Part shown: in pieces, positions 1 through 64,000 of the stretch
How positions within the stretch are numbered: position 1 is the stretch's first letter
Layout of the letters: every line of letters starts with the position of its first letter
NCBI GenBank assembly: GCA_949291125.1
Contig: CASEUJ010000016.1
Span: forward strand, 1-64,000
Origin: an uncultured Ruminococcus sp.
Lineage (GTDB): Bacteria; Bacillota; Clostridia; Oscillospirales; Ruminococcaceae
Reading direction: 5' to 3'
DNA length: 64,000 nt
Made by a program: the position numbers and the translations under genes
The notes under the pieces: generated by a model
Databases searched by the model: none
The model's input: only the letters and a program-made list of their open reading frames with translations
What the model was told of the DNA's origin: nothing

Positions 1-172
1 CTGATAGAGCGAAGAATGTCATTTCGGGAGTGCTGATGGTAACAGCATAAGGCGATGAAAGAGAACGTGATAATGATACTCTCATCATGAAGATGACTCG
101 GAGGAAAACGAGGGCTGGCGCCGTGCGATTGCTAACCACAATCACCTTTTCTTGTCAATGGATGGACACCCC
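1..172. other. Unidentified non-coding sequence at left edge
   Basis: No credible reading frame is present. On the minus strand this sequence directly follows the point where the ABC ATPase fragment loses similarity to its family. Read as minus-strand RNA it can form several short hairpins, for example GATTG/CAATC near 130-146, CTCG/CGAG near 100-115 and ATGAT/ATCAT near 77-92. That would fit the 5' end of an inserted structured element such as a group II intron, but I found no diagnostic domain V or reverse-transcriptase sequence. An ordinary recombination junction is equally possible. Confidence 0.3.
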
Positions 173-349
173 CACATTTGACAAAGAACCGTAATTTTGA
201 TACCCGGCAATGGATTTGAGAAGCGTTGTTTTGCCTGCGCCATTCCTGCCAAGCAAACAATAAATACCCGGTTCATCAATCGACAAAGTAATGTTTTTTA
301 GTATGGTTGCTTGCCCGTACTGCTTTGTTATTTGTATAAGTTTTATCAT
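155..349 (-). pseudogene. ABC transporter ATP-binding protein, N-terminal fragment
   Basis: The first 50 or so codons match an ABC-2-type or drug-export ATPase: beta strands, then a Walker A motif (GRNGAGKTT) and LLKSIAGYQ. The family then needs about 180 more residues with the Q-loop, signature motif and Walker B. Here the frame drifts into unrelated sequence and stops after 64 residues, so the product cannot hydrolyse ATP. The ATG at 347-349 has a strong upstream TAGGAGGA, so the 5' end was once a real gene. It is divergent from the MerR gene, a usual pairing in which MerR controls the exporter. The cause of truncation lies at about 172-180 and may be an insertion whose remainder is outside the window. 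Confidence 0.7.
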
Positions 350-384
350 GCAGTCATTCCTCCTAAACAGCATTGCAATATCTA

Positions 385-413
385 TTGATTTTCGCAATGC
401 CTTATGCTATAAT
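385..413 (+). promoter_or_regulatory. Sigma-A promoter of the MerR gene
   Basis: TTGATT (385-390), 17-bp spacer, TATAAT (408-413) preceded by TGC (extended -10). A 7-bp inverted repeat GCATTGC/GCAATGC (370-376 and 394-400) flanks the -35 element and may be an operator controlling both divergent genes. Confidence 0.7.
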
Positions 414-422
414 TAATTATAA

Positions 423-443
423 ACCTTTGTGTTACACAAAGGT
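423..443. promoter_or_regulatory. Perfect 9-bp inverted repeat, candidate MerR operator
   Basis: ACCTTTGTG and CACAAAGGT are exact inverted repeats separated by TTA. They lie just after the predicted start point and 20 bp before the MerR start codon. No T-run follows, so an operator is more likely than a terminator. Confidence 0.5.
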
Positions 444-462
444 CAAGAGGGAAAATAAAAAA

Positions 463-1254
463 ATGCAGAAATATTTTTCGATTGGAGAGGCTGCGAAAGC
501 TGTCCATACAACGAGTGAAACACTGCGGCATTATGACCGCATTGGATTGGTGAAACCGAGCAAGAAAGACAAGTGGACAAATTATCGCTATTATACCGAG
601 CAGGATATTGTTCGGTTGCAAACCGTACGGGCTTTACAGATTATGGACTTGTCTTTGCAGGAAATCAAAACGGTTTTAGAATATGATGAGCTTGAAAAGA
701 TTGTCGATTTTCTAGCGCAAGCAGAAAAAAGGGCTGATGAAAAAATCGCAACACTCCAGTATAGTAAGTCAAAAATTCAGTTAGCAAAGGCAGACTATGA
801 ACGAAAATTGCAGGGACAGCAAAAGTTCGATGGTACTTTTTTGAAAGCGTATCCAGAGCGTATGATTTTGCTGTCTAACACATTAGAAACGCCAACGCTT
901 GATGCTCTTTGGAATTATCTCAGTCATTTTTACAATCAAGTTGTGCCTGCCAGAAAAGAACAATTTTCCTTTGAGGATTTAGCTGGCATATACACTGAAA
1001 ATGGCGTATCGAGGCTTTTTGCTGTCTGTATTCGTTATGCAGAGATAGATGGGTTAAAGGTGTTGCCAAAGGGAACATATTTATGTGCGAATTGTACCGA
1101 AGAAAACCGGGAACAAGTATTAAACGAGGCCGTGCGTATAGCCCGAACAAAATATGGTGTTGCGCCAACATTTACAGTACAGCTCATCGTTGTATCGGGC
1201 ATTTTGCACTGGAATTATCAAGTGCAAATTCTTTTATCTGCAAATCAAGAATAA
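463..1254 (+). CDS. MerR-family transcriptional regulator with effector domain
   Basis: A 263-residue cytosolic DNA-binding activator. Residues 1-70 are a winged helix of MerR type (FSIGEAAKAVHTTSETLRHY, then IGLVKPS and NYRYYTEQD). A dimerising coiled coil follows (about 85-130). The C-terminal 120 or so residues have the size and position of a GyrI/BmrR-like ligand-binding domain, so it probably senses a small hydrophobic or cationic compound. Start chosen at 463 because the MerR fold begins there and AAGAGG lies upstream; a longer in-frame opening from 373 adds 30 unlikely residues. It probably controlled the divergent exporter, now broken. Effector unknown. Confidence 0.85.
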   Translation: MQKYFSIGEAAKAVHTTSETLRHYDRIGLVKPSKKDKWTNYRYYTEQDIVRLQTVRALQIMDLSLQEIKTVLEYDELEKIVDFLAQAEKRADEKIATLQYSKSKIQLAKADYERKLQGQQKFDGTFLKAYPERMILLSNTLETPTLDALWNYLSHFYNQVVPARKEQFSFEDLAGIYTENGVSRLFAVCIRYAEIDGLKVLPKGTYLCANCTEENREQVLNEAVRIARTKYGVAPTFTVQLIVVSGILHWNYQVQILLSANQE

Positions 1255-1257
1255 AGC

Positions 1258-1282
1258 GGTATAGATTTCTATGCCATTTTTT
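1258..1282 (+). terminator. Rho-independent terminator after MerR gene
   Basis: GGTATAG (1258-1264) pairs with CTATGCC (1269-1275, one G-U pair), followed by a T-run at 1277-1282, immediately downstream of the MerR stop codon. Confidence 0.6.
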
Positions 1283-1403
1283 AGCGCAATGCAAATTTGG
1301 ATCGTTTATACATGACAAGAAAAAGTCCTCTTAATATTTTTAATTTCTTTTTTTCTGCGTAACTAAATGCTGTTGCCCTGTCTGTGCAAATCGCTTGTGT
1401 AGC

Positions 1404-1432
1404 TTGATTTTTGCTTGGTGTTGTGGTATGAT
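1404..1432 (+). promoter_or_regulatory. Sigma-A promoter of the agrA-agrC-like genes
   Basis: TTGATT (1404-1409), 17-bp spacer, TATGAT (1427-1432), 28 bp upstream of the response regulator start. I see no clear copy of the downstream direct repeat here, so this unit may be constitutive. Confidence 0.65.
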
Positions 1433-1460
1433 AGAAGCAGCAAGAAAAGGAGCGAAAAGC

Positions 1461-2192
1461 ATGATTCGAATTGCGATTGTGGATGATGAAAAAGGACAGG
1501 TTGCAGGAGTTACCGCTTGGGTGTCAGAATTTTTTCAGGACAGAAATATGGAATATCAGATTTTGCCTTTTTATTGCGGAGAAGACCTTCTCTCATGCAA
1601 GATTCCGATCGACGTGGCATTTCTTGATGTTCAAATGAAAGGCATCAATGGAATTGAAACAGCCCAGCGATTACGCGCTTGGAATAAATGGGTTGCACTC
1701 ATTTATATCACCTCTTATGGAAACTATCTTCAAAAAGCTATGACAATTCACCCTTTTGCGTATCTAACAAAACCGATCAGAAAAAGGCAAATTTCTCAGA
1801 CTTTGGATGAGTATTTGAGCTATCAGAATAGTATCACAAATGTTATGCCCAAAGAGTATTTTCAATTGCATACAGAAAGTTTCTGTCAATATGTGGAAAT
1901 GGCAGATATTTATTATTTTAGCTATGTGCAGGATCGTACTGTTCGCGTACAAATGCGAAAAGAGTATTATATTATCAAAGACAGCATTACAAATGTATAT
2001 GGCATTGTTAATCATCAATATTTCCTGATGCCAAATCAGAGCTGTATCGTGAACATACAGCACATTCGTGAAATCGATGGAAAAACGAAGGCGCTGATAA
2101 TGGAGAATGAGGATCTGATCTTGATCTCACGAAGAAAATATCGGGAAGTGTTTGATGCCTTGAATCGTTATATGACAGGCGGGGAGTTCTAG
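1461..2192 (+). CDS. AgrA-like LytTR response regulator
   Basis: A 243-residue response regulator of the AgrA/ComE class. The receiver domain (1-125) has the acidic pair D8-D9, phosphoacceptor D56 in FLDVQMKG, and a lysine in LTKPI. A LytTR DNA-binding domain follows (about 140-240), recognisable from the strand pattern and the motif HIREIDGK. Start at 1461 follows GGAG with good spacing; an upstream in-frame ATG (1395) lacks a ribosome site. It stops 2 bp before the histidine kinase, so both are co-translated. Predicted to bind the direct repeats at 3524-3556 and activate agrD-agrB when phosphorylated by the kinase. Family assignment is firm; the link to these repeats is inferred. Confidence 0.92.
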   Translation: MIRIAIVDDEKGQVAGVTAWVSEFFQDRNMEYQILPFYCGEDLLSCKIPIDVAFLDVQMKGINGIETAQRLRAWNKWVALIYITSYGNYLQKAMTIHPFAYLTKPIRKRQISQTLDEYLSYQNSITNVMPKEYFQLHTESFCQYVEMADIYYFSYVQDRTVRVQMRKEYYIIKDSITNVYGIVNHQYFLMPNQSCIVNIQHIREIDGKTKALIMENEDLILISRRKYREVFDALNRYMTGGEF

Positions 2193-2194
2193 AG

Positions 2195-3538
2195 ATGCAG
2201 TATAGTTTGGATTGTGGCACGATGCTATTGAGTGCAGTGCTGTGTTTTTATTTTTTATATGGAAAATATCCGATTCGTTCCGCATATATGGGGATACGCA
2301 TCGCGCTTCTTTTAGCAGCAATTGCAGCAAGAGCAGTGCTTTTGGCGTTGCAGATATCTCCATTGAATTTTATTTCCGGTTGCGGTATGATCTTATTGGT
2401 AATACGACTTCTGTTTTTCTGTAATAAGAAGGCTTTATTTCTATATGCATCGTTGTTCGCAATGCTCACACTTAGTGCAGACGTGTTGGGCGTAATTACA
2501 GTATCTGCATTTCATCAGAATACGATCTCAGTAACATTAGGAGCATCAGAACTTGTCTGGCAGCACCATATATGGAACTGGATTATCTTGATCATACTTA
2601 CTCGTATTGCAAAAGTTTTGATCCTCCAAAAAGAACGGCTTCAGATCCGGTGGCATGAGATCATATTTTATGTGCTTGTTGTGCTTTTTGAGGTTGGAAT
2701 TTTTGCATACATCTCATATGCGATCCAAGCGAGTTCTTCCGGAATCGTGATGCTGTTGATCATGGTTGGATTTTTGCTCCTGGATCTGTATATCATATAT
2801 GTGTTTCATAAGATGTCACAGTTGCGTGAAAAAGAACGTCAGACCGATTTGATGCATCAGCATCAGCAGCTGCAATTGCAGATGTATCGCGAACTGCAAA
2901 ATATGTACCAGAAAACGTGTGAAACAGCGCATGATATCAATCGCCACATCACCTCTTTGAAAACATGGATCGCTGAAACATCAACAAGAGATGCGGAACA
3001 ATATCTTTCCGATCTATCTGCGGCTACAAAACAGCTTCGGCCAAGAATCCAGAATCAGAATAAGATTCTGGAAATCATTCTGAATACAGTTGCGACACGT
3101 TGTGAGAGCGAAAATATTCAGTTTGACATGGAAGTAGAAGACTTTTCAATGCAGTTTCTCTCTGAGATGGATATCACAACAATTTTTTCAAATCTGCTGG
3201 ATAATGCAGTAGATGCCTGTATGGAAGTTGAAAATGGGCCTAAACAAATTAAAATGGTGCTGTGTCAAAATTTAGGACTGGTGGCGTTGCGCATCGCCAA
3301 CACCTGCAATAAGCCGAATCATGTTTTGCCAAGAAGATGGCATTCTACCAAGGAAAATCACATGGGTCTTGGACTTTCGAATGTGGAAAAGGCGGTAGAA
3401 AAATATCACGGTGTGGTGTCATATCAGATGAAGCAGAAACGGTTTCAGGTTTCTGTGACATTGCCTTTGGAGAAAAAAATACCGAAAGATAGCCTGTGTA
3501 GTGCCGGCGCTTCGTGCCAAGATGACCATTTGACGTGA
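2195..3538 (+). CDS. AgrC-like sensor histidine kinase (GHKL type)
   Basis: A 447-residue membrane kinase. Residues 1-205 hold about six hydrophobic helices (peptide sensor), followed by a charged, glutamine-rich coiled coil (about 208-240). The phosphoacceptor region TAHDINRHITSLKTW puts the histidine at about residue 246. The ATPase domain shows the N box (NLLDNAVDA) and G box (MGLGLSNVEKAV) of the HATPase_c_5/GHKL group typical of AgrC. Predicted to bind the cyclic peptide made from AgrD and to phosphorylate the upstream regulator. Its last codons overlap the first of two operator repeats for the next transcription unit. The position before agrD/agrB makes the AgrC role secure. Confidence 0.92.
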   Translation: MQYSLDCGTMLLSAVLCFYFLYGKYPIRSAYMGIRIALLLAAIAARAVLLALQISPLNFISGCGMILLVIRLLFFCNKKALFLYASLFAMLTLSADVLGVITVSAFHQNTISVTLGASELVWQHHIWNWIILIILTRIAKVLILQKERLQIRWHEIIFYVLVVLFEVGIFAYISYAIQASSSGIVMLLIMVGFLLLDLYIIYVFHKMSQLREKERQTDLMHQHQQLQLQMYRELQNMYQKTCETAHDINRHITSLKTWIAETSTRDAEQYLSDLSAATKQLRPRIQNQNKILEIILNTVATRCESENIQFDMEVEDFSMQFLSEMDITTIFSNLLDNAVDACMEVENGPKQIKMVLCQNLGLVALRIANTCNKPNHVLPRRWHSTKENHMGLGLSNVEKAVEKYHGVVSYQMKQKRFQVSVTLPLEKKIPKDSLCSAGASCQDDHLT

Positions 3539-3556
3539 AAAATCGACCGTTTGACG
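3524..3556 (+). promoter_or_regulatory. Tandem LytTR-type operator repeats
   Basis: Two near-identical 12-mers, GACCATTTGACG (3524-3535) and GACCGTTTGACG (3545-3556), start exactly 21 bp apart, i.e. two DNA turns. The second ends 8 bp before the -35 of the agrD promoter. Known AgrA/LytTR regulators bind pairs of 9-bp direct repeats with this period next to the -35. The first copy lies in the last codons of the kinase gene. Confidence 0.75.
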
Positions 3557-3564
3557 CAAATTGC

Positions 3565-3593
3565 TTGATTCTTTCTAAGAAATGTGCTATACT
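3565..3593 (+). promoter_or_regulatory. Promoter of agrD-agrB
   Basis: TTGATT (3565-3570), 17-bp spacer, TATACT (3588-3593) with TGTGC just upstream (extended -10). It lies directly downstream of the LytTR repeats. Confidence 0.75.
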
Positions 3594-3638
3594 GAAAATA
3601 CAAGATATCTTGAAATTATGAGTGGGAGGTTATGAGAA

Positions 3639-3791
3639 GTGCGTGAAAAGAAAAGCTTGAAAAAGAGCTTGCTGACAGGTGCCGCTGCTGCTGTAAAGAA
3701 AACTTCACAGATCAGCGCTGGACAGGCTTGCATGTGGTGGGACTACGAGCCGAAAATGCCGAAGTCAGTAAAGAAGCTGCGTAAGTTCTGA
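3639..3791 (+). CDS. agrD: AgrD-like cyclic autoinducing peptide precursor
   Basis: A 50-residue precursor starting with GTG at 3639; a TGA at 3633-3635 in the same frame rules out an earlier start, and GGGAGG (3624-3629) is correctly spaced. The N-terminus is a basic amphipathic membrane anchor (REKKSLKKSLLTGAAAAVKK). The core is GQACMWWD and the C-terminal recognition tail is YEPKMPKSVKKL, matching the position and Pro/Lys pattern of staphylococcal and clostridial AgrD tails. By alignment with clostridial precursors (Cys-Leu-Trp-Phe-Thr ring) the mature peptide should be a thiolactone ring of Cys31-Met-Trp-Trp-Asp35 with a short N-terminal tail. The stop codon overlaps the agrB start (TGATG), so the two are translationally coupled. 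Confidence 0.9.
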   Translation: MREKKSLKKSLLTGAAAAVKKTSQISAGQACMWWDYEPKMPKSVKKLRKF

Positions 3792-4378
3792 TGTTGGAAC
3801 GATTGTCTGAGAAATTTGCAGAGAAACTGATACATGCTGAAATTATTTCTGAAACAGATGCAGATGTGTATGTGTATGGTTTTTTTCAGTCAGTGATGTT
3901 GCTTCTAAATATAACAACCACGATATTGCTGGGCATTTTGTTCCAGGAGTTTTTCCTTTGTTTGATGTTAAACGCGGCGTATATCCCAATTCGAATTAGC
4001 GCCGGGGGACATCATGCAAATAGCCCTTTTCGCTGCTATGTAAATTCCACTGTGATCATTGCGGCTTTGCTTGCAGTGATCAAGTGGATCCCGATAAATA
4101 CAATAATTGTTCTTGTTTTGCTTGGATTTTCGAGTGTTGTCATCTGGACGCTGGCGCCTGTAGATACAAAGAATCATCCATTTAATGAAATAGAACAAAA
4201 GATATATAGAAAACGTGCAAAAATTGTATGGATCGTCGAGGCAGCAGTATGCATAGTGCTCCTTGTTTTTGTTAAAGAGCAGTATGCTGCGGCGATCGTG
4301 TTGGGACTTTTTACAGAGGCAGCCATGCTGTTGATTGGGGCGAGAAAAAACCATCATACCGAAGATTACAATAATTAA
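3791..4378 (+). CDS. agrB: AgrB-like autoinducer-processing membrane protease
   Basis: A 195-residue integral membrane cysteine endopeptidase that cuts and cyclises the AgrD peptide. The family signature RISAGGHHANSPFRC is present, with candidate catalytic His74/His75 and Cys82. About four to six hydrophobic helices surround it (36-63, 85-103, 105-122, 148-185). Length is typical of AgrB. The ATG shares its A with the agrD stop codon. In the family, AgrB removes the C-terminal tail (here from about Tyr36 onward) and forms the thiolactone; another peptidase trims the N-terminal leader. Transcribed with agrD and ended by the hairpin at 4391-4434. Confidence 0.95.
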   Translation: MLERLSEKFAEKLIHAEIISETDADVYVYGFFQSVMLLLNITTTILLGILFQEFFLCLMLNAAYIPIRISAGGHHANSPFRCYVNSTVIIAALLAVIKWIPINTIIVLVLLGFSSVVIWTLAPVDTKNHPFNEIEQKIYRKRAKIVWIVEAAVCIVLLVFVKEQYAAAIVLGLFTEAAMLLIGARKNHHTEDYNN

Positions 4379-4390
4379 GAATTTTATGTA

Positions 4391-4434
4391 AAATGCAAGA
4401 CCTGATGTCCATAAGGAGATCAGGTCTTGCATTT
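4391..4434. terminator. Bidirectional terminator between agrB and ptsI
   Basis: A perfect 16-bp stem (4391-4406 with 4419-4434) around a 12-nt loop, T-rich on the plus side (ATTTTCTTAG) and also on the minus side. It separates two convergent genes. Confidence 0.9.
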
Positions 4435-4458
4435 TCTTAGTGTATCATTTTGTATGGG

Positions 4459-6096
4459 TTAATCTTTGGACAGATCCGTATTACGTACAGCATCTCTTAC
4501 TTTCAGTACTGCAGATGGCGTTACAGAAAGCTCATCAATCCCCATTTTCAGAAAGGTTTTTGTCAGCGAAATATCTGCTGCAAGTTCGCCGCAGATACCG
4601 ATCCATGCACCATGGGCGTGGGCGTTCTTTGCGGAAAATTCGATCAGGCGTAAAATTGCTTCGTGGTGTGTATCACAAAATGCTTCCACAAGGGCATTTT
4701 GGCGGTCGCATGCCAGCGTGTACTGAGTCAGATCGTTGGTGCCAACGCTAAAGAAGTTCACCAGCGGTGCAAGTCTGTCACTGATGATTGCCGCAGCAGG
4801 TGTTTCGATCATGATGCCGATCTCAGTATTCGCGTTGTAGGGGATATCATTTGCCTTTAGATCTGCTTTGACTTCGTTACAGATGGCGAGGATCTGTTCG
4901 AGTTCTGAAACGCTTGTAATCATCGGGAACATAATGCCGAGCGTTCCATATGCCGAAGCACGGTAGAGTGCCTTGAGCTGTGTACGGAAAACATCCGGAC
5001 GTGTTAAGCAGATGCGGATTGCGCGCAGCCCCAGCGCCGGATTCTCTTCTTTTTCCAGGTGAAAATAGTCTGCCTGCTTATCCGCACCGATATCGAGGGT
5101 GCGAATGATAACCTTCTTGCCCGCCATGCTTTCTAGTACACGCTTGTACGCTTCAAATTGCTGCTGCTCAGTGGGGTAGTCATTGTTCTCGAGGTAGAGA
5201 AATTCGCTGCGGAACAATCCAATGCCTCCGGCATCATTTGCCAGAACTGTTCCGATGTCGCTGACTTTGCCGATGTTGGCATAGATGTTGATTTTTGTGC
5301 CATCGATTGTGATATTCTCCTTCCCCTTTAGCTCTTGCAGGAGGTGACGCTTTTCTTCATCCTGACGTTGCTTCTCAAGGAGTCTTGTTCTTGTTTCTGC
5401 ATCTGGATTCACGAAGACTTCACCAGTAAAGCCATCCACGATCGCCTCATCTCCATTGTGAATCTGTTGCAGGAAGGATTCGCCCATGCCGATCACAGCC
5501 GGAATATTCATGCTTCTGGCGAGGATTGCCGTGTGGGAGTTGGATGAGCCGTAAGCTGTGACAAATGCTAACACCTTGTCCTTATCGAGCGATACTGTTT
5601 CGCTGGGCGCCAGATCTTTAGCACAGATAATGACCTTTTCATCCGAATCGGTACCGTCTGAAATAGTGCCGGTGAGATTTGCAATAATGCGGTTTGAAAT
5701 GTCTTTGACATCTGCGGCCCTCGCCTGCATATAGGCGTCATCCATGGAGGCAAACATTTCAGCAAAATTATCTGCCGTCACAGCAACGGCATATTCCGCG
5801 TTGATCTGCTGAGTATCAATGATGCTTTCGATCGATTCGTTATAGTCGTCATCCTCGATCATCATCATGTGGATTTCAAAGATCTGTGCGTGCGTTTCGC
5901 CGACTTCTTTCAGCGCCTTTTCATAGATCGCCTGCAATTGTTGTATTGCGGCCTCTTTTGCCGCGCCGACGCGTGCTTTTTCCCCGTCTGTATCATCCAC
6001 ATGATAGCGCTTGACACTGACGTCCTGTTTTTGAATGATTGAAATTTTTCCGATCGCAATTGCGTTGCAGACGCCTTTCCCCTGAAATACCGTCAT
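4459..6096 (-). CDS. ptsI: PTS enzyme I (phosphoenolpyruvate-protein phosphotransferase)
   Basis: A 545-residue cytosolic enzyme that moves the phosphate of PEP to HPr. The N-terminal HPr-binding and phosphohistidine domains contain the active-site motif GSSNSHTAILAR with His188. The C-terminal PEP-binding barrel shows GGIGLFRSEFLY, the Arg motif IRTLDIGADKQ, EIGIMIETPAA, FFSVGTNDLTQY and GICGELA with its catalytic Cys. Length is slightly short of the usual 570. The ATG overlaps the stop of the pyrophosphatase gene by 4 bp, so ppa-ptsI form one unit. It will serve the sucrose EII encoded upstream together with HPr. Confidence 0.97.
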   Translation of the reverse strand: MTVFQGKGVCNAIAIGKISIIQKQDVSVKRYHVDDTDGEKARVGAAKEAAIQQLQAIYEKALKEVGETHAQIFEIHMMMIEDDDYNESIESIIDTQQINAEYAVAVTADNFAEMFASMDDAYMQARAADVKDISNRIIANLTGTISDGTDSDEKVIICAKDLAPSETVSLDKDKVLAFVTAYGSSNSHTAILARSMNIPAVIGMGESFLQQIHNGDEAIVDGFTGEVFVNPDAETRTRLLEKQRQDEEKRHLLQELKGKENITIDGTKINIYANIGKVSDIGTVLANDAGGIGLFRSEFLYLENNDYPTEQQQFEAYKRVLESMAGKKVIIRTLDIGADKQADYFHLEKEENPALGLRAIRICLTRPDVFRTQLKALYRASAYGTLGIMFPMITSVSELEQILAICNEVKADLKANDIPYNANTEIGIMIETPAAAIISDRLAPLVNFFSVGTNDLTQYTLACDRQNALVEAFCDTHHEAILRLIEFSAKNAHAHGAWIGICGELAADISLTKTFLKMGIDELSVTPSAVLKVRDAVRNTDLSKD

Positions 6097-6653
6097 ACTT
6101 TCATCTCCTTTTCCTGATTGTTTCCGGTACCAAAGTGCTTCTGATAGCGTGCGATCGCCCGTTCAATGACGTTGACAGCATCGATCGGCCCGCCGATCTC
6201 CCGGACTTCTGTTTTCTTGTTTTCGAGCTGTTTATAAACGCTAAAGAAATGTTTTAATTCATCAAAAATATGCTTCGGCAGCTCATTGACATCTGTATAA
6301 CTCATAAAGGTCGGATCGCTGTAGGGGATCGCAATGATCTTTTCATCTCCCATTCCGTTGTCCTCCATGTGCATGACGCCGATCGGATAGCTGCGAACCA
6401 GCGTCATTGGTTGGATTGGCTGGGAACAGAGCAGGAGCACATCCAGTGGATCGTTGTCGTCGCCATATGTCCGCGGGATAAAGCCGTAGTTCATCGGATA
6501 ATATGTCGCTGTGAATAAAATTCTGTCCAGCGACAACATGCCAGTGCGCTTATCGAGTTCATATTTCATATTGCTGCCTTTTGCTATTTCAATCACTGCA
6601 ACAAAATCAGTCGGATAGATCCGATCTTCGTCAATATCATGCCAGATGTTCAT
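6093..6653 (-). CDS. ppa: Inorganic pyrophosphatase (family I)
   Basis: A 186-residue soluble Mg-dependent pyrophosphatase. It has the family I fold and the metal site DDNDPLDVLLL (three Asp), with YPMNYGFIPRT before it and the later KHFFSVYK region. The start ATG at 6651-6653 follows AAAGGAGA. The gene overlaps ptsI by ATGA, an unusual pairing that suggests shared expression of pyrophosphate removal and PTS phosphate flow. No odd features in the protein. Confidence 0.95.
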   Translation of the reverse strand: MNIWHDIDEDRIYPTDFVAVIEIAKGSNMKYELDKRTGMLSLDRILFTATYYPMNYGFIPRTYGDDNDPLDVLLLCSQPIQPMTLVRSYPIGVMHMEDNGMGDEKIIAIPYSDPTFMSYTDVNELPKHIFDELKHFFSVYKQLENKKTEVREIGGPIDAVNVIERAIARYQKHFGTGNNQEKEMKV

Positions 6654-6715
6654 GGATTTGTTCTCCTTTCACCAGACAGAAAATACTACGTCCGAATCGA
6701 ACATAAAAATATGAT

Positions 6716-6771
6716 AAAAAACGTTTCGGCATTGCCGACAGATTCCGGCAACTAAGCACGAAACGTTTTTT
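6716..6771 (-). terminator. Terminator of the sucrose/HPr operon
   Basis: A 13-bp stem (6716-6728 with 6759-6771) enclosing a second small stem TTGCCG/CGGCAA. On the minus strand it ends in TTTTTT, just after ptsH. T-rich on both sides, so it may work both ways. Confidence 0.85.
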
Positions 6772-6794
6772 CGTTTTTGAATAGAATCCAAAAA

Positions 6795-7052
6795 TTAAAG
6801 ATTCTCTTCCAGGAATTTTTGAATGCTGGTGCAGGCGGTTTCTTCATCTTCGCCTTCGATAGATACATTGATTGTATCACCGCACTTTACGCCAAGACCC
6901 ATGAGCATCATAAGCTTTGTTGCATTGACAGATTTTCCATCTTTTTCAATGGTGACCGTGCTGGAAAACTCTTTTGCCAGCTTTGCAAGCTGACCTGCTG
7001 GTCTTGCGTGAATGCCGACTTCATCTTTAATGGTATAGCTGAATGTTTTCAT
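6795..7052 (-). CDS. ptsH: PTS phosphocarrier protein HPr (lysine at position 46)
   Basis: An 85-residue HPr. The phosphoacceptor motif GIHARPAGQ places His15 exactly where expected, so phosphate transfer from enzyme I to EII should work. Aligned without gaps to Bacillus HPr, the regulatory Ser46 (NLKSIMG) is replaced here by Lys46 (NATKLMMLMG). Ser46 is the target of HPr kinase and the basis of CcpA-mediated catabolite repression in Firmicutes, so this HPr cannot be regulated that way. Its ribosome site (AAGGAG) is inside the fructokinase 3' end and the gap is 3 bp, so it is the last gene of the sucrose operon. Confidence 0.95.
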   Translation of the reverse strand: MKTFSYTIKDEVGIHARPAGQLAKLAKEFSSTVTIEKDGKSVNATKLMMLMGLGVKCGDTINVSIEGEDEETACTSIQKFLEENL

Positions 7053-7055
7053 GTG

Positions 7056-8051
7056 TCAAAACTCCTTTTCGATGGGTTTCGGGGGGGATTGAATCTGTAG
7101 TTCCCCTTGCGTGGGATAAGAGGGAATTGCACCGTAATGCTGGACACTGTAGGCACAGAATGCGTTGGAAAAATCCAGACATTCCTTGAGCGTGGATTCA
7201 TGCATCGAATCAAGCGTTTTTGCTGTCACGCCGTATGCGTACAGCTTCCATAAAAACGAGCCGATAAATCCGTCTCCTGCCCCAGTAGTATCCTTGACAC
7301 TGACGCTGTCTGCCGGACTGAATACAGAGTTGCTCTTGGTAAATGCATATGCGCCGCCGCTACCACAGGTATACAGAACAAGCTTGACATTGTGCGTAAA
7401 CAGATTTGGCAGTGCGCTTTCAATGTTCTTTTTGTCGGTGAGGAAGAACAGTTCTTCGTCAGAGATTTTCAGGATATCAGAGAGCGGGATGAAGTCCCAG
7501 ACAGTCTTTTTCAGGCTACCCGGATCATCCCAGAGCTGAAAGCGCAGATTCGGGTCAAAGCTGACAAGTTTTTGCTTTTGTCGTGCGATCTCGATTGCCT
7601 TCCGATGGGCTTCTTTCATTGGGAAGTTCCCCAGCGAAACGCTGCAGAAATGAAGTGCAAACATATCGTCGAACCAATTATCCTCGATCTGTTCCGCAGA
7701 AAACAGCATATCTGCCGATGGATTGCGGTAGAACGAGAAGGTACGGTTGCCGTCTTTCGCCAAGCTGACAAAGGCGAGCGCAGTGTTTGCGCGATCGGTA
7801 GTGCTGATGCACGAGGTATCAATGCCGTATTCATCTAGTTCCCGTAGGATCTTTACACCAAAGGGATCTGTACCCAATTGCGTGATCAGCCGGGATGTTC
7901 CACCGAGTCTTGAAAATGCACCGCAGACATTTGCCGGTGCGCCACCAAGTTTCGGAGAAAAGCCCGTTACCTCATAAAATTCACATCCCGTTTTGTTGGG
8001 GATAAAATCGATCAGCGCTTCACCGATCGCCACAAGCCTGTTATTCGCCAA
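7056..8051 (-). CDS. scrK: Fructokinase (PfkB family)
   Basis: A 331-residue cytosolic sugar kinase that phosphorylates the fructose released from sucrose-6-phosphate. It shows the PfkB N-terminal signature (GEALIDFIP, KLGGAPANVCGAFSRLGG) and the C-terminal catalytic motif DTTGAGDGFIGSFLW with its Asp base. The start overlaps the end of scrB by 11 bp. Its place between the hydrolase and HPr in the sucrose operon makes fructose the likely substrate; other PfkB substrates such as ketodeoxygluconate are less likely. Confidence 0.92.
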   Translation of the reverse strand: MANNRLVAIGEALIDFIPNKTGCEFYEVTGFSPKLGGAPANVCGAFSRLGGTSRLITQLGTDPFGVKILRELDEYGIDTSCISTTDRANTALAFVSLAKDGNRTFSFYRNPSADMLFSAEQIEDNWFDDMFALHFCSVSLGNFPMKEAHRKAIEIARQKQKLVSFDPNLRFQLWDDPGSLKKTVWDFIPLSDILKISDEELFFLTDKKNIESALPNLFTHNVKLVLYTCGSGGAYAFTKSNSVFSPADSVSVKDTTGAGDGFIGSFLWKLYAYGVTAKTLDSMHESTLKECLDFSNAFCAYSVQHYGAIPSYPTQGELQIQSPPKPIEKEF

Positions 8052-9393
8052 GTTGATTCAGCTCCATTTCTTTCAGCGGATAGATAGTCGGCGTAATGCC
8101 ATTAGCCTGCACCTGCACTTCCGGCGACTTTGGATAAAAACGCGTACTCATCACAACTCTGCCGCCATTAAGGTAAATCTCCAAGCTTGAACGGTCGGCG
8201 ATGATCCGGACATCCCGGCAAGATCCTACTACGGCATTTCGGACATCGCGTCCGCCGCCGATGGTTGAATCCGTGAAAGTCAGTGTCAGCCTATCATTAT
8301 TATAACCGATTTTGACATTTTCGTCAAGTACTATCGTGAAATTCCCGGGGGTTTTTGTGCAAATTTCAAAGGGAAGTGTCAGATTTTTTGGCGTATCTTC
8401 TGAAAGCGTCAAGGGCGATTGTCGTAATTCGGCTAATTCTTTTATCGGATTTTGTAAAAGTACACCATCTTCTGCGACGGTGATTTCTCTCGGCAGGGTC
8501 AGACAATGCTGCCACCCCAGTTCTGTTGTGGGATTCTGATAGGGGATATCGCCGATCCCCATCCAACCGATTAGGATGCGTCTGCCGTCCGGCGCTTGAA
8601 ATGTCTGCGGTGCATAGAAATCAAAGCCATAGTCCCATTCCCGGAAGTCATGGAGCGTGTCGCCGTCCATCTGGAAATAGCCAGAGCTGTAGACATTCTG
8701 GTGTGTATCTGTACCATGCTCCAGCCCTTGCGGCGAAACACTGAGATATACTTTTCCATTGATCTCAAAGTGATCCGGACATTCCCACATATAGCCGAAG
8801 TTTGGGATGGAAAGCGTCTTGACATAGTCCCAGTGTGTTAAATCGTCTGAACGATAAAATATTACACAGCCGGTGTCATCCAGTTTGCGTGCGCCGAGCA
8901 CCATATAGTATGTGCCGTTTTCTTCCCACAATTTCGGGTCGCGTACATGACAGGAACAAAATGCCGGGTAGTCCTTGTTGCGCAGCAGCACTTGCTTTTC
9001 AGAAAAATGCCTGCCGTCCTTGCTGGAAACACGGATCACATTTGCGCCGCGGCCGCTTGTAATATAGTCATGATTGCCGGGCTCTTTGACATTACCGGTG
9101 TAAAATAGTTCCATCGTATCATTAACGATAATCGCGCTTCCGGAGTAAACGCCGTCTTTGTCTTCCGGCGTATCCGGAAAGAGCTCTGTTCCGACGAAGT
9201 CCCATGTGAGAAAATCGCGGGTGACGTAGTGCCCCCAGCATTTTCTGCCGTCGCCATCTGCGCTGTCGGGGGAGTATTGGAAAAAAACATGATAGAGTCC
9301 ATGGAAATAGCATAGTCCATTGGGGTCATTGAGCCAACCCTGTGGTGGCTCTAAGTGTAATACCTGTCGCCATTGTTTGTGCATATGCTTCAC
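8041..9393 (-). CDS. scrB: Sucrose-6-phosphate hydrolase (GH32)
   Basis: A 450-residue intracellular beta-fructofuranosidase with no signal peptide. The five-bladed propeller carries the GH32 nucleophile motif WLNDPNG, the stabilising HVRDPKLW and the acid/base Glu in WECPDHFE. A C-terminal beta-sandwich (about 310-450) includes DRSSLEIYLNGG. It splits the sucrose-6-phosphate delivered by the EIIBCA protein into glucose-6-phosphate and fructose. The start ATG overlaps the scrA stop region by 4 bp (ATGA), showing tight coupling. Confidence 0.95.
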   Translation of the reverse strand: MKHMHKQWRQVLHLEPPQGWLNDPNGLCYFHGLYHVFFQYSPDSADGDGRKCWGHYVTRDFLTWDFVGTELFPDTPEDKDGVYSGSAIIVNDTMELFYTGNVKEPGNHDYITSGRGANVIRVSSKDGRHFSEKQVLLRNKDYPAFCSCHVRDPKLWEENGTYYMVLGARKLDDTGCVIFYRSDDLTHWDYVKTLSIPNFGYMWECPDHFEINGKVYLSVSPQGLEHGTDTHQNVYSSGYFQMDGDTLHDFREWDYGFDFYAPQTFQAPDGRRILIGWMGIGDIPYQNPTTELGWQHCLTLPREITVAEDGVLLQNPIKELAELRQSPLTLSEDTPKNLTLPFEICTKTPGNFTIVLDENVKIGYNNDRLTLTFTDSTIGGGRDVRNAVVGSCRDVRIIADRSSLEIYLNGGRVVMSTRFYPKSPEVQVQANGITPTIYPLKEMELNQLGE

Positions 9394-11282
9394 GCCCTTT
9401 CAATGGTGAGGATTGGATCGAGTGCATTTACGGTACCGCTGGCCGTCATGTTGACTGCAGCAAAATCATCTGTATTTGTTACGATTATTGGTGTGATCGT
9501 CGGATAACCCTTTGCAGCGATTTGTTCTTTGTCGAATGTGATCAGAGTTTGACCGCGTGTCACTTTGTCGCCTTCGCTAACATGTGCGGTATAGCATTCA
9601 CCATTTAGTTCCACGGTGTTGATACCGATGTGGATAAGCAGTTCTACGCCGTTGTCCAGCATCAGACCAATTGCATGGTGGGTGTCAAAGAGTGTAGTGA
9701 CTTTTGCATTTGCCGGTGCTACAACTTTGCCTTCTTTCGGCTCAATGGCAATACCTTGTCCGAGGACTCCCTCTGCAAAGGTGGGATCGGGGACATCTTT
9801 CAGTGCGATTGCAGTACCGCTGAGCGGTGCGCAGATCTCGTTCGCCTTAGTTTCAATTGCAGATGCTGCTGTGTTGCCGGATGTTTCTGCCGGAGCAGAT
9901 GTCGCACTTGCAGGTGTTTCTTCCTTGATTCCCATGAACCACGAGATCACAAATGCCACAACCGCAGCTACGATAAATGTTAACAGATAGCCAACAAAGC
10001 TGTCAATGGTGATCAGGAAGCCGAAGATACCAGTAACGCCGTTTGCCGTTGCGTATACATTCATCAGTGAAGCCACAGCTGCGCCGCATGCACCGCCAAT
10101 CATGCCAGCCACAAAGGGACGCATAAAGCGGACATTGACACCGAAGATTGCCGGTTCTGTAATTCCCATGAATGCCGAAAGGGAAGCCGGAAGAGCCATG
10201 GACTTGATTTTCTTGTTCTTTGTCTTTAATGCGACCGCCAGAGCAGCAGCACCCTGCGCCACATTTGCTGCGGTTGCGATCGGCATCCAGGTGTTCATTC
10301 CGTTATCAGCAAGCATCATCATTTCGATGGCGTTGTACATATGGTGTACACCAGCTACGACAGTCGGTGCATAGACGCCGCCCATGAGGAATGCGCCGAT
10401 GCCGAACGGGATCGAGATCAGCCACTGTGCACCGGTGAGTACCCACGATTCAACCTGTGCAAAGATTGGACCGATGATCGTCATGGTCAAGAATCCGGTC
10501 ACAAGTACGGAAACAAGCGGTGTAACGAATAAGTCAAAGGTTTCGGGGACTTTCTTGTGCAGCCAGTTTTCCAGCTTACTCATGATAAAGACGGCGATGA
10601 TAACCGGGATGACGTGCCCTTGATAGCCGACATTGGAAATATCCCAGAGTCCGAACCATGACCAGAGTGTGGTCGTTTCTGCGCCGCTTGCGACGCTCCA
10701 TGCGTTGACAAGATCCGGATGGATCATGATCATGCCAATGACTGCACCCAGGAAGATGTTGCCCTTAAAGATGCGGGCAGCACTGATGGCAATGAGGATC
10801 GGCAGGAAGGTAAGGGCGGTGTTGGAGAAGATGTTGAGCAGCGTATAAAGGTTGGAGTCCGCCATCGCCGGGAATACGCGCGACAGACCGCCGAGCAGGC
10901 CGTTTAATAGGCCGGTGGCAACGATCGCCGGAATGATCGGTACAAAAATATCGCCTAATGTCTTGATGCCGCGCTTATACCACGGTGCTTTTGATGCCGC
11001 GGCCTGCTTGACATCGTCTTTGGAGGCTGCTTCTGCTCCCGACAGTGCGATAAATTCGTCATAGACTTTATTGACTGTACCGGTGCCGATGATGATTTGA
11101 AGCTGTCCAGCGGCTTCAAATACGCCCTTGACGCCATCTACGTTTTCCAGTTCAGATTTTTTGGTCTTGGTATTATCTGCAATGACAAGCCGCAGACGCG
11201 TTGCACAGTGTGCCGCACTAATTAGATTTTCTTTTCCGCCGATGAATTGGAGAATCTCAGATGCGGTTTTTCTGTAATCCAT
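9390..11282 (-). CDS. scrA: PTS sucrose-specific EIIBCA transporter
   Basis: A 630-residue fused permease. Domain IIB comes first, with phosphocysteine 26 in SAAHCATRL. Domain IIC (about 95-450) has around ten membrane helices and motifs such as GITEPAIFGVN. A glucose-type IIA domain ends the protein (about 475-630), with the active His in LLIHIGINTV. It imports sucrose while phosphorylating it. I chose the ATG at 11280-11282 because AGAGG lies upstream and the IIB fold begins there; an upstream ATG (11324) adds 14 residues but overlaps the regulatory region. Fused BCA order is typical of Firmicute sucrose or beta-glucoside systems; the hydrolase next door favours sucrose. Confidence 0.93.
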   Translation of the reverse strand: MDYRKTASEILQFIGGKENLISAAHCATRLRLVIADNTKTKKSELENVDGVKGVFEAAGQLQIIIGTGTVNKVYDEFIALSGAEAASKDDVKQAAASKAPWYKRGIKTLGDIFVPIIPAIVATGLLNGLLGGLSRVFPAMADSNLYTLLNIFSNTALTFLPILIAISAARIFKGNIFLGAVIGMIMIHPDLVNAWSVASGAETTTLWSWFGLWDISNVGYQGHVIPVIIAVFIMSKLENWLHKKVPETFDLFVTPLVSVLVTGFLTMTIIGPIFAQVESWVLTGAQWLISIPFGIGAFLMGGVYAPTVVAGVHHMYNAIEMMMLADNGMNTWMPIATAANVAQGAAALAVALKTKNKKIKSMALPASLSAFMGITEPAIFGVNVRFMRPFVAGMIGGACGAAVASLMNVYATANGVTGIFGFLITIDSFVGYLLTFIVAAVVAFVISWFMGIKEETPASATSAPAETSGNTAASAIETKANEICAPLSGTAIALKDVPDPTFAEGVLGQGIAIEPKEGKVVAPANAKVTTLFDTHHAIGLMLDNGVELLIHIGINTVELNGECYTAHVSEGDKVTRGQTLITFDKEQIAAKGYPTITPIIVTNTDDFAAVNMTASGTVNALDPILTIERA

Positions 11283-11331
11283 ATGATCAACCTCTTTCTG
11301 TGTTAGATTTTTGCTATGTTTCATACAAGAT

Positions 11332-11347
11332 ATGAAATCGATTTCAT
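11332..11347. promoter_or_regulatory. LacI-type operator in front of scrA
   Basis: ATGAAATCGATTTCAT is a perfect 16-bp palindrome with a central CG, as in LacI/GalR operators. It lies 12 bp downstream of the scrA -10, so bound repressor would block initiation or elongation. Similar TGAAAC half-sites surround it. Confidence 0.8.
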
Positions 11348-11358
11348 TTGATGTAAAT

Positions 11359-11387
11359 ATTATACTGCATTCGGTTTCATTTGTCTA
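11359..11387 (-). promoter_or_regulatory. Promoter of the scrA-scrB-scrK-ptsH operon
   Basis: On the minus strand: TAGACA (11387-11382), 17-bp spacer, TATAAT (11364-11359). Confidence 0.7.
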
Positions 11388-11438
11388 TTGACATTCTTCA
11401 TTAAATTTCAGAGGCAAAATCGTATGTTTCATACAGTT

Positions 11439-12440
11439 TCATATTTTTGCTTCTTCCAACATTGTGGAAGCCCGTTCAATGATTTCATAATCCAGCTGTA
11501 AGATTCGCGGCACGCTGTCGTGATTGTGAATCGCGGATAACAGCATCCGAGCTGCTTCAATGCCGGAGGTCTTATAGTGCAGGTGTGCAGAAGTGATCGG
11601 GATGGCAGTAATTTTCCCCAATTTAGAATCACCAATAGCGCTGATCATGACATCTTGTGGAATGCGGATTTTGTTTTCTCTGCAATATAACATGACGCCG
11701 GCGGCAATGGTGTCGGTTGCACAGAAGACGAAATCTGGATGCGTTTTATCGGATAAAATGCGTTTTGCCTGGCGATAACCGGATTCGGTCGTGAATTCTG
11801 AGATTGCCGAAAATCGCTTGTCTAGTGATAGACCAGCTTCTGCAAGAGCTGTTAAAAATCCCTGATAGCGTTCTTCTCCAGCAGCTTTATCTTCCAGCGT
11901 AACGCCGATATAACCGGGGATCTTTCCTCCGCGTGCAATCATCCGTTTTGTCAGGGCGTACGCAGCGCCTCTGTCGTCGTGGCAGACACAGTTGAACCCT
12001 TGGTAGGATTGCCCGACGATCACCACAGGAATGCGCATTTTGTTGAGGATCGTCCGGTGTTGTTTGGTGAAGATGGAGGCGATAAAGATCACGCCATCTA
12101 CGCGGTTTTTTCGGAACAGATCCAGATATTCGATCTCTTTGTGATAATTATTTGCCGTATTGACGAGCAGTAGTTCATAGCCGTCTTCGGTCAATACCTG
12201 GCTGATGCCTTCGGTCACTCTAGCGCAACTTTCGCTGGAGAGCTTCGGTAGAATGACGCCGACCAATTTCGTCACGCGTGTACGGATATTCTGTGCAGAA
12301 ATGCTGGGTGAATATCCGGTTTTCTGAATGGCATCTTCAATCTGTTTGCGTTTTTCTTCGCTGAGGTATCCGTCATTGAAATATCGGCTCACGGCAGACT
12401 TTGAAACACCGGCGATTTTTGCGAATTCAGAAATATTCAT
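11439..12440 (-). CDS. scrR: LacI-family sucrose operon repressor
   Basis: A 333-residue repressor. The N-terminal helix-turn-helix and hinge are clear (NISEFAKIAGVSKSAVSRYF, then GYSPSISAQNIRT), followed by a periplasmic-binding-protein-like effector domain from about residue 60. The start is preceded by CAGGGAG. The sucrose genes follow on the same strand and palindromic operators lie before both scrR (12460-12473) and scrA (11332-11347), so it very probably represses both. Effector unknown; fructose or a sugar phosphate is likely for ScrR proteins. Confidence 0.92.
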   Translation of the reverse strand: MNISEFAKIAGVSKSAVSRYFNDGYLSEEKRKQIEDAIQKTGYSPSISAQNIRTRVTKLVGVILPKLSSESCARVTEGISQVLTEDGYELLLVNTANNYHKEIEYLDLFRKNRVDGVIFIASIFTKQHRTILNKMRIPVVIVGQSYQGFNCVCHDDRGAAYALTKRMIARGGKIPGYIGVTLEDKAAGEERYQGFLTALAEAGLSLDKRFSAISEFTTESGYRQAKRILSDKTHPDFVFCATDTIAAGVMLYCRENKIRIPQDVMISAIGDSKLGKITAIPITSAHLHYKTSGIEAARMLLSAIHNHDSVPRILQLDYEIIERASTMLEEAKI

Positions 12441-12459
12441 ATTGAATCACTCCCTGAAC

Positions 12460-12473
12460 TGATATCGATATCA
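12460..12473. promoter_or_regulatory. Probable autoregulatory LacI-type operator of scrR
   Basis: TGATATCGATATCA is a perfect 14-bp palindrome with the same ATCGAT centre as the scrA operator, 20 bp upstream of the scrR start. Confidence 0.6.
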
Positions 12474-12506
12474 TATATTATATCATATTTTTTCAGAAAA
12501 ATCAAG

Positions 12507-12540
12507 ATGAGAATTTCATATCATATTATGAAATTCTCAT
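12507..12540. repeat. 14-bp inverted repeat between divergent genes
   Basis: ATGAGAATTTCATA (12507-12520) and TATGAAATTCTCAT (12527-12540) are exact inverted repeats with a 6-nt spacer. The arms share the TTTCAT element with the scr operators, so this may be another repressor site. No T-run follows on either strand. Confidence 0.6.
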
Positions 12541-12653
12541 ATCATGTTCGTGACAATATTGTGTTTCCTTGACATCTGTCCAGAATTTTGGTATTCTTAA
12601 TGTGGTTTTAAACGATTTTCGTCGAATCGATCAAATATTAGGAGGACATCATT

Positions 12654-13394
12654 TTGTTTTTGACACTTGCGTTTTTATTTTCTGTCGGCAGCATGTGTGG
12701 CTGGGGACTAGAGGTTCTGTTCCGCCGGTTTTTCTCGGCACATCATTGGGTGAATCCTGGCTTTCTTGTAGGACCTTATCTACCGTTGTATGGTTTCAGT
12801 CTTTGTGCGCTTTATTTGCTTGCTGGGCTTGAACAGTTGATCACGCTCGAACAGGAATGGCTGCGAAAACTGCTCTTGTTTTTACTCATGGCAATTGCCA
12901 TTACCATATTGGAGTATGTCGCAGGGTTGATTTTTATCCGCGGGATGAAGATCAAACTCTGGGATTATTCCGAACGCTGGGGGAATATCAACGGTATCAT
13001 CTGTCCGCTTTTTTCATTTTTTTGGATGGTATTGAGTGCACTCTATTACTTCCTGATCCATCCATCGATCTTATCGGCGCTGTCATGGCTCTCAGAAAAT
13101 CTTGCGTTTTCATTTGTTATCGGATTTTTTTATGGTGTTTTTTTGTTGGACGTGGCATATTCGACTCAGCTGATGGTCAAGATTCGCGCATTTGCTGCGG
13201 AATCGGGGATTGTTGTGCGGCTGGAGGAATTGCGTGAAGATGTTCGTCATGCGTTTGAGAAACATTCTAAAAAGCGATTTTTCTTTCCGATGCGCGTTGG
13301 CGTACCGCTGCGTGAGTTGCTCGAAAAATATCTTACGCAGCATTATGAGAATAAAAAACAGTTTCACGATTTCCTTCACCGAAAGAAGGGTTGA
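12654..13394 (+). CDS. Multi-pass membrane protein, ABC_trans_CmpB (PF06541)-like
   Basis: A 246-residue integral membrane protein. The N-terminus (MCGWGLEVLFRRFF, then NPGFLVGPYLPLYGFS) and the segment FIRGMKIKLWDYSERWGNINGIICPLFS match the conserved blocks of the family named putative ABC transporter type IV, whose function is not known. About five to six helices span residues 1-175; the C-terminal 70 residues are basic and cytosolic. Translation most likely starts at TTG 12654, since AGGAGG (12640-12645) lies 8 bp before it and no ATG fits. It is the first gene after the scrR divergent region, and spoVM follows about 90 bp later. Confidence 0.75.
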   Translation: MFLTLAFLFSVGSMCGWGLEVLFRRFFSAHHWVNPGFLVGPYLPLYGFSLCALYLLAGLEQLITLEQEWLRKLLLFLLMAIAITILEYVAGLIFIRGMKIKLWDYSERWGNINGIICPLFSFFWMVLSALYYFLIHPSILSALSWLSENLAFSFVIGFFYGVFLLDVAYSTQLMVKIRAFAAESGIVVRLEELREDVRHAFEKHSKKRFFFPMRVGVPLRELLEKYLTQHYENKKQFHDFLHRKKG

Positions 13395-13482
13395 CTTTGG
13401 CTGAGTTCTGTTCTATTCGGTTTTGTCACAACTTCAGCTGAAACAGAATATACTGAGGGTGTAACAGAAAGGAGGATCCGAC

Positions 13483-13578
13483 ATGAAAATTGTTGTCGTT
13501 AAGAGCCCCCGGATCTTATCCGGATTATTTCGCGTGATCTTTAAGATCCATAAAGAAACACCGGAGAAAGAATGCTGA
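13483..13578 (+). CDS. spoVM: Stage V sporulation protein M (SpoVM)
   Basis: A 31-residue peptide, missed by length-limited gene callers. Its N-terminal part, MKIVVVKSPRILSGLFRVIF, fits Bacillus SpoVM (26 residues) position by position: the MKxxxxKxPxxLxGxxR pattern, a proline that breaks the helix, and an amphipathic helix. In Bacillus it is made in the mother cell, recognises the curved forespore membrane and anchors the SpoIVA coat base. AGGAGG lies 7 bp upstream and a terminator follows, so it is a monocistronic gene. Recognition rests on pattern and length, but context (spoIVFB-like gene just downstream) agrees. Confidence 0.85.
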   Translation: MKIVVVKSPRILSGLFRVIFKIHKETPEKEC

Positions 13579-13604
13579 CCAATCTGTGATCCATAGACCT
13601 TGTT

Positions 13605-13644
13605 ATACCTTTGTCCTACGATATCGGACAGAGGTATATTTTTT
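13605..13644 (+). terminator. Terminator after spoVM
   Basis: ATACCTTTGTCC (13605-13616) pairs with GGACAGAGGTAT (13626-13637, one G-U), followed by ATTTTTTT. Confidence 0.85.
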
Positions 13645-13735
13645 TGTACTGCAACATATGGTGGAACAAAGCAAATGAGCCGATGCGCAAATGGACGCGA
13701 TGCGGTACGCATATGTAGAAAGGAGTATGGTAAAA

Positions 13736-14017
13736 ATGCAGGAACATGATGCACAGGAGATTCTGAAACCAGACGAATCCGAACAAATTCACATTGTGAA
13801 AGGAACGGTACCGGAGAAAAGACAGCGTGCGGATGATATTGTCCTGACCCAGTGCATGCTGTGTGTGATTCTGGTACTGTTGTGCTTTGGGCTGCATTGG
13901 CTGAAGCCGGAGTGGCAGCAGATGTTGCTTTCCTCGTATATGGAGTATCGCGAAGCAGCACCGGTGGCGTGGCTGGACAAACTTCTGCAAGCGGTGCGGG
14001 ACTGGATGGCACAGTGA
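13736..14017 (+). CDS. Small single-pass membrane protein upstream of SpoIVFB-like protease
   Basis: A 93-residue protein: a charged, polar N-terminal half (1-38), one membrane helix (about 39-60, CMLCVILVLLCFGLHWL) and an amphipathic tail of about 35 residues facing outward. The ATG at 13736 has AAAGGAG at 10 bp; the earlier in-frame ATG at 13727 is too close to it. The stop overlaps the start of the next gene (GTGA), so the two are coupled. In Bacillus the SpoIVFB protease is preceded by its one-helix partner SpoIVFA; this protein has the same place and topology but lacks the M23-like domain. I do not recognise a family, so a SpoIVFA-like role is inference. Confidence 0.7.
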   Translation: MQEHDAQEILKPDESEQIHIVKGTVPEKRQRADDIVLTQCMLCVILVLLCFGLHWLKPEWQQMLLSSYMEYREAAPVAWLDKLLQAVRDWMAQ

Positions 14018-14601
14018 TATGTTTCCGATGGCGCGGGGTGGCTTTTTCTGTGGAATTCAGTTTTTTTCTGGTCGCGGCGCTTGCCGGGATTCTTGGTGGA
14101 ACGGTGTTCTTTTTTCGGCTTATGTTTGCGTGTCTACTGCATGAATGCGGTCATTTAGCGGTGATGGCACTGTTTCATCAGTCGGTACGCCGAGTGGCAG
14201 TCTGTGGACTTGGTATACTAATCTGTCCCGGTGAAAGTCTGTCGGCGTATGGAAAAGATCTGATTGTTTTGCTGTCTGGTCCGCTTGTTAATCTTCTCGT
14301 TGCTTTGGGCGCATGGTCGATCGGGGCATTCGAAATCTGCAGTATGCATCTGTCGTTGGGGCTATTCAATCTGCTGCCTTATCCACAGTTGGACGGCGGT
14401 GCGGCATTGTACGCGTGGCTGTGTGCAATGGGCTTCTCTCCACATGTTGCCGGGCGAATACAGACCGGGGCGGCATTTTTGTGCTCGCTGGCGCTTGTTT
14501 TTTTTCTGCTCTGGAATCATGTTGTACAGCTTTCGCTTTATTGCATGCTTTGTTATCTCACGCTCTGGATGCCCTTACAGGGGAGATTCCGGTGCAAATA
14601 A
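14014..14601 (+). CDS. M50 site-2 protease, SpoIVFB-like
   Basis: A 195-residue integral membrane zinc protease. The zinc motif HECGH (about residues 43-47) lies in the second helix and the third ligand in NLLPYPQLDGG, the arrangement of SpoIVFB-type (class III) site-2 proteases. Start assigned to GTG 14014, overlapping the upstream stop, because the family's N-terminal block (FRWRGVAFSVEFSFF) begins there; a longer in-frame reading from 13852 would be translated over the preceding gene and is unlikely. SpoIVFB cleaves pro-sigma-K in the mother cell. Here the substrate is unknown. Shorter than Bacillus SpoIVFB (288) because it lacks the C-terminal CBS domain. Confidence 0.85.
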   Translation: MICFRWRGVAFSVEFSFFLVAALAGILGGTVFFFRLMFACLLHECGHLAVMALFHQSVRRVAVCGLGILICPGESLSAYGKDLIVLLSGPLVNLLVALGAWSIGAFEICSMHLSLGLFNLLPYPQLDGGAALYAWLCAMGFSPHVAGRIQTGAAFLCSLALVFFLLWNHVVQLSLYCMLCYLTLWMPLQGRFRCK

Positions 14602-14650
14602 AAACAGCCTGCAATTTGGGCGGTTCATTTGGCGCTTGCAAGCTGTTTTT
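14600..14650. terminator. Bidirectional terminator
   Basis: AAAAACAGC (14600-14608) pairs with GCTGTTTTT (14642-14650), with a second pairing TGCAA/TTGCA inside. Lies between convergent genes. Confidence 0.75.
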
Positions 14651-14680
14651 ATTTCTATTATGATTTGATGAAATCCGTTA

Positions 14681-15667
14681 TCAACTCTCGTTTTCCTGGA
14701 GTTCCTGGAAGAAGGTAAAATAATCTTGACGCTGATCTTTTGTGAAGGCAATCGCCGCGCGCGGATGCTGGTTCAAGTAACCGGTCAGTAGGTACTGGAT
14801 ATCATAGCCCCAGACAATGCCGTCATTTTTCAGCTTCTGCATCTCATCTTGTAAGAATGCGAGAACCGGCTTGATATCGTATTTCGGATTTTTCAGGAAC
14901 CCAAGGAGTAGTTCCATGGCACAGTTGCCCGCACCGCGCCCCATCTCTGCCATGGTGGCATCGAGATAGCTGACGCCCATCATTGCACATTCTGTGGTGT
15001 TGGCAAAGGCAAGCTGTTGGTTGTTATGGGCATGGATGCCGACTTGTTTGCCGTATTTTTCTGCAGCGTCCAGATAGCATTGTGCGAGCTGACGTATCTG
15101 CAGCGGATAGAGCGATCCATAGCTGTCCACCAGATAGATCACCTCCACGCTGCTGTGCCCCAGCATATCCAGCGCCTCCTGCAGCTCTGATTCTTTGGCC
15201 TTGGAAACTGCCATGATATTAACGGTCGTATGATAGCCTTTTTTTGCGCATGTTTCGATCATTTCGATTGCCGCCGGAATGGTGTTGATATAAGTGGCGA
15301 TACGTACCATGTCAATGATGCTGTCCTTTTTGTCTGGCAGATCGCGTTCTACGTTGGCGCGTCCGACATCTGCCATGACCGCCAGCTGCATTTTCGGGTC
15401 GAGAATGTCGCCGAGTACGGCATGGATCGCATCTTCGTGGCAAAACTTCCATTTTCCGAATTTTGATTCGTCAAACAACTCCGGGTCGGCCAGATAGCCG
15501 ATCTCCATGATGTCTACGCCGGCGCGGATGTTAGTCTGATAGAGCTTGCGCACAAATTCGTCGGTAAATCCGAAGTTATTGACCAGTCCGCCATCACGAA
15601 TGGTTGCGTCCAGAACTTTTATATCAGGACGATAAGAAATCATCGTACCTTTGATCGTTTCACTCAT
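14681..15667 (-). CDS. DRE-TIM aldolase/HMGL-like enzyme of unknown substrate
   Basis: A 328-residue TIM-barrel metal-dependent lyase or aldolase. Diagnostic motifs are KVLDATIRDGGLVNNF (catalytic Arg-Asp and metal Asp) and the metal pair HAHNNQQLA near residue 220; VDSYGSLYP and EMGRGAGN are also typical of 4-hydroxy-2-oxovalerate aldolase relatives. The C-terminal 60 residues are specific to an uncharacterised aldolase catalytic-domain subfamily. No acetaldehyde dehydrogenase or other meta-cleavage gene is nearby, so a 4-hydroxy-2-oxovalerate role is not supported. Substrate not determined. It has its own promoter. Confidence 0.85.
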   Translation of the reverse strand: MSETIKGTMISYRPDIKVLDATIRDGGLVNNFGFTDEFVRKLYQTNIRAGVDIMEIGYLADPELFDESKFGKWKFCHEDAIHAVLGDILDPKMQLAVMADVGRANVERDLPDKKDSIIDMVRIATYINTIPAAIEMIETCAKKGYHTTVNIMAVSKAKESELQEALDMLGHSSVEVIYLVDSYGSLYPLQIRQLAQCYLDAAEKYGKQVGIHAHNNQQLAFANTTECAMMGVSYLDATMAEMGRGAGNCAMELLLGFLKNPKYDIKPVLAFLQDEMQKLKNDGIVWGYDIQYLLTGYLNQHPRAAIAFTKDQRQDYFTFFQELQENES

Positions 15668-15727
15668 GATTAATTTCCTCGCTTTCTGCCGCTATCCGCA
15701 GCTTTTCAGAGCTGCGCGGTAATCTTT

Positions 15728-15756
15728 ATTATAACAAAAAAACGACAGCTTGACAA
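15728..15756 (-). promoter_or_regulatory. Promoter of the aldolase gene
   Basis: On the minus strand: TTGTCA (15756-15751), 17-bp spacer, TATAAT (15733-15728). A perfect 7-bp hairpin (CGCAGCT/AGCTGCG) lies in the 5' leader near 15699-15718. Confidence 0.75.
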
Positions 15757-15902
15757 GTATTTTTCACAGTTTTTTGGGGGAAAGTACGGAAATCGTGCAG
15801 ATATCACAATTCGTTACGGTTCGTTTTGGGTATATTTGAGTGAATGAATGCGTTTTTGTGGGAATATTTACAAAAATCAATGAAATTAACACAAAATAGT
15901 CC

Positions 15903-15931
15903 TTTACAAAGCCGATGAAATACAGTATAAT
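15903..15931 (+). promoter_or_regulatory. Promoter of glnA
   Basis: TTTACA (15903-15908), 17-bp spacer, TATAAT (15926-15931). The 5' leader is only about 25 nt, too short to hold an ANTAR-target double hairpin. Confidence 0.8.
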
Positions 15932-15961
15932 GTAGGAAGTATACTTTTCAGGAGGTATGGT

Positions 15962-17254
15962 ATGTTTTTTCCCGAAACAGAGACAGAGATTTTAGAGTTC
16001 ATCGAAGAGAATGACGTAAAGTTTATTCGTATGACGTTTTGTGATACATTCGGCAATATGCGAAACATTGCCATTATGCCACGTGAACTGCATCGTGCTG
16101 TGACCGATGGCATTCCGTTTAATGCTACAGGTTTGTTGGAGTCCTCGCATCAGAATCTGCTGCTGAAACCGGATCCTTCGACATTGTCGTTTTTGCCATG
16201 GCGGCCGCAGTCCGGACGTGTGGTGCGCTTTCTCTGCACACTTTACCGCATGGACGGCACACCATATGAAGGTGACTTGCGTCGGAATTTGCGAGAAACA
16301 ATGAAAGCCATCCAGAAACAAGGCTATCAATGCGAAATGGGAACACGCTGTGAATTCTATCTCTTTGAAACAGATATGGAGGGCAAGCCTACGCGCATTC
16401 CTTGTGACCAAGGAGGTTATCTGGACGTGGCACCGCTCGATCAGTGCGAGAACACGCGCCGTGAGATCTGCCTGTCACTTGAGGAAATGGGGCTGAACCC
16501 GACTACGTCGTGTCATAAGCATGGCCCGGGACAAAATGAGATTGATTTTGCATGCAGCAACCCACTGACGGCGGCAGATAATATGGTTCACTATAAGACT
16601 GTGGTCAAGACCATTGCGGCGCAAAACGGATTGTACGCATCCTTTATGCCGAAGCCATTTCCGGACTGCAGCGGGAGTGCGCTGAAAATTACCATCGGCG
16701 TGCAGAAGGACGGCAAGAGTATCTTTGGCACAAGCCAGGAGAATATTTTGCCGGAGGGGCGCGCGTTTATTGCTGGAATTCTCAATCGTGTGCGTGATTT
16801 TACGATGTTCTCAAATCCGACCGTGAATTCGTATGAGCGATTTGGTCTGCGTGCAGCACCAAGCCATATCACATGGTCGGAAGAAAATCGCATCCCGCTG
16901 ATCCAGTTGCTATATGCACCCGGCAGAGAGGCATCGATCGAGTTCCGTTCAGCAGACGCTTATTGCAATCCATATATCACATTTCAGATGCTTTTGAGCG
17001 CTGGAATGGCTGGTATTGAAAACGGCGAAGAACTGACAGATACGATGAACGCTGCTGCAAGCGATACAACAGCGTTCCAGACGTTGCCTGGTTCATTGCA
17101 GGAGTCAATCGAACTGGCACGCAGCAGTGCCTTTGTGAATGCAGTGCTTCCGCAGACATTGATCCATGATTTTGCCGACGCAATGGAGCGTGAAGTGGAA
17201 TCGTATCATGCGGCACGTGATTCGCAGGAGTTTTGTTTCGAACGATATTTTTGA
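15962..17254 (+). CDS. glnA: Glutamine synthetase (type I)
   Basis: A 430-residue cytosolic ATP-dependent ammonia-assimilating enzyme. The beta-grasp N-terminus (DVKFIRMTFCDTFGNMRNI) is followed by the catalytic domain with metal-site glutamates in CEFYLF and GQNEIDF, the SHITWSEENR and EFRSADAYCNPY stretches, and the C-terminal catalytic blocks. It is a little shorter than Bacillus GlnA (444) and lacks the adenylylation Tyr region, as in Firmicute GSI-alpha enzymes. AGGAGG is 7 bp upstream. The ANTAR regulator follows by 38 bp and shares its transcript. Confidence 0.95.
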   Translation: MFFPETETEILEFIEENDVKFIRMTFCDTFGNMRNIAIMPRELHRAVTDGIPFNATGLLESSHQNLLLKPDPSTLSFLPWRPQSGRVVRFLCTLYRMDGTPYEGDLRRNLRETMKAIQKQGYQCEMGTRCEFYLFETDMEGKPTRIPCDQGGYLDVAPLDQCENTRREICLSLEEMGLNPTTSCHKHGPGQNEIDFACSNPLTAADNMVHYKTVVKTIAAQNGLYASFMPKPFPDCSGSALKITIGVQKDGKSIFGTSQENILPEGRAFIAGILNRVRDFTMFSNPTVNSYERFGLRAAPSHITWSEENRIPLIQLLYAPGREASIEFRSADAYCNPYITFQMLLSAGMAGIENGEELTDTMNAAASDTTAFQTLPGSLQESIELARSSAFVNAVLPQTLIHDFADAMEREVESYHAARDSQEFCFERYF

Positions 17255-17292
17255 GCAAACGCCATTACAATATCACAACAGGAGGGAATACA

Positions 17293-17868
17293 ATGGTGTA
17301 TTCAGAACATACCCTGATTATCTCCGGCTCTGAAAAAGGGCTGGATGGCGTTGCCGGTTTCTTAAAATCCTGCGGCTGCGGCACAGTCTCTACTATTTCC
17401 AGTGGAAGTGAAGCGCGGCGTATGCTACAGCGTTATGCTTATGATCTGATCATAATCAACACACCGCTCAAAGATGAGTTCGGATATCAGTTGGCTCTCA
17501 AACTCAGCGAATCCACGTCGTCCGGAATCATTTTGATCTGTAAGGCAGATATGGCAGATGAAATGATCAACCGTACGATGAGTTATGGCGTTTGTGTGGT
17601 ATCAAAACCACTGAACAAGGCTGCTTTTCTACAAGCGATCCGTATTGGCAGTGCATTTCATAATCGTATGGAAATATTGTCTCGGGAGAATCAGAAGTTG
17701 CGTGCAAAGTTGGAGGAAGTGCGGTATGTTTCCCGTGCAAAGATTTTTTTGATCACGCAGCAGCAGATGTCGGAAGAAACTGCGCATCGATACATTGAAA
17801 AAAATGCGATGGATACACGGCGCACCAAAAAGGAAGTTGCGCTTGAAATTATTGCAATGTATGAATAA
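17293..17868 (+). CDS. ANTAR-domain response regulator (antiterminator), linked to glnA
   Basis: A 191-residue regulator. Residues 1-120 fold as a receiver, but it is degenerate: where the phosphoacceptor Asp should be, the sequence reads LIIINTPLKDE, so phosphorylation is doubtful. The conserved Lys remains in VVSKPLNKA. A short coiled coil (about 120-140) leads to an ANTAR RNA-binding domain (FLITQQQMSEETAHRYIEKNAMDTRRTKKEVA). ANTAR proteins bind paired hairpins in leader RNAs and prevent termination, often for nitrogen genes. Start at 17293 follows AGGAGGG. Targets probably lie elsewhere, as the glnA leader is too short. Confidence 0.9.
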   Translation: MVYSEHTLIISGSEKGLDGVAGFLKSCGCGTVSTISSGSEARRMLQRYAYDLIIINTPLKDEFGYQLALKLSESTSSGIILICKADMADEMINRTMSYGVCVVSKPLNKAAFLQAIRIGSAFHNRMEILSRENQKLRAKLEEVRYVSRAKIFLITQQQMSEETAHRYIEKNAMDTRRTKKEVALEIIAMYE

Positions 17869-17931
17869 AGACGATGAATGATTTATGCAGCTATACACGT
17901 ATAGCTGTAATGACAGATGAATATAGAAAAG

Positions 17932-17966
17932 GTCGGTCATATTTTCAAAAATACGACCGGCTTTTG
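17932..17966 (+). terminator. Terminator of the glnA-ANTAR operon
   Basis: GTCGGTCATATTTT pairs with AAAATACGACCGGC (17932-17961), followed by TTTTGTCTT. Another perfect hairpin (CAGCTATAC/GTATAGCTG, 17888-17907) precedes it. Confidence 0.85.
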
Positions 17967-18124
17967 TCTTGTTAGCCGTTTTTGTCTTTGTCTTTGCAAG
18001 GCGGCGCCATGCTCTACTGCAATATGGGGTATCTGGCAATTTACAGCAATGTGATTTGAGCGAGGGCATTATCAGGAGTAATCAATCAACTTGTAGAACG
18101 ATATCCTTTTTTTTGAAAAAAGAC

Positions 18125-18153
18125 TTGACGAACGGAAAAAAATATGCTATAAT
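18125..18153 (+). promoter_or_regulatory. Promoter of the tyrS T-box transcript
   Basis: TTGACG (18125-18130), 17-bp spacer, TATAAT (18148-18153) with TGC extended -10. Confidence 0.8.
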
Positions 18154-18159
18154 CCAAAT

Positions 18160-18425
18160 CAAACGCAAAGACGAGGAGAAGTAGCCGGGAGCGCAGCAGC
18201 ACAGAGAGCCTTTGGTTGGTGGAAAAAGGCGAGTTGTACCCGGTGAATACACCTCTGAGCGGATGCCCTGAACGTGCTGGACTTTGCCGGATTCAGTAGG
18301 GGGATACGGGTACGCCCGTTAACGCGTTCATGAGGCCGGCGGATTCTCAGGAAAAGCCGGTAAATTGAGGTGGTACCACGGTGAAGCACATCGTCCTCTG
18401 GATTTTTTCCGGAGGACGTTTTTTG
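18160..18425 (+). promoter_or_regulatory. T-box riboswitch controlling tyrS
   Basis: The leader ends with the T-box sequence GAGGTGGTACCACGG (18367-18381), which pairs with uncharged tRNA ends, followed by a terminator hairpin CGTCCTCTGG/CCGGAGGACG (18392-18418) and a T-run. A stem I region lies at about 18175-18290; GTGAATACACC there contains a plausible UAC tyrosine specifier codon. The gene downstream is tyrosyl-tRNA synthetase, which agrees. Uncharged tRNA-Tyr would prevent termination. The exact specifier position is inferred. Confidence 0.92.
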
Positions 18426-18466
18426 ATACCCTCCGGCACTTTCCAAATATGAAATGAGGTAGAAAG

Positions 18467-19687
18467 ATGACAGTATTCGAAGAACTGAAACGACGCGGCT
18501 TGATCGCACAGATGACCGATGAGGCAGAGATCGCGGAACTGATCAATGCCGGGAAAGCAACATTTTACATCGGCTTTGACCCCACGGCGGACAGTTTGCA
18601 CGTCGGACATTTTATGGCGCTGTGTTTGATGAAACGGCTTCAGATGGCGGGGAACAAGCCGATTGTTCTGATCGGCGGTGGCACCGCAATGATCGGCGAT
18701 CCTTCCGGCAGAACCGATATGCGTAAGATGATGACAGTTGAAACGATCCAGCACAATGTGGATTGCTTCAAAAAGCAGATGAGTCGCTTTATTGATTTTG
18801 CAGAAGACAAGGCGATCGTGGTCAACAATGCCGACTGGCTGCTCGATTTGAACTACATGGAAGTGTTGCGCGATGTTGGCGCATGCTTCAGCGTCAATCG
18901 CATGCTGTCCCATGAGTGCTATAAACAGCGCATGGAACGCGGACTGACGTTTTTAGAGTTTAATTACATGATCATGCAGAGCTATGACTTCTATCAGCTG
19001 TTCCAGAAGTATGGCTGTAACATGCAGTTCGGCGGCGATGACCAGTGGGCAAATATGCTTGGCGGCACGGAACTCATCCGCCGCAAACTCGGTAAGGATG
19101 CTTATGCCATGACGATCACCCTCTTGCTCAATTCTGAGGGCAAGAAGATGGGCAAGACCGAAAAGGGTGCAGTGTGGCTCGATGCGGAAAAGACGTCGCC
19201 GTATGAATTCTACCAGTACTGGCGCAATGTGTCGGATGATGATGTCATCAAGTGCTTAAAGCTTTTGACGTTTGTACCGATTGAACAGATCGAAGAGATG
19301 GAACGTACATTGAAAGGTCAGGGACTCAATCAGGCAAAGGAATTGCTCGCCTATGAGCTGACGGCGCTGGTTCATGGTAGGGAAGCTGCGGAAAAGGCAC
19401 AGGAAGCGGCAAAGGCGGTGTTTGGCGGCGGCGGAAGTTCGGAGAATATGCCGACGACAACGCTCAAGCCGGAAGAACTCACTGATGGCGGCATCGGACT
19501 TTTATCGCTGATGGTTCGTGCGGGCCTTGCGGCATCCAACGGTGAAGCACGTCGGCTCGTACAACAGGGCGGCGTTTCGGTTAATGATGAGAAGATTACC
19601 GATCCGAAACATGTCGTATATCCTCAAGGCGAGATGATTCTGCGCAAGGGGAAAAAGGTGTTCCATAAAATTCTGATAGAAGCGTAA
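18467..19687 (+). CDS. tyrS: Tyrosyl-tRNA synthetase
   Basis: A 406-residue class I synthetase. The Rossmann catalytic domain starts with FYIGFDPTADSLHVGHF (HIGH-like HVGH) and has the KMSKS-like loop KKMGKTEKGAVWL, with GDDQWANM typical of TyrRS. A C-terminal S4 RNA-binding domain (about 340-406) recognises the long variable arm of tRNA-Tyr. Controlled by the T-box leader upstream and followed by its own terminator. The start follows GAGGTAG. Motif pattern matches TyrS of clostridial type (the TyrZ/TyrS distinction is not resolved here). Confidence 0.96.
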   Translation: MTVFEELKRRGLIAQMTDEAEIAELINAGKATFYIGFDPTADSLHVGHFMALCLMKRLQMAGNKPIVLIGGGTAMIGDPSGRTDMRKMMTVETIQHNVDCFKKQMSRFIDFAEDKAIVVNNADWLLDLNYMEVLRDVGACFSVNRMLSHECYKQRMERGLTFLEFNYMIMQSYDFYQLFQKYGCNMQFGGDDQWANMLGGTELIRRKLGKDAYAMTITLLLNSEGKKMGKTEKGAVWLDAEKTSPYEFYQYWRNVSDDDVIKCLKLLTFVPIEQIEEMERTLKGQGLNQAKELLAYELTALVHGREAAEKAQEAAKAVFGGGGSSENMPTTTLKPEELTDGGIGLLSLMVRAGLAASNGEARRLVQQGGVSVNDEKITDPKHVVYPQGEMILRKGKKVFHKILIEA

Positions 19688-19701
19688 ATTTTTGGATAAT
19701 G

Positions 19702-19737
19702 AACTGCCGCAGTGTACGATGCACTGTGGCAGTTTTT
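19702..19737 (+). terminator. Terminator of tyrS
   Basis: AACTGCCGCAGTG (19702-19714) pairs with CACTGTGGCAGTT (19722-19734), followed by TTTTT. Confidence 0.9.
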
Positions 19738-19831
19738 GCTGTCCATTTGCAGCTTTGTGGTTGTTCTGCTTAAAAAACAATGAGTCAATCTGGCAATTTT
19801 GCTGAAAATTATTTGATTATTGTGTGTACGG

Positions 19832-19860
19832 TTTACATTTTTGATGAAATGTGGTACAAT
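19832..19860 (+). promoter_or_regulatory. Promoter of the yerC-like gene (and probably the GH9 gene)
   Basis: TTTACA (19832-19837), 17-bp spacer, TACAAT (19855-19860). No separate promoter is visible for the cellulase gene that overlaps the 3' end of the next gene. Confidence 0.7.
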
Positions 19861-19898
19861 ATTAGTGTATTATCATAATAGGAAGGGTGTAGTATATT

Positions 19899-20222
19899 AT
19901 GAAAGAAGAACGTCTGAAAAATGATATGGACGCATTATTTGAAGCGGTGTTGACATTGCGCACCAAAGAGGAATGCTATGCCTTTTTCAGAGATTTGTGT
20001 ACGTATCAGGAGCTGAATGCGCTTTCTCAGCGATTGCAGGTTGCAAAAATGCTGCACGCTGGAAAAGTGTTCCATGAGATTGTTGAAGAAACCGGTGCAA
20101 GTACCGCTACAATCAGCCGCGTCAACCGTACCATTAAGGATGGATGTAATGGTTATCAGCTGATTTTTGACCGTGTCTGCGATACTTTGGCGGGGAAGGG
20201 AGATTCAGATGAAACCACATGA
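19899..20222 (+). CDS. YerC/YecD-type TrpR-related DNA-binding protein
   Basis: A 107-residue helical DNA-binding protein. The TrpR-like helix-turn-helix is clear (ELNALSQRLQVAKMLHAGKVFHEI, then TGASTATISRVNRTI). In other Firmicutes this YerC/YecD family is widespread, but its ligand and targets are not well known; some are linked to tryptophan genes. GAAGGGTG lies upstream of the start. Its last 14 bases overlap the start of the GH9 cellulase gene, so the two genes are probably co-transcribed. A regulatory role toward the cellulase is speculation. Confidence 0.85.
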   Translation: MKEERLKNDMDALFEAVLTLRTKEECYAFFRDLCTYQELNALSQRLQVAKMLHAGKVFHEIVEETGASTATISRVNRTIKDGCNGYQLIFDRVCDTLAGKGDSDETT

Positions 20223-22839
20223 TCTGTTTCGGCGTTTGCTGGCATGTATGGTCGGTATGTCAATGACATGCGCCGGTGTTGGACCTGCGTGGTATGCGGC
20301 GGCAGAGGAAAACCAAAACGGCGTGGAGATTAATTTTGCGGCAGCTTTGCAGGACGCGTTGTATTTCTACGATGCTAACAAATGCGGCGACGGCATTACT
20401 GGCGGCAATCTCGAATGGCGCGGCGACTGCCACCTCGATGATGCCGAAGTGCCATTGATCCCGATGGGAGAAGATATGGTCGGAACGAATATGAGCGAGG
20501 CGTTTATTGAAGAACATCTGGACATCCTTGATCCGGATGGAAACGGCAGCGTCGATCTCACCGGCGGCTGGCACGATGCGGGGGATTGTGTAAAGTTCGG
20601 ACTGCCCGGCTCTTATGCGGCGTCTACCGTGGGTTGGGGCTATTATGAGTTCCGGGAAGCGTATGAAGAAACTGATCTGCAATGGCATGTGGAAGATGCG
20701 CTCAGATGGATCAATGATTTTTATTTGAAGGCAACGTTTCTGGATGAAAACGGTCAGGTTGTGGCATATTGTTATCAGGTGGGCGAAGGGAATATCGATC
20801 ATAACTGGTGGTTGACGCCGGAGCTGCAATCGATGGAAGCGCTGCTCGACTATGCTCGGCCGGCATATTTCGCCACCGAAGAGACACCGGCTTCTGACCA
20901 GTGCGCCGGTGCGGCGGCGTCGCTTGCGATCAATTATCTAAACTTTAAGGACACCGATCCGGTATATGCCCAGCAGTGTCTGGATACGGCGCTGGCGTTG
21001 TATGATTTCGCGGTGAAAACGCACACAGAAGACGAAGGGCTTACTGTGACAAGCCTTGGGTATGACGGCGGCTTTTATACGTCCAGTTATGACTACGACG
21101 AATTGGCGTGGGCTGCGGTGTGGCTCTATGAATGCACCGAAAACTGGGATTATATTGAAGATATCATTGCCGTGGATGAAACCACAACTGGCGACATGGG
21201 CGCACACCCTTATACTGGTTATCTCAAGCGGATTATTGAGGATACCGGCAACTGCTGGCAGAATATTTGGGTACACTGCTGGGATACCGTCTGGGGCGGC
21301 GTATTTGCAAAGCTGGCGCCAATCACCAATCTGTCGCGTGACTGGTACATTTTCCGCTGGAATCTCGAATACTGGTCGGGTATGAATGCAGTAGATGCCG
21401 CAAATGCAGACTTTGATGTCGTCACCACATCGCACAAATACTTTGGCCCAGATGATACGCTCTGGAATACGACAATTGATCCGAGTACGATTGTTGACCT
21501 GCCGACGATAGACGGCGCATGGCTGGAAAAAACACCTGCTGGATTTGCGATGCTCAATAATTATGGTTCTGCCCGGTATGATTGCAGCGCACAGCTATGT
21601 GCACTGGTCTATGCGAAGGAAACCGGAGACTTTACATTTGCTGATTGGGCAGAGGGACAGATGGAATATATCTTAGGGGATAATCCCATGGGGTATTCCT
21701 ATCTGGTCGGATATGGCGATGCTTATGCGTCTCATCCACATCACCGTGCTTCTCACGGATCGATGACTTTGAATATGGACGACCCGGTAGATCAGGTGCA
21801 TGTACTCTGGGGTGCATTGGTTGGCGGTCCGGATCAGGAAGATTATCATAAAGACGTTACTTCTGACTATATTTATAATGAAGTGGCAGTGGATTATAAC
21901 GCCGCTTGTACCGGTGCGCTGGCAGGGCTCTATTGGTATTATGGCAAGGAACGGGGCGATACAATCTTAGCGGATTTTCCGCCGTCTGAGTGGGACTATA
22001 AGGACGATATTCAGGAATTCACCGTAGCGGCACGCTGCGTTCAGGAAAACGACGCGCGCTCACAGATCGAAGTGACGTTTTCGAACAACTCGATCCTGCC
22101 GCCGCGTTATTTGGACGATGTCAAGGTGCGGTATTATTTCGATATTGCAGAGCTTGTGGAAGCCGGACAGTCTCTGGATGATCTGACCGTGGAAATCTAT
22201 TATGATGAAGAAAATGCCAACAGCGATGGCGCAACTTTTGCAACCATCACCGATCCGATTCCATATGGTGACAGTGGCACGACTTATTATGTGGAGATCA
22301 GCTGGCAAAATTGTATCTTTTACGGCGACCGTGTGTTCCACTTTGCGCTGATTGCGGGAATGGACGATAATTATGAGGTGAACTGGGATCCGTCCAACGA
22401 CTATAGCCGTCCTGGTCTGCCTGAACCGGATAATGAAACGCCGGAACTAACTGATTGGATCACGGCGTATGTGGATGGCGCGCATGTCTGGGGGATCGAA
22501 CCGGACGGTGTTACTTCTGTCACAACGCAGCCGGCGGAAACGACTCTGGCTGCATCAGAAACCACATCTGCCGTTATGGCTACTACGACTGGTGCATTGG
22601 AGACTTTACAGACGGATCCTTCGGGATTGTCGTCCCTATGCGGCGATGTCAATCTCGATGCCAATGTCAATATGGCGGATGTGATCCTGTTGAACAAAGC
22701 GTCTGTCAATGTGATCGATCTCAATGATCAGGCAAATCATAATGGCGACTGCAATCTTGATGGAAACACGGATGGAAATGATGCGATCCTATTGCTCCGC
22801 TTTGCGGTACAGCTTGAGTCCTCACTGCCGGTCGTGTAG
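20209..22839 (+). CDS. Secreted GH9 cellulase with CBM3-like and dockerin domains
   Basis: An 876-residue cellulosomal endoglucanase. A basic N-terminus and hydrophobic stretch (LLACMVGMSMTCAGVGPAWYAAAEE) form a signal peptide cleaved near residue 34. The GH9 (alpha/alpha)6 domain follows, with catalytic Asp pair in GGWHDAGDCVKFG, the His motif in HPHHRASHGS and the acid Glu in NEVAVDYNAA. A beta-rich region (about 590-725, ending VFHFALIAGM) resembles a family 3c carbohydrate-binding module. A Thr/Ser linker leads to a type I dockerin with duplicated calcium loops (GDVNLDANVNMADVILLNK and GDCNLDGNTDGNDAILLLR). It should bind a cohesin scaffold. Start at 20209 follows AAGGGAG; an earlier in-frame ATG (20167) would hide the signal peptide. 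Confidence 0.94.
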   Translation: MKPHDLFRRLLACMVGMSMTCAGVGPAWYAAAEENQNGVEINFAAALQDALYFYDANKCGDGITGGNLEWRGDCHLDDAEVPLIPMGEDMVGTNMSEAFIEEHLDILDPDGNGSVDLTGGWHDAGDCVKFGLPGSYAASTVGWGYYEFREAYEETDLQWHVEDALRWINDFYLKATFLDENGQVVAYCYQVGEGNIDHNWWLTPELQSMEALLDYARPAYFATEETPASDQCAGAAASLAINYLNFKDTDPVYAQQCLDTALALYDFAVKTHTEDEGLTVTSLGYDGGFYTSSYDYDELAWAAVWLYECTENWDYIEDIIAVDETTTGDMGAHPYTGYLKRIIEDTGNCWQNIWVHCWDTVWGGVFAKLAPITNLSRDWYIFRWNLEYWSGMNAVDAANADFDVVTTSHKYFGPDDTLWNTTIDPSTIVDLPTIDGAWLEKTPAGFAMLNNYGSARYDCSAQLCALVYAKETGDFTFADWAEGQMEYILGDNPMGYSYLVGYGDAYASHPHHRASHGSMTLNMDDPVDQVHVLWGALVGGPDQEDYHKDVTSDYIYNEVAVDYNAACTGALAGLYWYYGKERGDTILADFPPSEWDYKDDIQEFTVAARCVQENDARSQIEVTFSNNSILPPRYLDDVKVRYYFDIAELVEAGQSLDDLTVEIYYDEENANSDGATFATITDPIPYGDSGTTYYVEISWQNCIFYGDRVFHFALIAGMDDNYEVNWDPSNDYSRPGLPEPDNETPELTDWITAYVDGAHVWGIEPDGVTSVTTQPAETTLAASETTSAVMATTTGALETLQTDPSGLSSLCGDVNLDANVNMADVILLNKASVNVIDLNDQANHNGDCNLDGNTDGNDAILLLRFAVQLESSLPVV

Positions 22840-23033
22840 GTATGAGATTTACAGAAAAATAACGTAGAATTTACATCAAAATGCTGTCGAAAACTCAAGA
22901 AAAAACCTATAATAAAAATGAGAATGCTTTTTCATGACAAAAATTTTTTCACAAAGACAGGTTCACTATTAGGCATGACCGCTGCTTTTAAGGGAATCTT
23001 ATGGAATGCAGATGAAAATACGGAGGTATCATC

Positions 23034-25097
23034 ATGAAACCGGAATGCTACGATAACCGGGAATTATCCTGGCTGAAATTTAACCAGCGTGTATTGGAAG
23101 AAGCGCAAGACCCAGAAAATCCGCTGTGTGAGCGGCTGTCGTTCTTGTCGATCTTTCAAAGTAATCTCGATGAATTTTTCATGGTGCGCTGCGGTTCGCT
23201 CTATGATCAGATGATGGAGGATCCGGGCGCAAAGGAAAATAAAACCAATATGACCTGTAAAGAACAGCTAACGGCAATTTATGCGCGCGTTCGTGAGCTG
23301 TTGCGGGAAAAAGACGATACCTATGATCAGCTGCGTGCGGAACTAAGCATGCAGGGCGTAGATGTCGTGGATTTTCACACCATTACCACTGAAGAGGCAG
23401 ATTGGTTAGAAGCGTATTTCAAATCGGAGATCGAGCCACTTTTGTCGCCGCAGATCATCGGAAAGAAACAGCCATTCCCATTTTTGCAGAACAAGGAAAT
23501 CTATGCCGTTGTTCTTCTCGAAAAGAAGGGAACAGAAAAGTTGGGAATCGTCCCCTGCAGTAGCAGCGTATTACCGAAGATTGTATCTCTGCCCACTGGA
23601 ACAAACCGCTTTATTCTCTCTGAAGAGCTGATCCTGCACTTTGCGCCAGAGATCTTCTCTCGTCACACCATCAAGAGTAAGTCGCTGATCCGAATTGTCC
23701 GCAATGCCGATATCGACCCAGATGAAAGTGCTGACGGCGACTATCGTAAGACCATGGAACAGCTGATTCGTAAGCGCCGTAAGCTCTGCCCAATCAAAAT
23801 GGAGTTTTCCCGATTGATGGACACTGGCGTCATCCAGTCGCTCTGTAACTATCTGAATCTGACGGAAGGACAGGTGTTTTATTCCGAAGCACCGCTGAAT
23901 TTAGGGGTGCTGTCTTCCGTGCGGGATATGCTGCGGCGGAAAAAATGCCTGTTTTATCAGCGCCGCGTACCACAAAAGCCGGCATGGCTAGATCCATCCA
24001 AGCGGATGATGGAATTGATCGAAGAGCAAGACCGATTTTTGGCGTTTCCCTATGAGAGTATTCGTCCGTTTTTGACCTTGCTCAATGAAGCCGGAAAAGA
24101 TCCACAGGTTGTTTCCATTAAGATGACGCTTTACCGCGTGGCGTCGAACAGCAAAATCGTAGAAGCGCTGATCGAAGCGGCGGAAAACGGGAAGGATGTT
24201 GTCGTTCTGGTCGAGCTGCGTGCACGTTTTGATGAAGAAAATAATATTGAATGGTCGCGTCAACTGGAAGACGCTGGATGCCGGATTATCTATGGTCTTG
24301 ATGGCATGAAAGTGCACAGCAAGCTATGCCTGATCACCAAAAAGGTGGAAAACGAGATCTCGTATATCACTCAGATCGGTACAGGCAACTATAACGAAAA
24401 GACGTCGGCGATCTATACCGATTATTCTCTGATGACTGCAAATCACGACATCGGTCAGGAAGCCAATCTTGTCTTTCATGCGCTTTGTCTGGGACAGACT
24501 GTGGAACACGTGGATCATCTGTTGGTCGCGCCGCACTGCCTGCAAAATAAGCTGGCAGACATGATTGCTGAACAGACCGAGCTTGCCATTGCCGGAAAGC
24601 CGGCATATATCGGTATTAAGATCAATTCGCTCACCGATAAATATTTGATCGATAAATTGATTGAGGCTTCCAAGGCAGGCGTCAAGATCGATATGATTAT
24701 TCGCGGAATCAGTTGTTTGGTGGCAGGGGTGCCAGGTGAAACTGAAAATATCACGATCCGTAGCATTGTGGGACGTTTCCTGGAACATACCCGGATCTTC
24801 ATTTTTGGGACAAAAGACTGTGCAAAAGTTTATATCGCTTCGGCAGATTGGATGACGCGTAATACACGCCGGCGTGTGGAGGTCGCAGCGCCCATCTATG
24901 ATTCTTCGATCCGCGAACGGATCTTAGAAATGTTCGATGTGATGATGCGTGATAATGTCAAGGCACGCATTCAGCAGCCCGATGGCTCTTATCGCCGTCA
25001 GACGGGCGAAACGCCAAAGCTTAATGCGCAGGAATATTTCTATGAGCAGGCATATCAGAATGCCTATCATCCGCAACCAGAAGGAATAACGGAGTAA
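23034..25097 (+). CDS. ppk: Polyphosphate kinase 1
   Basis: A 687-residue enzyme that reversibly polymerises the ATP gamma-phosphate into polyphosphate. Family N-terminal block: NRELSWLKFNQRVLEEA and FLSIFQSNLDEFFMVR. The C-terminal phospholipase-D-like half holds the autophosphorylated His in GMKVHSKLCLITKK (near residue 430), the second HxK-type region (EHTRIFIFG) and TGNYNEKTSAIYTDYSL. Length is typical. Start at 23034 follows CGGAGG. No partner exopolyphosphatase is nearby. Single-gene transcript ending at the hairpin at 25125. Confidence 0.96.
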   Translation: MKPECYDNRELSWLKFNQRVLEEAQDPENPLCERLSFLSIFQSNLDEFFMVRCGSLYDQMMEDPGAKENKTNMTCKEQLTAIYARVRELLREKDDTYDQLRAELSMQGVDVVDFHTITTEEADWLEAYFKSEIEPLLSPQIIGKKQPFPFLQNKEIYAVVLLEKKGTEKLGIVPCSSSVLPKIVSLPTGTNRFILSEELILHFAPEIFSRHTIKSKSLIRIVRNADIDPDESADGDYRKTMEQLIRKRRKLCPIKMEFSRLMDTGVIQSLCNYLNLTEGQVFYSEAPLNLGVLSSVRDMLRRKKCLFYQRRVPQKPAWLDPSKRMMELIEEQDRFLAFPYESIRPFLTLLNEAGKDPQVVSIKMTLYRVASNSKIVEALIEAAENGKDVVVLVELRARFDEENNIEWSRQLEDAGCRIIYGLDGMKVHSKLCLITKKVENEISYITQIGTGNYNEKTSAIYTDYSLMTANHDIGQEANLVFHALCLGQTVEHVDHLLVAPHCLQNKLADMIAEQTELAIAGKPAYIGIKINSLTDKYLIDKLIEASKAGVKIDMIIRGISCLVAGVPGETENITIRSIVGRFLEHTRIFIFGTKDCAKVYIASADWMTRNTRRRVEVAAPIYDSSIRERILEMFDVMMRDNVKARIQQPDGSYRRQTGETPKLNAQEYFYEQAYQNAYHPQPEGITE

Positions 25098-25124
25098 TTT
25101 CTGCAATCATAAAATTAAACGCAG

Positions 25125-25156
25125 AGCCGGCATGGGCATCCCATGTCGGCTTCTTG
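25125..25156 (+). terminator. Terminator of ppk
   Basis: AGCCGGCATGGG (25125-25136) pairs with CCCATGTCGGCT (25140-25151, one G-U), followed by a weak T-run TCTTGTGT. Confidence 0.7.
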
Positions 25157-25329
25157 TGTATGGATTATTATCACATTTCTTTCAAAAATGATCTATAGTT
25201 TGGCGCTTGAATTTAGTATGGGATTATGATACACTCACTATTGGAATTTGCTAGTGCTAACTTTTAGAAATATGATCTTTTCGAAAAACTACCTTCTGAA
25301 AAATCCACGAGAAAAGAGGAATCATATTG

Positions 25330-26385
25330 ATGATCTCAAAAAAGGTGAGTGTGCTTTGCTGCTTGATCGGTTTATTCTGCTGCGGATGCAGTCAGACTGC
25401 TGCGGATGTTTCGCAGGGGCTCACAACGGCAGCAGACGAGCCGGTAACTGCTACTATTTTTGCTATGGACACCTATATGACCTTGACTGCGTATGGAAAA
25501 GGTGCACAGGAGGCGATTGAACAGGGACAGACATGTATTGAAACACTCGATGCAATGCTTTCTACAGGTCTTGATACCAGTGAAGTTTCACGGGTCAATC
25601 AGAATGGCAGCGGTATATTGTCGGAAGATGCTGCCAATATCCTGACGCGTGCATTGGAAATTTCCGCAGAAACAGATGGTGCATTCAATCCGTTGATGTA
25701 TCCGATTATGGAGGCGTGGGGATTTCCTACGCAAAACTATCGTGTGCCGGATGAAAAAGAACTGGATGCGCTGTTAGAGCGAATTGATACTTCTCAGGTG
25801 GCGTTTGATGCACAAAGCGGTGCGGTAACATTTCTGCGTGAGGGCATGGAAATGGATCTCGGCGGCATTGCAAAGGGATATACTTCGGCAAAGTTGATGG
25901 ATCTATTTGCATCTTGCGGTGTGACAAGCGGCATGGTGAGTCTTGGCGGCAATGTTCAGGTACTGGGGTGTAAACCTGATGGCACAAATTGGCGTATTGC
26001 ACTGCAAAATCCCGATGGCTCTGACAACTATCTCGGCGTACTGGAAACATCGGATATGGCGGTGATCACATCCGGCGGTTATGAACGCTATTTTGAACAG
26101 GACGGTGTGACGTATCATCACATCATTGATCCTTCTACTGGCTTTCCGGCAGATAGTGGACTGTGTTCTGTGACGATCGTCAGTGCAGACGGTACGCTTG
26201 CGGACGGGCTTTCTACAGCATTGTTTGTCATGGGGCTGGAAAAATCGATCGCATTCTGGCAGACACACAGCGAAAATTTTGACGCAATTTTTCTGACTGA
26301 TGATGATCAGCTGTATGTGACAGCCAGTATTGCAGAAGATTTTGTTGATGCGTACTATGATGTTACGGTAATAGAGGAGGGATAA
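25330..26385 (+). CDS. apbE: FAD:protein FMN transferase (ApbE) lipoprotein
   Basis: A 351-residue exported flavin transferase that attaches FMN to threonines of RnfG/NqrC-type or FMN-binding domain proteins. The N-terminus is a lipoprotein signal ending in a cysteine cluster (GLFCCGCSQ), so it is probably membrane-anchored outside. ApbE motifs: IFAMDTYMTLTAYG, DTSEVSRVN, EMDLGGIAKGYTSAKLMD (Mg site) and GGNVQVLG. Start at ATG 25330 is preferred over the adjacent TTG. In related genomes apbE is often next to NusG-II and Gx genes; here those lie 5 kb away on the other strand. Confidence 0.93.
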   Translation: MISKKVSVLCCLIGLFCCGCSQTAADVSQGLTTAADEPVTATIFAMDTYMTLTAYGKGAQEAIEQGQTCIETLDAMLSTGLDTSEVSRVNQNGSGILSEDAANILTRALEISAETDGAFNPLMYPIMEAWGFPTQNYRVPDEKELDALLERIDTSQVAFDAQSGAVTFLREGMEMDLGGIAKGYTSAKLMDLFASCGVTSGMVSLGGNVQVLGCKPDGTNWRIALQNPDGSDNYLGVLETSDMAVITSGGYERYFEQDGVTYHHIIDPSTGFPADSGLCSVTIVSADGTLADGLSTALFVMGLEKSIAFWQTHSENFDAIFLTDDDQLYVTASIAEDFVDAYYDVTVIEEG

Positions 26386-26843
26386 ACGGCAATGAGGTGG
26401 TTTTTGTGCAAATGAAATCTAGTTTATGCGCTGCGTGCAGGCGCTTTTGTGGTTATGCTTGTGCTTGCAGGTGTGTAGAGTATCAGCAAATGAAAAATGC
26501 CGGATCAATCAGGCAGCTTTATGGATGCCTAGATCGATCTGGCATAATCTTTTGGATATTGCCGGGGTGAATTGTACGACACTGCAGCGATGGAGAGAAT
26601 GACAAATATGGACGCATTTGGAATTGTAAAAAGTGTATAAAATAAAATTGCTTGATTTGTGCAAAAAAGAGAAGTTGTAAAAATGGTTATGTTTGGTGCA
26701 ACATTTCAGCAAGCTGCCTTGTATTATTAGGTGTGACAGTTTGCAGAGTCGGCTGCCGGATCATACTGTGTAAGATGATAATAACGCTGTTTTTCGCGAG
26801 ATCCTACTGGTGGTCGGATGCCCTGGAATATTTGTTGGGTGTG
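26386..26843 (+). other. 458-bp gap with no supportable gene
   Basis: Short openings exist but lack ribosome sites and family features. A hydrophobic stretch (VYALRAGAFVVMLVLAGV, about 26422-26476) in one frame directly after apbE is closed by stops on both sides and may be a remnant of a small membrane protein. No hairpin with a T-run is obvious after apbE. Confidence 0.4.
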
Positions 26844-26872
26844 TTGACTTTTTATCATTGGTGTGCTATACT
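26844..26872 (+). promoter_or_regulatory. Promoter of the DUF2079-GT2 operon
   Basis: TTGACT (26844-26849), 17-bp spacer, TATACT (26867-26872) with TGTGC extended -10. The leader before the chosen start is about 200 nt. Confidence 0.75.
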
Positions 26873-27077
26873 AAACGTATTCAGATCAGGAAGATCTGAT
26901 CTGATTTGATATGATATGAAACACATGGATCTGTTGATGTTTTTAAAATGGAACAGTGATTTCGATGTAGCGCGATCTGGATGGATGTGTACAGCGGAAA
27001 GGAGATACAGCAGTGACGGCAGAATGCCGAAGCCGATGTGTTTGTCATATGAAAATTCGCAAGGAGAAACGCTGAAT

Positions 27078-29291
27078 ATGAATGATGAAAAAGAATTTAT
27101 GAAATCTGATGCTTTGGATTCCGGGCAATCGGTGCAGGAAACGGGATCTTCTGAGAACCAGACTCCGGAAATAGAAAGCAATACGGAAGAAATCGTGACA
27201 TTGGCAGAAGCCGCTTGTGCTGCATCGGAGAAAGCATCGATATCTGCGGCCATGGAAGAATTAGAAAGTTCGGAAAAGGTGGAAGAGGTTGCATCTGTAT
27301 CGGTAGATTCAGTACAGGATCATTCTGATCTGCCGCAGTTGGCTGGAGATGAATCGGATGGGACAGCGGCTAAAACGCAGGGTGATCTTACGGCAGATGG
27401 AGAAGCGTCACAGCAGTCGGAGCTAACACCTAAGGAACGCTTTTTGGATACCCTGACACAAGCCAAGAATGCATTGCTTCAGGTGAGTTTGCCACACTGT
27501 ATTATGCGGCTTGTCGGGATTTTCCTGATCATTTCTTCTGCGTTCGTCGTGCATCATTATGCACTTTCAGCGGATCATTCGTATCAGCCGATCTCGAACT
27601 GGCATGAGTTCCGGGATGCGATTTCTCTACCCATGCTTGCTCTTTTTGTGGTGGGAGATTATATCCTATTGTCGCTGATAAAAACAAAACTGCCTGGAAC
27701 GAGGCTTGACAGCTGTATTCTGCTAATCGGACTTGTGCTGTTTTCGCTGGTAACGCTATGGCGTAATGACAATGTTTATTATACATATGCTCTGATCCTG
27801 ATCACTGCTGTGAGTGGTTTTGCGGCGGTGGAATATGATCGGAAATGTGCAAAACACAAACTTCCGTTTGCGGTCACATTGATCCTTGTGATCCTGTTGG
27901 CGGCGTTTGTGGCGTTTGTCGTTGCATTTTCTACGATCTGTCAGTTCAAGTCGTATGGGACATCGTGTTATGATATGGGCATTTTTATTCAGATGTACCA
28001 TTCTATGATCCATGATCTTTCTCTTGTGACGACATGTGAACGTGGTGAATTTTTATCGCACCTTGCGGTACATTTTTCGCCGATCTATTATCTGCTTCTC
28101 CCGTTTTATTTCTTTTTCCCGAGTGCCAACACACTCTTAATTGCCCAGGCTGTGATGATCACACTGGGTGTATTTCCGCTGATTGGTATTTGCAGAAAGT
28201 ATCATTTTCGAAATGGCACGACACTGTTTTTCTGCATTACATATCTGTTTTGTGCAGAGCTGATCGGACCGTGTTATTATCACTTTCATGAGAATGCATT
28301 TTTGCCGATGCTGCTGATGTTCCTGTTCTATGCGATCGAGAAGAAAAAGCCAGTGATGATCTATATCTTTATGGCGCTGGTGCTTTTTGTCAAAGAAGAT
28401 GCACCGATCTATATTGTCTGCATTGGCATTTATCTGTTGTTCCGCAAGGATATGACAGGAATCCGCAAACATGGGGCGATCATGGCGGCAATTGGTGCGG
28501 CTTATTTCGGCGTGGTGACGACACTGATGGGCAAGTATGGCGAGGGTGTTATGACTTCGCGAACTTATGGCAATCTGATGATCGATCAAGATGCCGGTTT
28601 TGGTGAAATCATCAAGACCGTGATCCTTGATCCGGCATATTTTATCAGTCAGCTTCTGCGGGAAGATACCTTCCTGTTTTTCCTGTCAGTGATGATCCCG
28701 CTTGGCATGATGCCACTCTTTACGAAAAAGTTTTCAAGACTCATGCTGTTTGCACCTTTTGTGCTTATGAATCTGGCAAGCGGATATGTATACGCATCGA
28801 ATCGTGACTTCCAGTATGTTTTTGGTACGGCAACATGTCTGATTTATGCGACGGTGATCAATGCGGCAGACTTGCGTCCGAAAAAGCGTCAAATGGTTGC
28901 GGCGTATACCGCAATGGCATCTCTCTTTGTTGCCTTTTCTGCATTCAGCGGAAAAGTGATGTGGAAATATGAATATTATCGTGATAATACAGAGCGCTTT
29001 TCGCAGCAGGATGAGGTGCTTTCCAGCATCCCGGACGACGCATCCGTTGTTTGCGATACATGGTTTGTGCCCTTTCTGGCGAATCGGGATGAGATCTATG
29101 AGATGAATGATACGCTTGCGGCTGCACCATCAACGACAGATTTTGTTGTAGTGCGTATCAGTGAAAATTATGACTATAATGAGGGATTGTTGAATAAACT
29201 TGAAACGGAAGGCTATACATATTACGACGGCATAGAATCGGTATTGGAGATCTATGTCAGCCCGACATATGAATTTCAAAGTGAAAAATGA
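27078..29291 (+). CDS. DUF2079 multi-pass membrane protein (glycosyltransferase-like)
   Basis: A 737-residue protein. The first 130 or so residues are acidic and low in complexity (Glu/Ser/Asp/Thr), probably a cytosolic disordered tail. Then come about ten to twelve helices with DUF2079 signatures: SYGTSCYDMGIFIQMYHSM, HLAVHFSPIYYLLLPFY and CYYHFHENAFLP with FVKEDAPIY. Related families transfer sugars from lipid carriers to cell-surface polymers. The soluble C-terminal part (about 655-737) faces outward. Start at 27078 follows AAGGAG; a longer reading from 26916 adds unlikely residues. Followed by a dolichyl-phosphate-type GT2, suggesting the pair makes and uses a lipid-linked sugar. Acceptor unknown. 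Confidence 0.8.
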   Translation: MNDEKEFMKSDALDSGQSVQETGSSENQTPEIESNTEEIVTLAEAACAASEKASISAAMEELESSEKVEEVASVSVDSVQDHSDLPQLAGDESDGTAAKTQGDLTADGEASQQSELTPKERFLDTLTQAKNALLQVSLPHCIMRLVGIFLIISSAFVVHHYALSADHSYQPISNWHEFRDAISLPMLALFVVGDYILLSLIKTKLPGTRLDSCILLIGLVLFSLVTLWRNDNVYYTYALILITAVSGFAAVEYDRKCAKHKLPFAVTLILVILLAAFVAFVVAFSTICQFKSYGTSCYDMGIFIQMYHSMIHDLSLVTTCERGEFLSHLAVHFSPIYYLLLPFYFFFPSANTLLIAQAVMITLGVFPLIGICRKYHFRNGTTLFFCITYLFCAELIGPCYYHFHENAFLPMLLMFLFYAIEKKKPVMIYIFMALVLFVKEDAPIYIVCIGIYLLFRKDMTGIRKHGAIMAAIGAAYFGVVTTLMGKYGEGVMTSRTYGNLMIDQDAGFGEIIKTVILDPAYFISQLLREDTFLFFLSVMIPLGMMPLFTKKFSRLMLFAPFVLMNLASGYVYASNRDFQYVFGTATCLIYATVINAADLRPKKRQMVAAYTAMASLFVAFSAFSGKVMWKYEYYRDNTERFSQQDEVLSSIPDDASVVCDTWFVPFLANRDEIYEMNDTLAAAPSTTDFVVVRISENYDYNEGLLNKLETEGYTYYDGIESVLEIYVSPTYEFQSEK

Positions 29292-29324
29292 CGCAGCATC
29301 TGTTTGCAGGAAGAAGGAGAAATT

Positions 29325-30317
29325 ATGCAGAAACAAGATAAAATTACAATTATTGTACCATGTTATAACGAACAGGAAACCGTTCCCATTTTTATCGAAG
29401 CAATGGATCGCGTATATGAAAAAATGAAACGCGAATATGGTGTTGTAATGGAATACCTGTTTATTGATGATGGTTCACGGGACAAGACGTTACAAATTCT
29501 GAAAGAATCTGCGGAAAAATATGCACATGTCAGCTTTCTGTCTTTTTCCCGCAATTTTGGGAAAGAAGCAGCAATGTTTGCAGGATTAGAACATGCAGAC
29601 GGTGACTATGTGGTCATTATTGACGTGGATCTGCAAGACCCACCGGAACTTGTAGAAGAGATGTACACCACGATCCTGAATTCGGAATATGACTGCGTTG
29701 CTTCAAGGCGTGTCGACCGGACGGGAGAATCGAAGATCCGCTCTTTCTTTGCACACTCGTTTTATAAGATTATCCGAAAGATCTCACACACGGACATTGT
29801 GGATGGTGCACGTGATTTTCGTATGATGACGCGCCAAATGGTAGATGCCATTGTTTCTCTGCGTGAGTATAACCGCTTTTCAAAAGGAATTTTCCAGTGG
29901 GTCGGATTCCAGACCAAGTGGCTGGAATTTGAAAACCGAAACCGTGTCGCTGGGAATACCAAATGGTCATTTTGGGGACTGTTACTGTATGCGATCGATG
30001 GCATCATTGCTTTTTCCACAGCGCCGCTTTTATTGTCATCTATGGTCGGGATTATTTTCTGTGTGATTGCACTCATTATGGTGGTGGTTTTTTTTGTTCG
30101 TGCCCTGATTTGGGGAGATCCAGTTTCGGGTTGGCCGTCGTTGGTTTGTATCATCTGTCTGATTGCTGGTATTCAATTGATGTGTAATGGGATCACAGGG
30201 CTCTATGTTTCCAAGACTTATTCAGAAGTAAAGCGTAGACCGCAGTATATTGTAAAGACCTATCGTCCGAGCCGAGATCAGATGAAAGCTTTGTCAGAAA
30301 ACGAGCAGAAAGACTGA
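29325..30317 (+). CDS. GT2 glycosyltransferase, polyprenyl-phosphate sugar synthase type
   Basis: A 330-residue membrane enzyme of the DPM1/GtrB group. The GT-A domain shows ITIIVPCYNEQETVP, the metal motif IIDVDLQDPPE, and the DGARDFRMM and FSKGIFQW stretches. Two C-terminal helices (about 225-255 and 265-290) anchor it, as in GtrB and ArnC-like proteins. It moves a hexose from a nucleotide sugar to undecaprenyl phosphate. Start at 29325 follows AAGGAG. Directly behind the DUF2079 gene (33 bp), with a shared terminator, so the lipid-linked sugar probably feeds that protein. Sugar identity not shown by sequence. Confidence 0.92.
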   Translation: MQKQDKITIIVPCYNEQETVPIFIEAMDRVYEKMKREYGVVMEYLFIDDGSRDKTLQILKESAEKYAHVSFLSFSRNFGKEAAMFAGLEHADGDYVVIIDVDLQDPPELVEEMYTTILNSEYDCVASRRVDRTGESKIRSFFAHSFYKIIRKISHTDIVDGARDFRMMTRQMVDAIVSLREYNRFSKGIFQWVGFQTKWLEFENRNRVAGNTKWSFWGLLLYAIDGIIAFSTAPLLLSSMVGIIFCVIALIMVVVFFVRALIWGDPVSGWPSLVCIICLIAGIQLMCNGITGLYVSKTYSEVKRRPQYIVKTYRPSRDQMKALSENEQKD

Positions 30318-30346
30318 TCCAATAAATTTTTCGTCAGAAATGGTAA

Positions 30347-30388
30347 AAGACCGTCCTCATGCAGAATCACCTGTGTGAGGACGGTCTT
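30347..30388. terminator. Bidirectional terminator
   Basis: AAGACCGTCCTCA (30347-30359) pairs exactly with TGAGGACGGTCTT (30376-30388). Separates the GT2 gene from the convergent Gx gene. Confidence 0.85.
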
Positions 30389-30409
30389 GTTTGGATCGAT
30401 GTCTGCTGA

Positions 30410-30976
30410 TCACAGCACTGTATGGTTCGTGTCATTTTGTTTTTTGGTTCGGGACTTTTCGTGGTGAGATATTACTGCCGACGGCCAGTGTCGCACAAGC
30501 TGGATCGCCACAAATCCAGTGAAGAGTCCAGTGATACAGCCGGCAATGAGCAGAAATGGCAGATAGACTAAAACACGAGTGGTCTGCATCATGAGCATTG
30601 CCATGGCGATCTGTCCTGTGTTATGTAAAATTGCACCGATGATGCTGACAAACCATAGGTATTTCTTTTGCAGCAATTGACACAATAAAGCCATTCCAGC
30701 AAAACAGAGCCATCCGCCAGCAAGGGAGTAAAGCATGCTGATCACTTGTCCGGTGAACATTGAGCCAAGCAGTATCCGCATCAGAAGTACTGCGGCAGCA
30801 TCCCGGACGCGATATTGCACCAATACGACCAGCGTAATGACATTTGCAAGTCCGAGCTTGATGCCGGGGATAGTGGGGATCAGTGGCGGGATCTGTGCCT
30901 CAATTACAAAGATTGTGAGTGCTATTGTGGTCAGAAGCGCAAGCGTCACAAGCCGTTTAATGTACTTCGACATCAT
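30410..30976 (-). CDS. Gx transporter family protein (heptaprenyl diphosphate synthase component I-like)
   Basis: A 188-residue membrane protein with about five helices. The block PPLIPTIPGIKLGLANVITLV and the AILHNTGQIAMA stretch match the PF07456 family, first named heptaprenyl diphosphate synthase component I but now grouped with S-component-like Gx transporters. Start at 30976 (ATGATG) follows GAGGGGG. It overlaps the NusG-II gene by 20 bp and is part of the same transcript. No heptaprenyl synthase component II is adjacent, so a role in quinone chain synthesis is not supported here; substrate unknown. Confidence 0.82.
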   Translation of the reverse strand: MMSKYIKRLVTLALLTTIALTIFVIEAQIPPLIPTIPGIKLGLANVITLVVLVQYRVRDAAAVLLMRILLGSMFTGQVISMLYSLAGGWLCFAGMALLCQLLQKKYLWFVSIIGAILHNTGQIAMAMLMMQTTRVLVYLPFLLIAGCITGLFTGFVAIQLVRHWPSAVISHHEKSRTKKQNDTNHTVL

Positions 30977-31343
30977 ACGAATCCCCCTCACTAGATGTAA
31001 TACTGATATAGATTTGGTGCGGCAGGCAGACGATCGGGAACAGTCCGTCAGAGATCGCACCTTGTTCCACACAAAGTTGGTCAGGGCAATTGGCAGACTC
31101 CATGGCGATGGCATCCGGTTCGACGCGAATGGTATTTTTTTCACCATGTTCTCCTTCGATTGAAATTGTATAAGTTTCCGTTACTTCGGACAGATCAATG
31201 CGATATAGGCATGTGCCGTCTTGATAGATTTCCGCGATTTTTTGCGGTTGGTTATAGCGAAGCACAAACCAACACCCGATCAAACCTGCTGTCAAAAGCA
31301 CCATTGTGATACCGATGAGAATCGCGGTCTGTTTCTGTTTCAT
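30957..31343 (-). CDS. NusG domain II-containing protein
   Basis: A 128-residue exported or membrane-anchored protein: one N-terminal helix (about 7-28) followed by a beta-rich NusG-II domain (IYQDGTCLYRIDLSEV, then IRVEPDAIAMESANCPDQLC and the closing PHQIYI). These domains are common in Clostridia next to Gx and apbE genes; no precise function is established. The conserved CPDQLC cysteine pair is present. The start ATG (31341-31343) has only a weak ribosome site; it is chosen because the helix begins there. Co-transcribed with the Gx gene. Confidence 0.85.
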   Translation of the reverse strand: MKQKQTAILIGITMVLLTAGLIGCWFVLRYNQPQKIAEIYQDGTCLYRIDLSEVTETYTISIEGEHGEKNTIRVEPDAIAMESANCPDQLCVEQGAISDGLFPIVCLPHQIYISITSSEGDSYDVEVH

Positions 31344-31503
31344 AGGGCATGTACCAGTTTCATAAGAATAGATAGATTGGCGACATAGGGGTGCCACGAA
31401 AGTTCGGATATGCGAACAGTGGATGGGAATAGTATAGCACATTCTGCGCTTTTGTGTCAAGTAAGTTCCCGCGTTCAATGGCGTTTTTCATTCTTCATCA
31501 TGC

Positions 31504-31532
31504 TTGACACAAAAATATACATATGCTACAAT
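31504..31532 (+). promoter_or_regulatory. Promoter of the GH2 gene
   Basis: TTGACA (31504-31509), 17-bp spacer, TACAAT (31527-31532) with TGC extended -10; close to consensus. Confidence 0.8.
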
Positions 31533-31576
31533 ATAACAGAAAATCCGTTCGCTTTCTGAAAGGAGACAATGTTACC

Positions 31577-34396
31577 ATGATGCACCAATATGATCTGTCC
31601 GGAGTATGGGACTTTTCTATGGCACAGCTTCCAAAAGGCTTTTGCCAACGTGTCTTTTTTGATACTATTACATTGCCCGGCACGACCTCGCTTGCAAAAA
31701 AGGGGACACCTAATCCGAACCGGGAGACCGGCTTTCTCACCGACGCTTATGCCTTTGAAGGGCAGGCATGGTTTCATAAGACGATCTATATTGACCCGGA
31801 CTATGTGGGCATGCCCATCAAGCTGACGCTGGAACGTACGCGCTTGACAACGCTTTGGATCAATGGGGAGTGTGTCGGATCGTGTGACAGCTTGTGTACC
31901 CCACATGTCTATGAAGTAACAAAGCATATTACAAAGCCGCTGGTAGATATTACGATTTTAGTCAAAAATACCGACTATCCTACTAAGGGCGGACACCTGA
32001 CCTCGCCAGATACCCAATCCAACTGGAACGGCATCACCGGTGATTTGAAATTAGAAGTCTTCCCGGATGTTTATGTGGATCATATTCAGGCGTATCCCAG
32101 CCTTGCGGATAAATCTGTTATGCTAAAAATGCACCTCCACGGTGCAAAGACGGCATTGTTTACGGCGAATGGGACTGTGCTGGAAAACGACGAGGAAGAC
32201 GCCATTCCGCCCTTCCAGACAGGGATTACTGCCGATGAAAACGGCGTTGCAACTGTCACCATTCCCCTCGGCGATACGGTCTATGAATGGAGCGAATATA
32301 CCCCGGCACTCTACTATTTGCACTATACAGTGGACGAAGGTGACTTTGGCTATGTTTCTTTTGGGCTGCGGGAGTTTCGCACAAATGGGATGCAGTTTAC
32401 CATCAATGGCAAGCCCACGATGCTTCGCGGCAAACATGACGGTATGATCTTTCCGCTGACAGGATTCGCTCCCACCGATACCAACGAGTGGATCCGTATC
32501 TTGTCCATTGCCAAATCCTATGGTATTAACCATTATCGTTTCCACACCTGCTGTCCGTCGGAGGCGGCGTTTACGGCGGCGGATATTCTGGGGATCTATA
32601 TGGAACCAGAGCTGCCATTTTGGGGCACCATCACTACAGAAACCGATGAGAACCATAATGCCGAAGAACAGCAATACCTGATTGAACTCGGCGATAAAAT
32701 ATTGGAAACTTTTGGTAACCATCCGTCGTTTGTGATGTTCTCTCTTGGCAATGAACTGTGGGGAAATCCTGAGCGTATTGCAGAGATTTTGCGGCACTAT
32801 AAGGCACTGGATGATCGTCATCTCTATACGCAGGGCTGTAACAACTTTCAGCACTTCCCGATGATCTTGCCAGAGGACGATTATTTTGTGGGCGTGCGCC
32901 TGAGTAAAGAGCGACTATTGCGCGGATCTTATGGCATGTGCGATGCGCCCTTGGGACATGTACAGACGGATCGCCCCAGTACGCTGCATAGCTACGATGA
33001 TGTGATCTTTCCACCCCAGAACAGCACGGATACTGTCAATGCAGAGGATGTAAAAGAGATCGAGATTCAATATGGCACAGGTGTCAAGAAAGTACAGGTG
33101 AATAAAGGCGAAAATGGTTTGATTCCGACAAAGCCCATTATCACGCATGAGATCGGACAATATGAGGTCTACCCGGATTTCCATGAAATCGAAAAATACA
33201 CTGGACCGCTGAAAGCACGCAATTTTGAAATTTTCCGAGAGCGTCTGGAACAAAAGGGTATGCTGCACCAGGCGGATAAATTTTTCCGTTGTAGCGGTGC
33301 GCTGGCAGCGGCGTGCTATAAAGAGGAGATCGAAGCAGTCATGCGCTCAGAACATGTGGCAGGATTCCAGCTTCTTGATCTACAGGATTTCAGCGGTCAG
33401 GGGACAGCATTGGTGGGAATGCTCGATGCATTTATGGACAACAAAGGTTTGATTACCCCAGAAGAGTGGCAGACGTTTTGTTCAGACTGTGTGATTCTGG
33501 CGAAGTTCCCATCCTATCTCTGTATTACTGACCAGATGTTTGTGGCAGAGGTGGTGATCCGTTCGAACCTGCCGGCATTGCCGCAGGGCTGTACTGCGAC
33601 GTGGCAGATGATTACGGAAAACGGAACGACGATCGGCCAGGGCGCTTTCCCGCTCACACAGACTGACCCTGGGTTGATCGAAGTCGGGCGCATTGTCTGC
33701 CAGATGCCGGAGTCCGTGCCAGCTCCCATCCGCGTCTATCTGCTGCTCTCGATCACAGAGACACATACGATCAATGTCTACGACCTGATGCTCTATCCAG
33801 CGATTGGCATGCCAAAGCTGGAGAGTAAGTCTGGAGTTGTGGTGACAGCGCGCATAGAAACAGCGCTTTCTGCACTGAAGGATGGCACAGCAGTATTTTT
33901 CCTGCCAAAGGAAGTACAGGCGTCCATTCCTGGTTTTTACTGTACAGATTTCTGGTGTTATCCCATGTTCCGGGATATTTGTCATTGGATGCAAAAACCG
34001 GTGGCAGTGGGAACGATGGGGCTTTGTATTCAGGATGATCATTTGTCACTTGCACAGTTCCCAACGCAGGAATACAGCACACCGCAGTGGTATGATATTG
34101 TGTCTGCATCGGACTGCGCGATCCTCGATGAAACCGATGATATGCTGACACCGATCGTCCAGATGATCGACAACTTTGAACGTAATCATAAACTCGGAAT
34201 TGTGTGGGAGGCAAAAGTCGGTAGAGGCAAACTTTTGGTCTGCACCAGCCGCTTGTCCTCGATTGCCACACGTCCGGAGGCTCGATGGTTGGCCAAGAGT
34301 TTGATGGACTATGTGACATCAGAGGCGTTTGCGCCAGAGGCAGAGATGACGCCAGAGCAGCTGCGGAAAATTTTTGATAACGGCAACGCAGAGTAA
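31577..34396 (+). CDS. Glycoside hydrolase family 2 (beta-galactosidase/mannosidase-like)
   Basis: A 939-residue intracellular enzyme with no signal peptide. The N-terminal sugar-binding sandwich (DLSGVWDFSM, then TLERTRLTTLWINGECVG) is followed by an immunoglobulin-like domain and a TIM barrel (from about 275) with RGKHDGMIFPLTGF, YRFHTCCPSEAAF, acid/base Glu in FSLGNELWG and a probable nucleophile Glu in THEIGQYEVYP. The C-terminal 300 residues contain beta domains and a segment that may be a glutamine-amidotransferase-like fold. Substrate not clear; the barrel resembles GH2 members acting on plant polysaccharide side chains. Start at 31577 follows AAAGGAG. Single gene with its own promoter and terminator. 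Confidence 0.85.
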   Translation: MMHQYDLSGVWDFSMAQLPKGFCQRVFFDTITLPGTTSLAKKGTPNPNRETGFLTDAYAFEGQAWFHKTIYIDPDYVGMPIKLTLERTRLTTLWINGECVGSCDSLCTPHVYEVTKHITKPLVDITILVKNTDYPTKGGHLTSPDTQSNWNGITGDLKLEVFPDVYVDHIQAYPSLADKSVMLKMHLHGAKTALFTANGTVLENDEEDAIPPFQTGITADENGVATVTIPLGDTVYEWSEYTPALYYLHYTVDEGDFGYVSFGLREFRTNGMQFTINGKPTMLRGKHDGMIFPLTGFAPTDTNEWIRILSIAKSYGINHYRFHTCCPSEAAFTAADILGIYMEPELPFWGTITTETDENHNAEEQQYLIELGDKILETFGNHPSFVMFSLGNELWGNPERIAEILRHYKALDDRHLYTQGCNNFQHFPMILPEDDYFVGVRLSKERLLRGSYGMCDAPLGHVQTDRPSTLHSYDDVIFPPQNSTDTVNAEDVKEIEIQYGTGVKKVQVNKGENGLIPTKPIITHEIGQYEVYPDFHEIEKYTGPLKARNFEIFRERLEQKGMLHQADKFFRCSGALAAACYKEEIEAVMRSEHVAGFQLLDLQDFSGQGTALVGMLDAFMDNKGLITPEEWQTFCSDCVILAKFPSYLCITDQMFVAEVVIRSNLPALPQGCTATWQMITENGTTIGQGAFPLTQTDPGLIEVGRIVCQMPESVPAPIRVYLLLSITETHTINVYDLMLYPAIGMPKLESKSGVVVTARIETALSALKDGTAVFFLPKEVQASIPGFYCTDFWCYPMFRDICHWMQKPVAVGTMGLCIQDDHLSLAQFPTQEYSTPQWYDIVSASDCAILDETDDMLTPIVQMIDNFERNHKLGIVWEAKVGRGKLLVCTSRLSSIATRPEARWLAKSLMDYVTSEAFAPEAEMTPEQLRKIFDNGNAE

Positions 34397-34417
34397 AATC
34401 AAAATAAGATAAACGAT

Positions 34418-34461
34418 AAAACGGCACAGAACCGATGTTGCATCGCGAACTGTGCCGTTTT
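34418..34461. terminator. Bidirectional terminator
   Basis: AAAACGGCACAG (34418-34429) pairs exactly with CTGTGCCGTTTT (34450-34461), between the convergent GH2 and antiporter genes. Confidence 0.85.
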
Positions 34462-34492
34462 GTTATTTCACTTTTCTAGATGTGCAGCTGCG

Positions 34493-35788
34493 TCAGGATT
34501 TTGCAACTTGTACTTCTGGCGATGTTTCCACCGGTGTACCATCCTTCTTTTTCTTCTTCGGGAAGACAAATTTCAGCAGAATTGGTGTGATGATGGTGGT
34601 GAATACGACCGTGACAACCAGCGGCGTCATGAACTTTTCATCCATCAACCCAACCGATGCGCCCTTGTTCGCCACAATGAGTGCGACCTCACCACGAGAA
34701 ATCATGCCAATGCCGATCTGAAGGCTTTCCTTATTGGTATAGCGCATCAGCTTTGCTCCTAGGCCGCATCCGATGATTTTGGTCAGAACCGCAATGATCA
34801 TCAGCAGAACCATAAAGACGATCAGCTTTCCGGTAAGTCCGTCGAGCGTCATGGCAAGGCCGATGTTTGCAAAGAAAATCGGAGATAACAGCATGTAGGA
34901 TAGCGTGCTGAAACGATTTACAACGTATTCGTTTTTCTTCAGACCAGAAACCGCAAGACCTGCCACGAATGCACCAGTGATATCGGCAACGCCGAAGAAC
35001 AGCTCGGCACTAAAGGAAAGTAACAAGCAGAAAACAAAGGTCACAATGTTGTGGCGGCGCAAGTTTTCGTTACTCGATTCCCGCCACTTCTTGAAAAAGT
35101 AGTGATAGAGGATTGCCGCACCGACTGCCACAATAAAGAATGCCAGAATGTTAATGATTACAGCAGGTACACCTTCGCCAAAAATGGCAGAGCCAAGTGT
35201 TGGGCTTTCTTCGTTGCCGCCGGATTTCTTGCCGCCGAGGCTTGTGACAATTGTAAGAGCCACGATGCCAAGAATGTCGTCGATCACCGCTGCGCCCAGG
35301 ATGGCGTTCCCAGCACGCGAATTTAGAGCACCAAGCTCTTTGAGCGTTTCCACCGTGATGGAAACCGAGGTTGCGGTCAGCACCACGCCGATAAAGATGT
35401 TTTGCCAGAACAGCGATGCCATCTCCGGATCCTGTTCGGTATTATAGACATCCGCAAGGATAAATCCGCCGATGAGGGGGACAATAACACCAATCATGGC
35501 GATGACGAAGGATGCGAGTCCGGCTTTTTTCAGCTCTTGAATATCTGTCTCCAGTCCTGCACTGAACATCAGGACAATAACACCCAGTTCCGCAAGGCTG
35601 GTGATCAGGCTGTTGCGTTCTACTACGTCCAACAGCATCGGTCCTAGAATAATACCCGCAGCCAGTGCGCCTACGACCTGTGGTAGGCTGATGCGCTTGG
35701 TCAGGATTCCTAAAAGCTTTGTCGACAATAGGATAATAGCGATTTGCAGTAGATAGGAATAATCGTTGTTAAACAAAAAATCCTTCAT
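34493..35788 (-). CDS. Cation:proton antiporter (CPA2 family)
   Basis: A 431-residue membrane protein with 12 or 13 helices. N-terminal SLPQVVGALAAGIILGP and the ion-site motif GAAVIDDILGIVAL (paired Asp, as in NapA-type electrogenic Na+/H+ exchangers) mark it as CPA2. LTATSVSITVETLKEL and ISRGEVALIVANKGA are also family blocks. No TrkA-N regulatory domain is fused; the C-terminus ends in a short Lys- and Glu-rich tail. It should use the proton gradient to expel Na+ or K+. Start ATG at 35786-35788 preceded by AAGGAG. Own promoter at 35908-35936, on a long leader (about 110 nt). Confidence 0.92.
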   Translation of the reverse strand: MKDFLFNNDYSYLLQIAIILLSTKLLGILTKRISLPQVVGALAAGIILGPMLLDVVERNSLITSLAELGVIVLMFSAGLETDIQELKKAGLASFVIAMIGVIVPLIGGFILADVYNTEQDPEMASLFWQNIFIGVVLTATSVSITVETLKELGALNSRAGNAILGAAVIDDILGIVALTIVTSLGGKKSGGNEESPTLGSAIFGEGVPAVIINILAFFIVAVGAAILYHYFFKKWRESSNENLRRHNIVTFVFCLLLSFSAELFFGVADITGAFVAGLAVSGLKKNEYVVNRFSTLSYMLLSPIFFANIGLAMTLDGLTGKLIVFMVLLMIIAVLTKIIGCGLGAKLMRYTNKESLQIGIGMISRGEVALIVANKGASVGLMDEKFMTPLVVTVVFTTIITPILLKFVFPKKKKKDGTPVETSPEVQVAKS

Positions 35789-35907
35789 AATGATGATGAC
35801 TCCTTTTTAGATGGATGCGGATCGACTGTAGATGCCGGACAGTGTGTCGCAGTTACAAAGTCTGTATAAAACTGTCGATCAAAGCAGATCCAGAATTAAC
35901 ATGATAT

Positions 35908-35936
35908 ATTATGGCACATTTTCACGGGGTTGTCAA
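35908..35936 (-). promoter_or_regulatory. Promoter of the antiporter gene
   Basis: On the minus strand: TTGACA (35936-35931), 17-bp spacer, CATAAT (35913-35908) with TGC extended -10. Confidence 0.7.
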
Positions 35937-36079
35937 GCAATTTTCACGAAAATAACACTCCGTTTGATAAATTTTTAGGACGATAGCTGAAACATCGCCA
36001 CGATTTTGGGCAGATTGCATGCTTTGCAATGGGGAATTCTGTATGATATGACAAAAATTTCGAAAAATGGGAATCCATC

Positions 36080-36108
36080 TTGCAAATTACCTGGCAGCGT
36101 GTTATAAT
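36080..36108 (+). promoter_or_regulatory. Promoter of the malate/lactate dehydrogenase gene
   Basis: TTGCAA (36080-36085), 17-bp spacer, TATAAT (36103-36108). The leader to the start codon is about 145 nt with no recognised riboswitch. Confidence 0.75.
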
Positions 36109-36261
36109 AAACTTGTATATGCGGAATGCTTTCAGAGACTGCATATCAGGTACCGCAGGGCTGCTGTGGCGCTTTGCCGTATGACAATTTTATGGGTAAA
36201 GTTCGCCGATGGCGGCGACCGATTCGGAAAAAATTCAGTTTAGTCAGGAGGACGCTATAAA

Positions 36262-37212
36262 GTGGAAAAGAAAGTAAAAAAGGGAAAAAAAGTCACTGTA
36301 TTGGGTGCCGGAAATGTAGGCGCATCGATTGCCTTTGCGCTTTCGATCAAGGGGCTTTGCTCTGAACTTTTGCTTGTTGATATCAATAAGCCGAAGGCAA
36401 AGGGTGAGGCAATGGACATTATGCAGGGAAATGCGTTCGCTCCCACATGTGACGTACGCGACGGCGATTATGCAGATGCAGTAGATTCGGATATGGTTAT
36501 CATCACTGTCGGCATTGCAAGAAAGCCGGGTCAGAGCCGCATTGATCTGTGTAAGACAAACGCAGGTATTATTGCATCGGTTGTTCCAGAGATTGTGAAG
36601 TATGCACCGCATGCAATCTATCTGGTAGTCAGCAATCCGGTCGATGTATTGACCTATGAGGCACTGCGTGTTTCCGGTCTGCCAGAAAATCAGGTGTTTG
36701 GTTCAGGTACAGTTCTTGACTCTTCACGTTTGCGCACCTGTCTGGCAGAACACGCTGATCTGAATATCAAGAATATTCATGCATATGTATTCGGTGAACA
36801 CGGGGATTCTTCGATGGTTCCGTGGTCGCTGTCGAGTATTGCAGGCATGAAGTTTGATGAATACTGCAAGAACGTAGAAGACCTCGGCGATAAGGCAGAG
36901 ATCGAGCAGGAAGTACGTGATGGCGGCGCAGAAGTCATCAAGTGTAAGGGCGCGACATACTATGCGATTGCACTTTCTGTCAGCATGATCACTGAGGCTG
37001 TTCTGCGTGACACCAAGGCAGTTCTGACTGTTTCGGCATATCAGGATGGCTCGCACTATGGTGTAAAGGATGTATGCCTGAGTCTGCCGTGTGTAGTGGG
37101 CGCTAATGGCATTGAGCGTCGTATCGCACCGCCGATGACAGATGAAGAAGTTGCACGCTTCCAGAAGAGCGGTGCAGCATTGCGTGCAGTCATTGAGGAA
37201 ACATTTGCATAA
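36262..37212 (+). CDS. NAD-dependent malate/lactate dehydrogenase family; probable malate dehydrogenase
   Basis: A 316-residue cytosolic dehydrogenase. The NAD fold opens with VTVLGAGNVGASIAFAL, and the catalytic His lies in FGEHGDSSMVPWS. Overall it resembles LDH, but the specificity loop reads GIARKPGQSR: the position that is Gln in lactate dehydrogenases (AxQKPGETR) is Arg here, as in malate dehydrogenases (ARKPGMSR). So oxaloacetate/malate is the likely substrate. Start is GTG 36262, with AGGAGG at 36246-36251. Malic enzyme follows, as in the clostridial mdh-malic enzyme pair, supporting a PEP-oxaloacetate-malate-pyruvate route. Automated annotation may call it L-lactate dehydrogenase. 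Confidence 0.85.
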   Translation: MEKKVKKGKKVTVLGAGNVGASIAFALSIKGLCSELLLVDINKPKAKGEAMDIMQGNAFAPTCDVRDGDYADAVDSDMVIITVGIARKPGQSRIDLCKTNAGIIASVVPEIVKYAPHAIYLVVSNPVDVLTYEALRVSGLPENQVFGSGTVLDSSRLRTCLAEHADLNIKNIHAYVFGEHGDSSMVPWSLSSIAGMKFDEYCKNVEDLGDKAEIEQEVRDGGAEVIKCKGATYYAIALSVSMITEAVLRDTKAVLTVSAYQDGSHYGVKDVCLSLPCVVGANGIERRIAPPMTDEEVARFQKSGAALRAVIEETFA

Positions 37213-37302
37213 AATAGAAGTCGGTGAGATTGGCTTTTATGGAATGCCGTAGATAAGACATTTTGAGATGTAGACAATTTTAGCAATCCAATCATAAACA
37301 AA

Positions 37303-37378
37303 CCATAAAGCCGCCGGCACATCTGCCTTTCGGGGACGGAGGAAACGTTTTTTCAGATGCTGACCGGTGGCTTTATGG
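37303..37378 (+). promoter_or_regulatory. Long structured hairpin between dehydrogenase and malic enzyme
   Basis: CCATAAAGCCGCCGG (37303-37317) pairs with CCGGTGGCTTTATGG (37364-37378, one mismatch or G-U). Inside, CATCTG pairs with CAGATG, leaving a loop that contains CCTTTCGGGGACGGAGGAAACG. No T-run follows directly, so it is not an ordinary terminator. It could limit read-through, stabilise the upstream mRNA or be a regulatory RNA; no known riboswitch class was matched with confidence. Confidence 0.55.
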
Positions 37379-37436
37379 GCGCATAGGTAAGAATGCGCAA
37401 TAAAAAGAGTTTACGAAATGAAAGGAATCGAATTTT

Positions 37437-38621
37437 ATGGATTATGCAGCAGAATCCCTGAAACTGCATGTGAAATGGCAGGGGAAGATTGAGATCGCAC
37501 TTCGTGCACCGCTGGAAACCGCCGATGATCTGTCGCTGGCTTATACGCCGGGCGTTGCGCAGCCTTGTCTGGAGATTCAGAAGGATCTGAGCCGGAGTTA
37601 TGAACTCACGCGTCGCGGTAACCTAGTTGCTGTTGTGACTGATGGTACAGCTGTACTCGGACTTGGTGATATCGGTCCGGAAGCAGGTATGCCGGTTATG
37701 GAAGGAAAATGTGCGCTTTTTAAGCGCTTTGGGAATGTGGATGCAATTCCGCTTTGCATTCGCTCTAAGGATGTGGATGAGATTGTAGAAACAGTTCGTC
37801 TGATTGCCGGTAGTTTTGGCGGCGTGAATCTTGAGGATATCTCTGCGCCGCGCTGTTTTGAGATCGAAAAGCGCCTGAAAGCGTGCTGCGATATTCCGAT
37901 CTTCCACGACGATCAGCACGGTACTGCAGTCGTTACTCTGGCTGCAATGCTCAATGCACTTAAGCTCACTGGTAAGGATATTCACCAGATTCGCGTTGTC
38001 ACAAGTGGGGCAGGTGCGGCAGGTATTGCGATTATCCGTCTACTGATTGCAATGGGTCTTGATCCGCATCATGTCATTCTCTGCGATCGTCATGGCGCAA
38101 TCTATGAGGGACGCGATAATCTGAACGCACAAAAGGAAGAGATGGCTGTGATCACCAACAGCGGTCACAAGAAGGGCACACTTGCAGAAATGCTTGTAGG
38201 TGCAGATGTCTTTATTGGTGTATCCGCACCGGGCTGTGTAACGCCAGAAATGGTGAAGAGCATGGCTGACAAGCCGATCATCTTTGCAATGGCAAACCCG
38301 ACGCCGGAGATCATGCCGGATGAGGCACTTGCTGCCGGTGCAGCTGTGATGGGAACAGGACGCAGCGACTTCCCGAATCAGATCAACAACGTTCTGGCAT
38401 TCCCGGGGATTTTCCGTGGTGCGCTTGATGTCCGCGCAAGCGATATCAATGATGCTATGAAAATTGCGGCTGCAAAGGCAATCGCAGGATTTGTGACAGA
38501 GGATAAGCTGTGTCCGGAATACATTATCCCGAGCCCGCTCGAGGATGGCGTTGGTGCGGTTGTCGCAAAAGCAGTGGCACAGGCTGCGATCGAAAGCGGC
38601 GTAGCCCGGATTGCAAAATAA
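37437..38621 (+). CDS. NAD(P)-dependent malic enzyme
   Basis: A 394-residue malate decarboxylase (malate to pyruvate and CO2). Short bacterial type: N-terminal block with the catalytic Tyr in SLAYTPGVAQPC, metal site LEDISAPRCFEIE and FHDDQHGTAVVTLAA, then the NAD(P) fold with SGAGAAGIAIIRLL and ANPTPEI. No phosphotransacetylase domain is fused. AAAGGAAT lies upstream. Paired with the malate-dehydrogenase-like gene: together they can convert oxaloacetate to pyruvate while exchanging NADH for NAD(P)H. Cofactor choice cannot be read from the sequence by eye. Confidence 0.95.
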   Translation: MDYAAESLKLHVKWQGKIEIALRAPLETADDLSLAYTPGVAQPCLEIQKDLSRSYELTRRGNLVAVVTDGTAVLGLGDIGPEAGMPVMEGKCALFKRFGNVDAIPLCIRSKDVDEIVETVRLIAGSFGGVNLEDISAPRCFEIEKRLKACCDIPIFHDDQHGTAVVTLAAMLNALKLTGKDIHQIRVVTSGAGAAGIAIIRLLIAMGLDPHHVILCDRHGAIYEGRDNLNAQKEEMAVITNSGHKKGTLAEMLVGADVFIGVSAPGCVTPEMVKSMADKPIIFAMANPTPEIMPDEALAAGAAVMGTGRSDFPNQINNVLAFPGIFRGALDVRASDINDAMKIAAAKAIAGFVTEDKLCPEYIIPSPLEDGVGAVVAKAVAQAAIESGVARIAK

Positions 38622-38645
38622 CGATTTGCATATGCAGATACAACA

Positions 38646-39533
38646 ATGAAATGGAAACGAAAAGACTGTCTTTCTTATGGCTTGGCGGCAATTCTGCTCA
38701 TTGGAGCGTTTGGGATCATCGGCTGGCAGGGAATACAGTATTTGACTGAAGAAAATTCTGCGCAGACGATGCAGCGGATCATCTTGAATACAACGGCATA
38801 TTCTGATCAGATTGTGGAACTGTCTACGTCAGCGACGGGTATGACAGGGATTTTGCAAACAAATGGCACATCCGAATGCACGCAGAATTCAAGCAAGACA
38901 ACATCTGTGACAGCCGCTGCAACTGTGAGAAAACAGGCGGCAGAGCATGTACAGCAGGAAACGGTTACATTTCCCCTGGAACTCAATACGGCGACTGCGC
39001 AGCAATTGGATCAACTGCCTGGGATTGGTACTGTGCTCGCGGGACGTATCGTAGATTATCGTACGCAGATCGGCGGCTTTCTCTATCGGGAGCAGCTTCT
39101 GGAAGTGAATGGGATCGGGGATGCTATATTTCGCGAAATCTATGATCTGGTCTATCTGACTGATGAACAGATCCCGATGTCAGCCGAAGAAGTTTCACCC
39201 GAAGTGCCCGATGCGCAAAACGACAATTTCTTGTCCGAACCAGAAACGATTCAGTCATCTTCGCCGCCGCAGGAAACATCGCCGGATTTGGAGAGCGCGG
39301 AAAGCGGCGTAAGTGTGACCGAGCCGATCGTGGTAGATTTGAATGCAGCAGACTTTGCGCAGCTTATGCAGATCCCGTACATGAATGAAGAACTTGCCAA
39401 TGAGATTTTGGCGTTTCGGGAGGAATATGCCTATTTTTCATCCATATATGAGCTTCTATATCTGGAACACATGAAAGAAAGCTTGTTTACGGAAATGATA
39501 CCATATGTTTGTGTCGAAACGTCTGAATCGTGA
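38646..39533 (+). CDS. Membrane-anchored double helix-hairpin-helix protein (ComEA-like)
   Basis: A 295-residue protein: one N-terminal helix (about 10-32), a Ser/Thr/Gln-rich region, then a ComEA-type helix-hairpin-helix domain (LELNTATAQQLDQLPGIGTVLAGRIVDYR, about 115-175). A Pro/Glu/Ser linker leads to a second, degenerate domain (VDLNAADFAQLMQIPYMNEELANEILAFREE, about 232-290) in which the PGIG loop is lost. ComEA binds DNA outside the membrane for uptake, but this has no ComEC neighbour, so competence is only one option. It lies 24 bp after malic enzyme, perhaps by read-through. No obvious ribosome site of the usual strength. Confidence 0.8.
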   Translation: MKWKRKDCLSYGLAAILLIGAFGIIGWQGIQYLTEENSAQTMQRIILNTTAYSDQIVELSTSATGMTGILQTNGTSECTQNSSKTTSVTAAATVRKQAAEHVQQETVTFPLELNTATAQQLDQLPGIGTVLAGRIVDYRTQIGGFLYREQLLEVNGIGDAIFREIYDLVYLTDEQIPMSAEEVSPEVPDAQNDNFLSEPETIQSSSPPQETSPDLESAESGVSVTEPIVVDLNAADFAQLMQIPYMNEELANEILAFREEYAYFSSIYELLYLEHMKESLFTEMIPYVCVETSES

Positions 39534-39624
39534 TGCTGTTGTCCATGCGACGAAGAAATTGACAGAATTTACTAAATTAACCGTTTTGTAACTTTTTTCC
39601 TCGACACAAAAAATGGACGTCAAA

Positions 39625-39656
39625 TTGCACAAATTTTTATATAAATTTTAGTGCAA
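39625..39656. promoter_or_regulatory. Imperfect inverted repeat upstream of the ABC importer promoter
   Basis: TTGCAC (39625-39630) and GTGCAA (39651-39656) flank an AT-rich centre in which AAATTT is repeated. Placed 36 bp before the -35, it is a candidate activator or repressor site; no regulator gene is adjacent. Confidence 0.35.
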
Positions 39657-39691
39657 ATGGACTGAAAAAAATGAAAGAATGGTATTTGCTA

Positions 39692-39720
39692 TTGACATTC
39701 CATTCGAATTGTTGTATATT
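39692..39720 (+). promoter_or_regulatory. Promoter of the sugar ABC importer operon
   Basis: TTGACA (39692-39697), 17-bp spacer, TATATT (39715-39720). The leader before the first start is about 150 nt. Confidence 0.8.
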
Positions 39721-39877
39721 AAGCATATCATAAAAAATATTCTCTGTGCGTATTTTGTGCATTTTTCAGGTTATGAAAGGTGATGCGAGATGATGTACAG
39801 TGATTATTTCTTGTGCATATTATGTCGTCTACATATGTTGGCGATATAATAGATATATTTTAAGGAGGAACATTCCA

Positions 39878-41383
39878 ATGAACAAGTTAAAAAGAACACT
39901 GGCTCTGATGGCTGCTCTTGCAATGACTGCAACTGCATTTGTTGGCTGCGGCGGCGATGATTCTAGCAGCGAATCTTCTTCTCAGGCAGAAACTTCTGCG
40001 ACTGAAGAGAGCCCAAGTGACTCTGAGTCTGAGTCTGAGTCTGAGTCTGAGTCTGAATCTGAAGGCGGCGAAACTGCTGGCGTACCGACTCCGGATGGCA
40101 CTCTGGGCGACGATGATGACACGCTGAGCATCCTGTGCTGGACTGACACTGACCTGAACGCAATGTTCGAAGTAACATCTGCACAGAATCCGACTTATGT
40201 AAACGTAGGTTCTGGCGGTACTGAGGCTTCTGAGCAGTACATCCAGTACTTCTCCTCTGGTGAAGACTGCGACCTGTTCATCTGCGATGCTGACTGGGTA
40301 ATGAGCTATGAGAATAATGATGAGTATTCTGCTCCGCTATCTGCTCTGGGCATCACAGAAGATATGTACAGCGATGCTTATAGCTACACTGTAGCAATGG
40401 GTAAGGATGCAAACGGCGTTTTGAAGGGTGCTTCTTGGCAGGCAGCAGCAGGCGGTTATGCATACCGTGCTGACCTGGCTGAAGAATATCTGGGCGTTAC
40501 ATCTCCGGATGAGATGCAGGCTAAGATTGGTGACTGGGACAGCTTCTGGGCAACGGCTGCTGAAGTATATGAGGCTTCTGACGGCGTAACCGCTATGGCT
40601 GACACCATCGCTGGCGTATGGCGTGCATATTCTGCAGGTAACAGAACTTCTGCATGGGTTGATGACAGCAACACTTTCCAGACAGATGCTGCTGTAACTG
40701 ACTTCATCGACATGATCAAGACTAACGTAGATGCTGGCTATGTAAATCCGAACATTGAACAGTGGACAAACGACTGGTATGCAATTGGCTTTGCAACTGG
40801 AAGCCTGGCAAACAATACCATGGGTTACTTCTTCCCGTCGTGGTCTCTGACTGCTACTGGTCAGTTGGCTTCTGCTGAGGGCTATGTTGCTCCGAACCCG
40901 GATGAAGGCATTGAGGAATCTTGGAACGATGTTGGAACCAGCGGCGAGTATGCATTTACTGTAGGTCCGACTGGTTGGTTCTGGGGCGGCTCTTGGCTGT
41001 GCGTATCCCCGAACTGCAATAGCGCAACACAGGCTGCACAGTTTGTATATGACATGACCATTAACCCGGATACCATGAAGCAGTACGCGCTGAACCACAG
41101 TGACTTTGTAAACAACAAAACCGTTATGGAAGAAGTTGTTGCAGAGGGCGCAAACAGTAATGATCTGTTCCGCGATGGTCAGGATCAGTTTGCTGTACTG
41201 GCAGATTCTGCTGAGACCATCAACCTCGATGGTATCGCAGGCGCAAGTGATGGTACGATCAACACAGACTTCGTTGACGCTGTAACGGCTTATGCGAAGG
41301 GCGATGTAGCCAGCGCAGATGATTGCATGACTGAGTTCAAGCTTTCTGTAGCTGAGCACTTGCCGGATGTAACTGTACAGTAA
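39878..41383 (+). CDS. Sugar ABC importer, solute-binding lipoprotein
   Basis: A 501-residue extracellular binding protein. The signal peptide ends at a lipobox (TAFVGCGG), so the mature Cys24 or so is lipid-anchored. A Ser/Glu linker with a simple (Ser-Glu) repeat follows (about 30-65). The rest is a cluster B/D-type oligosaccharide binder rich in Trp, Tyr and Asp (for example WQAAAGGYAYRADLAEEYLG, WFWGGSWLCVSP), fitting carbohydrate binding by aromatic stacking. Start at 39878 follows AAGGAGG. First gene of a three-gene importer. The codon bias (GCT/TCT, GTA) is strongest here in the window, suggesting high expression. Ligand unknown; a plant oligosaccharide is likely. Confidence 0.92.
   Translation: MNKLKRTLALMAALAMTATAFVGCGGDDSSSESSSQAETSATEESPSDSESESESESESESEGGETAGVPTPDGTLGDDDDTLSILCWTDTDLNAMFEVTSAQNPTYVNVGSGGTEASEQYIQYFSSGEDCDLFICDADWVMSYENNDEYSAPLSALGITEDMYSDAYSYTVAMGKDANGVLKGASWQAAAGGYAYRADLAEEYLGVTSPDEMQAKIGDWDSFWATAAEVYEASDGVTAMADTIAGVWRAYSAGNRTSAWVDDSNTFQTDAAVTDFIDMIKTNVDAGYVNPNIEQWTNDWYAIGFATGSLANNTMGYFFPSWSLTATGQLASAEGYVAPNPDEGIEESWNDVGTSGEYAFTVGPTGWFWGGSWLCVSPNCNSATQAAQFVYDMTINPDTMKQYALNHSDFVNNKTVMEEVVAEGANSNDLFRDGQDQFAVLADSAETINLDGIAGASDGTINTDFVDAVTAYAKGDVASADDCMTEFKLSVAEHLPDVTVQ
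40022..40063 (+). repeat. Hexanucleotide tandem repeat in the binding-protein linker
   Basis: Seven copies of TCTGAG/TCTGAA in frame, coding for repeated Ser-Glu. Copy number can change by slippage without breaking the frame, altering the linker between membrane anchor and ligand domain. Confidence 0.9.
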
Positions 41384-41441
41384 TTGTGTGAACATTTGTT
41401 GATACATGATATTGAACTTTACATTTTTATGATGAATATAT

Positions 41442-41472
41442 TGCCTATAGGGGCAAATGTGTCTCTATAGGC
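41442..41472 (+). promoter_or_regulatory. Intra-operon hairpin after the binding-protein gene
   Basis: TGCCTATAG (41442-41450) pairs exactly with CTATAGGCA (41464-41472), with no T-run. Such hairpins between binding protein and permease genes usually protect the upstream mRNA, giving more binding protein than permease. Confidence 0.65.
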
Positions 41473-41530
41473 ATATGTTCGTTATAAATCTCTTACTATT
41501 CTACTGAATTTTTGAAAGGGTGATTACGAA

Positions 41531-42613
41531 ATGGCAACAACGGCAACGACCCGTATCAAGTCAGTAAGTTATGCCAAGTACGGGTATATTTTCATCCTGC
41601 CGTTCTTTCTGGTTTATTGCTTTTTTCAGATTTGGCCTTTGATTAACACCTTTATCCTGAGCTTCCAGGGCAATGGCGCACAGACTGGCGAATGGGTTGG
41701 CTTTGATAACTACAATACGATCCTCTTTGCCACGCAGGATGATTTTAGCGCTTATGCTGTTGCAAAGAGCTTCCGTGAGGGACTGTATAATACAGTTATC
41801 CTCTGGGTGGGTAACTTCATCCCCCAAATCCTTCTCTCCCTGCTGTTGGCAGTATGGTTTACGGATTCGAAGCTCCACATCCCTGGCAAGGGCTTTTTTA
41901 AGGTTGTTATGTATCTGCCGAACATCATCACGGCAGTATCCGTTGCATCTCTGTACTTACAGCTGATCTCCAACCAGACGACCAGTGCAGTGAATGCATT
42001 CCTGATCGACGCTGGCTACATCGACGTAAAGAATCCGGTACAGTTTGAGGGCGCAAAGGCCTTTACGTTCCAGGTATTCGGCGGCGGTGCCGGCTGGTCT
42101 CGTGGTATTGTAATGTTCATCCAGACCTGGATGTGGTTTGGTAACACCATGATCATGATGATGTCCGGTATTTTGGGTATTAACCCGTCTCTGTTTGAAG
42201 CAGCCGCCATTGACGGCGCCACCAGCGGCCAGACCCTACGTCGGGTAACTCTGCCGCTGCTGCGTCCGATGGTTGTATATACGCTGATTACTTCCATGAT
42301 TGGTGGTCTTCAGATGTTTGACATACCGTATCTGTACCACTCAGCACCTGGACAGACCACAGGTCTTCCGAACTTGAGCACTGTTGCAGTCTTCGTATAT
42401 AGCAATTTCCACGTTGCCAATATGGAGAATGTACGCTATGGCTATGCAGGCGCAGCTTCTATTATTCTCTTTATTATTACGGTGATCTTAGGATCGATTG
42501 TATTCCGTATTAATCGGGATGATGATGAACACCGGAAGAAGAAGGAACGTAAGGCTTTGATCAAGGAAAACAAGCGCCTGATGAGGCTGGAGAAACAGGG
42601 AGGTGTTCTGTAA
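41531..42613 (+). CDS. Sugar ABC importer permease, MalF/LplB type
   Basis: A 360-residue inner membrane permease with six helices. The first lies at about 18-38 (YIFILPFFLVYCFFQIWPL). The ATPase-contact loop is present as EAAAIDGATSGQTLRRVTLPLLRP. A charged C-terminal tail (about 325-360, Lys/Arg/Glu) extends into the cytosol. AAAGGGTGATT lies upstream of ATG 41531. It stops exactly where the next permease begins (TAATG). Probably pairs with that permease and borrows a general MsmX-like ATPase encoded elsewhere. Confidence 0.94.
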   Translation: MATTATTRIKSVSYAKYGYIFILPFFLVYCFFQIWPLINTFILSFQGNGAQTGEWVGFDNYNTILFATQDDFSAYAVAKSFREGLYNTVILWVGNFIPQILLSLLLAVWFTDSKLHIPGKGFFKVVMYLPNIITAVSVASLYLQLISNQTTSAVNAFLIDAGYIDVKNPVQFEGAKAFTFQVFGGGAGWSRGIVMFIQTWMWFGNTMIMMMSGILGINPSLFEAAAIDGATSGQTLRRVTLPLLRPMVVYTLITSMIGGLQMFDIPYLYHSAPGQTTGLPNLSTVAVFVYSNFHVANMENVRYGYAGAASIILFIITVILGSIVFRINRDDDEHRKKKERKALIKENKRLMRLEKQGGVL

Positions 42614-43488
42614 TGGAAAATGTCGGTGTTTCTCAGAATTATATGCTGAAACAGCGTATCAAATCTGGTGTATATTTCATCATTTGCCTGATTATCGTCT
42701 TGATCTGTCTGGTACCGCTTTTGCTGTTGATTCTGAATGCCACTCGTACGCATAACGAGTTGATTCAGAAGCCGTTATCCCTGATTCCGGGTAGTGCCCT
42801 TATTGATAACATTAAGGCAATCACAACCCAGTATACCAACTGGAATGTTTGGAGAGGTTATGTGAACTCTCTGTTCGTTGCTGGTGGCTCTACGATCCTG
42901 ACGGTGTTCTTCTCGTCCATGACAGCCTATGGTCTGACGGTCTATAACTTCAAGATTCGGGATGGCGCTTATGCCTTCATTCTTGCGGTTATGATGATTC
43001 CGATCCAGGTTACTTCTACTGGTTTCGTACAGTTCATGGTAGGAACTCTGGGTCTGGCGGACTCTTACATTCCGCTGATCGTTCCAGCAATTGCAGCACC
43101 TGCGATTGTATTCTATATGCGTCAGTACATGAAGTCGTCTTTCCCGCTGGATATTGTAGAGGCGGCACGTATTGATGGATGTAACGAGTTCCGTACTTTC
43201 CTTTCTATTGCGATCCCTATGATGAAGCCGGCGATCGCAGTACAGGCGATTTTCGCATTCGTACAGAACTGGAACAACTACTATACACAGAACATGATCT
43301 TGCTGGCGAATTCGAATAAATTTACAATGCCGATGATGGTACAGAAGGTCGTAAATGTGGATAAGAACATCAACCTCGGTGCAAGATATGCAGCGATTGC
43401 GCTTTCGATCATTCCGATTGTAATCGTTTATCTCTGCCTGTCGCGTTTTATCGTTGGCGGCGTTGCACTTGGTGGTGTCAAGGAATAA
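42613..43488 (+). CDS. Sugar ABC importer permease, MalG type
   Basis: A 291-residue permease with six helices. Family features are the N-terminal helix (YFIICLIIVLICLVPLLLLIL) followed by TRTHNEL and the ATPase-contact loop EAARIDGCNEFRTFLSIAIPMMKPA. The C-terminus RFIVGGVALGGVKE is typical. It overlaps the previous gene by 1 bp. The operon ends here with a terminator and carries no ATPase gene, as is common for carbohydrate importers of this class in Firmicutes. Confidence 0.94.
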   Translation: MENVGVSQNYMLKQRIKSGVYFIICLIIVLICLVPLLLLILNATRTHNELIQKPLSLIPGSALIDNIKAITTQYTNWNVWRGYVNSLFVAGGSTILTVFFSSMTAYGLTVYNFKIRDGAYAFILAVMMIPIQVTSTGFVQFMVGTLGLADSYIPLIVPAIAAPAIVFYMRQYMKSSFPLDIVEAARIDGCNEFRTFLSIAIPMMKPAIAVQAIFAFVQNWNNYYTQNMILLANSNKFTMPMMVQKVVNVDKNINLGARYAAIALSIIPIVIVYLCLSRFIVGGVALGGVKE

Positions 43489-43519
43489 GGATACAAGGTT
43501 ACTTGATCTGATAAAAAAA

Positions 43520-43552
43520 GACCGTGGCGAAGAAAGCTGCGGTCATTTTTTT
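43520..43552 (+). terminator. Terminator of the ABC importer operon
   Basis: GACCGTGGC (43520-43528) pairs with GCTGCGGTC (43536-43544, with G-U pairs), followed by a T-run at 43546-43552. Confidence 0.8.
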
Positions 43553-43586
43553 GTCAATTTCCCGGAAATGATGCAGACAACAAAAT

Positions 43587-43619
43587 CACCCTGACAGTAC
43601 CATGCAGACTGTCAGGGTG
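43587..43619 (-). terminator. Terminator of the lgt-folD unit
   Basis: CACCCTGACAGT (43587-43598) pairs exactly with ACTGTCAGGGTG (43608-43619). On the minus strand it is followed by ATTTTGTTG. Confidence 0.8.
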
Positions 43620-43645
43620 ATTGAATTTGTATCTAAGATGAAATC

Positions 43646-44500
43646 TTATTTCGGACGCTTCAGCTCAGCTGCATGGAGCGTATTTTTCATCAGCATCGTG
43701 ATCGTCATCGGCCCGACGCCGCCAGGAACGGGGGTGATAAAACTTGTCTTTGGTTCAACATCCGCAAAATCTACGTCACCACAAAGTTTTCCATTTTCAT
43801 CGTGATTCATGCCGACATCAATGACAATTGCGCCTTCTTTCACCATATTCGCAGTAATGAAGTCTGCCTTTCCGACCGCACTTACCAGAATGTCTGCGGA
43901 GGCGCAGATTTCTGCAAGATTTTTCGTATGAGAATGACAGATCGTTACGGTTGCGTTCCGATGTAAGAGCAGCATTGCCATTGGCTTTCCGACAATATTG
44001 CTGCGCCCCACAACGACACAGTACTTGCCATCAATAGAAACACCTGTGCTGTCGATGAGTTCCATGACGCCGGCTGGTGTGCAGGGGAGAAAGTCATAGT
44101 CACCTATCATGATCTTGCCCACATTGATTGGATGGAACGCATCCACATCCTTTTCTGGTGAGATCGTGTGAATCACAGTCTGTTCGTCGATATGATCTGG
44201 AAGCGGAAGCTGTACTAGAATGCCGTGTACTTTGTTGTCCTTGTTGAGTACACCGATCAGATCGAGCAATTGTTCTTGTGTGTAGTTTTCACTAAGTTTG
44301 TATTCAAATGCATGGAAACCAAGCTCTTCACATGCCTTTTGTTTATTACGGACATAGATTTGTGAAGCAGGATCGTTGCCCACCAGAATGACGGCGAGTC
44401 CCGGCTGAATGCCGCAGTCTTCTCGCAGCGCAAGCGCTTTTTCGCGGATCTCCGCACGCAGTGATGTAGATACTGCTTTTCCTGAAATTAGTTTTCCCAT
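43646..44500 (-). CDS. folD: Bifunctional methylenetetrahydrofolate dehydrogenase/cyclohydrolase
   Basis: A 284-residue cytosolic folate enzyme giving 10-formyl-THF from methylene-THF. Conserved blocks: LAVILVGNDPASQIYVRNKQKA (catalytic Lys in VRNK), GILVQLPLPDHI, the NADP-site VVGRSNIVGKP, and FITPVPGGVGPMTITMLM at the end. Length is standard. It lies 5 bp downstream of lgt on the minus strand, so the two are co-transcribed. Start ATG follows AAAAGGAGT at the end of the lgt gene. Confidence 0.97.
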   Translation of the reverse strand: MGKLISGKAVSTSLRAEIREKALALREDCGIQPGLAVILVGNDPASQIYVRNKQKACEELGFHAFEYKLSENYTQEQLLDLIGVLNKDNKVHGILVQLPLPDHIDEQTVIHTISPEKDVDAFHPINVGKIMIGDYDFLPCTPAGVMELIDSTGVSIDGKYCVVVGRSNIVGKPMAMLLLHRNATVTICHSHTKNLAEICASADILVSAVGKADFITANMVKEGAIVIDVGMNHDENGKLCGDVDFADVEPKTSFITPVPGGVGPMTITMLMKNTLHAAELKRPK

Positions 44501-44505
44501 ACCAA

Positions 44506-45654
44506 TTACTCCTTTTCTGTAGAATCTGATGCATTTGACTGTGCTGTATCAGATGTTGTGGTATCATCCAATAATGTGGCATCTTCTTTTGGTTCAGAGG
44601 AAGTGTTTTCTGTTACTGTGGTGTCCGTGTCTGCGTCTGCTTTTGTTTCCGTATCTGCTGTTATATCTGTATCAAGATTGAACAGTGATGTTGAAATTTT
44701 CTTTCCTTCTGCGGCAGCGGCCAAGATACGTTTGGATTCCGCCGTATCTTTGTACATGTGGTAGTCGCTGCCCATGCGTTTGATTTTTGTTCCAATCACA
44801 ATTTGAAGAAGGATGGACAAAATGACGCATATAATTGCCAGCATCTGCGAAATTCGCACATTGCCAATGACAAGGCTGTCGGTACGTAGACCTTCAACAA
44901 AGGCACGCTCTAAACCATACCAACCAATATAGATGAGAAAGATTTGTCCGTCAAAACGTCGGATCTTTTTTGCAAAAAGCGCCAACAGCACAAACCCTAA
45001 TAGACACCAGAATGATTCATAGAGAAAGCAAGGATGTACCGGCTGAGATGCATCCAGCGGTACGCCGAAGTTTAGATAGTATGATGTGTTGGGGTAGCTG
45101 TAGGTGATCCAATCTTGAATGCGTCCGCCGGACATACCAAAGATGCTGTCGGTATTGGTGCCAAATGCTTCCTGGTTGAAAAAGTTGCCCCAGCGTCCGA
45201 TACCTTGCCCAAGCAGAAAGCCAATCCCAACAATATCCAAAAGCGGCAGAATTCGCACATGGCGAAGTTTTGCTACCAGACACCCAACGGCGAGTGCACC
45301 AATAATGCCACCATAGATTGCAAGACCTCCTTCTCGGATTGAGAAGATGCTTTTCCAATCATCTGCATAGTTCTCCCAATTCAGAAGCACGTAATAGGCA
45401 CGTGCGCCGATGATCGCACCAATAATACCACCGATCACAGCATCCAGTACGCCATCTGGATGAAGACCATATTGCTTGACTTGGGTAAAAGCATACACCA
45501 TGGCGAGAATCAATCCCAGTGTAATAAGAATGCCATACCATTGAATGGAGATGTTGCCGATCTGAAATGCTGTACTGTTGACAGTGATGTCGATCCCCAG
45601 TTTTGGAAACACGATCTGATTGTATTCGAGCGTGCCAATTGTTTCTGTACCCAT
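44506..45654 (-). CDS. lgt: Prolipoprotein diacylglyceryl transferase with long C-terminal tail
   Basis: A 382-residue membrane enzyme that adds diacylglycerol to the lipobox cysteine. Seven helices; the Lgt signature GQGIGRWGNFFNQEAFG and the catalytic-region HPCFLYE are both present, along with REGGLAIYGGIIG. The usual protein is about 270-300 residues; here an extra C-terminal 80 residues are rich in Asp, Thr, Ser and Glu (TADTETKADADTDTT and similar), probably a disordered cytosolic tail. It serves the lipoproteins of this genome (ApbE, the ABC binding protein). First gene of the lgt-folD unit; AGGAGGAGCGG-like site upstream. Confidence 0.95.
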   Translation of the reverse strand: MGTETIGTLEYNQIVFPKLGIDITVNSTAFQIGNISIQWYGILITLGLILAMVYAFTQVKQYGLHPDGVLDAVIGGIIGAIIGARAYYVLLNWENYADDWKSIFSIREGGLAIYGGIIGALAVGCLVAKLRHVRILPLLDIVGIGFLLGQGIGRWGNFFNQEAFGTNTDSIFGMSGGRIQDWITYSYPNTSYYLNFGVPLDASQPVHPCFLYESFWCLLGFVLLALFAKKIRRFDGQIFLIYIGWYGLERAFVEGLRTDSLVIGNVRISQMLAIICVILSILLQIVIGTKIKRMGSDYHMYKDTAESKRILAAAAEGKKISTSLFNLDTDITADTETKADADTDTTVTENTSSEPKEDATLLDDTTTSDTAQSNASDSTEKE

Positions 45655-45704
45655 AAGTAATGCTGCGGAAGAAAAATGGATATTGTTTCTTCCGCTCCTC
45701 CTTT

Positions 45705-46991
45705 TTAATTTTTAGATGGCGCTACAATGGAAAGCGTCATGCGAGAAATGTCCATTTGTTCCTGTAGGAAACGATTGCAGTCGGCAATTGTGACTTTGGA
45801 GAGAATTTCCATTGCTGCAAAAATATCGTAGCCTGCCATGTGTGCGTTAACCATGGCGTTTGCAACTTCAGAGACATTGTTCAGCAGCCGAATATATTTG
45901 CCATAGGTAGCACGTTGGTACTCTTCAAACAGGCTTTCATCAAGGCCGTTTTTCTGTGCATTTGTAATGGCATCTGTAATTCGCTGCCGAACCGCACGCG
46001 GATCTTTCGACTCACCACCGAAGATCAGCGTGAAGTAACCATCTCCACGGAACACTTCACTGGAAAAAGTAGAATTGATCAGACCGTCTTTGAGCATGGA
46101 CTGATAGAGTGGTGAAGAGCTGCCAGCGAGGATCTGGAGTACGAGGGCAGCCTCTGTTTCAGCACGCTGACCGGCATACCCGGATTCTGGCATGCACTTC
46201 ATTCCGAGATTGAACAGTGGCTGACCCACCGCAGCATTCTCAACGGATTCTGTACGCACAATATCTAGACTCTCCTCTGGGAAAACGGTTTCCAGTTTCT
46301 GATCTTCGCAGGGCTTGAGCAGTCGATCTGCGACTTCTAACACCTCATCTACTGTGCATTTTCCGGCAACGACGAGCACCATGTTGTGCAGGTTATAGAA
46401 GGTACGGTAGCAACGATAGAGTAAGTCAGCTGTGATCTGTGCAATGCTTTCAATTGTGCCGGCGATGTCGATTCGTACTGGATGCTTCTGATACAGACCG
46501 CAGAGCATCTGGAAAAAGACACGCCAGCCGGGATCGTCGTTGCACATCCGAATCTCCTGTCCGATGATACCCTGTTCTTTTGCGACACTCTCCGGAGTAA
46601 AATAGGGTGACTGTACAAAGGAGAGAAGGATCTCGAGGGAATCGCGGAAATTGTCGGAACAGCTGAAATAATAACAGGTTTTGTCGAATGAAGTATAGGC
46701 GTTAGCATTGGCGCCGGTTTTGGCATAGAGGTCAAAGACATCGGTGTCTTCATTTTCAAAGAGCTTGTGTTCCAAAAAGTGTGCAATTCCTTCCGGCACT
46801 GTGCAATAGTCGCTGTCAGAAGCTGTTTTGAATCGGGTGTTAATTGAGCCGTATTTTGTCCCGAAATAGGCTTCTGTCGTGCTGAATCCCTCCATTTCAT
46901 AGACCAGAATATCCAGACCGCTTTTGTGATGAATCATGGTATACTGGTCACCGGTCAGCGTGGAAGTGATAATTTCTCGTGTGGTTTCCAT
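45705..46991 (-). CDS. M16-family zinc peptidase, YmfH-like
   Basis: A 428-residue M16 (insulinase-like) peptidase subunit. The inverted zinc motif HFLEH is intact (EGIAHFLEHKLFENEDT, near residue 68), with the downstream Glu in the helix around residue 145. Two homologous halves are present. In Bacillus the paralogues YmfF and YmfH are adjacent; relatives are tied to peptide export or maturation and, in some genomes, to EF-P lysine modification. Start follows AGGAGGGA. It lies 12 bp after the partner gene on the same strand. An AIP-related role is possible but unsupported. Confidence 0.9.
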   Translation of the reverse strand: METTREIITSTLTGDQYTMIHHKSGLDILVYEMEGFSTTEAYFGTKYGSINTRFKTASDSDYCTVPEGIAHFLEHKLFENEDTDVFDLYAKTGANANAYTSFDKTCYYFSCSDNFRDSLEILLSFVQSPYFTPESVAKEQGIIGQEIRMCNDDPGWRVFFQMLCGLYQKHPVRIDIAGTIESIAQITADLLYRCYRTFYNLHNMVLVVAGKCTVDEVLEVADRLLKPCEDQKLETVFPEESLDIVRTESVENAAVGQPLFNLGMKCMPESGYAGQRAETEAALVLQILAGSSSPLYQSMLKDGLINSTFSSEVFRGDGYFTLIFGGESKDPRAVRQRITDAITNAQKNGLDESLFEEYQRATYGKYIRLLNNVSEVANAMVNAHMAGYDIFAAMEILSKVTIADCNRFLQEQMDISRMTLSIVAPSKN

Positions 46992-47003
46992 ATGCGTCCC
47001 TCC

Positions 47004-48269
47004 TTATTCGCTGCATTCCATGGTATAGATGGTGTCAAGCTGCATCGATTTTGCCGCCGCAATGATCTCTTCTTTTGTCACCTTCTGAAATTGTGTTTCT
47101 TCTTCCTGAGGCGTATGATCAGTCCCATAAGAAAGCTGAGTCAGATACCACCCGATATGAGAAGAGGGCGTATCTCCTACGCCGCAAAATGAATTATGCA
47201 GCGCCATACGGACGTTTTGGATCTCATCATCAGTGATATCGCCGTCACAAATGGCATGGAGCTGATCGAGAATGGCAGTTTTTGTTTTTTCAATGTTTGC
47301 GGTTTCAATGCCGCTGTCCACGAACAGTGTTTGTTTATATTCTGCATAATTTGCAGCACAGTAATAGCAAAGACTCATCTTTTCGCGCACGTTGGCAAAT
47401 AATTTAGAGCTTGGTGTTCCGCCGAGAATGAGCGATGCCATTTTTGTTGCATAGCGATTCTGGCTGGTCGTTTTCCATACCATGACCATTTTGCACTGAT
47501 TAACCGGAAGTGTTTCGCGAATAATGGCTGGCTCTGCTTTTACAGGACTCGGTGTCAGGAATGAAACCGGTGCAGTCGCCGCCCCCTTGAATGACTGAAA
47601 GACAGTGCGGAATTTATCTACGAGCGATGGCTTAGCCTGCGGTCCTACAAAGAAAATTTCTACTTTTGCTGTACACAACATATTCTGAAACGCTGCATAC
47701 ACACTGCCGGGTGTCAGTGCTTGTGCCTGCTTTCTGGTGCCGTAGAAGGAAAGTGCAGCCGGTTCGTCTTTGTATGCCGTCTTTTGCGCTTGACGAATAG
47801 CATACGTGCGTTTTTCATTGATTTCATTGTCAATCGCATCGAGAAGGTCTGCCTGTTTGACGCGGAACTCTTCTGCATCAAATGCGCCGTCTGTGACATT
47901 TGGCTTTTGCAAACAGTCGAGCATAATTTCTGTCAGCGTATCAAAAACTGCTTCGCCGTGCAGTGCATAGTTGTCTGCAATCGCTGAAGCACGCAGCGAG
48001 ATTATCTGAAGATCTCCCTGCTTGGAAACAGATGCGCTCAGGTTAGCATTGTAAAGCAAGTGCAGCTTGCGGTTCATGGCGGCATTTGTCGGATAGACCG
48101 CATTCGTCGAGGTGATCAGATCACCGGCAAGCGCGCATGCAGAGGCAGTTTCTGATGAAAGCGGCTGGAAGAAACAGATCCATAGTGTATTGGTCTTTTG
48201 TTTTGGATCAAGGATCTCAGAAAAACCGATGCGGTTTGAAAGCTGGATCCGCTTGTGCGAAATTGTCAT
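47004..48269 (-). CDS. M16-family peptidase-like protein lacking zinc motif, YmfF-like
   Basis: A 421-residue partner of the M16 peptidase downstream. It keeps the fold (FFQPLSSETASACALAGDLI at the N-terminus; the C-terminal KMVMVWKTTS, LGGTPSSKLFANVREKMSLCYY) but has no HxxEH motif, so it is not catalytic by itself, like the glycine-rich-loop subunit of mitochondrial processing peptidase and Bacillus YmfF. Start at 48269 follows GGAAAGGAC; longer in-frame readings are not supported. Probably forms a heterodimer with the active subunit. Confidence 0.87.
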   Translation of the reverse strand: MTISHKRIQLSNRIGFSEILDPKQKTNTLWICFFQPLSSETASACALAGDLITSTNAVYPTNAAMNRKLHLLYNANLSASVSKQGDLQIISLRASAIADNYALHGEAVFDTLTEIMLDCLQKPNVTDGAFDAEEFRVKQADLLDAIDNEINEKRTYAIRQAQKTAYKDEPAALSFYGTRKQAQALTPGSVYAAFQNMLCTAKVEIFFVGPQAKPSLVDKFRTVFQSFKGAATAPVSFLTPSPVKAEPAIIRETLPVNQCKMVMVWKTTSQNRYATKMASLILGGTPSSKLFANVREKMSLCYYCAANYAEYKQTLFVDSGIETANIEKTKTAILDQLHAICDGDITDDEIQNVRMALHNSFCGVGDTPSSHIGWYLTQLSYGTDHTPQEEETQFQKVTKEEIIAAAKSMQLDTIYTMECSE

Positions 48270-48476
48270 AAAATCGTCCTTTCCTGTGATGATTGGGGTA
48301 AAGCATGGTGGCTTTATGACTCCCTGAAAAATACAGCTAACTGGCAGTAATTTTTCAATTATGGTGTATGCCCGGAAATTGCAAGCATACAAACTTATTA
48401 TACCACAGATCAAATTGAAATGCTATCCTTTTCACCAAATTATCAAAAATTTTTTCCGGATCTGGGATGCCGCAAA

Positions 48477-48513
48477 AACCGGCTGTCAGAAGAAAACATT
48501 CCGACAGCCGGTT
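48477..48513 (-). terminator. Terminator of the GH5 gene
   Basis: AACCGGCTGTC (48477-48487) pairs exactly with GACAGCCGGTT (48503-48513). On the minus strand it is followed by TTTTTG. Confidence 0.85.
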
Positions 48514-48522
48514 TATGAGAAG

Positions 48523-49557
48523 TTAAAGAACACTGCAAAGTGTTTTGCGTACTGTTTCGTCCGCAATATTGATGATGCCAAAGTCCTTTTCTTTATAGTT
48601 CCAATAAGCTCTGCCAATTTGGTATTTGTCAAATACCGCACAGATATCAGTTGCCCAGCGGATTTTGGAATCATCGTCTGCCAGATCAATGACACCATAT
48701 TCGCCACAATAGAGCGGAATATTACGTTCTGCTGCAATTTTTAGTGCCGGTTTAAAGAGCGTTTCAAAAAAGCTGGGGTCAAGCTGTTCCAGATCTTCGC
48801 GAAAGATCGCGCTCACGAGTGCTTTGTGGAGGTTGGTGCTATGCTTGCGGTATTCGGTGAGATTACCGGGATAGGAGATGCGGAAATTCGGCGCCATGTT
48901 GTCCACCCAATATGCACCCTGGTGGGTGAAGATGATCGGCTCATAGCTGTGGAAGGTGTAGGCCACCTTTTCGTCCTGCAGGTCGGGGAGATCCGGCACA
49001 CTGACGACGCTGTTGTACATCACGCCGCCGAAAATGATCCAGCTGTTCGGGGCGATCTTGCGGATCTCATGGATCGCATGGAGGGCGATCTCGTTCCATG
49101 GCTGTGCCACTTCGGGTTCGACGATTTCATTCAGAAGTTCAAAGGCGATCTGGTCGGAATATTTACCATAGCGCGTGGCAATCGTCCGCCACAAGCTATA
49201 GAACCGCTCTTGTAATGCTGCATCGCGGAAAAAGATGGTCTTATCTGTCTTGTCCAGGGGATCAAAGGAATAGCCAAAGGTCTTGTGGAGATCGATGATC
49301 ATCCGCAGCCCATGCTTCTGGCACCATGTCAAACAGCGATCCAGATAGGCATAGCCCTGTTCTTTGCGTGTTCCGTCTTCCTCTTCCAATACCATATAGT
49401 CCACCGGAATCCGCACATGATCCAGCCCCAGTGCTGTAATTTTCGCAATGTCTGATTCGGTGATAAAAGTTTCATAGTGCTCTGCTGAGATATCGTCTGC
49501 CTGCGACAGCCATCCTCCAAGATTTACGCCGTGCATGTATCCGTGGAGTGTACGCAT
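48523..49557 (-). CDS. Intracellular GH5 glucanase/mannanase-like enzyme
   Basis: A 344-residue TIM-barrel glycosidase without a signal peptide or dockerin, so it acts in the cytosol. GH5 motifs: NLGGWLSQ, HVRIPVDYMV, MIIDLHKTFGYSF, acid/base Glu in FELLNEIVEP (near 146), FHSYEPIIFTHQG and nucleophile Glu in LYCGEYGV (near 287). It probably shortens imported gluco- or manno-oligosaccharides. Start ATG 49557 follows AAAGGAAG; an in-frame ATG 11 codons earlier has no ribosome site. Divergent from an AraC regulator which likely controls it. Confidence 0.92.
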   Translation of the reverse strand: MRTLHGYMHGVNLGGWLSQADDISAEHYETFITESDIAKITALGLDHVRIPVDYMVLEEEDGTRKEQGYAYLDRCLTWCQKHGLRMIIDLHKTFGYSFDPLDKTDKTIFFRDAALQERFYSLWRTIATRYGKYSDQIAFELLNEIVEPEVAQPWNEIALHAIHEIRKIAPNSWIIFGGVMYNSVVSVPDLPDLQDEKVAYTFHSYEPIIFTHQGAYWVDNMAPNFRISYPGNLTEYRKHSTNLHKALVSAIFREDLEQLDPSFFETLFKPALKIAAERNIPLYCGEYGVIDLADDDSKIRWATDICAVFDKYQIGRAYWNYKEKDFGIINIADETVRKTLCSVL

Positions 49558-49654
49558 AAAAATACTTCCTTTCTGATTTCGATTATACATTATGTCATAC
49601 GAATGATTTTATGGTAATTATACCGTATCGCACAAAAAATCAATATCAAAATTG

Positions 49655-49683
49655 TTGTTTTTTTATCAGAAATATTGTATAAT
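49655..49683 (+). promoter_or_regulatory. Promoter of the AraC-type regulator gene
   Basis: TTGTTT (49655-49660), 17-bp spacer, TATAAT (49678-49683). The 150-bp divergent region is very AT-rich and must also hold the GH5 promoter. Confidence 0.6.
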
Positions 49684-49710
49684 CAGATAAAAGAGAAAGG
49701 GGGTGCGCCA

Positions 49711-50460
49711 ATGAAAATGGAACATGATCTCTCCAGACGAATGTTTCAACAGCGAGAGGAACAGATACAGCATCTGGAGTATAATCTGGAATTTCAGTTT
49801 TATCACGCAGTGGCGTCGGGGGATATGCAAAAGATCTCTGCCTATCTCCACGATCCAGCAGAAGAGGTCTATCGCAGCAGCGAATATGGTCATTTGTCAG
49901 ATAATCCCCTTCAGAATGCACGTTATCATTTTGTGGTGGCAGTTGCCTTGATCACGCGGATCTGTGTGGAGCATGGGTTGGAACGGGAGATCGCCTATAC
50001 GTTAAGCGATCTATTCATACACAGAATGGATCAGCAAAAAGAAAGTGCAGCGATTGCGTCGCTGCACAACGAAATGGTGATCGAATTTACAAACCGGATG
50101 CATCGGCTGCAAAAGGCACACGTATATTCGCTTCATGTGATCAAAGCAATAGATTTTATTTCTGCACATCTGCATGAAAAATTGACGGCTGCACAAATTG
50201 CAGACAGTCTTGGATTGAATCGCAGCTATCTTTCGGCATTGTTTCATCGTGAAACCGGGAAAACACTGCACCGTTTTATTCTCACGGAAAAGCTGCAGGC
50301 AGCCGCACAAGTGCTGACGACTTCTGATATTTCTTATGCAGAGATCGCCGAATACTATGGCTTTTCTTCCCAGAGTCATTTCATTCAACTGTTCCGGCAA
50401 GAAACTGGTTATACCCCTGCGGCATATCGAAAGCAATTTTTTCAGCGCAGTGAATTGTAG
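49711..50460 (+). CDS. AraC-family transcriptional regulator
   Basis: A 249-residue regulator. The N-terminal 145 residues form a helical, unclassified sensing region (YHAVASGDMQKISAYL and RYHFVVAVALITRI, as in several clostridial AraC proteins), and the C-terminal 100 residues carry two helix-turn-helix units (AAQIADSLGLNRSYLSALFHRETG, then YAEIAEYYGFSSQSHFIQLFRQETGYTPAAYR). Start at 49711 follows AAAGGGGG. Divergent from the GH5 gene, its probable target. No membrane or periplasmic part, so the inducer should be cytosolic. Confidence 0.9.
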   Translation: MKMEHDLSRRMFQQREEQIQHLEYNLEFQFYHAVASGDMQKISAYLHDPAEEVYRSSEYGHLSDNPLQNARYHFVVAVALITRICVEHGLEREIAYTLSDLFIHRMDQQKESAAIASLHNEMVIEFTNRMHRLQKAHVYSLHVIKAIDFISAHLHEKLTAAQIADSLGLNRSYLSALFHRETGKTLHRFILTEKLQAAAQVLTTSDISYAEIAEYYGFSSQSHFIQLFRQETGYTPAAYRKQFFQRSEL

Positions 50461-50489
50461 GCACGATAGCAAGAAGGATAGCCTGCAAT

Positions 50490-50858
50490 TTACTTACTCT
50501 TCTTGGATTTTTTTGCTTTAGATTCTTTTGTTTTGATCGCCTCGATGATCTTTTGCAGTTCTAGTGCTTTCTCTATACTGCCTTCGATCTTCAGTTTGCC
50601 AGTGGTGAAGGCGAGAACAGCGTTTAGCTTGCCGCTAACGATCTTCATAAAGTTTTCAGCGGTGGCGATCAGGATCACATCACGGTCATAATATTCATAG
50701 GGCTCTACGGCTACCTTGCCGTCTTTCAGCTCAATATAGAATGCCCCCTCGCCTTCGCCAACAATGTTGATCTGTACGGCAAGATGCTGCTGGAATTCAC
50801 TGACATCGTTGTTAGTCAAGATTTCTCTTGCGGTCTGGACAATTTCTTCGTAAGTCAT
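50490..50858 (-). CDS. SCP2 sterol-carrier-domain protein
   Basis: A 122-residue soluble protein of the SCP2 fold: GEGAFYIELKDGKVAVEPY, then DVILIATAENFMKIVSGKLNAVLAFTTGKLKIEGS, a classic SCP2 pattern with a lipid-binding cavity. The last 15 residues are Lys- and Ser-rich. Bacteria without sterols use such domains to bind fatty acyl or isoprenoid molecules; no precise role is known. The start at 50858 is chosen since AGAGG is 7 bp away, while the ATG 6 bp earlier is too close. Stands alone. Confidence 0.88.
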   Translation of the reverse strand: MTYEEIVQTAREILTNNDVSEFQQHLAVQINIVGEGEGAFYIELKDGKVAVEPYEYYDRDVILIATAENFMKIVSGKLNAVLAFTTGKLKIEGSIEKALELQKIIEAIKTKESKAKKSKKSK

Positions 50859-51008
50859 AAACATACCTCTTTCTGTTCCCCGATATATTGGATATCAGAG
50901 CATAATATTTGAATGTTTTTAGTATAACACAAAATCCAGTTTGTTTCAAGTGTTATTTTTTATTGGTAGTACCGCACAGTGTTGCGCTGATTTTCCACAG
51001 AAAAACGC

Positions 51009-51037
51009 TTGACAAGTTTCAATACATACGGTATAAT
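51009..51037 (+). promoter_or_regulatory. Promoter of the aro operon
   Basis: TTGACA (51009-51014), 17-bp spacer, TATAAT (51032-51037): full consensus, implying strong initiation controlled afterwards by the leader. Confidence 0.85.
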
Positions 51038-51043
51038 AAAATA

Positions 51044-51190
51044 GTAAATGATATGCTGTGGCACAATAAAAGTGTGTGGAATACAGCGCGATACAGAGCA
51101 TACCAATGGAAACAGAATCGACCGGGTGTCGCTCGAAAATTAGATTTCGAATCAGCCGTTCCTGCTGCTCGCTGGGAACGGCTTTTTTAC
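51044..51190 (+). promoter_or_regulatory. Attenuator-like leader of the aro operon
   Basis: Between the consensus promoter and aroB lies an intrinsic terminator: AGCCGTTCC (51154-51162) pairs with GGAACGGCT (51175-51183), followed by TTTTTT. Upstream are two further small hairpins (CGAC/GTCG near 51119-51133 and TCGAAA/TTTCGA near 51133-51150). A terminator in this place must be conditional if aroB is expressed. No T-box sequence is present. The regulator is not identified. Confidence 0.7.
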
Positions 51191-51229
51191 AGTACATGAC
51201 GGCAGATCCAGCCGTGAAAGGAGCTCGTA

Positions 51230-52282
51230 ATGAAGACGATAACAGTACAAGCCAGCCAGACTTATCCCATCTGGATCGGAACAGACTTGCTTGCAGCGTG
51301 TGGTGAATTGCTGCGTGGAAGGACAAAAGCACAGACAGCAGCCATAATCACGGATGATACTGTAGACGCACTATATAGTGACACTGTCACAGAGGCGTTG
51401 GATAAAGGTGGATTTCGAGTGATCAAGTTTGTGTTTCCCCATGGCGAGCCATCGAAATGCAGCAAGACGCTGAATCAGATCTATGACTTTTTGTGTGAAA
51501 ACGAGATCACACGTACTGACTGTCTTGTCGCACTCGGTGGAGGTGTGGTCGGAGATATTACTGGATTTGCGGCGGCGACATTTCTGCGCGGACTCGATTA
51601 TGTACAGATCCCGACGACGCTTTTGGCACAGGTGGATTCTTCCGTCGGCGGTAAGACGGCGATCGATCTGCCGGGCGGCAAGAATCTTGTCGGCGCATTC
51701 AAACAGCCGGTTGCAGTGATCTGTGATACTGACACTCTCAAAACCTTGCCGGATAAGTTCCTGTCCGATGGTATGGGTGAAGTGATTAAATACGGCATGA
51801 TTCGCGATGCCGCCTTGTTTGCACTGCTCGAACAGCATACACTGGAAACGATTCATACGGTGATTGATGATGTCATCTATGCCTGTATCGACATCAAACG
51901 CACTGTTGTGGAGCATGATGAATTCGATACCGGCGAGCGTATGATCTTAAATTTTGGGCATACTTTGGGACACGCGGTGGAGAGCTATTATCATTATGAA
52001 ACGTATACGCATGGCAGTGCAGTCGCGGCAGGGATGTGCATGATGACGAGGAAAACGTGTTCCGATGCGGTGTATCAGCGGCTTTGTAAGTGTGTAGCAG
52101 CGTATCGGCTTCCCACTACGGTGCCGGCACCGGTTTCTGCGCTTGTGCAACTGTGCGGAAAGGATAAAAAACGTGCGAACGCGGATCTGCGTTTTATCGT
52201 CTGCGAAACGATCGGCGATGCGCAGATACGTACCATGCCGTTTACAGAATTTGTGGCGTGGATGGAGGGCGTCGGTGTATGA
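51230..52282 (+). CDS. aroB: 3-dehydroquinate synthase
   Basis: A 350-residue cytosolic enzyme of the shikimate pathway converting DAHP to 3-dehydroquinate with NAD and a divalent metal. Motifs: FPHGEPSKC, LGGGVVGDITGFAAATFLRG, QVDSSVGGKTAIDLPGGKNLVGAF, and the metal-binding Glu/His in SDGMGEVIKYG and LNFGHTLGHAVE with HGSAVAAGM. AAAGGAG lies upstream of ATG 51230. Its end overlaps aroA by 4 bp. Confidence 0.97.
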   Translation: MKTITVQASQTYPIWIGTDLLAACGELLRGRTKAQTAAIITDDTVDALYSDTVTEALDKGGFRVIKFVFPHGEPSKCSKTLNQIYDFLCENEITRTDCLVALGGGVVGDITGFAAATFLRGLDYVQIPTTLLAQVDSSVGGKTAIDLPGGKNLVGAFKQPVAVICDTDTLKTLPDKFLSDGMGEVIKYGMIRDAALFALLEQHTLETIHTVIDDVIYACIDIKRTVVEHDEFDTGERMILNFGHTLGHAVESYYHYETYTHGSAVAAGMCMMTRKTCSDAVYQRLCKCVAAYRLPTTVPAPVSALVQLCGKDKKRANADLRFIVCETIGDAQIRTMPFTEFVAWMEGVGV

Positions 52283-53523
52283 ATGTTCTTGTAAAACCGC
52301 GCAAATTACAAGGTACGGTGCGCATTCCGGCATCCAAGAGCATGGCGCACCGGATGTTGATCTGTGCGGCGCTGGCGGACGGCGTGTCGATTTTGTCCGG
52401 TGTGGATATGTCGCGTGATATCACGGCGACAATGGATATTCTCTCGGCATTTGGTGCTTCTTTTGCTGTAGATGGCACAACAGTTACGGTTATCGGCAGA
52501 GGAAACAAGGAGTTACCGAAATCAGCAATTGCAGATTGCTGTGAAAGTGGCTCGACACTGCGGTTTTTGATTCCAGTGGCTGCGGCGCTTGGTATCCGGA
52601 CGGAATTTCGTGGACAGGGCAAGCTGCCTCAGCGTCCGATTACGGCTTATCTCCGGGAACTTCCGCCAAAAGGCGTGTCGTTCGATTATGCTGGGACAAT
52701 GCCTTTTACTGTTACCGGAAAGCTGACTTCCGGTGTGTTTTCATTGGAAGGTGATGTGTCATCTCAGTATGTGACCGGTCTGCTCTTTGCGCTGGCGCTG
52801 TTAGAGGGAGATTCGGAGATCCGGATGCTTTCACCGCTCGAATCGAAACCCTATGTTGATCTGACGATCTCGTGTATGCAGGAATTTGGTGTGACTGTGA
52901 CCGAAACAGCGACCGGCTATCATATCCCCGGCGGACAAAAGTTTTTATCGCGAGATCTGGCGGTAGAGGGGGATTATTCCCAGGCGGCGTTCTATTATGT
53001 GGCGAATGCGCTGGGCAGTGAGATCACCCTAAAGAACCTCAACCCCGAAAGCGTTCAGGGCGATAAAAAAATTGTTGAAATTGTAACGCGGATGTGCTAT
53101 AATCGAAGTGTGGGAAAGCCGGCGTGTTTTTCTGTGGATGCGACGGACATCCCGGATCTTGTGCCAATCTTAGCGGTTTTGGCAACGTTCGGGACTGCAC
53201 CATCCCGGATTACCGGTGCAAGGCGGCTTGTGTTCAAAGAATGCGATCGGCTTGCAGCAACTGCGGATCTTCTGAATCGGCTCGGCGGAAACGTGACAGT
53301 GACAGAAGATGGACTTGAGATCACACCGGCGGCGCTGCACGGTGCAGTCGTGGACAGCTATAACGACCACCGAATCGCTATGTGTGCGGCGATCGCGGCA
53401 ACGCGCTGTACAGGTGATGTCACGATTCTCGGTGGAGAATGCGTGGAAAAATCATATCCGCGTTTTTATGAGGACTATAACCAGTTAGGAGGAAATGCCC
53501 ATGGCATCGTTCTGGAATCGTAA
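52279..53523 (+). CDS. aroA: 3-phosphoshikimate 1-carboxyvinyltransferase (EPSP synthase)
   Basis: A 414-residue enzyme joining PEP and shikimate-3-phosphate. N-terminal KLQGTVRIPASKSMAHRMLICAALADG (catalytic Lys-Ser) and ESGSTLRFLIPVAAALG are clear; the PEP-site block is GQGKLPQRPI instead of the LPKRP-like loop of plant-type enzymes, and SYNDHRIAM and the C-terminal VEKSYPRFYEDY are present. The start at 52279 overlaps aroB (ATGA). The Gly-Thr-Ala-type alignment for glyphosate class was not determined. Confidence 0.96.
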   Translation: MNVLVKPRKLQGTVRIPASKSMAHRMLICAALADGVSILSGVDMSRDITATMDILSAFGASFAVDGTTVTVIGRGNKELPKSAIADCCESGSTLRFLIPVAAALGIRTEFRGQGKLPQRPITAYLRELPPKGVSFDYAGTMPFTVTGKLTSGVFSLEGDVSSQYVTGLLFALALLEGDSEIRMLSPLESKPYVDLTISCMQEFGVTVTETATGYHIPGGQKFLSRDLAVEGDYSQAAFYYVANALGSEITLKNLNPESVQGDKKIVEIVTRMCYNRSVGKPACFSVDATDIPDLVPILAVLATFGTAPSRITGARRLVFKECDRLAATADLLNRLGGNVTVTEDGLEITPAALHGAVVDSYNDHRIAMCAAIAATRCTGDVTILGGECVEKSYPRFYEDYNQLGGNAHGIVLES

Positions 53524-54592
53524 TATTTCTATTTCTATTTTTGGAGAATCCCATGGCCCTGCCATCGGCGTGGTGATCGACAATCTGCCGCCGGGGGAGT
53601 ATATTGACCTGGAAAAACTGAGGCACTTTATGGCACGTCGTGCCCCCAAAAAGGACGGCACCTCTACGCCGCGAAGCGAACAGGATCTTCCGCAGATCAT
53701 GTCCGGTCTGCTTAATGACCGCACCACTGGCGTTGCACTGTGTGCCTTTATCCAAAACACCGACACTCGTTCGAAGGATTACAGCAATCTCGCACGTTTG
53801 CCGCGTCCGGGTCATGCAGACTATACCGGCGCGATGCGTTATCGTGGATTTAATGACGTGCGTGGCGGCGGACATTTTTCGGGTCGTTTGACAGCGCCGC
53901 TGTGCTTTGCCGGCGCGATTTGTGGACAGATCTTAGAGCGCCGCGGTATCTATACCGGTGCTCATATCACGGAGATTCATGGCATCAAGGACGATCGTTT
54001 CAGCCCTGCAAAAGTGACCAAGGAAGATATTCTTGCTGTTCGGAAAAAGAATTTTCCGGTGATCAACGACGTCAAGGGTGAACAGATGCGAGAAGACATT
54101 CGGGAGGCACGCCGGGGCGGCGAATCCTTGGGTGGACGGATCGAATGCGCCACCGTAAATGTACCTGCTGGTGTGGGATCGCCCATGTTCGATGGGCTGG
54201 AAAACACCATTGCCCAGTTGATTTTCGGCATTCCTGCAGTGAAAGGACTCGAATTTGGCGCAGGGTTTCAGGTGGCAGAAATGGTCGGAAGCCAGAATAA
54301 CGACCCCTTCTATGTAGACGAAAATGGTCATATCCTGACCAAGACGAACAACCACGGCGGTATTCTCGGCGGTATCTCATCGGGTATGCCGATCACATTG
54401 CAAGTTGCAGTAAAGCCGACCTCATCGATTGCGAAAAAGCAGGAAACGGTCGACTTCCGAGCAAAGACCAATGAAATTTTACAGATCCACGGTCGCCATG
54501 ATCCGTGCATTGTGCCGCGCGCAGTGCCGTGTGTGGAGGCGGCGGTGAACATTGCATTGCTGTCCCATATGATGGAATATCCGAATTTTTAA
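53501..54592 (+). CDS. aroC: Chorismate synthase
   Basis: A 363-residue FMN-dependent enzyme giving chorismate from EPSP. Signature blocks: SISIFGESHGPAIGVVIDNLPPG, the second GHADYTGAMRYRGFNDVRGGGHFSGRLTAPL block split over residues 95-130, and NNHGGILGGISSGMPI with FRAKTNEI at the end. Start at 53501 (8 bp after AGGAGG) is preferred to the ATG at 53495. It overlaps the aroA end by 23 bp. Completes a compact aroB-aroA-aroC unit. Confidence 0.97.
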   Translation: MASFWNRNISISIFGESHGPAIGVVIDNLPPGEYIDLEKLRHFMARRAPKKDGTSTPRSEQDLPQIMSGLLNDRTTGVALCAFIQNTDTRSKDYSNLARLPRPGHADYTGAMRYRGFNDVRGGGHFSGRLTAPLCFAGAICGQILERRGIYTGAHITEIHGIKDDRFSPAKVTKEDILAVRKKNFPVINDVKGEQMREDIREARRGGESLGGRIECATVNVPAGVGSPMFDGLENTIAQLIFGIPAVKGLEFGAGFQVAEMVGSQNNDPFYVDENGHILTKTNNHGGILGGISSGMPITLQVAVKPTSSIAKKQETVDFRAKTNEILQIHGRHDPCIVPRAVPCVEAAVNIALLSHMMEYPNF

Positions 54593-54686
54593 GATCAGGT
54601 ATTGGAATGGTAAGAGGCAAGGATTATGTTTCTGACACGCAACATTCTTGTCCTTTGCTGATGATCTCTGGTGGAAGGTGAGAAAA

Positions 54687-55283
54687 ATGCAGGAAGAGAA
54701 TATGAAAAAAATGGCGCGTATGGCGACACCGCCGATTACGAATCCCCATACGGCGAATATTCTGCTCTGTTATCTGCTCTATCGGATCGATGAGCCGGTG
54801 CAGGTGTCCCACCTCTATGACATCGCTGTGAGCAACGAGATCATCAATTATTTCGCCTATCAGGATTCTCTGGATTATCTCACAAAACATGGCTCGATCC
54901 AGGTGGTGCGCCGGGCGAAGGATGATGCTGAGGTGTATGTTCTGACCTCTCAGGGCGTCCGGACGGCGAAAGAACTGCGCAACTATGTGGGCAAAGCCTA
55001 TCGGGATAAGCTGGTTTCGGCGGCCTTACACTATTTCGCCCGACTGAAGCGGGAGAGCGAAGTGAAGATCGACTATATTCCGCTGAAAAAAGGCTATTAT
55101 GTCCATGTGCGGTGTCTGGATATCGGGGATGATCTGTTGGATCTGAAGCTATATGCACCGGATTATACCCAGGCGGTCTATCTGGGGAAGCAGATCATGC
55201 TCAATCCTGCCGGCTTTTATGGGAAAATTTTAGATGCGGCGTTTTCGAATGAGGAGGAACCGCTGGATTTAAGCGATAATTGA
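54687..55283 (+). CDS. DUF4364 winged-helix family protein
   Basis: A 198-residue soluble protein. It opens with a winged helix-turn-helix-like region (ITNPHTANILLCYLLYRIDEPVQVSHLYDIAVSNEII split over residues 15-52), then a beta-rich half (KIDYIPLKKGYYVHVRC, LDIGDDLLDLKLYAPDYTQA). This is the DUF4364 pattern seen in many Clostridia, of unknown role and probably a transcription regulator. The start at 54687 follows GGAAGGTG. It comes 95 bp after aroC on the same strand and may ride on the aro transcript. Confidence 0.85.
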   Translation: MQEENMKKMARMATPPITNPHTANILLCYLLYRIDEPVQVSHLYDIAVSNEIINYFAYQDSLDYLTKHGSIQVVRRAKDDAEVYVLTSQGVRTAKELRNYVGKAYRDKLVSAALHYFARLKRESEVKIDYIPLKKGYYVHVRCLDIGDDLLDLKLYAPDYTQAVYLGKQIMLNPAGFYGKILDAAFSNEEEPLDLSDN

Positions 55284-55447
55284 GAAATCGTATTTGTGAA
55301 TGAAACAAGCAGCTGTCTGTGTTGGGCAGGATAAGTTGAATTTACCGAGACAAATGTTGGATAACAATTTGATTGCAGAGGAAAAAATTGAGCAAAAGAA
55401 AAAGAAATTCTAAAAAACTGTAAACAAAGAATAAATATGCCAAACCC

Positions 55448-55484
55448 AAACCGCCGCACCCGAACACACGGATGCGGCGGTTTT
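55448..55484. terminator. Bidirectional terminator
   Basis: AAACCGCCGCA(CC) pairs with (GG)(A)TGCGGCGGTTT, very stable, with T-rich tails on both sides. It ends the DUF4364/aro unit on the plus strand and the short minus-strand unit that begins near 55740. Confidence 0.85.
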
Positions 55485-55739
55485 GTGTACACGGCATATG
55501 CACAGAAGATTCAGCCCCTTGTCGATACAGCGTGGCTTCGGATCGCATTGGGAGCGTGTAAGAAGTGCAGCGTCAGATCCGGGAGTGCTCTGGGTTTGTT
55601 CTGATGCAAGGCGTTTGCCTGTGTATGTGCATGGTGTACGGACGATCCCTGCCGCAGCGCAATATACGTCAGCGCCGCAGCAGCAAGCATACGCTCGTTT
55701 TGCGTTTGCAGATGACATGACTCCTTTCTGTTTCACCGG
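55485..55739 (-). other. Short minus-strand transcription unit without recognised product
   Basis: A clear promoter (55743-55771), an SD-like AAAGGAG (55727-55721) and a terminator (55448-55484) frame about 250 nt. The ATG next to the SD (55718) is only 2 nt away and opens 102 unrecognised codons that run through the terminator hairpin. A second frame from ATG 55690 gives 59 residues (starts MLAAAALTYIALRQG, ends SHAVSTRG at 55511) but lacks a ribosome site. It may be a small protein or a small RNA. Confidence 0.4.
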
Positions 55740-55742
55740 TTC

Positions 55743-55771
55743 ATTATAACATATTATGGTTCTGGCTGCAA
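55743..55771 (-). promoter_or_regulatory. Minus-strand promoter of the unidentified unit
   Basis: On the minus strand: TTGCAG (55771-55766), 17-bp spacer, TATAAT (55748-55743). Confidence 0.65.
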
Positions 55772-55832
55772 TATGTTCGACAAAACTTGTCTTTTTCTGG
55801 AAATGTAATTTTTGAATGATCGGTGCATCACC

Positions 55833-55861
55833 TTGACAAGCAACGTAAACTCTGATAAAAT
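55833..55861 (+). promoter_or_regulatory. Promoter of the xylulokinase operon
   Basis: TTGACA (55833-55838), 17-bp spacer, TAAAAT (55856-55861). Confidence 0.75.
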
Positions 55862-55923
55862 AAAACCAATACCAAAGCTGAGATTTTACATATCAGGCAG
55901 CTTATGAAAGGAACGATGCCCTT

Positions 55924-57450
55924 ATGGCTTATGTAATTGGTGTAGACTGTGGTACAAGCGGTACCAAAACTGTATTATTTCGGGAGGATGGCGCAGTAAT
56001 GGCGAGCGCCACGATTGAATATCCCATGTATCAGCCACAAAACGGCTATGCAGAACAAGATCCCATCGACTGGAAAAATGCTATGATTCACACGATCCAG
56101 AAAGTGGTTGCCGAAAGCGGGGCTTCGAAGGAGGAAATTCGCGGTATCGGCATTTCCGGACAAATGCATGGCCTTGTGATGCTGGACGGTGAAAATAATG
56201 TACTGCGCCGATCAATCATCTGGTGCGATCAGCGTACTGCCGCAGAGGTGGAGGAGATGAATCGGATTGTGGGACAGGACAAGCTCATGTCCATCACAGC
56301 CAATCCGGCGCTGACCGGTTGGACAGCGGCAAAGATCCTTTGGGTGCGCAACAACGAGCCAGAGGTTTATGAAAAGTGCCGCCATATCCTGCTGCCCAAA
56401 GACTATCTGCGCCTTATCCTCACCGGTGAATATGCGACGGAAGTTTCGGATGCTTCCGGTATGCAACTGTTGGATATTGCCAATCGCTGTTGGTCGGATG
56501 AAATTCTGGGATTGCTGCATATCGACAAGAGTTTGCTTGGAAAAGTATATGAATCCTGTGAAGTCACTGGCACGCTCACCAGGGAAATGGCAGAGCTTCT
56601 GGGGCTGTGTGAAGGCACGGTTGTAGTTGGCGGTGCAGGTGACAATGCGGCGGCAGCTGTGGGAACTGGCGTGGTGCAGGACGGTAAGGCGTTTACTACC
56701 ATCGGTACATCCGGTGTGGTCTTTGCGCATACTTCCTCCATGGCGATTGATCCCAAGGGAAGAGTGCATACCTGCTGTGCCGCTGTGCCGGATAGCTGGC
56801 ATGTGATGGGCGTGACACAGGGCGCAGGCTTGTCGCTAAAATGGTTTCGAGATAATTTCTGTGATGCCGAAAAGCAGACGGCGTCGCTGATGGATGTGGA
56901 TGCTTATTATCTCATGGATAAGGAGGCAGCAGAAGTTCCGGTGGGTGCGAATCGTCTGTTGTACCTGCCCTATCTCATGGGTGAGCGCACACCACACCTC
57001 GATCCGAATGCACGAGGCGTGTTCTTCGGTCTGTCCGCCATACACACCAAACGAGATATGCTCCGTGCAGTACTTGAAGGTGTGACGTATTCGTTACGCG
57101 ATTGTGTCGAAGTGTTCCGAGAAACGGGTATTTCTGTGGATGATATGATGGCTTGTGGGGGCGGTGGTACGTCTTCGCTGTGGCGAAGTATGCTGGCAGA
57201 TCTCTACAATTGCCCGGTCAAAACCGTGGCATCCAAAGAAGGTCCGTCGCTGGGCGTGGCGATTCTGGCTGCTGTCGGTGCAGGGATCTATGACAGCGTA
57301 CCGCAGGCGTGTGAAGCGATTGTCAAGACCGATCAAACACAAGCGCCACAGGCAGAAAATGTGCCGGTGTATGAAGCATACTATCAGTTATACCGGGAAA
57401 TCTATCCGGCATTAAAGGCACAGTTTGCTGCACTTTCAGGCCTTGTATAA
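55924..57450 (+). CDS. xylB: Xylulokinase
   Basis: A 508-residue FGGY-family kinase phosphorylating D-xylulose. The N-terminal phosphate loop is VIGVDCGTSGTKTVLF; the xylulokinase-type block GISGQMHGLVMLD carries the substrate-binding Met-His, and GGAGDNAAAAVGTGVV (catalytic Asp) and YLMGERTPHLDPNARGVFFGL follow, with GGGGTSSLWRSMLADLYN near the C-terminus. Start at 55924 follows AAAGGAACG. No xylose isomerase is adjacent in this window. Next gene starts 3 bp later. Confidence 0.95.
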   Translation: MAYVIGVDCGTSGTKTVLFREDGAVMASATIEYPMYQPQNGYAEQDPIDWKNAMIHTIQKVVAESGASKEEIRGIGISGQMHGLVMLDGENNVLRRSIIWCDQRTAAEVEEMNRIVGQDKLMSITANPALTGWTAAKILWVRNNEPEVYEKCRHILLPKDYLRLILTGEYATEVSDASGMQLLDIANRCWSDEILGLLHIDKSLLGKVYESCEVTGTLTREMAELLGLCEGTVVVGGAGDNAAAAVGTGVVQDGKAFTTIGTSGVVFAHTSSMAIDPKGRVHTCCAAVPDSWHVMGVTQGAGLSLKWFRDNFCDAEKQTASLMDVDAYYLMDKEAAEVPVGANRLLYLPYLMGERTPHLDPNARGVFFGLSAIHTKRDMLRAVLEGVTYSLRDCVEVFRETGISVDDMMACGGGGTSSLWRSMLADLYNCPVKTVASKEGPSLGVAILAAVGAGIYDSVPQACEAIVKTDQTQAPQAENVPVYEAYYQLYREIYPALKAQFAALSGLV

Positions 57451-57452
57451 CC

Positions 57453-58085
57453 ATGGCGACTTATCTATTTCTTCACGGACTCGGTCAAGGTGCCGATAGC
57501 TGGGATAAGACGATTTCCCATTTTTCCCAAAGAGAACATGCGGTCTGCCCGGTACTATGGGACTTTTTTGAGGATGAAACATTTATATACGACAATTTGT
57601 ATCGGCATTTCGCACAATACTGTGACAAACAGGAGGGTGATCTCCATTTATGCGGTCTTTCTCTGGGTGCAGTTTTATCGTTGCATTATGCCATAGATCA
57701 TCCGGCGAAAATAGTATCATTGGTTTTGATTGCACCGCAATATAAAATGCCACGGCGGCTTTTACAATTTCAGAATATCCTGCTGCGCTGTATGCCAAAA
57801 CAAGTGTTTTCCGCTGCTGGTATCAATAAACAAAATTTCATCCGCCTGTCTCGTTCTATGATACATTTGGATTTTAGTGATCGACTTGAATAGATTACTT
57901 GTCCCACGTTGGTGCTGTGCGGCGAAAAAGATGCCATAAATCAAAGTGCGGCAAAGCAGCTGGCTGGATATCTCCCCAACGGAGAATTCCATTTTGTACC
58001 CGATGCAAAACATGAAGTCAACATGGATGCACCTGAGAAACTTGCCAGACAATTGAACCAATTTTACGAAGTTCAGTGCTCGTAA
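57453..58085 (+). pseudogene. Alpha/beta hydrolase interrupted by one in-frame amber codon
   Basis: The reading frame codes for a typical small alpha/beta hydrolase: FLHGLGQGADSW at the N-terminus, nucleophile Ser in LCGLSLGAVLSL, then a TAG at 57891-57893 (codon 147). Reading straight on in the same frame gives ITCPTLVLCGEKDAINQS (acid Asp) and VPDAKHEVNMDAPEKL (catalytic His), ending at TAA 58083-58085 for 210 residues in total. So one base change (CAG or similar to TAG) separates Ser from Asp and His. Product from the first part alone cannot be active. Amber read-through or a sequencing error are alternatives. Follows xylB by 3 bp. Confidence 0.85.
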
Positions 58086-58141
58086 TCGAAAAGGCGATGT
58101 TTTGTATCATAGCGGTGTTATCTGTTTCAAAGGAGGCTTTT

Positions 58142-58936
58142 ATGGAAAAGATCACATCCGTTGCCGCTATGCGCCGGAGCGATGCTGCTGAAATTGCAAA
58201 CGGCACACCGAGTAAAACGCTGATGTACCGTGCCGGACTGGGAGTTTACCAGAGCTATGATTGGCATGGCAATATTGACATCGTCTGTGGCAGCGGCAAT
58301 AATGCTGGCGATGGCTATGTATTGGCAATGTTGCTGCAAAATGCCGGGTATACTTGTCGAATTGTACGGACAAGCGAGAAACTTTCGCCAGACGGTGCTT
58401 ATTACTTTGCAAAGTGCCGGGATGCAGGCATTCCGGTTACAAGAAATATCGAATTTTCACAGACAGATGTGATCGTGGATTGCCTGCTTGGCACAGGTTT
58501 TCAGGGGCAGCTGCGATCAGATTTGCACGGGATTGTGGAACAGATTGCAGCGTCTGGTGCGTATGTAATCAGCGTTGATATCAATAGCGGTATGTATGGT
58601 GATACCGGTGAGGGCTTTTGCGTTCGGTCGGATTTGACTGTTTCTATCGGTACACTCAAATACGGACACTTGGTGGGGCTGCATCAAGGTCAAATCGGAA
58701 CGCTTTGTAACTGTGACATCGGGATCCCCTGCATTGGTGAATCTGCCATAATATATGCACCGGATGAAGCACCTGATCCGGAGAGCCCGCAAACACTTCC
58801 AGAATTGATTTGCAGGATATTAGACGCCGCTGGCATTCCGGATGGAGATGCTTCGACACGGCTGCAAAACTATGTTCGTCCAGTCTATGATCGTATACGC
58901 TGGATGGAGATTCCAAAAGTTGATGCATCATTCTGA
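58142..58936 (+). CDS. nnrE: NAD(P)H-hydrate epimerase
   Basis: A 264-residue YjeF_N-domain enzyme that interconverts R and S forms of hydrated NAD(P)H for repair. Motifs: CGSGNNAGDGYVLAMLL (nucleotide loop), VIVDCLLGTGFQGQLR (catalytic Asp) and VISVDINSGMYGDTGEG. The dehydratase domain (NnrD) usually fused in many bacteria is absent, so that part must be encoded elsewhere. Start at 58142 follows AAAGGAGG. The C-terminal 45 residues are an extra, unusual tail (MEIPKVDASF end) that overlaps the convergent yqfD gene by 9 bp. Confidence 0.92.
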   Translation: MEKITSVAAMRRSDAAEIANGTPSKTLMYRAGLGVYQSYDWHGNIDIVCGSGNNAGDGYVLAMLLQNAGYTCRIVRTSEKLSPDGAYYFAKCRDAGIPVTRNIEFSQTDVIVDCLLGTGFQGQLRSDLHGIVEQIAASGAYVISVDINSGMYGDTGEGFCVRSDLTVSIGTLKYGHLVGLHQGQIGTLCNCDIGIPCIGESAIIYAPDEAPDPESPQTLPELICRILDAAGIPDGDASTRLQNYVRPVYDRIRWMEIPKVDASF

Positions 58937-60109
58937 AACATCGCGATCTTGTATATAAAGTTCCTGCTGCATGCCAATTTCGCCTTGCAGCGTATATGTG
59001 ATGGTCCATTCCAAGCCGTCCTCTGTTTCGAGGACGGCTGTTTCTTTGTCTAGGATCTCTACATCATTCAGAAAATTTGCCTCATACCGTTCCGCCTGTT
59101 CTGTAAGATTCTGACTCGCTTCTTCCGAGGTAAACGCAAGCAGGTGTGTGCGGTATTCGTGATACGTCCGGGTGTAGATCCCAATAGGGAGCTGTGCCCC
59201 AAACAGCGAAAACCAGTGATAGCCGGTCGTCTGAATGCTCTCTTCGTAAGGATCGTCTGTGCTTCCGAGTGGTATATGCCATGTGAATAGATCGAGATAG
59301 CGTCGCCCGGTTTGCGCGCCAGTGGGATTGCGTACCTGCTGTACATAGGGGCAGGTAAAGGTTTCGGTCTGGGTATAGATGCCGATGATGCTGCCCATAG
59401 CATGGCGGACGGCGGCATGACCGGTCAGATCCATGATAACGCCACTGATGAGCAAACTGCCCTTTTGTACCGAATCCCCCACCATGGGAATCAGCTGTCC
59501 GCAATAGACTGACACAGAGACGATCTGGGCATCTTGTGTGGCAATGATATTGCAGGGAATACGTGCACGCAGCTGATCGACTTCCGGTTCTCGCTCCATG
59601 ACTTCGATGACAAGACGATTGCCCGTATGACGCATTCCGACCCACGCCAGTTCTTCCACGCCGGCACGCAGGGCATGTTCACATGCAGAAAAATCGATTG
59701 ATGGAATCCAGCTGCCGCGTGTAACGCCTTGCTCTGCAAGAATGGCATAGATTTCGCTGTCTGTAGCGGTTTCGTTGCCGATGATTTCGGTGGTGATGAC
59801 AATATTGGACGTGTAAAACAAAAATCCGCCCATGAGTAAAATTCCCAGTGGGATGCCAAATCGCAGGCGATAGCGTCGTAGAAACTGCCGCAGGGTACGC
59901 CGTTCGGTGAGCGTTAACGTTATGCCAAAGTCCTTTGCCAGCGACTCTACCTGACTGCGAAAGCGTGCATCAAAGCGAAATTGATAATATTCTCCCACAC
60001 ACCGTTGCGCCCGGCATCCAATGTTTTCCTGATGCATGGCATTGAGAAAGGAATAGAGCCTGCCGCCGGATGCGGTTGCATAATACTCACCTTTGAGCTG
60101 TTGTTTCAT
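58928..60109 (-). CDS. yqfD: Sporulation protein YqfD
   Basis: A 393-residue membrane-anchored sporulation protein. The cytosolic N-terminus (GGRLYSFLNAMHQENIGC) is followed by a single helix (about 85-107, FGIPLGILLMGGFLFYTSNIVI) and a long extracytoplasmic part with the YqfD core: IIGNETATDSEIYAIL, ACEHALRAGVEELAWVGM, VEVMEREPEVD-like strands and ASNIIA-type blocks. Its function is not established; it is expressed under sigma-E in Bacillus and sits next to yqfC. Start ATG overlaps yqfC by 23 bp. Confidence 0.93.
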   Translation of the reverse strand: MKQQLKGEYYATASGGRLYSFLNAMHQENIGCRAQRCVGEYYQFRFDARFRSQVESLAKDFGITLTLTERRTLRQFLRRYRLRFGIPLGILLMGGFLFYTSNIVITTEIIGNETATDSEIYAILAEQGVTRGSWIPSIDFSACEHALRAGVEELAWVGMRHTGNRLVIEVMEREPEVDQLRARIPCNIIATQDAQIVSVSVYCGQLIPMVGDSVQKGSLLISGVIMDLTGHAAVRHAMGSIIGIYTQTETFTCPYVQQVRNPTGAQTGRRYLDLFTWHIPLGSTDDPYEESIQTTGYHWFSLFGAQLPIGIYTRTYHEYRTHLLAFTSEEASQNLTEQAERYEANFLNDVEILDKETAVLETEDGLEWTITYTLQGEIGMQQELYIQDRDVSE

Positions 60110-60368
60110 GTCTTGCCCCCTTTGGCGTCAGCACAATAGATTGAATTTCTCCGTGGATCAGAAGGCTCTCCGGCGAGCGGCTGTCCGCTTGTAAGCCCTT
60201 TCCCCAGATCTCCAGCATCAGCTCGCTTGTCTGTACGACAATGCGAATGTCGTTATATTCCAAAATCCGCCGGCAATTTTCTAAGTATAGTTCCCGATTG
60301 CCGCAAAGCTGCAAATACGTCTGCATACACAAGATGCGCCGCCCCAGATCTGCTGCACGATGTTTCAT
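60087..60368 (-). CDS. yqfC: YabP/YqfC-family sporulation protein
   Basis: A 93-residue soluble protein of the YabP/YqfC family: LCGNRELYLENCRRILEYNDIRIVVQ, then the strand pattern LEIWGKGLQ and a C-terminal GEIQSIVL. In Bacillus YqfC is needed for spore formation with YqfD and is sigma-E dependent. The start at 60368 is preceded by GAGGTGAT. It overlaps yqfD by 23 bp, so they are coupled. phoH, which often follows yqfD, is not here. Confidence 0.9.
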   Translation of the reverse strand: MKHRAADLGRRILCMQTYLQLCGNRELYLENCRRILEYNDIRIVVQTSELMLEIWGKGLQADSRSPESLLIHGEIQSIVLTPKGARHETTAQR

Positions 60369-60476
60369 ACAGATCACCTCAGAAAATTGTATGCCGCCGC
60401 AAAAGAAAATAGTCTTGCTTCGGGCATGCACTGCATAGACTTTCTTAGAACATTTTGGAAAGGGGGAGAAATCACA

Positions 60477-61550
60477 ATGTCTATCACAGCCCGTATCCGA
60501 CAAATGATGACAGCATCAGCCCTACTTTTTTTGGTGGTTTTATGCATTGGATTTGCATCTTCCATTCAGACACAGATGTACGCCGCGCTGGAACGCTGTC
60601 TGACGGTGATGATCCCGTCGCTCTATGCCATGATGATCTTGTCCCAGCTCATGATCCGCACTGGCGTCTGGCGTGTGCTGGCAAGACCGCTACGGCGTAT
60701 CTGCCTGCCGCTGTTTGGTATGCCGGACGGCTGTTTTGCGCTGTTTATGTGGAGTCAGTTTGCAGGCTATCCAGTCGGTGCTGGTATGCTCCGCAAGCTT
60801 TATCAGGATGGGGCAATTTCGCGATCGAATGCCGAGCGGCTTTTGTGCGTCTGTTATGGTGGTGGGCCTGCATTTCTGCTTGCTCTTATTGGTGCGCATC
60901 CCAACAGAATGGAACTTGTGATGCTGATCTGTCTTTCTCAGCTATTTTCCAATCTGATTGTTGGGCAATTGTTGTTTCGGCGACACCCCGTCAGGTTGTC
61001 CTCTGCCGAATTTTCCGGTACACATCCGCTAAATGCACAACAGCTTGTAGAAAGCACAACGCAGGCAGGACAATCGCTTTTGAAATTGTGTGGCGTGATT
61101 TTGTGCTTTGCTGCGTTTTGTGCAGTATTAGAAGCGTTGGGTCTATTTCATCTGCTGTCGCGCCTCATGCAGCGAATGGGGATCTCTTTGCCGCTTGCCG
61201 CAATCATTCAGAGTCTGTTAGAGGTTACGAATGCCGCAATGCTCTCCATGCCGTTTGCTGTACAGATTCCAATGTTTGCCGGACTGTTGTCTTTTGGCGG
61301 CGTCTGCGTGATCTTACAGGTACGTGCCACAGCAGGAGAGATTTTTCAGACGCGCTTATTTGTTGGATGCCGGGTATTGGCTGGTATCCTTTCCGCGACG
61401 CTTTGCAGAGTTGGCATGTCGATAGTTGCATTCGAATCTGGTGCCGTGGCAGTCGCCGCATCGTATCAGGCACAGCACAATAGTTGCTTTCCGGTTTGTA
61501 TGTTGCTCATAATGACAGGAATGCTCATTTATGAAATCCACCGGCGATAG
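60477..61550 (+). CDS. YlbJ/SpoVV-like nucleoside-recognition membrane protein
   Basis: A 357-residue membrane protein with about eight to ten helices and two Gate (nucleoside recognition) domain halves; blocks QFAGYPVGAGMLRKLYQDGAI and CYGGGPAFLLALIG are typical of YlbJ-like sporulation membrane proteins. In Bacillus YlbJ (SpoVV) takes part in dipicolinic acid transport into the forespore. Start at 60477 follows AAGGGGGAG. Divergent from yqfC-yqfD, so the sporulation theme fits. The exact orthology to YlbJ rather than SpmA/SpmB is not certain. Confidence 0.75.
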   Translation: MSITARIRQMMTASALLFLVVLCIGFASSIQTQMYAALERCLTVMIPSLYAMMILSQLMIRTGVWRVLARPLRRICLPLFGMPDGCFALFMWSQFAGYPVGAGMLRKLYQDGAISRSNAERLLCVCYGGGPAFLLALIGAHPNRMELVMLICLSQLFSNLIVGQLLFRRHPVRLSSAEFSGTHPLNAQQLVESTTQAGQSLLKLCGVILCFAAFCAVLEALGLFHLLSRLMQRMGISLPLAAIIQSLLEVTNAAMLSMPFAVQIPMFAGLLSFGGVCVILQVRATAGEIFQTRLFVGCRVLAGILSATLCRVGMSIVAFESGAVAVAASYQAQHNSCFPVCMLLIMTGMLIYEIHRR

Positions 61551-61577
61551 AATGAGATGTGGGAGAGCGTGTTTTTG

Positions 61578-61817
61578 TCAGCATTTTATTCTGCGTCGAA
61601 GCTGGATGTATTTCACTGTACCAGTGGAGAATATCATCAAATACAGTACAATCATTCCTGCAAACAAGGCGGTAAAGCCGTAATTGTGAAACGCAATGAG
61701 ATTGAGCAACAGCTCTGGCAAAAGCACCAAGAAAAAACAGTACCAGTAGCAGTGGGATCTTGGATTTGCACACATGTGGAGGATTCGATATTGTTTGATG
61801 TGTTCCGAGGAAAGCAA
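61578..61817 (-). CDS. Possible small two-helix membrane protein
   Basis: A 79-codon opening with two convincing hydrophobic segments (YWYCFFLVLLPELLLNLIAF and ALFAGMIVLYLMIF) and a basic end (QLRRRIKC). Against it: no ribosome site before the start (a TTG at 61817) or before the internal ATG (MCANPRSH), and no family recognised. It could be the remnant of a small membrane protein. No better plus-strand gene occupies this interval. Confidence 0.35.
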   Translation of the reverse strand: MLSSEHIKQYRILHMCANPRSHCYWYCFFLVLLPELLLNLIAFHNYGFTALFAGMIVLYLMIFSTGTVKYIQLRRRIKC

Positions 61818-61842
61818 AAAGTATGAAAATGCAGCTTGCCAC

Positions 61843-61871
61843 TTGTCATTTGCCGAGTTTCGTGTTATAAT
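61843..61871 (+). promoter_or_regulatory. Promoter of the EamA transporter gene
   Basis: TTGTCA (61843-61848), 17-bp spacer, TATAAT (61866-61871). Confidence 0.75.
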
Positions 61872-61921
61872 GAATTAGCAATTTTATATAGTGATGGCTT
61901 TATAACAGGAGGAATGCAAGC

Positions 61922-62803
61922 ATGCGTACCATTTCAAGCCGACAAAAGGGCATGATTTATATCATCCTGTCGGCATTTTGTTTCGCCTGGATGAATGCCT
62001 TTGTGCGGCTTTCCGGCGATTTGCCCACTGTACAGAAAAGCTTTTTCCGCAATTTTGTTGCGGTTATTTTTGCGCTTATTATGCTTTTGCGCCAACATGG
62101 CAGCTTTCGTCCGGTGAAGGGAGCATTGCCAACGCTGCTCATACGCGCCATTGCCGGTACAGTGGGAATCTTTTTTAACTTTTACTCAGTGGATCATCTG
62201 CCTCTTTCAGATGCTTCGATTCTGAATAAGATGTCGCCTTTTTTTGTGATTCTTTTTTCGTGGATCTTGTTGAAAGAACGGCTCACCCGAACCCAGGCGG
62301 TAATCGTGATCGGTGCATTTATTGGCAGCCTGTTTGTGGTCAAGCCCAGTTTTGTTAACGCTGACTTTTTCCCATCTCTCATTGGTTTGCTCGGTGGACT
62401 TGCCGCCGGACTTGCGTATACTATGGTGCGAAAACTTGGGACACTAGGGGAGAACAAGGCATACATTGTCTTTTTCTTCTCCGCATTTTCTTGTATTGTG
62501 ACACTGCCATATTTGCTCTTTTTCTATGTTCCCATGACGTGGCAGCAGATTGTGTTTTTGATTCTGGCAGGACTGTCCGCAGCTGGCGGTCAGTTTGGAA
62601 TCACGGCGGCATATTGTTATGCGCCGGGAAAGGATATTTCTGTATATGATTATACGCAGATCTTGTTTGCCGCCGGTCTTGGATTTTTCCTCTTTGATCA
62701 GATCCCGGACTGGCTCAGCATTATCGGCTATGTGATTATTATCGCAATGGCAGTGGCAATGTTTTTTTACAACAAAGCGCCGAGAATTCCGCATTCCAGG
62801 TAG
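61922..62803 (+). CDS. EamA/DMT-superfamily transporter
   Basis: A 293-residue membrane protein of ten helices in two EamA repeats: GMIYIILSAFCFAWMNAFVR and RNFVAVIFALIML in the first half, FVILFSWILLKERLTRTQ ending it, and the second half SLIGLLGGLAAGLAYTMVRKLG and DYTQILFAAGLGFFLFDQIPD. Members export or import metabolites such as amino acids or sugars-phosphate; the substrate is not readable. Start at 61922 follows AGGAGGAA. Own promoter; no operon partner. Confidence 0.93.
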   Translation: MRTISSRQKGMIYIILSAFCFAWMNAFVRLSGDLPTVQKSFFRNFVAVIFALIMLLRQHGSFRPVKGALPTLLIRAIAGTVGIFFNFYSVDHLPLSDASILNKMSPFFVILFSWILLKERLTRTQAVIVIGAFIGSLFVVKPSFVNADFFPSLIGLLGGLAAGLAYTMVRKLGTLGENKAYIVFFFSAFSCIVTLPYLLFFYVPMTWQQIVFLILAGLSAAGGQFGITAAYCYAPGKDISVYDYTQILFAAGLGFFLFDQIPDWLSIIGYVIIIAMAVAMFFYNKAPRIPHSR

Positions 62804-63095
62804 TGTAACTGTCTAAAATCTAATCACCAACTGACAAATCGCCTATTTTTCAAAAATTTTTTGACAACATTTCTTTACTACGATACATCATAAGAAATGA
62901 GGTGGAAAGATGCATAAAGTTTCCTGCTTAATGTTAAACGACTATACGAGGCAATGACGGGAGAACTGTCTGCTTTGTTTACCAAGCAGGAAATATTACG
63001 GTCTTTTCATATATGATATCCAGTGCTTGAGGCGAGTAAACTTTATTTCGTCTTTAAGGTACATCTTGATTGTGAGCCGCAGTATATTCCTGCGG
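62804..63095 (+). other. Gap with a promoter-like site and small decayed openings
   Basis: TTGACA (62861-62866), 17-bp spacer, TACATC (62884-62889), then GAGGTGG and ATG 62911 that opens only 15 codons (MHKVSCLMLNDYTRQ). Another frame continues with a 20-codon opening (MTGELSALFTKQEILRSF) from 62954. Together this may be a frameshifted remnant of a small gene. No recognised family. Confidence 0.35.
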
Positions 63096-63816
63096 CTACA
63101 CCCCAGAGATCAACACCTGGGGATAGATTGTATAGCTGTCGGACTCCGAGAGAATGGTATTGTTTTCCGCATAGGTCGAATCATTCACAAGCCCCAAATT
63201 TTCAAATGCACCAGTGTCCAGATTTATGCAACAAAGATACTGGTTTCCATCCATACCACCATAATGCCATGTGCCATCATTATTCTGATAAGCACTGTCC
63301 TCACTGTATGCAATAAAATAATACTGGTTTCCGCAAAGACAGAATAGATGCTTCGGGTGGGGTCATAGTCCGGGATTTCCGCAAAGGTTCCCGCTTCTCC
63401 CGTTTTCAGGGATACCCGCATACAGTTAGACTTGATCTCATAAGTCTGGGACCTGCCGTCTTCGGCATCCACGATCTGATCGATGCTCGTGAAATAGTAG
63501 ACATAATCCTGGTAGACAATGGGCTGGGTGGCAGTAGCGTCATTCATGCAAAGGCTTGCGGTACATTCCATGCCACTGTGAGTACAGTTGGGCTTGTTGC
63601 ACAGCGGCACGCTCTCCATGGTGGCATAGTCCAGGCAATAGGCTTTGCCGCCTCGTTCGGTCAATAGTCCTTCTGCGTAAAGGCTACGGCCGTAGGTATA
63701 AGGCTCGCCGGTCAGGGGATGGATGCTGAATTGTGCTTCGCTGGACTGTTCTGTACATCCGGCAAGTAGAATTGCTTGAAAAGCTGCAATCATAAAAAGC
63801 AATGTTTTTTATACAT
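63096..63816 (-). pseudogene. Frameshifted exported lipoprotein
   Basis: A strong GGAGG at 63825-63832 precedes ATG 63816 (MYKK), but the lipoprotein signal (LLFMIAAFQAILLAGCTEQ) is in the next frame; adding one A to the A-run near 63806-63811 joins them. The frame then runs through cysteine-rich sequence (VPLCNKPNCTHSG) and is broken again near 63325-63330, where one more A in GAAACC would continue as YYFIAYSEDSAYQNNDGTWHYGG and NQYLCCINLDTG to a stop at 63096-63098. The pattern resembles the large clostridial lipoproteins with repeated beta-propeller-like strands, and is probably truncated at the C-terminus. Two single-base losses in A-runs suggest either decay or sequencing error. Confidence 0.7.
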
Positions 63817-63842
63817 TTTTGTCTTTTCCTCCAAAAAAGTAA

Positions 63843-63870
63843 GACAGGTGTACAAAGAAACACACCTGTC
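63843..63870. terminator. Hairpin near the right edge
   Basis: GACAGGTGT (63843-63851) pairs exactly with ACACCTGTC (63862-63870). T-run only on the minus side, slightly spaced (TTACTTTTTT). Probably the end of a minus-strand gene outside the window. Confidence 0.45.
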
Positions 63871-63958
63871 CCTACAGAATGTTCAAAATAAATGACAAAA
63901 CCAATGCAGTGTTTCTATCCAGAAAACAAATGAAGAGCCTGATCTGTGACAGGAGGAG

Positions 63959-64000
63959 ATGAAAATATTGTGTGAACAAAAAACACGATCCAATAATAAA
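63959..64000 (+). CDS. Possible start of a gene running off the right edge
   Basis: AGGAGG (63951-63956) is followed by ATG 63959 and an open frame (MKILCEQKTRSNNK) to the window end, 14 codons. The ribosome site is rather close to the ATG; an in-frame TTG at 63968 is better spaced. Too short to identify. Confidence 0.25.
   Translation, partial: MKILCEQKTRSNNK

Follow-up and report, generated by a model that had tools for sequence, protein, structure and literature searches.

In the agrBDCA system of S. aureus, Arg70, His77 and Cys84 serve as the reference residues of AgrB (PMC10196373), and AgrA acts via two direct repeats upstream of promoters (PMC4227749). The agr2 locus of C. difficile has the order agrACDB, joining a full sensing module to agrDB, and is taken to be a single transcript (PMC3754575). 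C. thermocellum AgrD gives a five-residue tailless ring, confirmed by LC-MS/MS, which is a lactone closed via Ser; its agrD stands, in the sections cited, without an apparent agr operon (PMC5322536). The CFMFV AIP of Listeria is also a five-residue tailless ring, and a six-residue ring has been reported for C. acetobutylicum (PMC4916163). In the fsr system of Enterococcus, fsrD lies inside fsrB in another frame (PMC3673130). LRS consists of a regulator and a membrane protein with, in the sections cited, no histidine kinase; its direct repeats of 9 bp, in most cases separated by 11-13 bp, stand roughly 10 bp ahead of the -35 element, and feedback is positive (PMC6193735). All these reports are drawn on here for the sections that deal with the systems named.

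The Ruminococcus locus

The stretch analysed (the window) comprises 64,000 nucleotides of an uncultured Ruminococcus sp. The original prediction had placed a complete agr-type circuit in it, with a LytTR regulator, a GHKL kinase, a 50-codon agrD with a GTG start, and agrB coupled to the latter by TGATG; its four gene positions proved exact to the base, and profile searches name all four proteins. All four frames are open and lie on the forward strand. The first, agrA (1461-2192), encodes a 243 AA LytTR response regulator with Response_reg (PF00072, 50.2 bits) and LytTR (PF04397, 58.2 bits) domains above cut-off and, by motif, Asp56 in FLDV as phospho-acceptor. Against the NCBIfam AgrA equivalog it scores 26.9 bits, far under the cut-off of 400; its likeness to AgrA thus lies in its domains and linkage, and it is not that equivalog. 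The 447 AA GHKL sensor kinase encoded by agrC (2195-3538) matches HATPase_c_5 (PF14501) at 74.2 bits and has H, N and G boxes, with His246 in the H-box by motif; its hydrophobic N-terminal half, residues 1-205, is a probable membrane sensor, judged from sequence only.

The pheromone precursor gene agrD (3639-3791) is preceded by GGGAGG and overlaps agrB by 1 nt, as read in the TGATG. Its product has no match in a Pfam search and scores 44.7 bits against TIGR04223, NCBI's own AgrD model. Since this is far above the cut-off of 19, current annotation need not miss such a precursor, as had been supposed to be usual. The 195 AA product of agrB (3791-4378), a putative AgrD-processing membrane peptidase, scores 141.9 bits against PF04647 (cut-off 23). 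Its Arg68, His75 and Cys82 correspond to the S. aureus reference residues at a constant offset of 2 (PMC10196373), and are found in 62, 62 and 61 of 62 AgrB, respectively. The predicted structure has seven helices at a mean pLDDT of 73.6, with values below 50 at residues 70-76, before and around the catalytic His; a search of PDB chains with AgrB gave no match up to E = 1.

Beyond what had been noted before, the locus contains a LytTR-type repeat with a promoter-like pair and, after agrB, a 21-nt inverted repeat with a 4-nt loop (4390-4435). The latter is a probable terminator, lying between agrB and a convergent ptsI-like gene (named by eye). An Rfam scan of window positions 1-8000 brought no family to threshold, RNAIII included.

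The locus shares its four protein types and the AgrB Arg, His and Cys with S. aureus agrBDCA, but its gene order is reversed, and where S. aureus has the P2/P3 region it has a candidate operator between agrC and agrD. The original contrast with the staphylococcal order therefore stands, but the order is no novelty, being published for C. difficile (PMC3754575), and D before B is common in the family: 24 of the 62 AgrB in the tree have it, with L123 ambiguous because its agrB frame runs over agrD. A single origin of D-before-B found no support: the tree needs four changes, though one may suffice, and its bootstrap had not settled. C. difficile agr2, described as one transcript (PMC3754575), shares the gene order and the full sensing module beside agrDB, whereas a separate agrDB promoter and operator are predicted here; unlike fsrD (PMC3673130), agrD is separate from and upstream of agrB.

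A scan of GTDB contigs found AgrA, AgrC and AgrB matches in the same order at five of five loci, with agrD between agrC and agrB at four by filter and at L032 by eye; the comparison of AgrD beside agrB in relatives, set beforehand, thus found the agrD neighbours conserved at all five. The agr locus found in R. callidus ATCC 27760 (L031, NZ_KI260355.1) has the same order, the same CMWWD ring and the same type of operator as the window; its AgrA, AgrC and AgrB are 80%, 70% and 65% identical to those of the window.

The AgrD precursor and its predicted ring

AgrD has a basic leader, amphipathic by eye, and the predicted ring Cys31-Met-Trp-Trp-Asp35 (codons at 3729-3743, forward strand), placed by register against the conserved cleavage region YEPKMPKSV that follows, in which PKMP is the PxxP motif; Cys31 stands five residues ahead of YEP. 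A family pattern with Cys or Ser at a fixed five residues ahead of [aromatic]-[QE]-P, in which the spacing is thus built in, is matched by 73 of 79 distinct family precursors, the window AgrD among them. Of the six others, judged by eye, three have Ala after the ring at unchanged spacing, in two (L090 and L093) Cys stands six residues before the anchor, and L121 has Thr in place of Cys/Ser. The register -- Tyr next to the ring, then the conserved Pro five positions on -- is also that of C. thermocellum AgrD (PMC5322536). Given this spacing and register, the five-residue ring originally proposed is the best reading, though still a predicted one; the calculated [M+H]+ of the CMWWD thiolactone is 722.2425. 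Its residues differ from those of the C. thermocellum and Listeria rings (PMC5322536, PMC4916163); it would be closed via Cys, not Ser, and is encoded in a full operon, and its ring-closing Asp contrasts with Met32 in the AgrD of PMC10196373.

In the tree, seven related AgrB group in a single supported clade, whose rings have the form C-x-[WY]-W-[D/H/N]. The sequence AGQA before the ring Cys would suit a signal-peptidase cut at that point, leaving a tailless ring. The residues in this position vary within the WW clade (QAC, NFC, LYC, TLC), so that sequence does not settle where the N-terminal cut falls and a tail might be kept; a later cut by AgrB would instead give the six-residue ring CMWWDY (calculated mass 885.31), for which there are the C. 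acetobutylicum report (PMC4916163) and the two family precursors with Cys six residues before the anchor. We nevertheless consider either form of a mature ring other than CMWWD rather improbable, as the five-residue spacing holds in 73 precursors including the window AgrD and the register is that of a ring proved by mass spectrometry in C. thermocellum (PMC5322536).

The CMWWD ring, originally put forward as a distinctive pheromone, occurs also in R. callidus; closure by Asp is found in 5 of the 73 anchored precursors, every one CxWWD. Adjacent Trp residues were rejected as the mark of a group, since two rings from outside the clade, CPWWG and CYWWF, likewise have WW at ring positions 3-4. When C-x-W-W-[DHNY]-Y-[EQ]-P-K was searched as a DNA pattern, it matched five IMG/VR stretches, beside a terminase-like gene (by eye), but a phage-borne AgrD was rejected as chance, since the same short frame occurs in related phage contigs with a tail unlike AgrD. 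Between the window and R. callidus, 16 of 49 agrD codons differ, 13 synonymously and 3 non-synonymously, and the last 20 codons have six synonymous changes and no non-synonymous ones; by this measure, agrD is under purifying selection.

A candidate operator and the proposed circuit

The candidate AgrA operator (3525-3554, forward strand) is a direct repeat, ACCATTTGA-12 bp-ACCGTTTGA, with a 21-nt period, the first copy of which overlaps the end of agrC; dinucleotide-shuffling the window 100 times gave no match to the pattern. Ten bp after it starts the -35 element of a candidate agrDB promoter (3565-3593, same strand; TTGATT-17-TATACT, the -10 being preceded by TG). The region holds 10 promoter matches against 10.0 expected, no excess over chance, and a candidate agrA promoter at 1404-1432 does not exceed chance either; the placement of the agrDB promoter relative to the operator is kept in relatives. 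With 12 bp between its copies and 10 bp from there to the -35 element, the candidate operator has the layout reported for LRS (PMC6193735), though the window has a GHKL kinase and a pheromone, and it is similar to the two direct repeats used by S. aureus AgrA (PMC4227749). A LytTR-type repeat placed 10 bp ahead of the candidate agrDB promoter suggests activation of agrDB by AgrA.

The operator is kept in most relatives examined. Eight loci were picked by hand because their promoter could be read, and all eight show 10 or more identities out of 13 at a period of 20 or 21, near one place. (At one of them, L034, period 16 ties.) Among 60 distinct family agr units, 31 reach at least 11 of 13 at these periods, against a mean of 0.82 and a largest value of 3 in 100 shuffled runs, and at the other periods from 12 to 32 no more than two units do so. 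The remaining 29 fall below 11 of 13, and in the complete A-C-D-B operon of genome G003 (ring CSEWN) the repeat is absent, with 8 of 13 at both periods. Within one genome, the 20-21-nt repeats mostly differ between paralogues.

Very probably, the four genes make up a complete agr-type quorum-sensing circuit in which transcriptional feedback acts on the signal genes. In the circuit as we envisage it, AgrB would cut AgrD after Asp35 and close the Cys31-Asp35 thiolactone, the leader would be removed, perhaps between AGQA and Cys31, and the CMWWD ring released; at high density the ring would bind AgrC, which would phosphorylate AgrA, and AgrA would in turn bind the ACCATTTGA/ACCGTTTGA repeat and switch on the agrDB promoter to give more signal, agrAC being presumably expressed from a separate promoter of its own.

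A different use of the peptide, mainly in growth inhibition or interference with competitors' agr and with self-sensing secondary, seems unlikely to us. The C. thermocellum ring does inhibit growth, without a linked agr operon in the sections cited (PMC5322536), and the many different rings of the family, of which a single genome can encode as many as nine AgrD, make cross-inhibition plausible; but here agrA and agrC are linked and co-conserved, and a LytTR-type operator stands before agrDB, which is the wiring of self-sensing.

The sensor half of AgrC might diverge faster upon a ring change, but the comparisons are suggestive only. L034 and L035, whose agrD differ at 12 codons with the S to G change in the ring as the sole non-synonymous one, have AgrC 74% identical in the sensor and 91% in the kinase half, and window and R. 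callidus AgrC, both with CMWWD rings, have 70% and 71%; but L032 and L035, with unlike rings, have 59% and 56%.

Candidate targets and significance

Operator profiles point to further candidate AgrA sites in two relatives: in R. callidus an LRR-dockerin gene is preceded by two tandem sites, as operator-type promoters, and a different genus has nine sites, three of them before dockerin genes. The outputs of the circuit thus probably include secreted surface proteins, with cellulosome-type candidates in the relatives. In the window genome (87% complete), the next best site scored 25.7 bits against 56.4 at agrDB (150 of 1228 candidates scored), and agrDB was the one strong hit of profiles R1 and R2. 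Weak profile sites lie at C20:13045 and C32:28194; C15:18513, the one site from the pattern search, was rejected as a second target, being a 3-mismatch site inside an aldo-keto-reductase-like gene. That the circuit is decaying or idle in this genome, as this lack of a second strong site might hint, along with the second agrD (CAWWD) of G003 with only an agrB remnant and the unlinked agrD (CMWWQ) of G006 with an agrB match split between frames, is very unlikely in view of the four open frames, the purifying selection on agrD and the intact operator and promoter.

Systems of this kind are known; what looks new is the peptide class, along with the candidate surface-protein targets in relatives. 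Ruminococci are major gut degraders of fibre and starch, and to our knowledge little is known of density control of their surface enzyme and adhesion systems. A tentative possibility, which we would not put at even chances, is that gut Ruminococcus and a neighbouring genus use an undescribed pheromone class (C-x-W-W-Asp, with H, N and Q variants and a polar ring closer) to set dockerin and LRR surface proteins by density, one operator tying the signal to cellulosome-type machinery, and that in this family several agr channels per genome are kept apart by ring and because each AgrA has an operator of its own. With a defined pentapeptide, an operator and a short target list, such density control would be testable in cultured R. 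callidus, which has the same ring, and the operator rule -- a direct repeat of 20-21 nt upstream of agrDB or agrBD, as in 31 of 60 units -- may allow a sequence-based search for the regulons of uncharacterised agr paralogues in gut Bacillota.

Genes and relatives of the agr locus

Using profile searches, all four genes of the agr circuit originally predicted at 1461-4378 have been found on the forward strand of the window, each with its own match: agrA (1461-2192), agrC (2195-3538), agrD (3639-3791) and agrB (3791-4378). The window lies on contig 16 of a 2.2-Mb genome (G000) that is 87% complete. Upstream of agrA lie a MerR-type regulator (463-1254, profile match) and, on the reverse strand, a short fragment resembling an ABC-transporter ATPase (155-397, by eye). 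The A-C-D-B order has been confirmed but is not unique, the C. difficile agr locus having the same order according to PMC3754575.

Of the named relatives found, Ruminococcus callidus ATCC 27760 (locus L031) is the nearest, with identities of 80% for AgrA, 70% and 71% for the sensor and kinase halves of AgrC, and 65% for AgrB. A scan of GTDB contigs gave the same AgrA, AgrC, AgrB order in five of five loci (L031, L032, L033, L034 and L035); the conserved agrD neighbours expected in relatives are present, as agrD lies between agrC and agrB in all five (four by filter; L032, with ring CSEWN, by eye). With the NCBI AgrD model the window's agrD reaches 44.7 bits (cut-off 19). Relative to that of R. 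callidus, 13 of its codon changes are synonymous and 3 are not, and the last 20 codons, covering ring and tail, hold 6 and 0 of these. Among the AgrB sequences compared, Arg68 and His75 are kept in 62 of 62 and Cys82 in 61 of 62, with the spacing of Arg70, His77 and Cys84 in S. aureus AgrB (PMC10196373). By testable features, the window system is a member of the agr family.

A second agr system of G000 (L039, contig 7, 10.6-13.5 kb) has the order A-C-B-D and an AgrD whose ring begins with Ser (SICSC); it adjoins surface-protein genes (VWA-like by eye, and a dockerin match at C7:6287-6451). Some genomes of the family have six to nine agr-type genes: nine AgrD in G199, six AgrD in G070 and seven AgrB matches in G001. 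Two genomes hold relics: G003 (L153, C174:3.4-3.7 kb) has a CAWWD agrD and a strong operator with only a remnant of agrB, and in G006 (L085 and L135, contig 68) a CMWWQ agrD is unlinked from agrB, the match to which falls in more than one frame; by eye, each has a repeat of its own. AgrA/AgrC-like pairs with no adjoining agrBD were also seen in G000 (L061, C7:18.6-22.1 kb) and G199 (L157, contig 82), followed 3' by an operator-like promoter and, respectively, a lipoprotein gene and a gene for a small secreted-looking protein; these pairs are possibly receptors for another or foreign peptide.

A predicted class of rings with polar closure

The AgrD survey, drawn from the loci fetched up to that point, gave 103 matches with 79 distinct tails. 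The ring pattern accepts only Cys or Ser, placed exactly five residues ahead of the cleavage region, and 73 of the 79 fit it (39 Cys, 34 Ser), in line with the five-residue ring of the original prediction. By eye, three of the other six keep the spacing with Ala after the ring, L090 and L093 have Cys six residues ahead, and L121 has Thr instead of Cys or Ser. The 34 precursors with Ser at ring position 1 are predicted from sequence to yield lactone pheromones. On the AgrB tree, B precedes D for 26 of the Ser-type AgrD and D precedes B for 3.

Asp closes the ring in 5 of the 73, every one CxWWD; with Asn, His and Gln counted as well, the number is 9. Eight of these nine belong to a C-x-[WY]-W group with YEP or YQP tails (the window, R. 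callidus, L033, L034, L035, G199, G004 contig 192 and G006); the ninth is CYVWQ. The association of polar closure with the group (Fisher p 7e-10) is descriptive only, as the rows share descent and the group was set post hoc. CSEWN (L032) and CAWWD (G003 contig 174) also fit the group, though not among the 73, and the WW rings outside it, CPWWG and CYWWF, have different closing residues. Seven group AgrB form one clade with support of 100/100, the bootstrap being not fully settled; L032 is absent from this tree, its agrD having escaped the profile. Searched for at the DNA level, C-x-W-W-[DHNY]-Y-[EQ]-P-K turns up in 3 of 396 family genomes: the window's, R. callidus and G199. Between the near relatives L034 and L035, agrD shows 11 synonymous changes and one non-synonymous change, Ser to Gly at ring position 2, and AgrC identity is 74% in the sensor and 91% in the kinase, a possible pherotype switch.

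CMWWD was not found in the full text of open-licence literature, nor was a Ruminococcus AgrD study among the titles and abstract openings listed. According to a review (PMC10838665), which points to agrA/agrB in 199 rumen genomes, there is limited evidence for rumen AIP.

A repeat preceding agrDB

The gap between agrC and agrD contains ACCATTTGA, 12 bp, ACCGTTTGA, 10 bp, TTGATT, 17 bp and TATACT. Published LytTR-regulated operons are arranged in this way, with repeats mostly 11-13 bp apart and about 10 bp before the -35 (PMC6193735); in S. aureus, two direct repeats bound by AgrA lie upstream of P2 and P3 (PMC4227749). The double pattern had 0 matches in 100 shuffles of the window. With altered letters, the repeat recurs at a similar distance to the -10 in 8 of 8 loci chosen by hand because their promoter could be read, with 10 to 13 of 13 positions identical at period 20 or 21; none was found upstream of agrDB in L032. 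Of 60 distinct agrB units of the fetched loci in which 200 nt or more could be examined, 31 show a direct repeat of at least 11/13 identities at period 20 or 21 before agrDB or agrBD, and 29 fall below; any other period from 12 to 32 was seen in at most 2 units, and composition shuffles gave a mean of 0.82 and at most 3. Since repeats within one genome are mostly unlike (19 of 20 pairs share at most 8/13 letters, the exception being L104 and L106 of G199 with 11/13), it appears that, where a repeat can be detected, most paralogous circuits have an operator to themselves. The operator of L039, CTAACATGGGGGATT twice at 21 nt, is unrelated to the window's repeat and was found once in G000 with up to 3 mismatches allowed.

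In the most likely scheme, AgrB would mature AgrD into a Cys-Asp thiolactone, the ring would signal through AgrC to AgrA, and AgrA would activate agrDB via the repeat. Because the operator sits between agrC and agrD, we infer that agrAC would lie outside the amplified unit, and feedback would lift the signal and not the receptor. The C. difficile locus, taken as one transcript in PMC3754575, is a caution for such separate amplification.

Candidate AgrA targets

Two profiles have been used, R1 from five agrDB promoters and the broader R2, built partly from six G199 sites of R1, with 150 candidates scored per genome. Among those scored with R1, contig 71 of R. callidus carries two further sites, at 18940-19009 (E 4.8e-12) and 18592-18647 (E 1.2e-5). 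Both precede one gene, whose 704-aa product begins in a signal-like manner and contains BspA-type LRRs and a type I dockerin. In G199, another genus with nine AgrD, R1 gave at least six sites beyond the WW-type agrDB (E 6.7e-8 or better) and R2 three more under 1e-6 (contigs 153, 94 and 135), again among candidates scored. At three of these nine the first sizeable downstream gene encodes a dockerin protein: one with LRR, dockerin and transglutaminase-like regions (contig 126), one with a dockerin and a transglutaminase-like match just under cut-off (contig 63), and a 91-aa dockerin followed by a trypsin-like protease (contig 94). With 82 dockerin matches in G199 and about 2500 genes assumed, the chance of three or more is about 0.003, an approximate value worked out once the result was known. 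The contig 82 site precedes a small secreted-looking DUF2712 protein and lies directly 3' of another AgrA/AgrC-like pair, and this pair may be what actually regulates it; genes resembling feoA-feoB (named by eye) follow the contig 124 site, those on contigs 80, 44 and 135 precede genes of no clear kind, and that on contig 153 is a partial match with an LRR/dockerin neighbour on the other strand. These candidate sites are tied to the WW-type AgrA by repeat likeness only, and G199 has several other AgrA.

Operator-type sites stand 3' of an amidoligase/gamma-glutamyl-cyclotransferase-like module in G004 (L060, C71:19-21 kb, near integrase- and recombinase-like genes) and G199 (L156, contig 44), and in G001 (L162, contig 15) after a gene resembling, by eye, that module's 92-aa gene.

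In G000 (87% complete), the best other site among the 150 candidates scored reaches only 25.7 bits; it lies on contig 7, flanked by a lipoprotein gene and an agrAC-like pair that has no agrBD, and G003 has a partial match (R2, E 1.4e-4) ahead of a lipoprotein 61% identical to that of G000. Within the literature searched, three things are new: a class of rings closed by a polar residue, a conserved operator before agrDB, and a candidate regulon of dockerin genes. The G000 genome has 68 type I dockerin domain matches and therefore a large cellulosome-type repertoire; the dockerin link of the window's circuit is a candidate one, carried over from its relatives.
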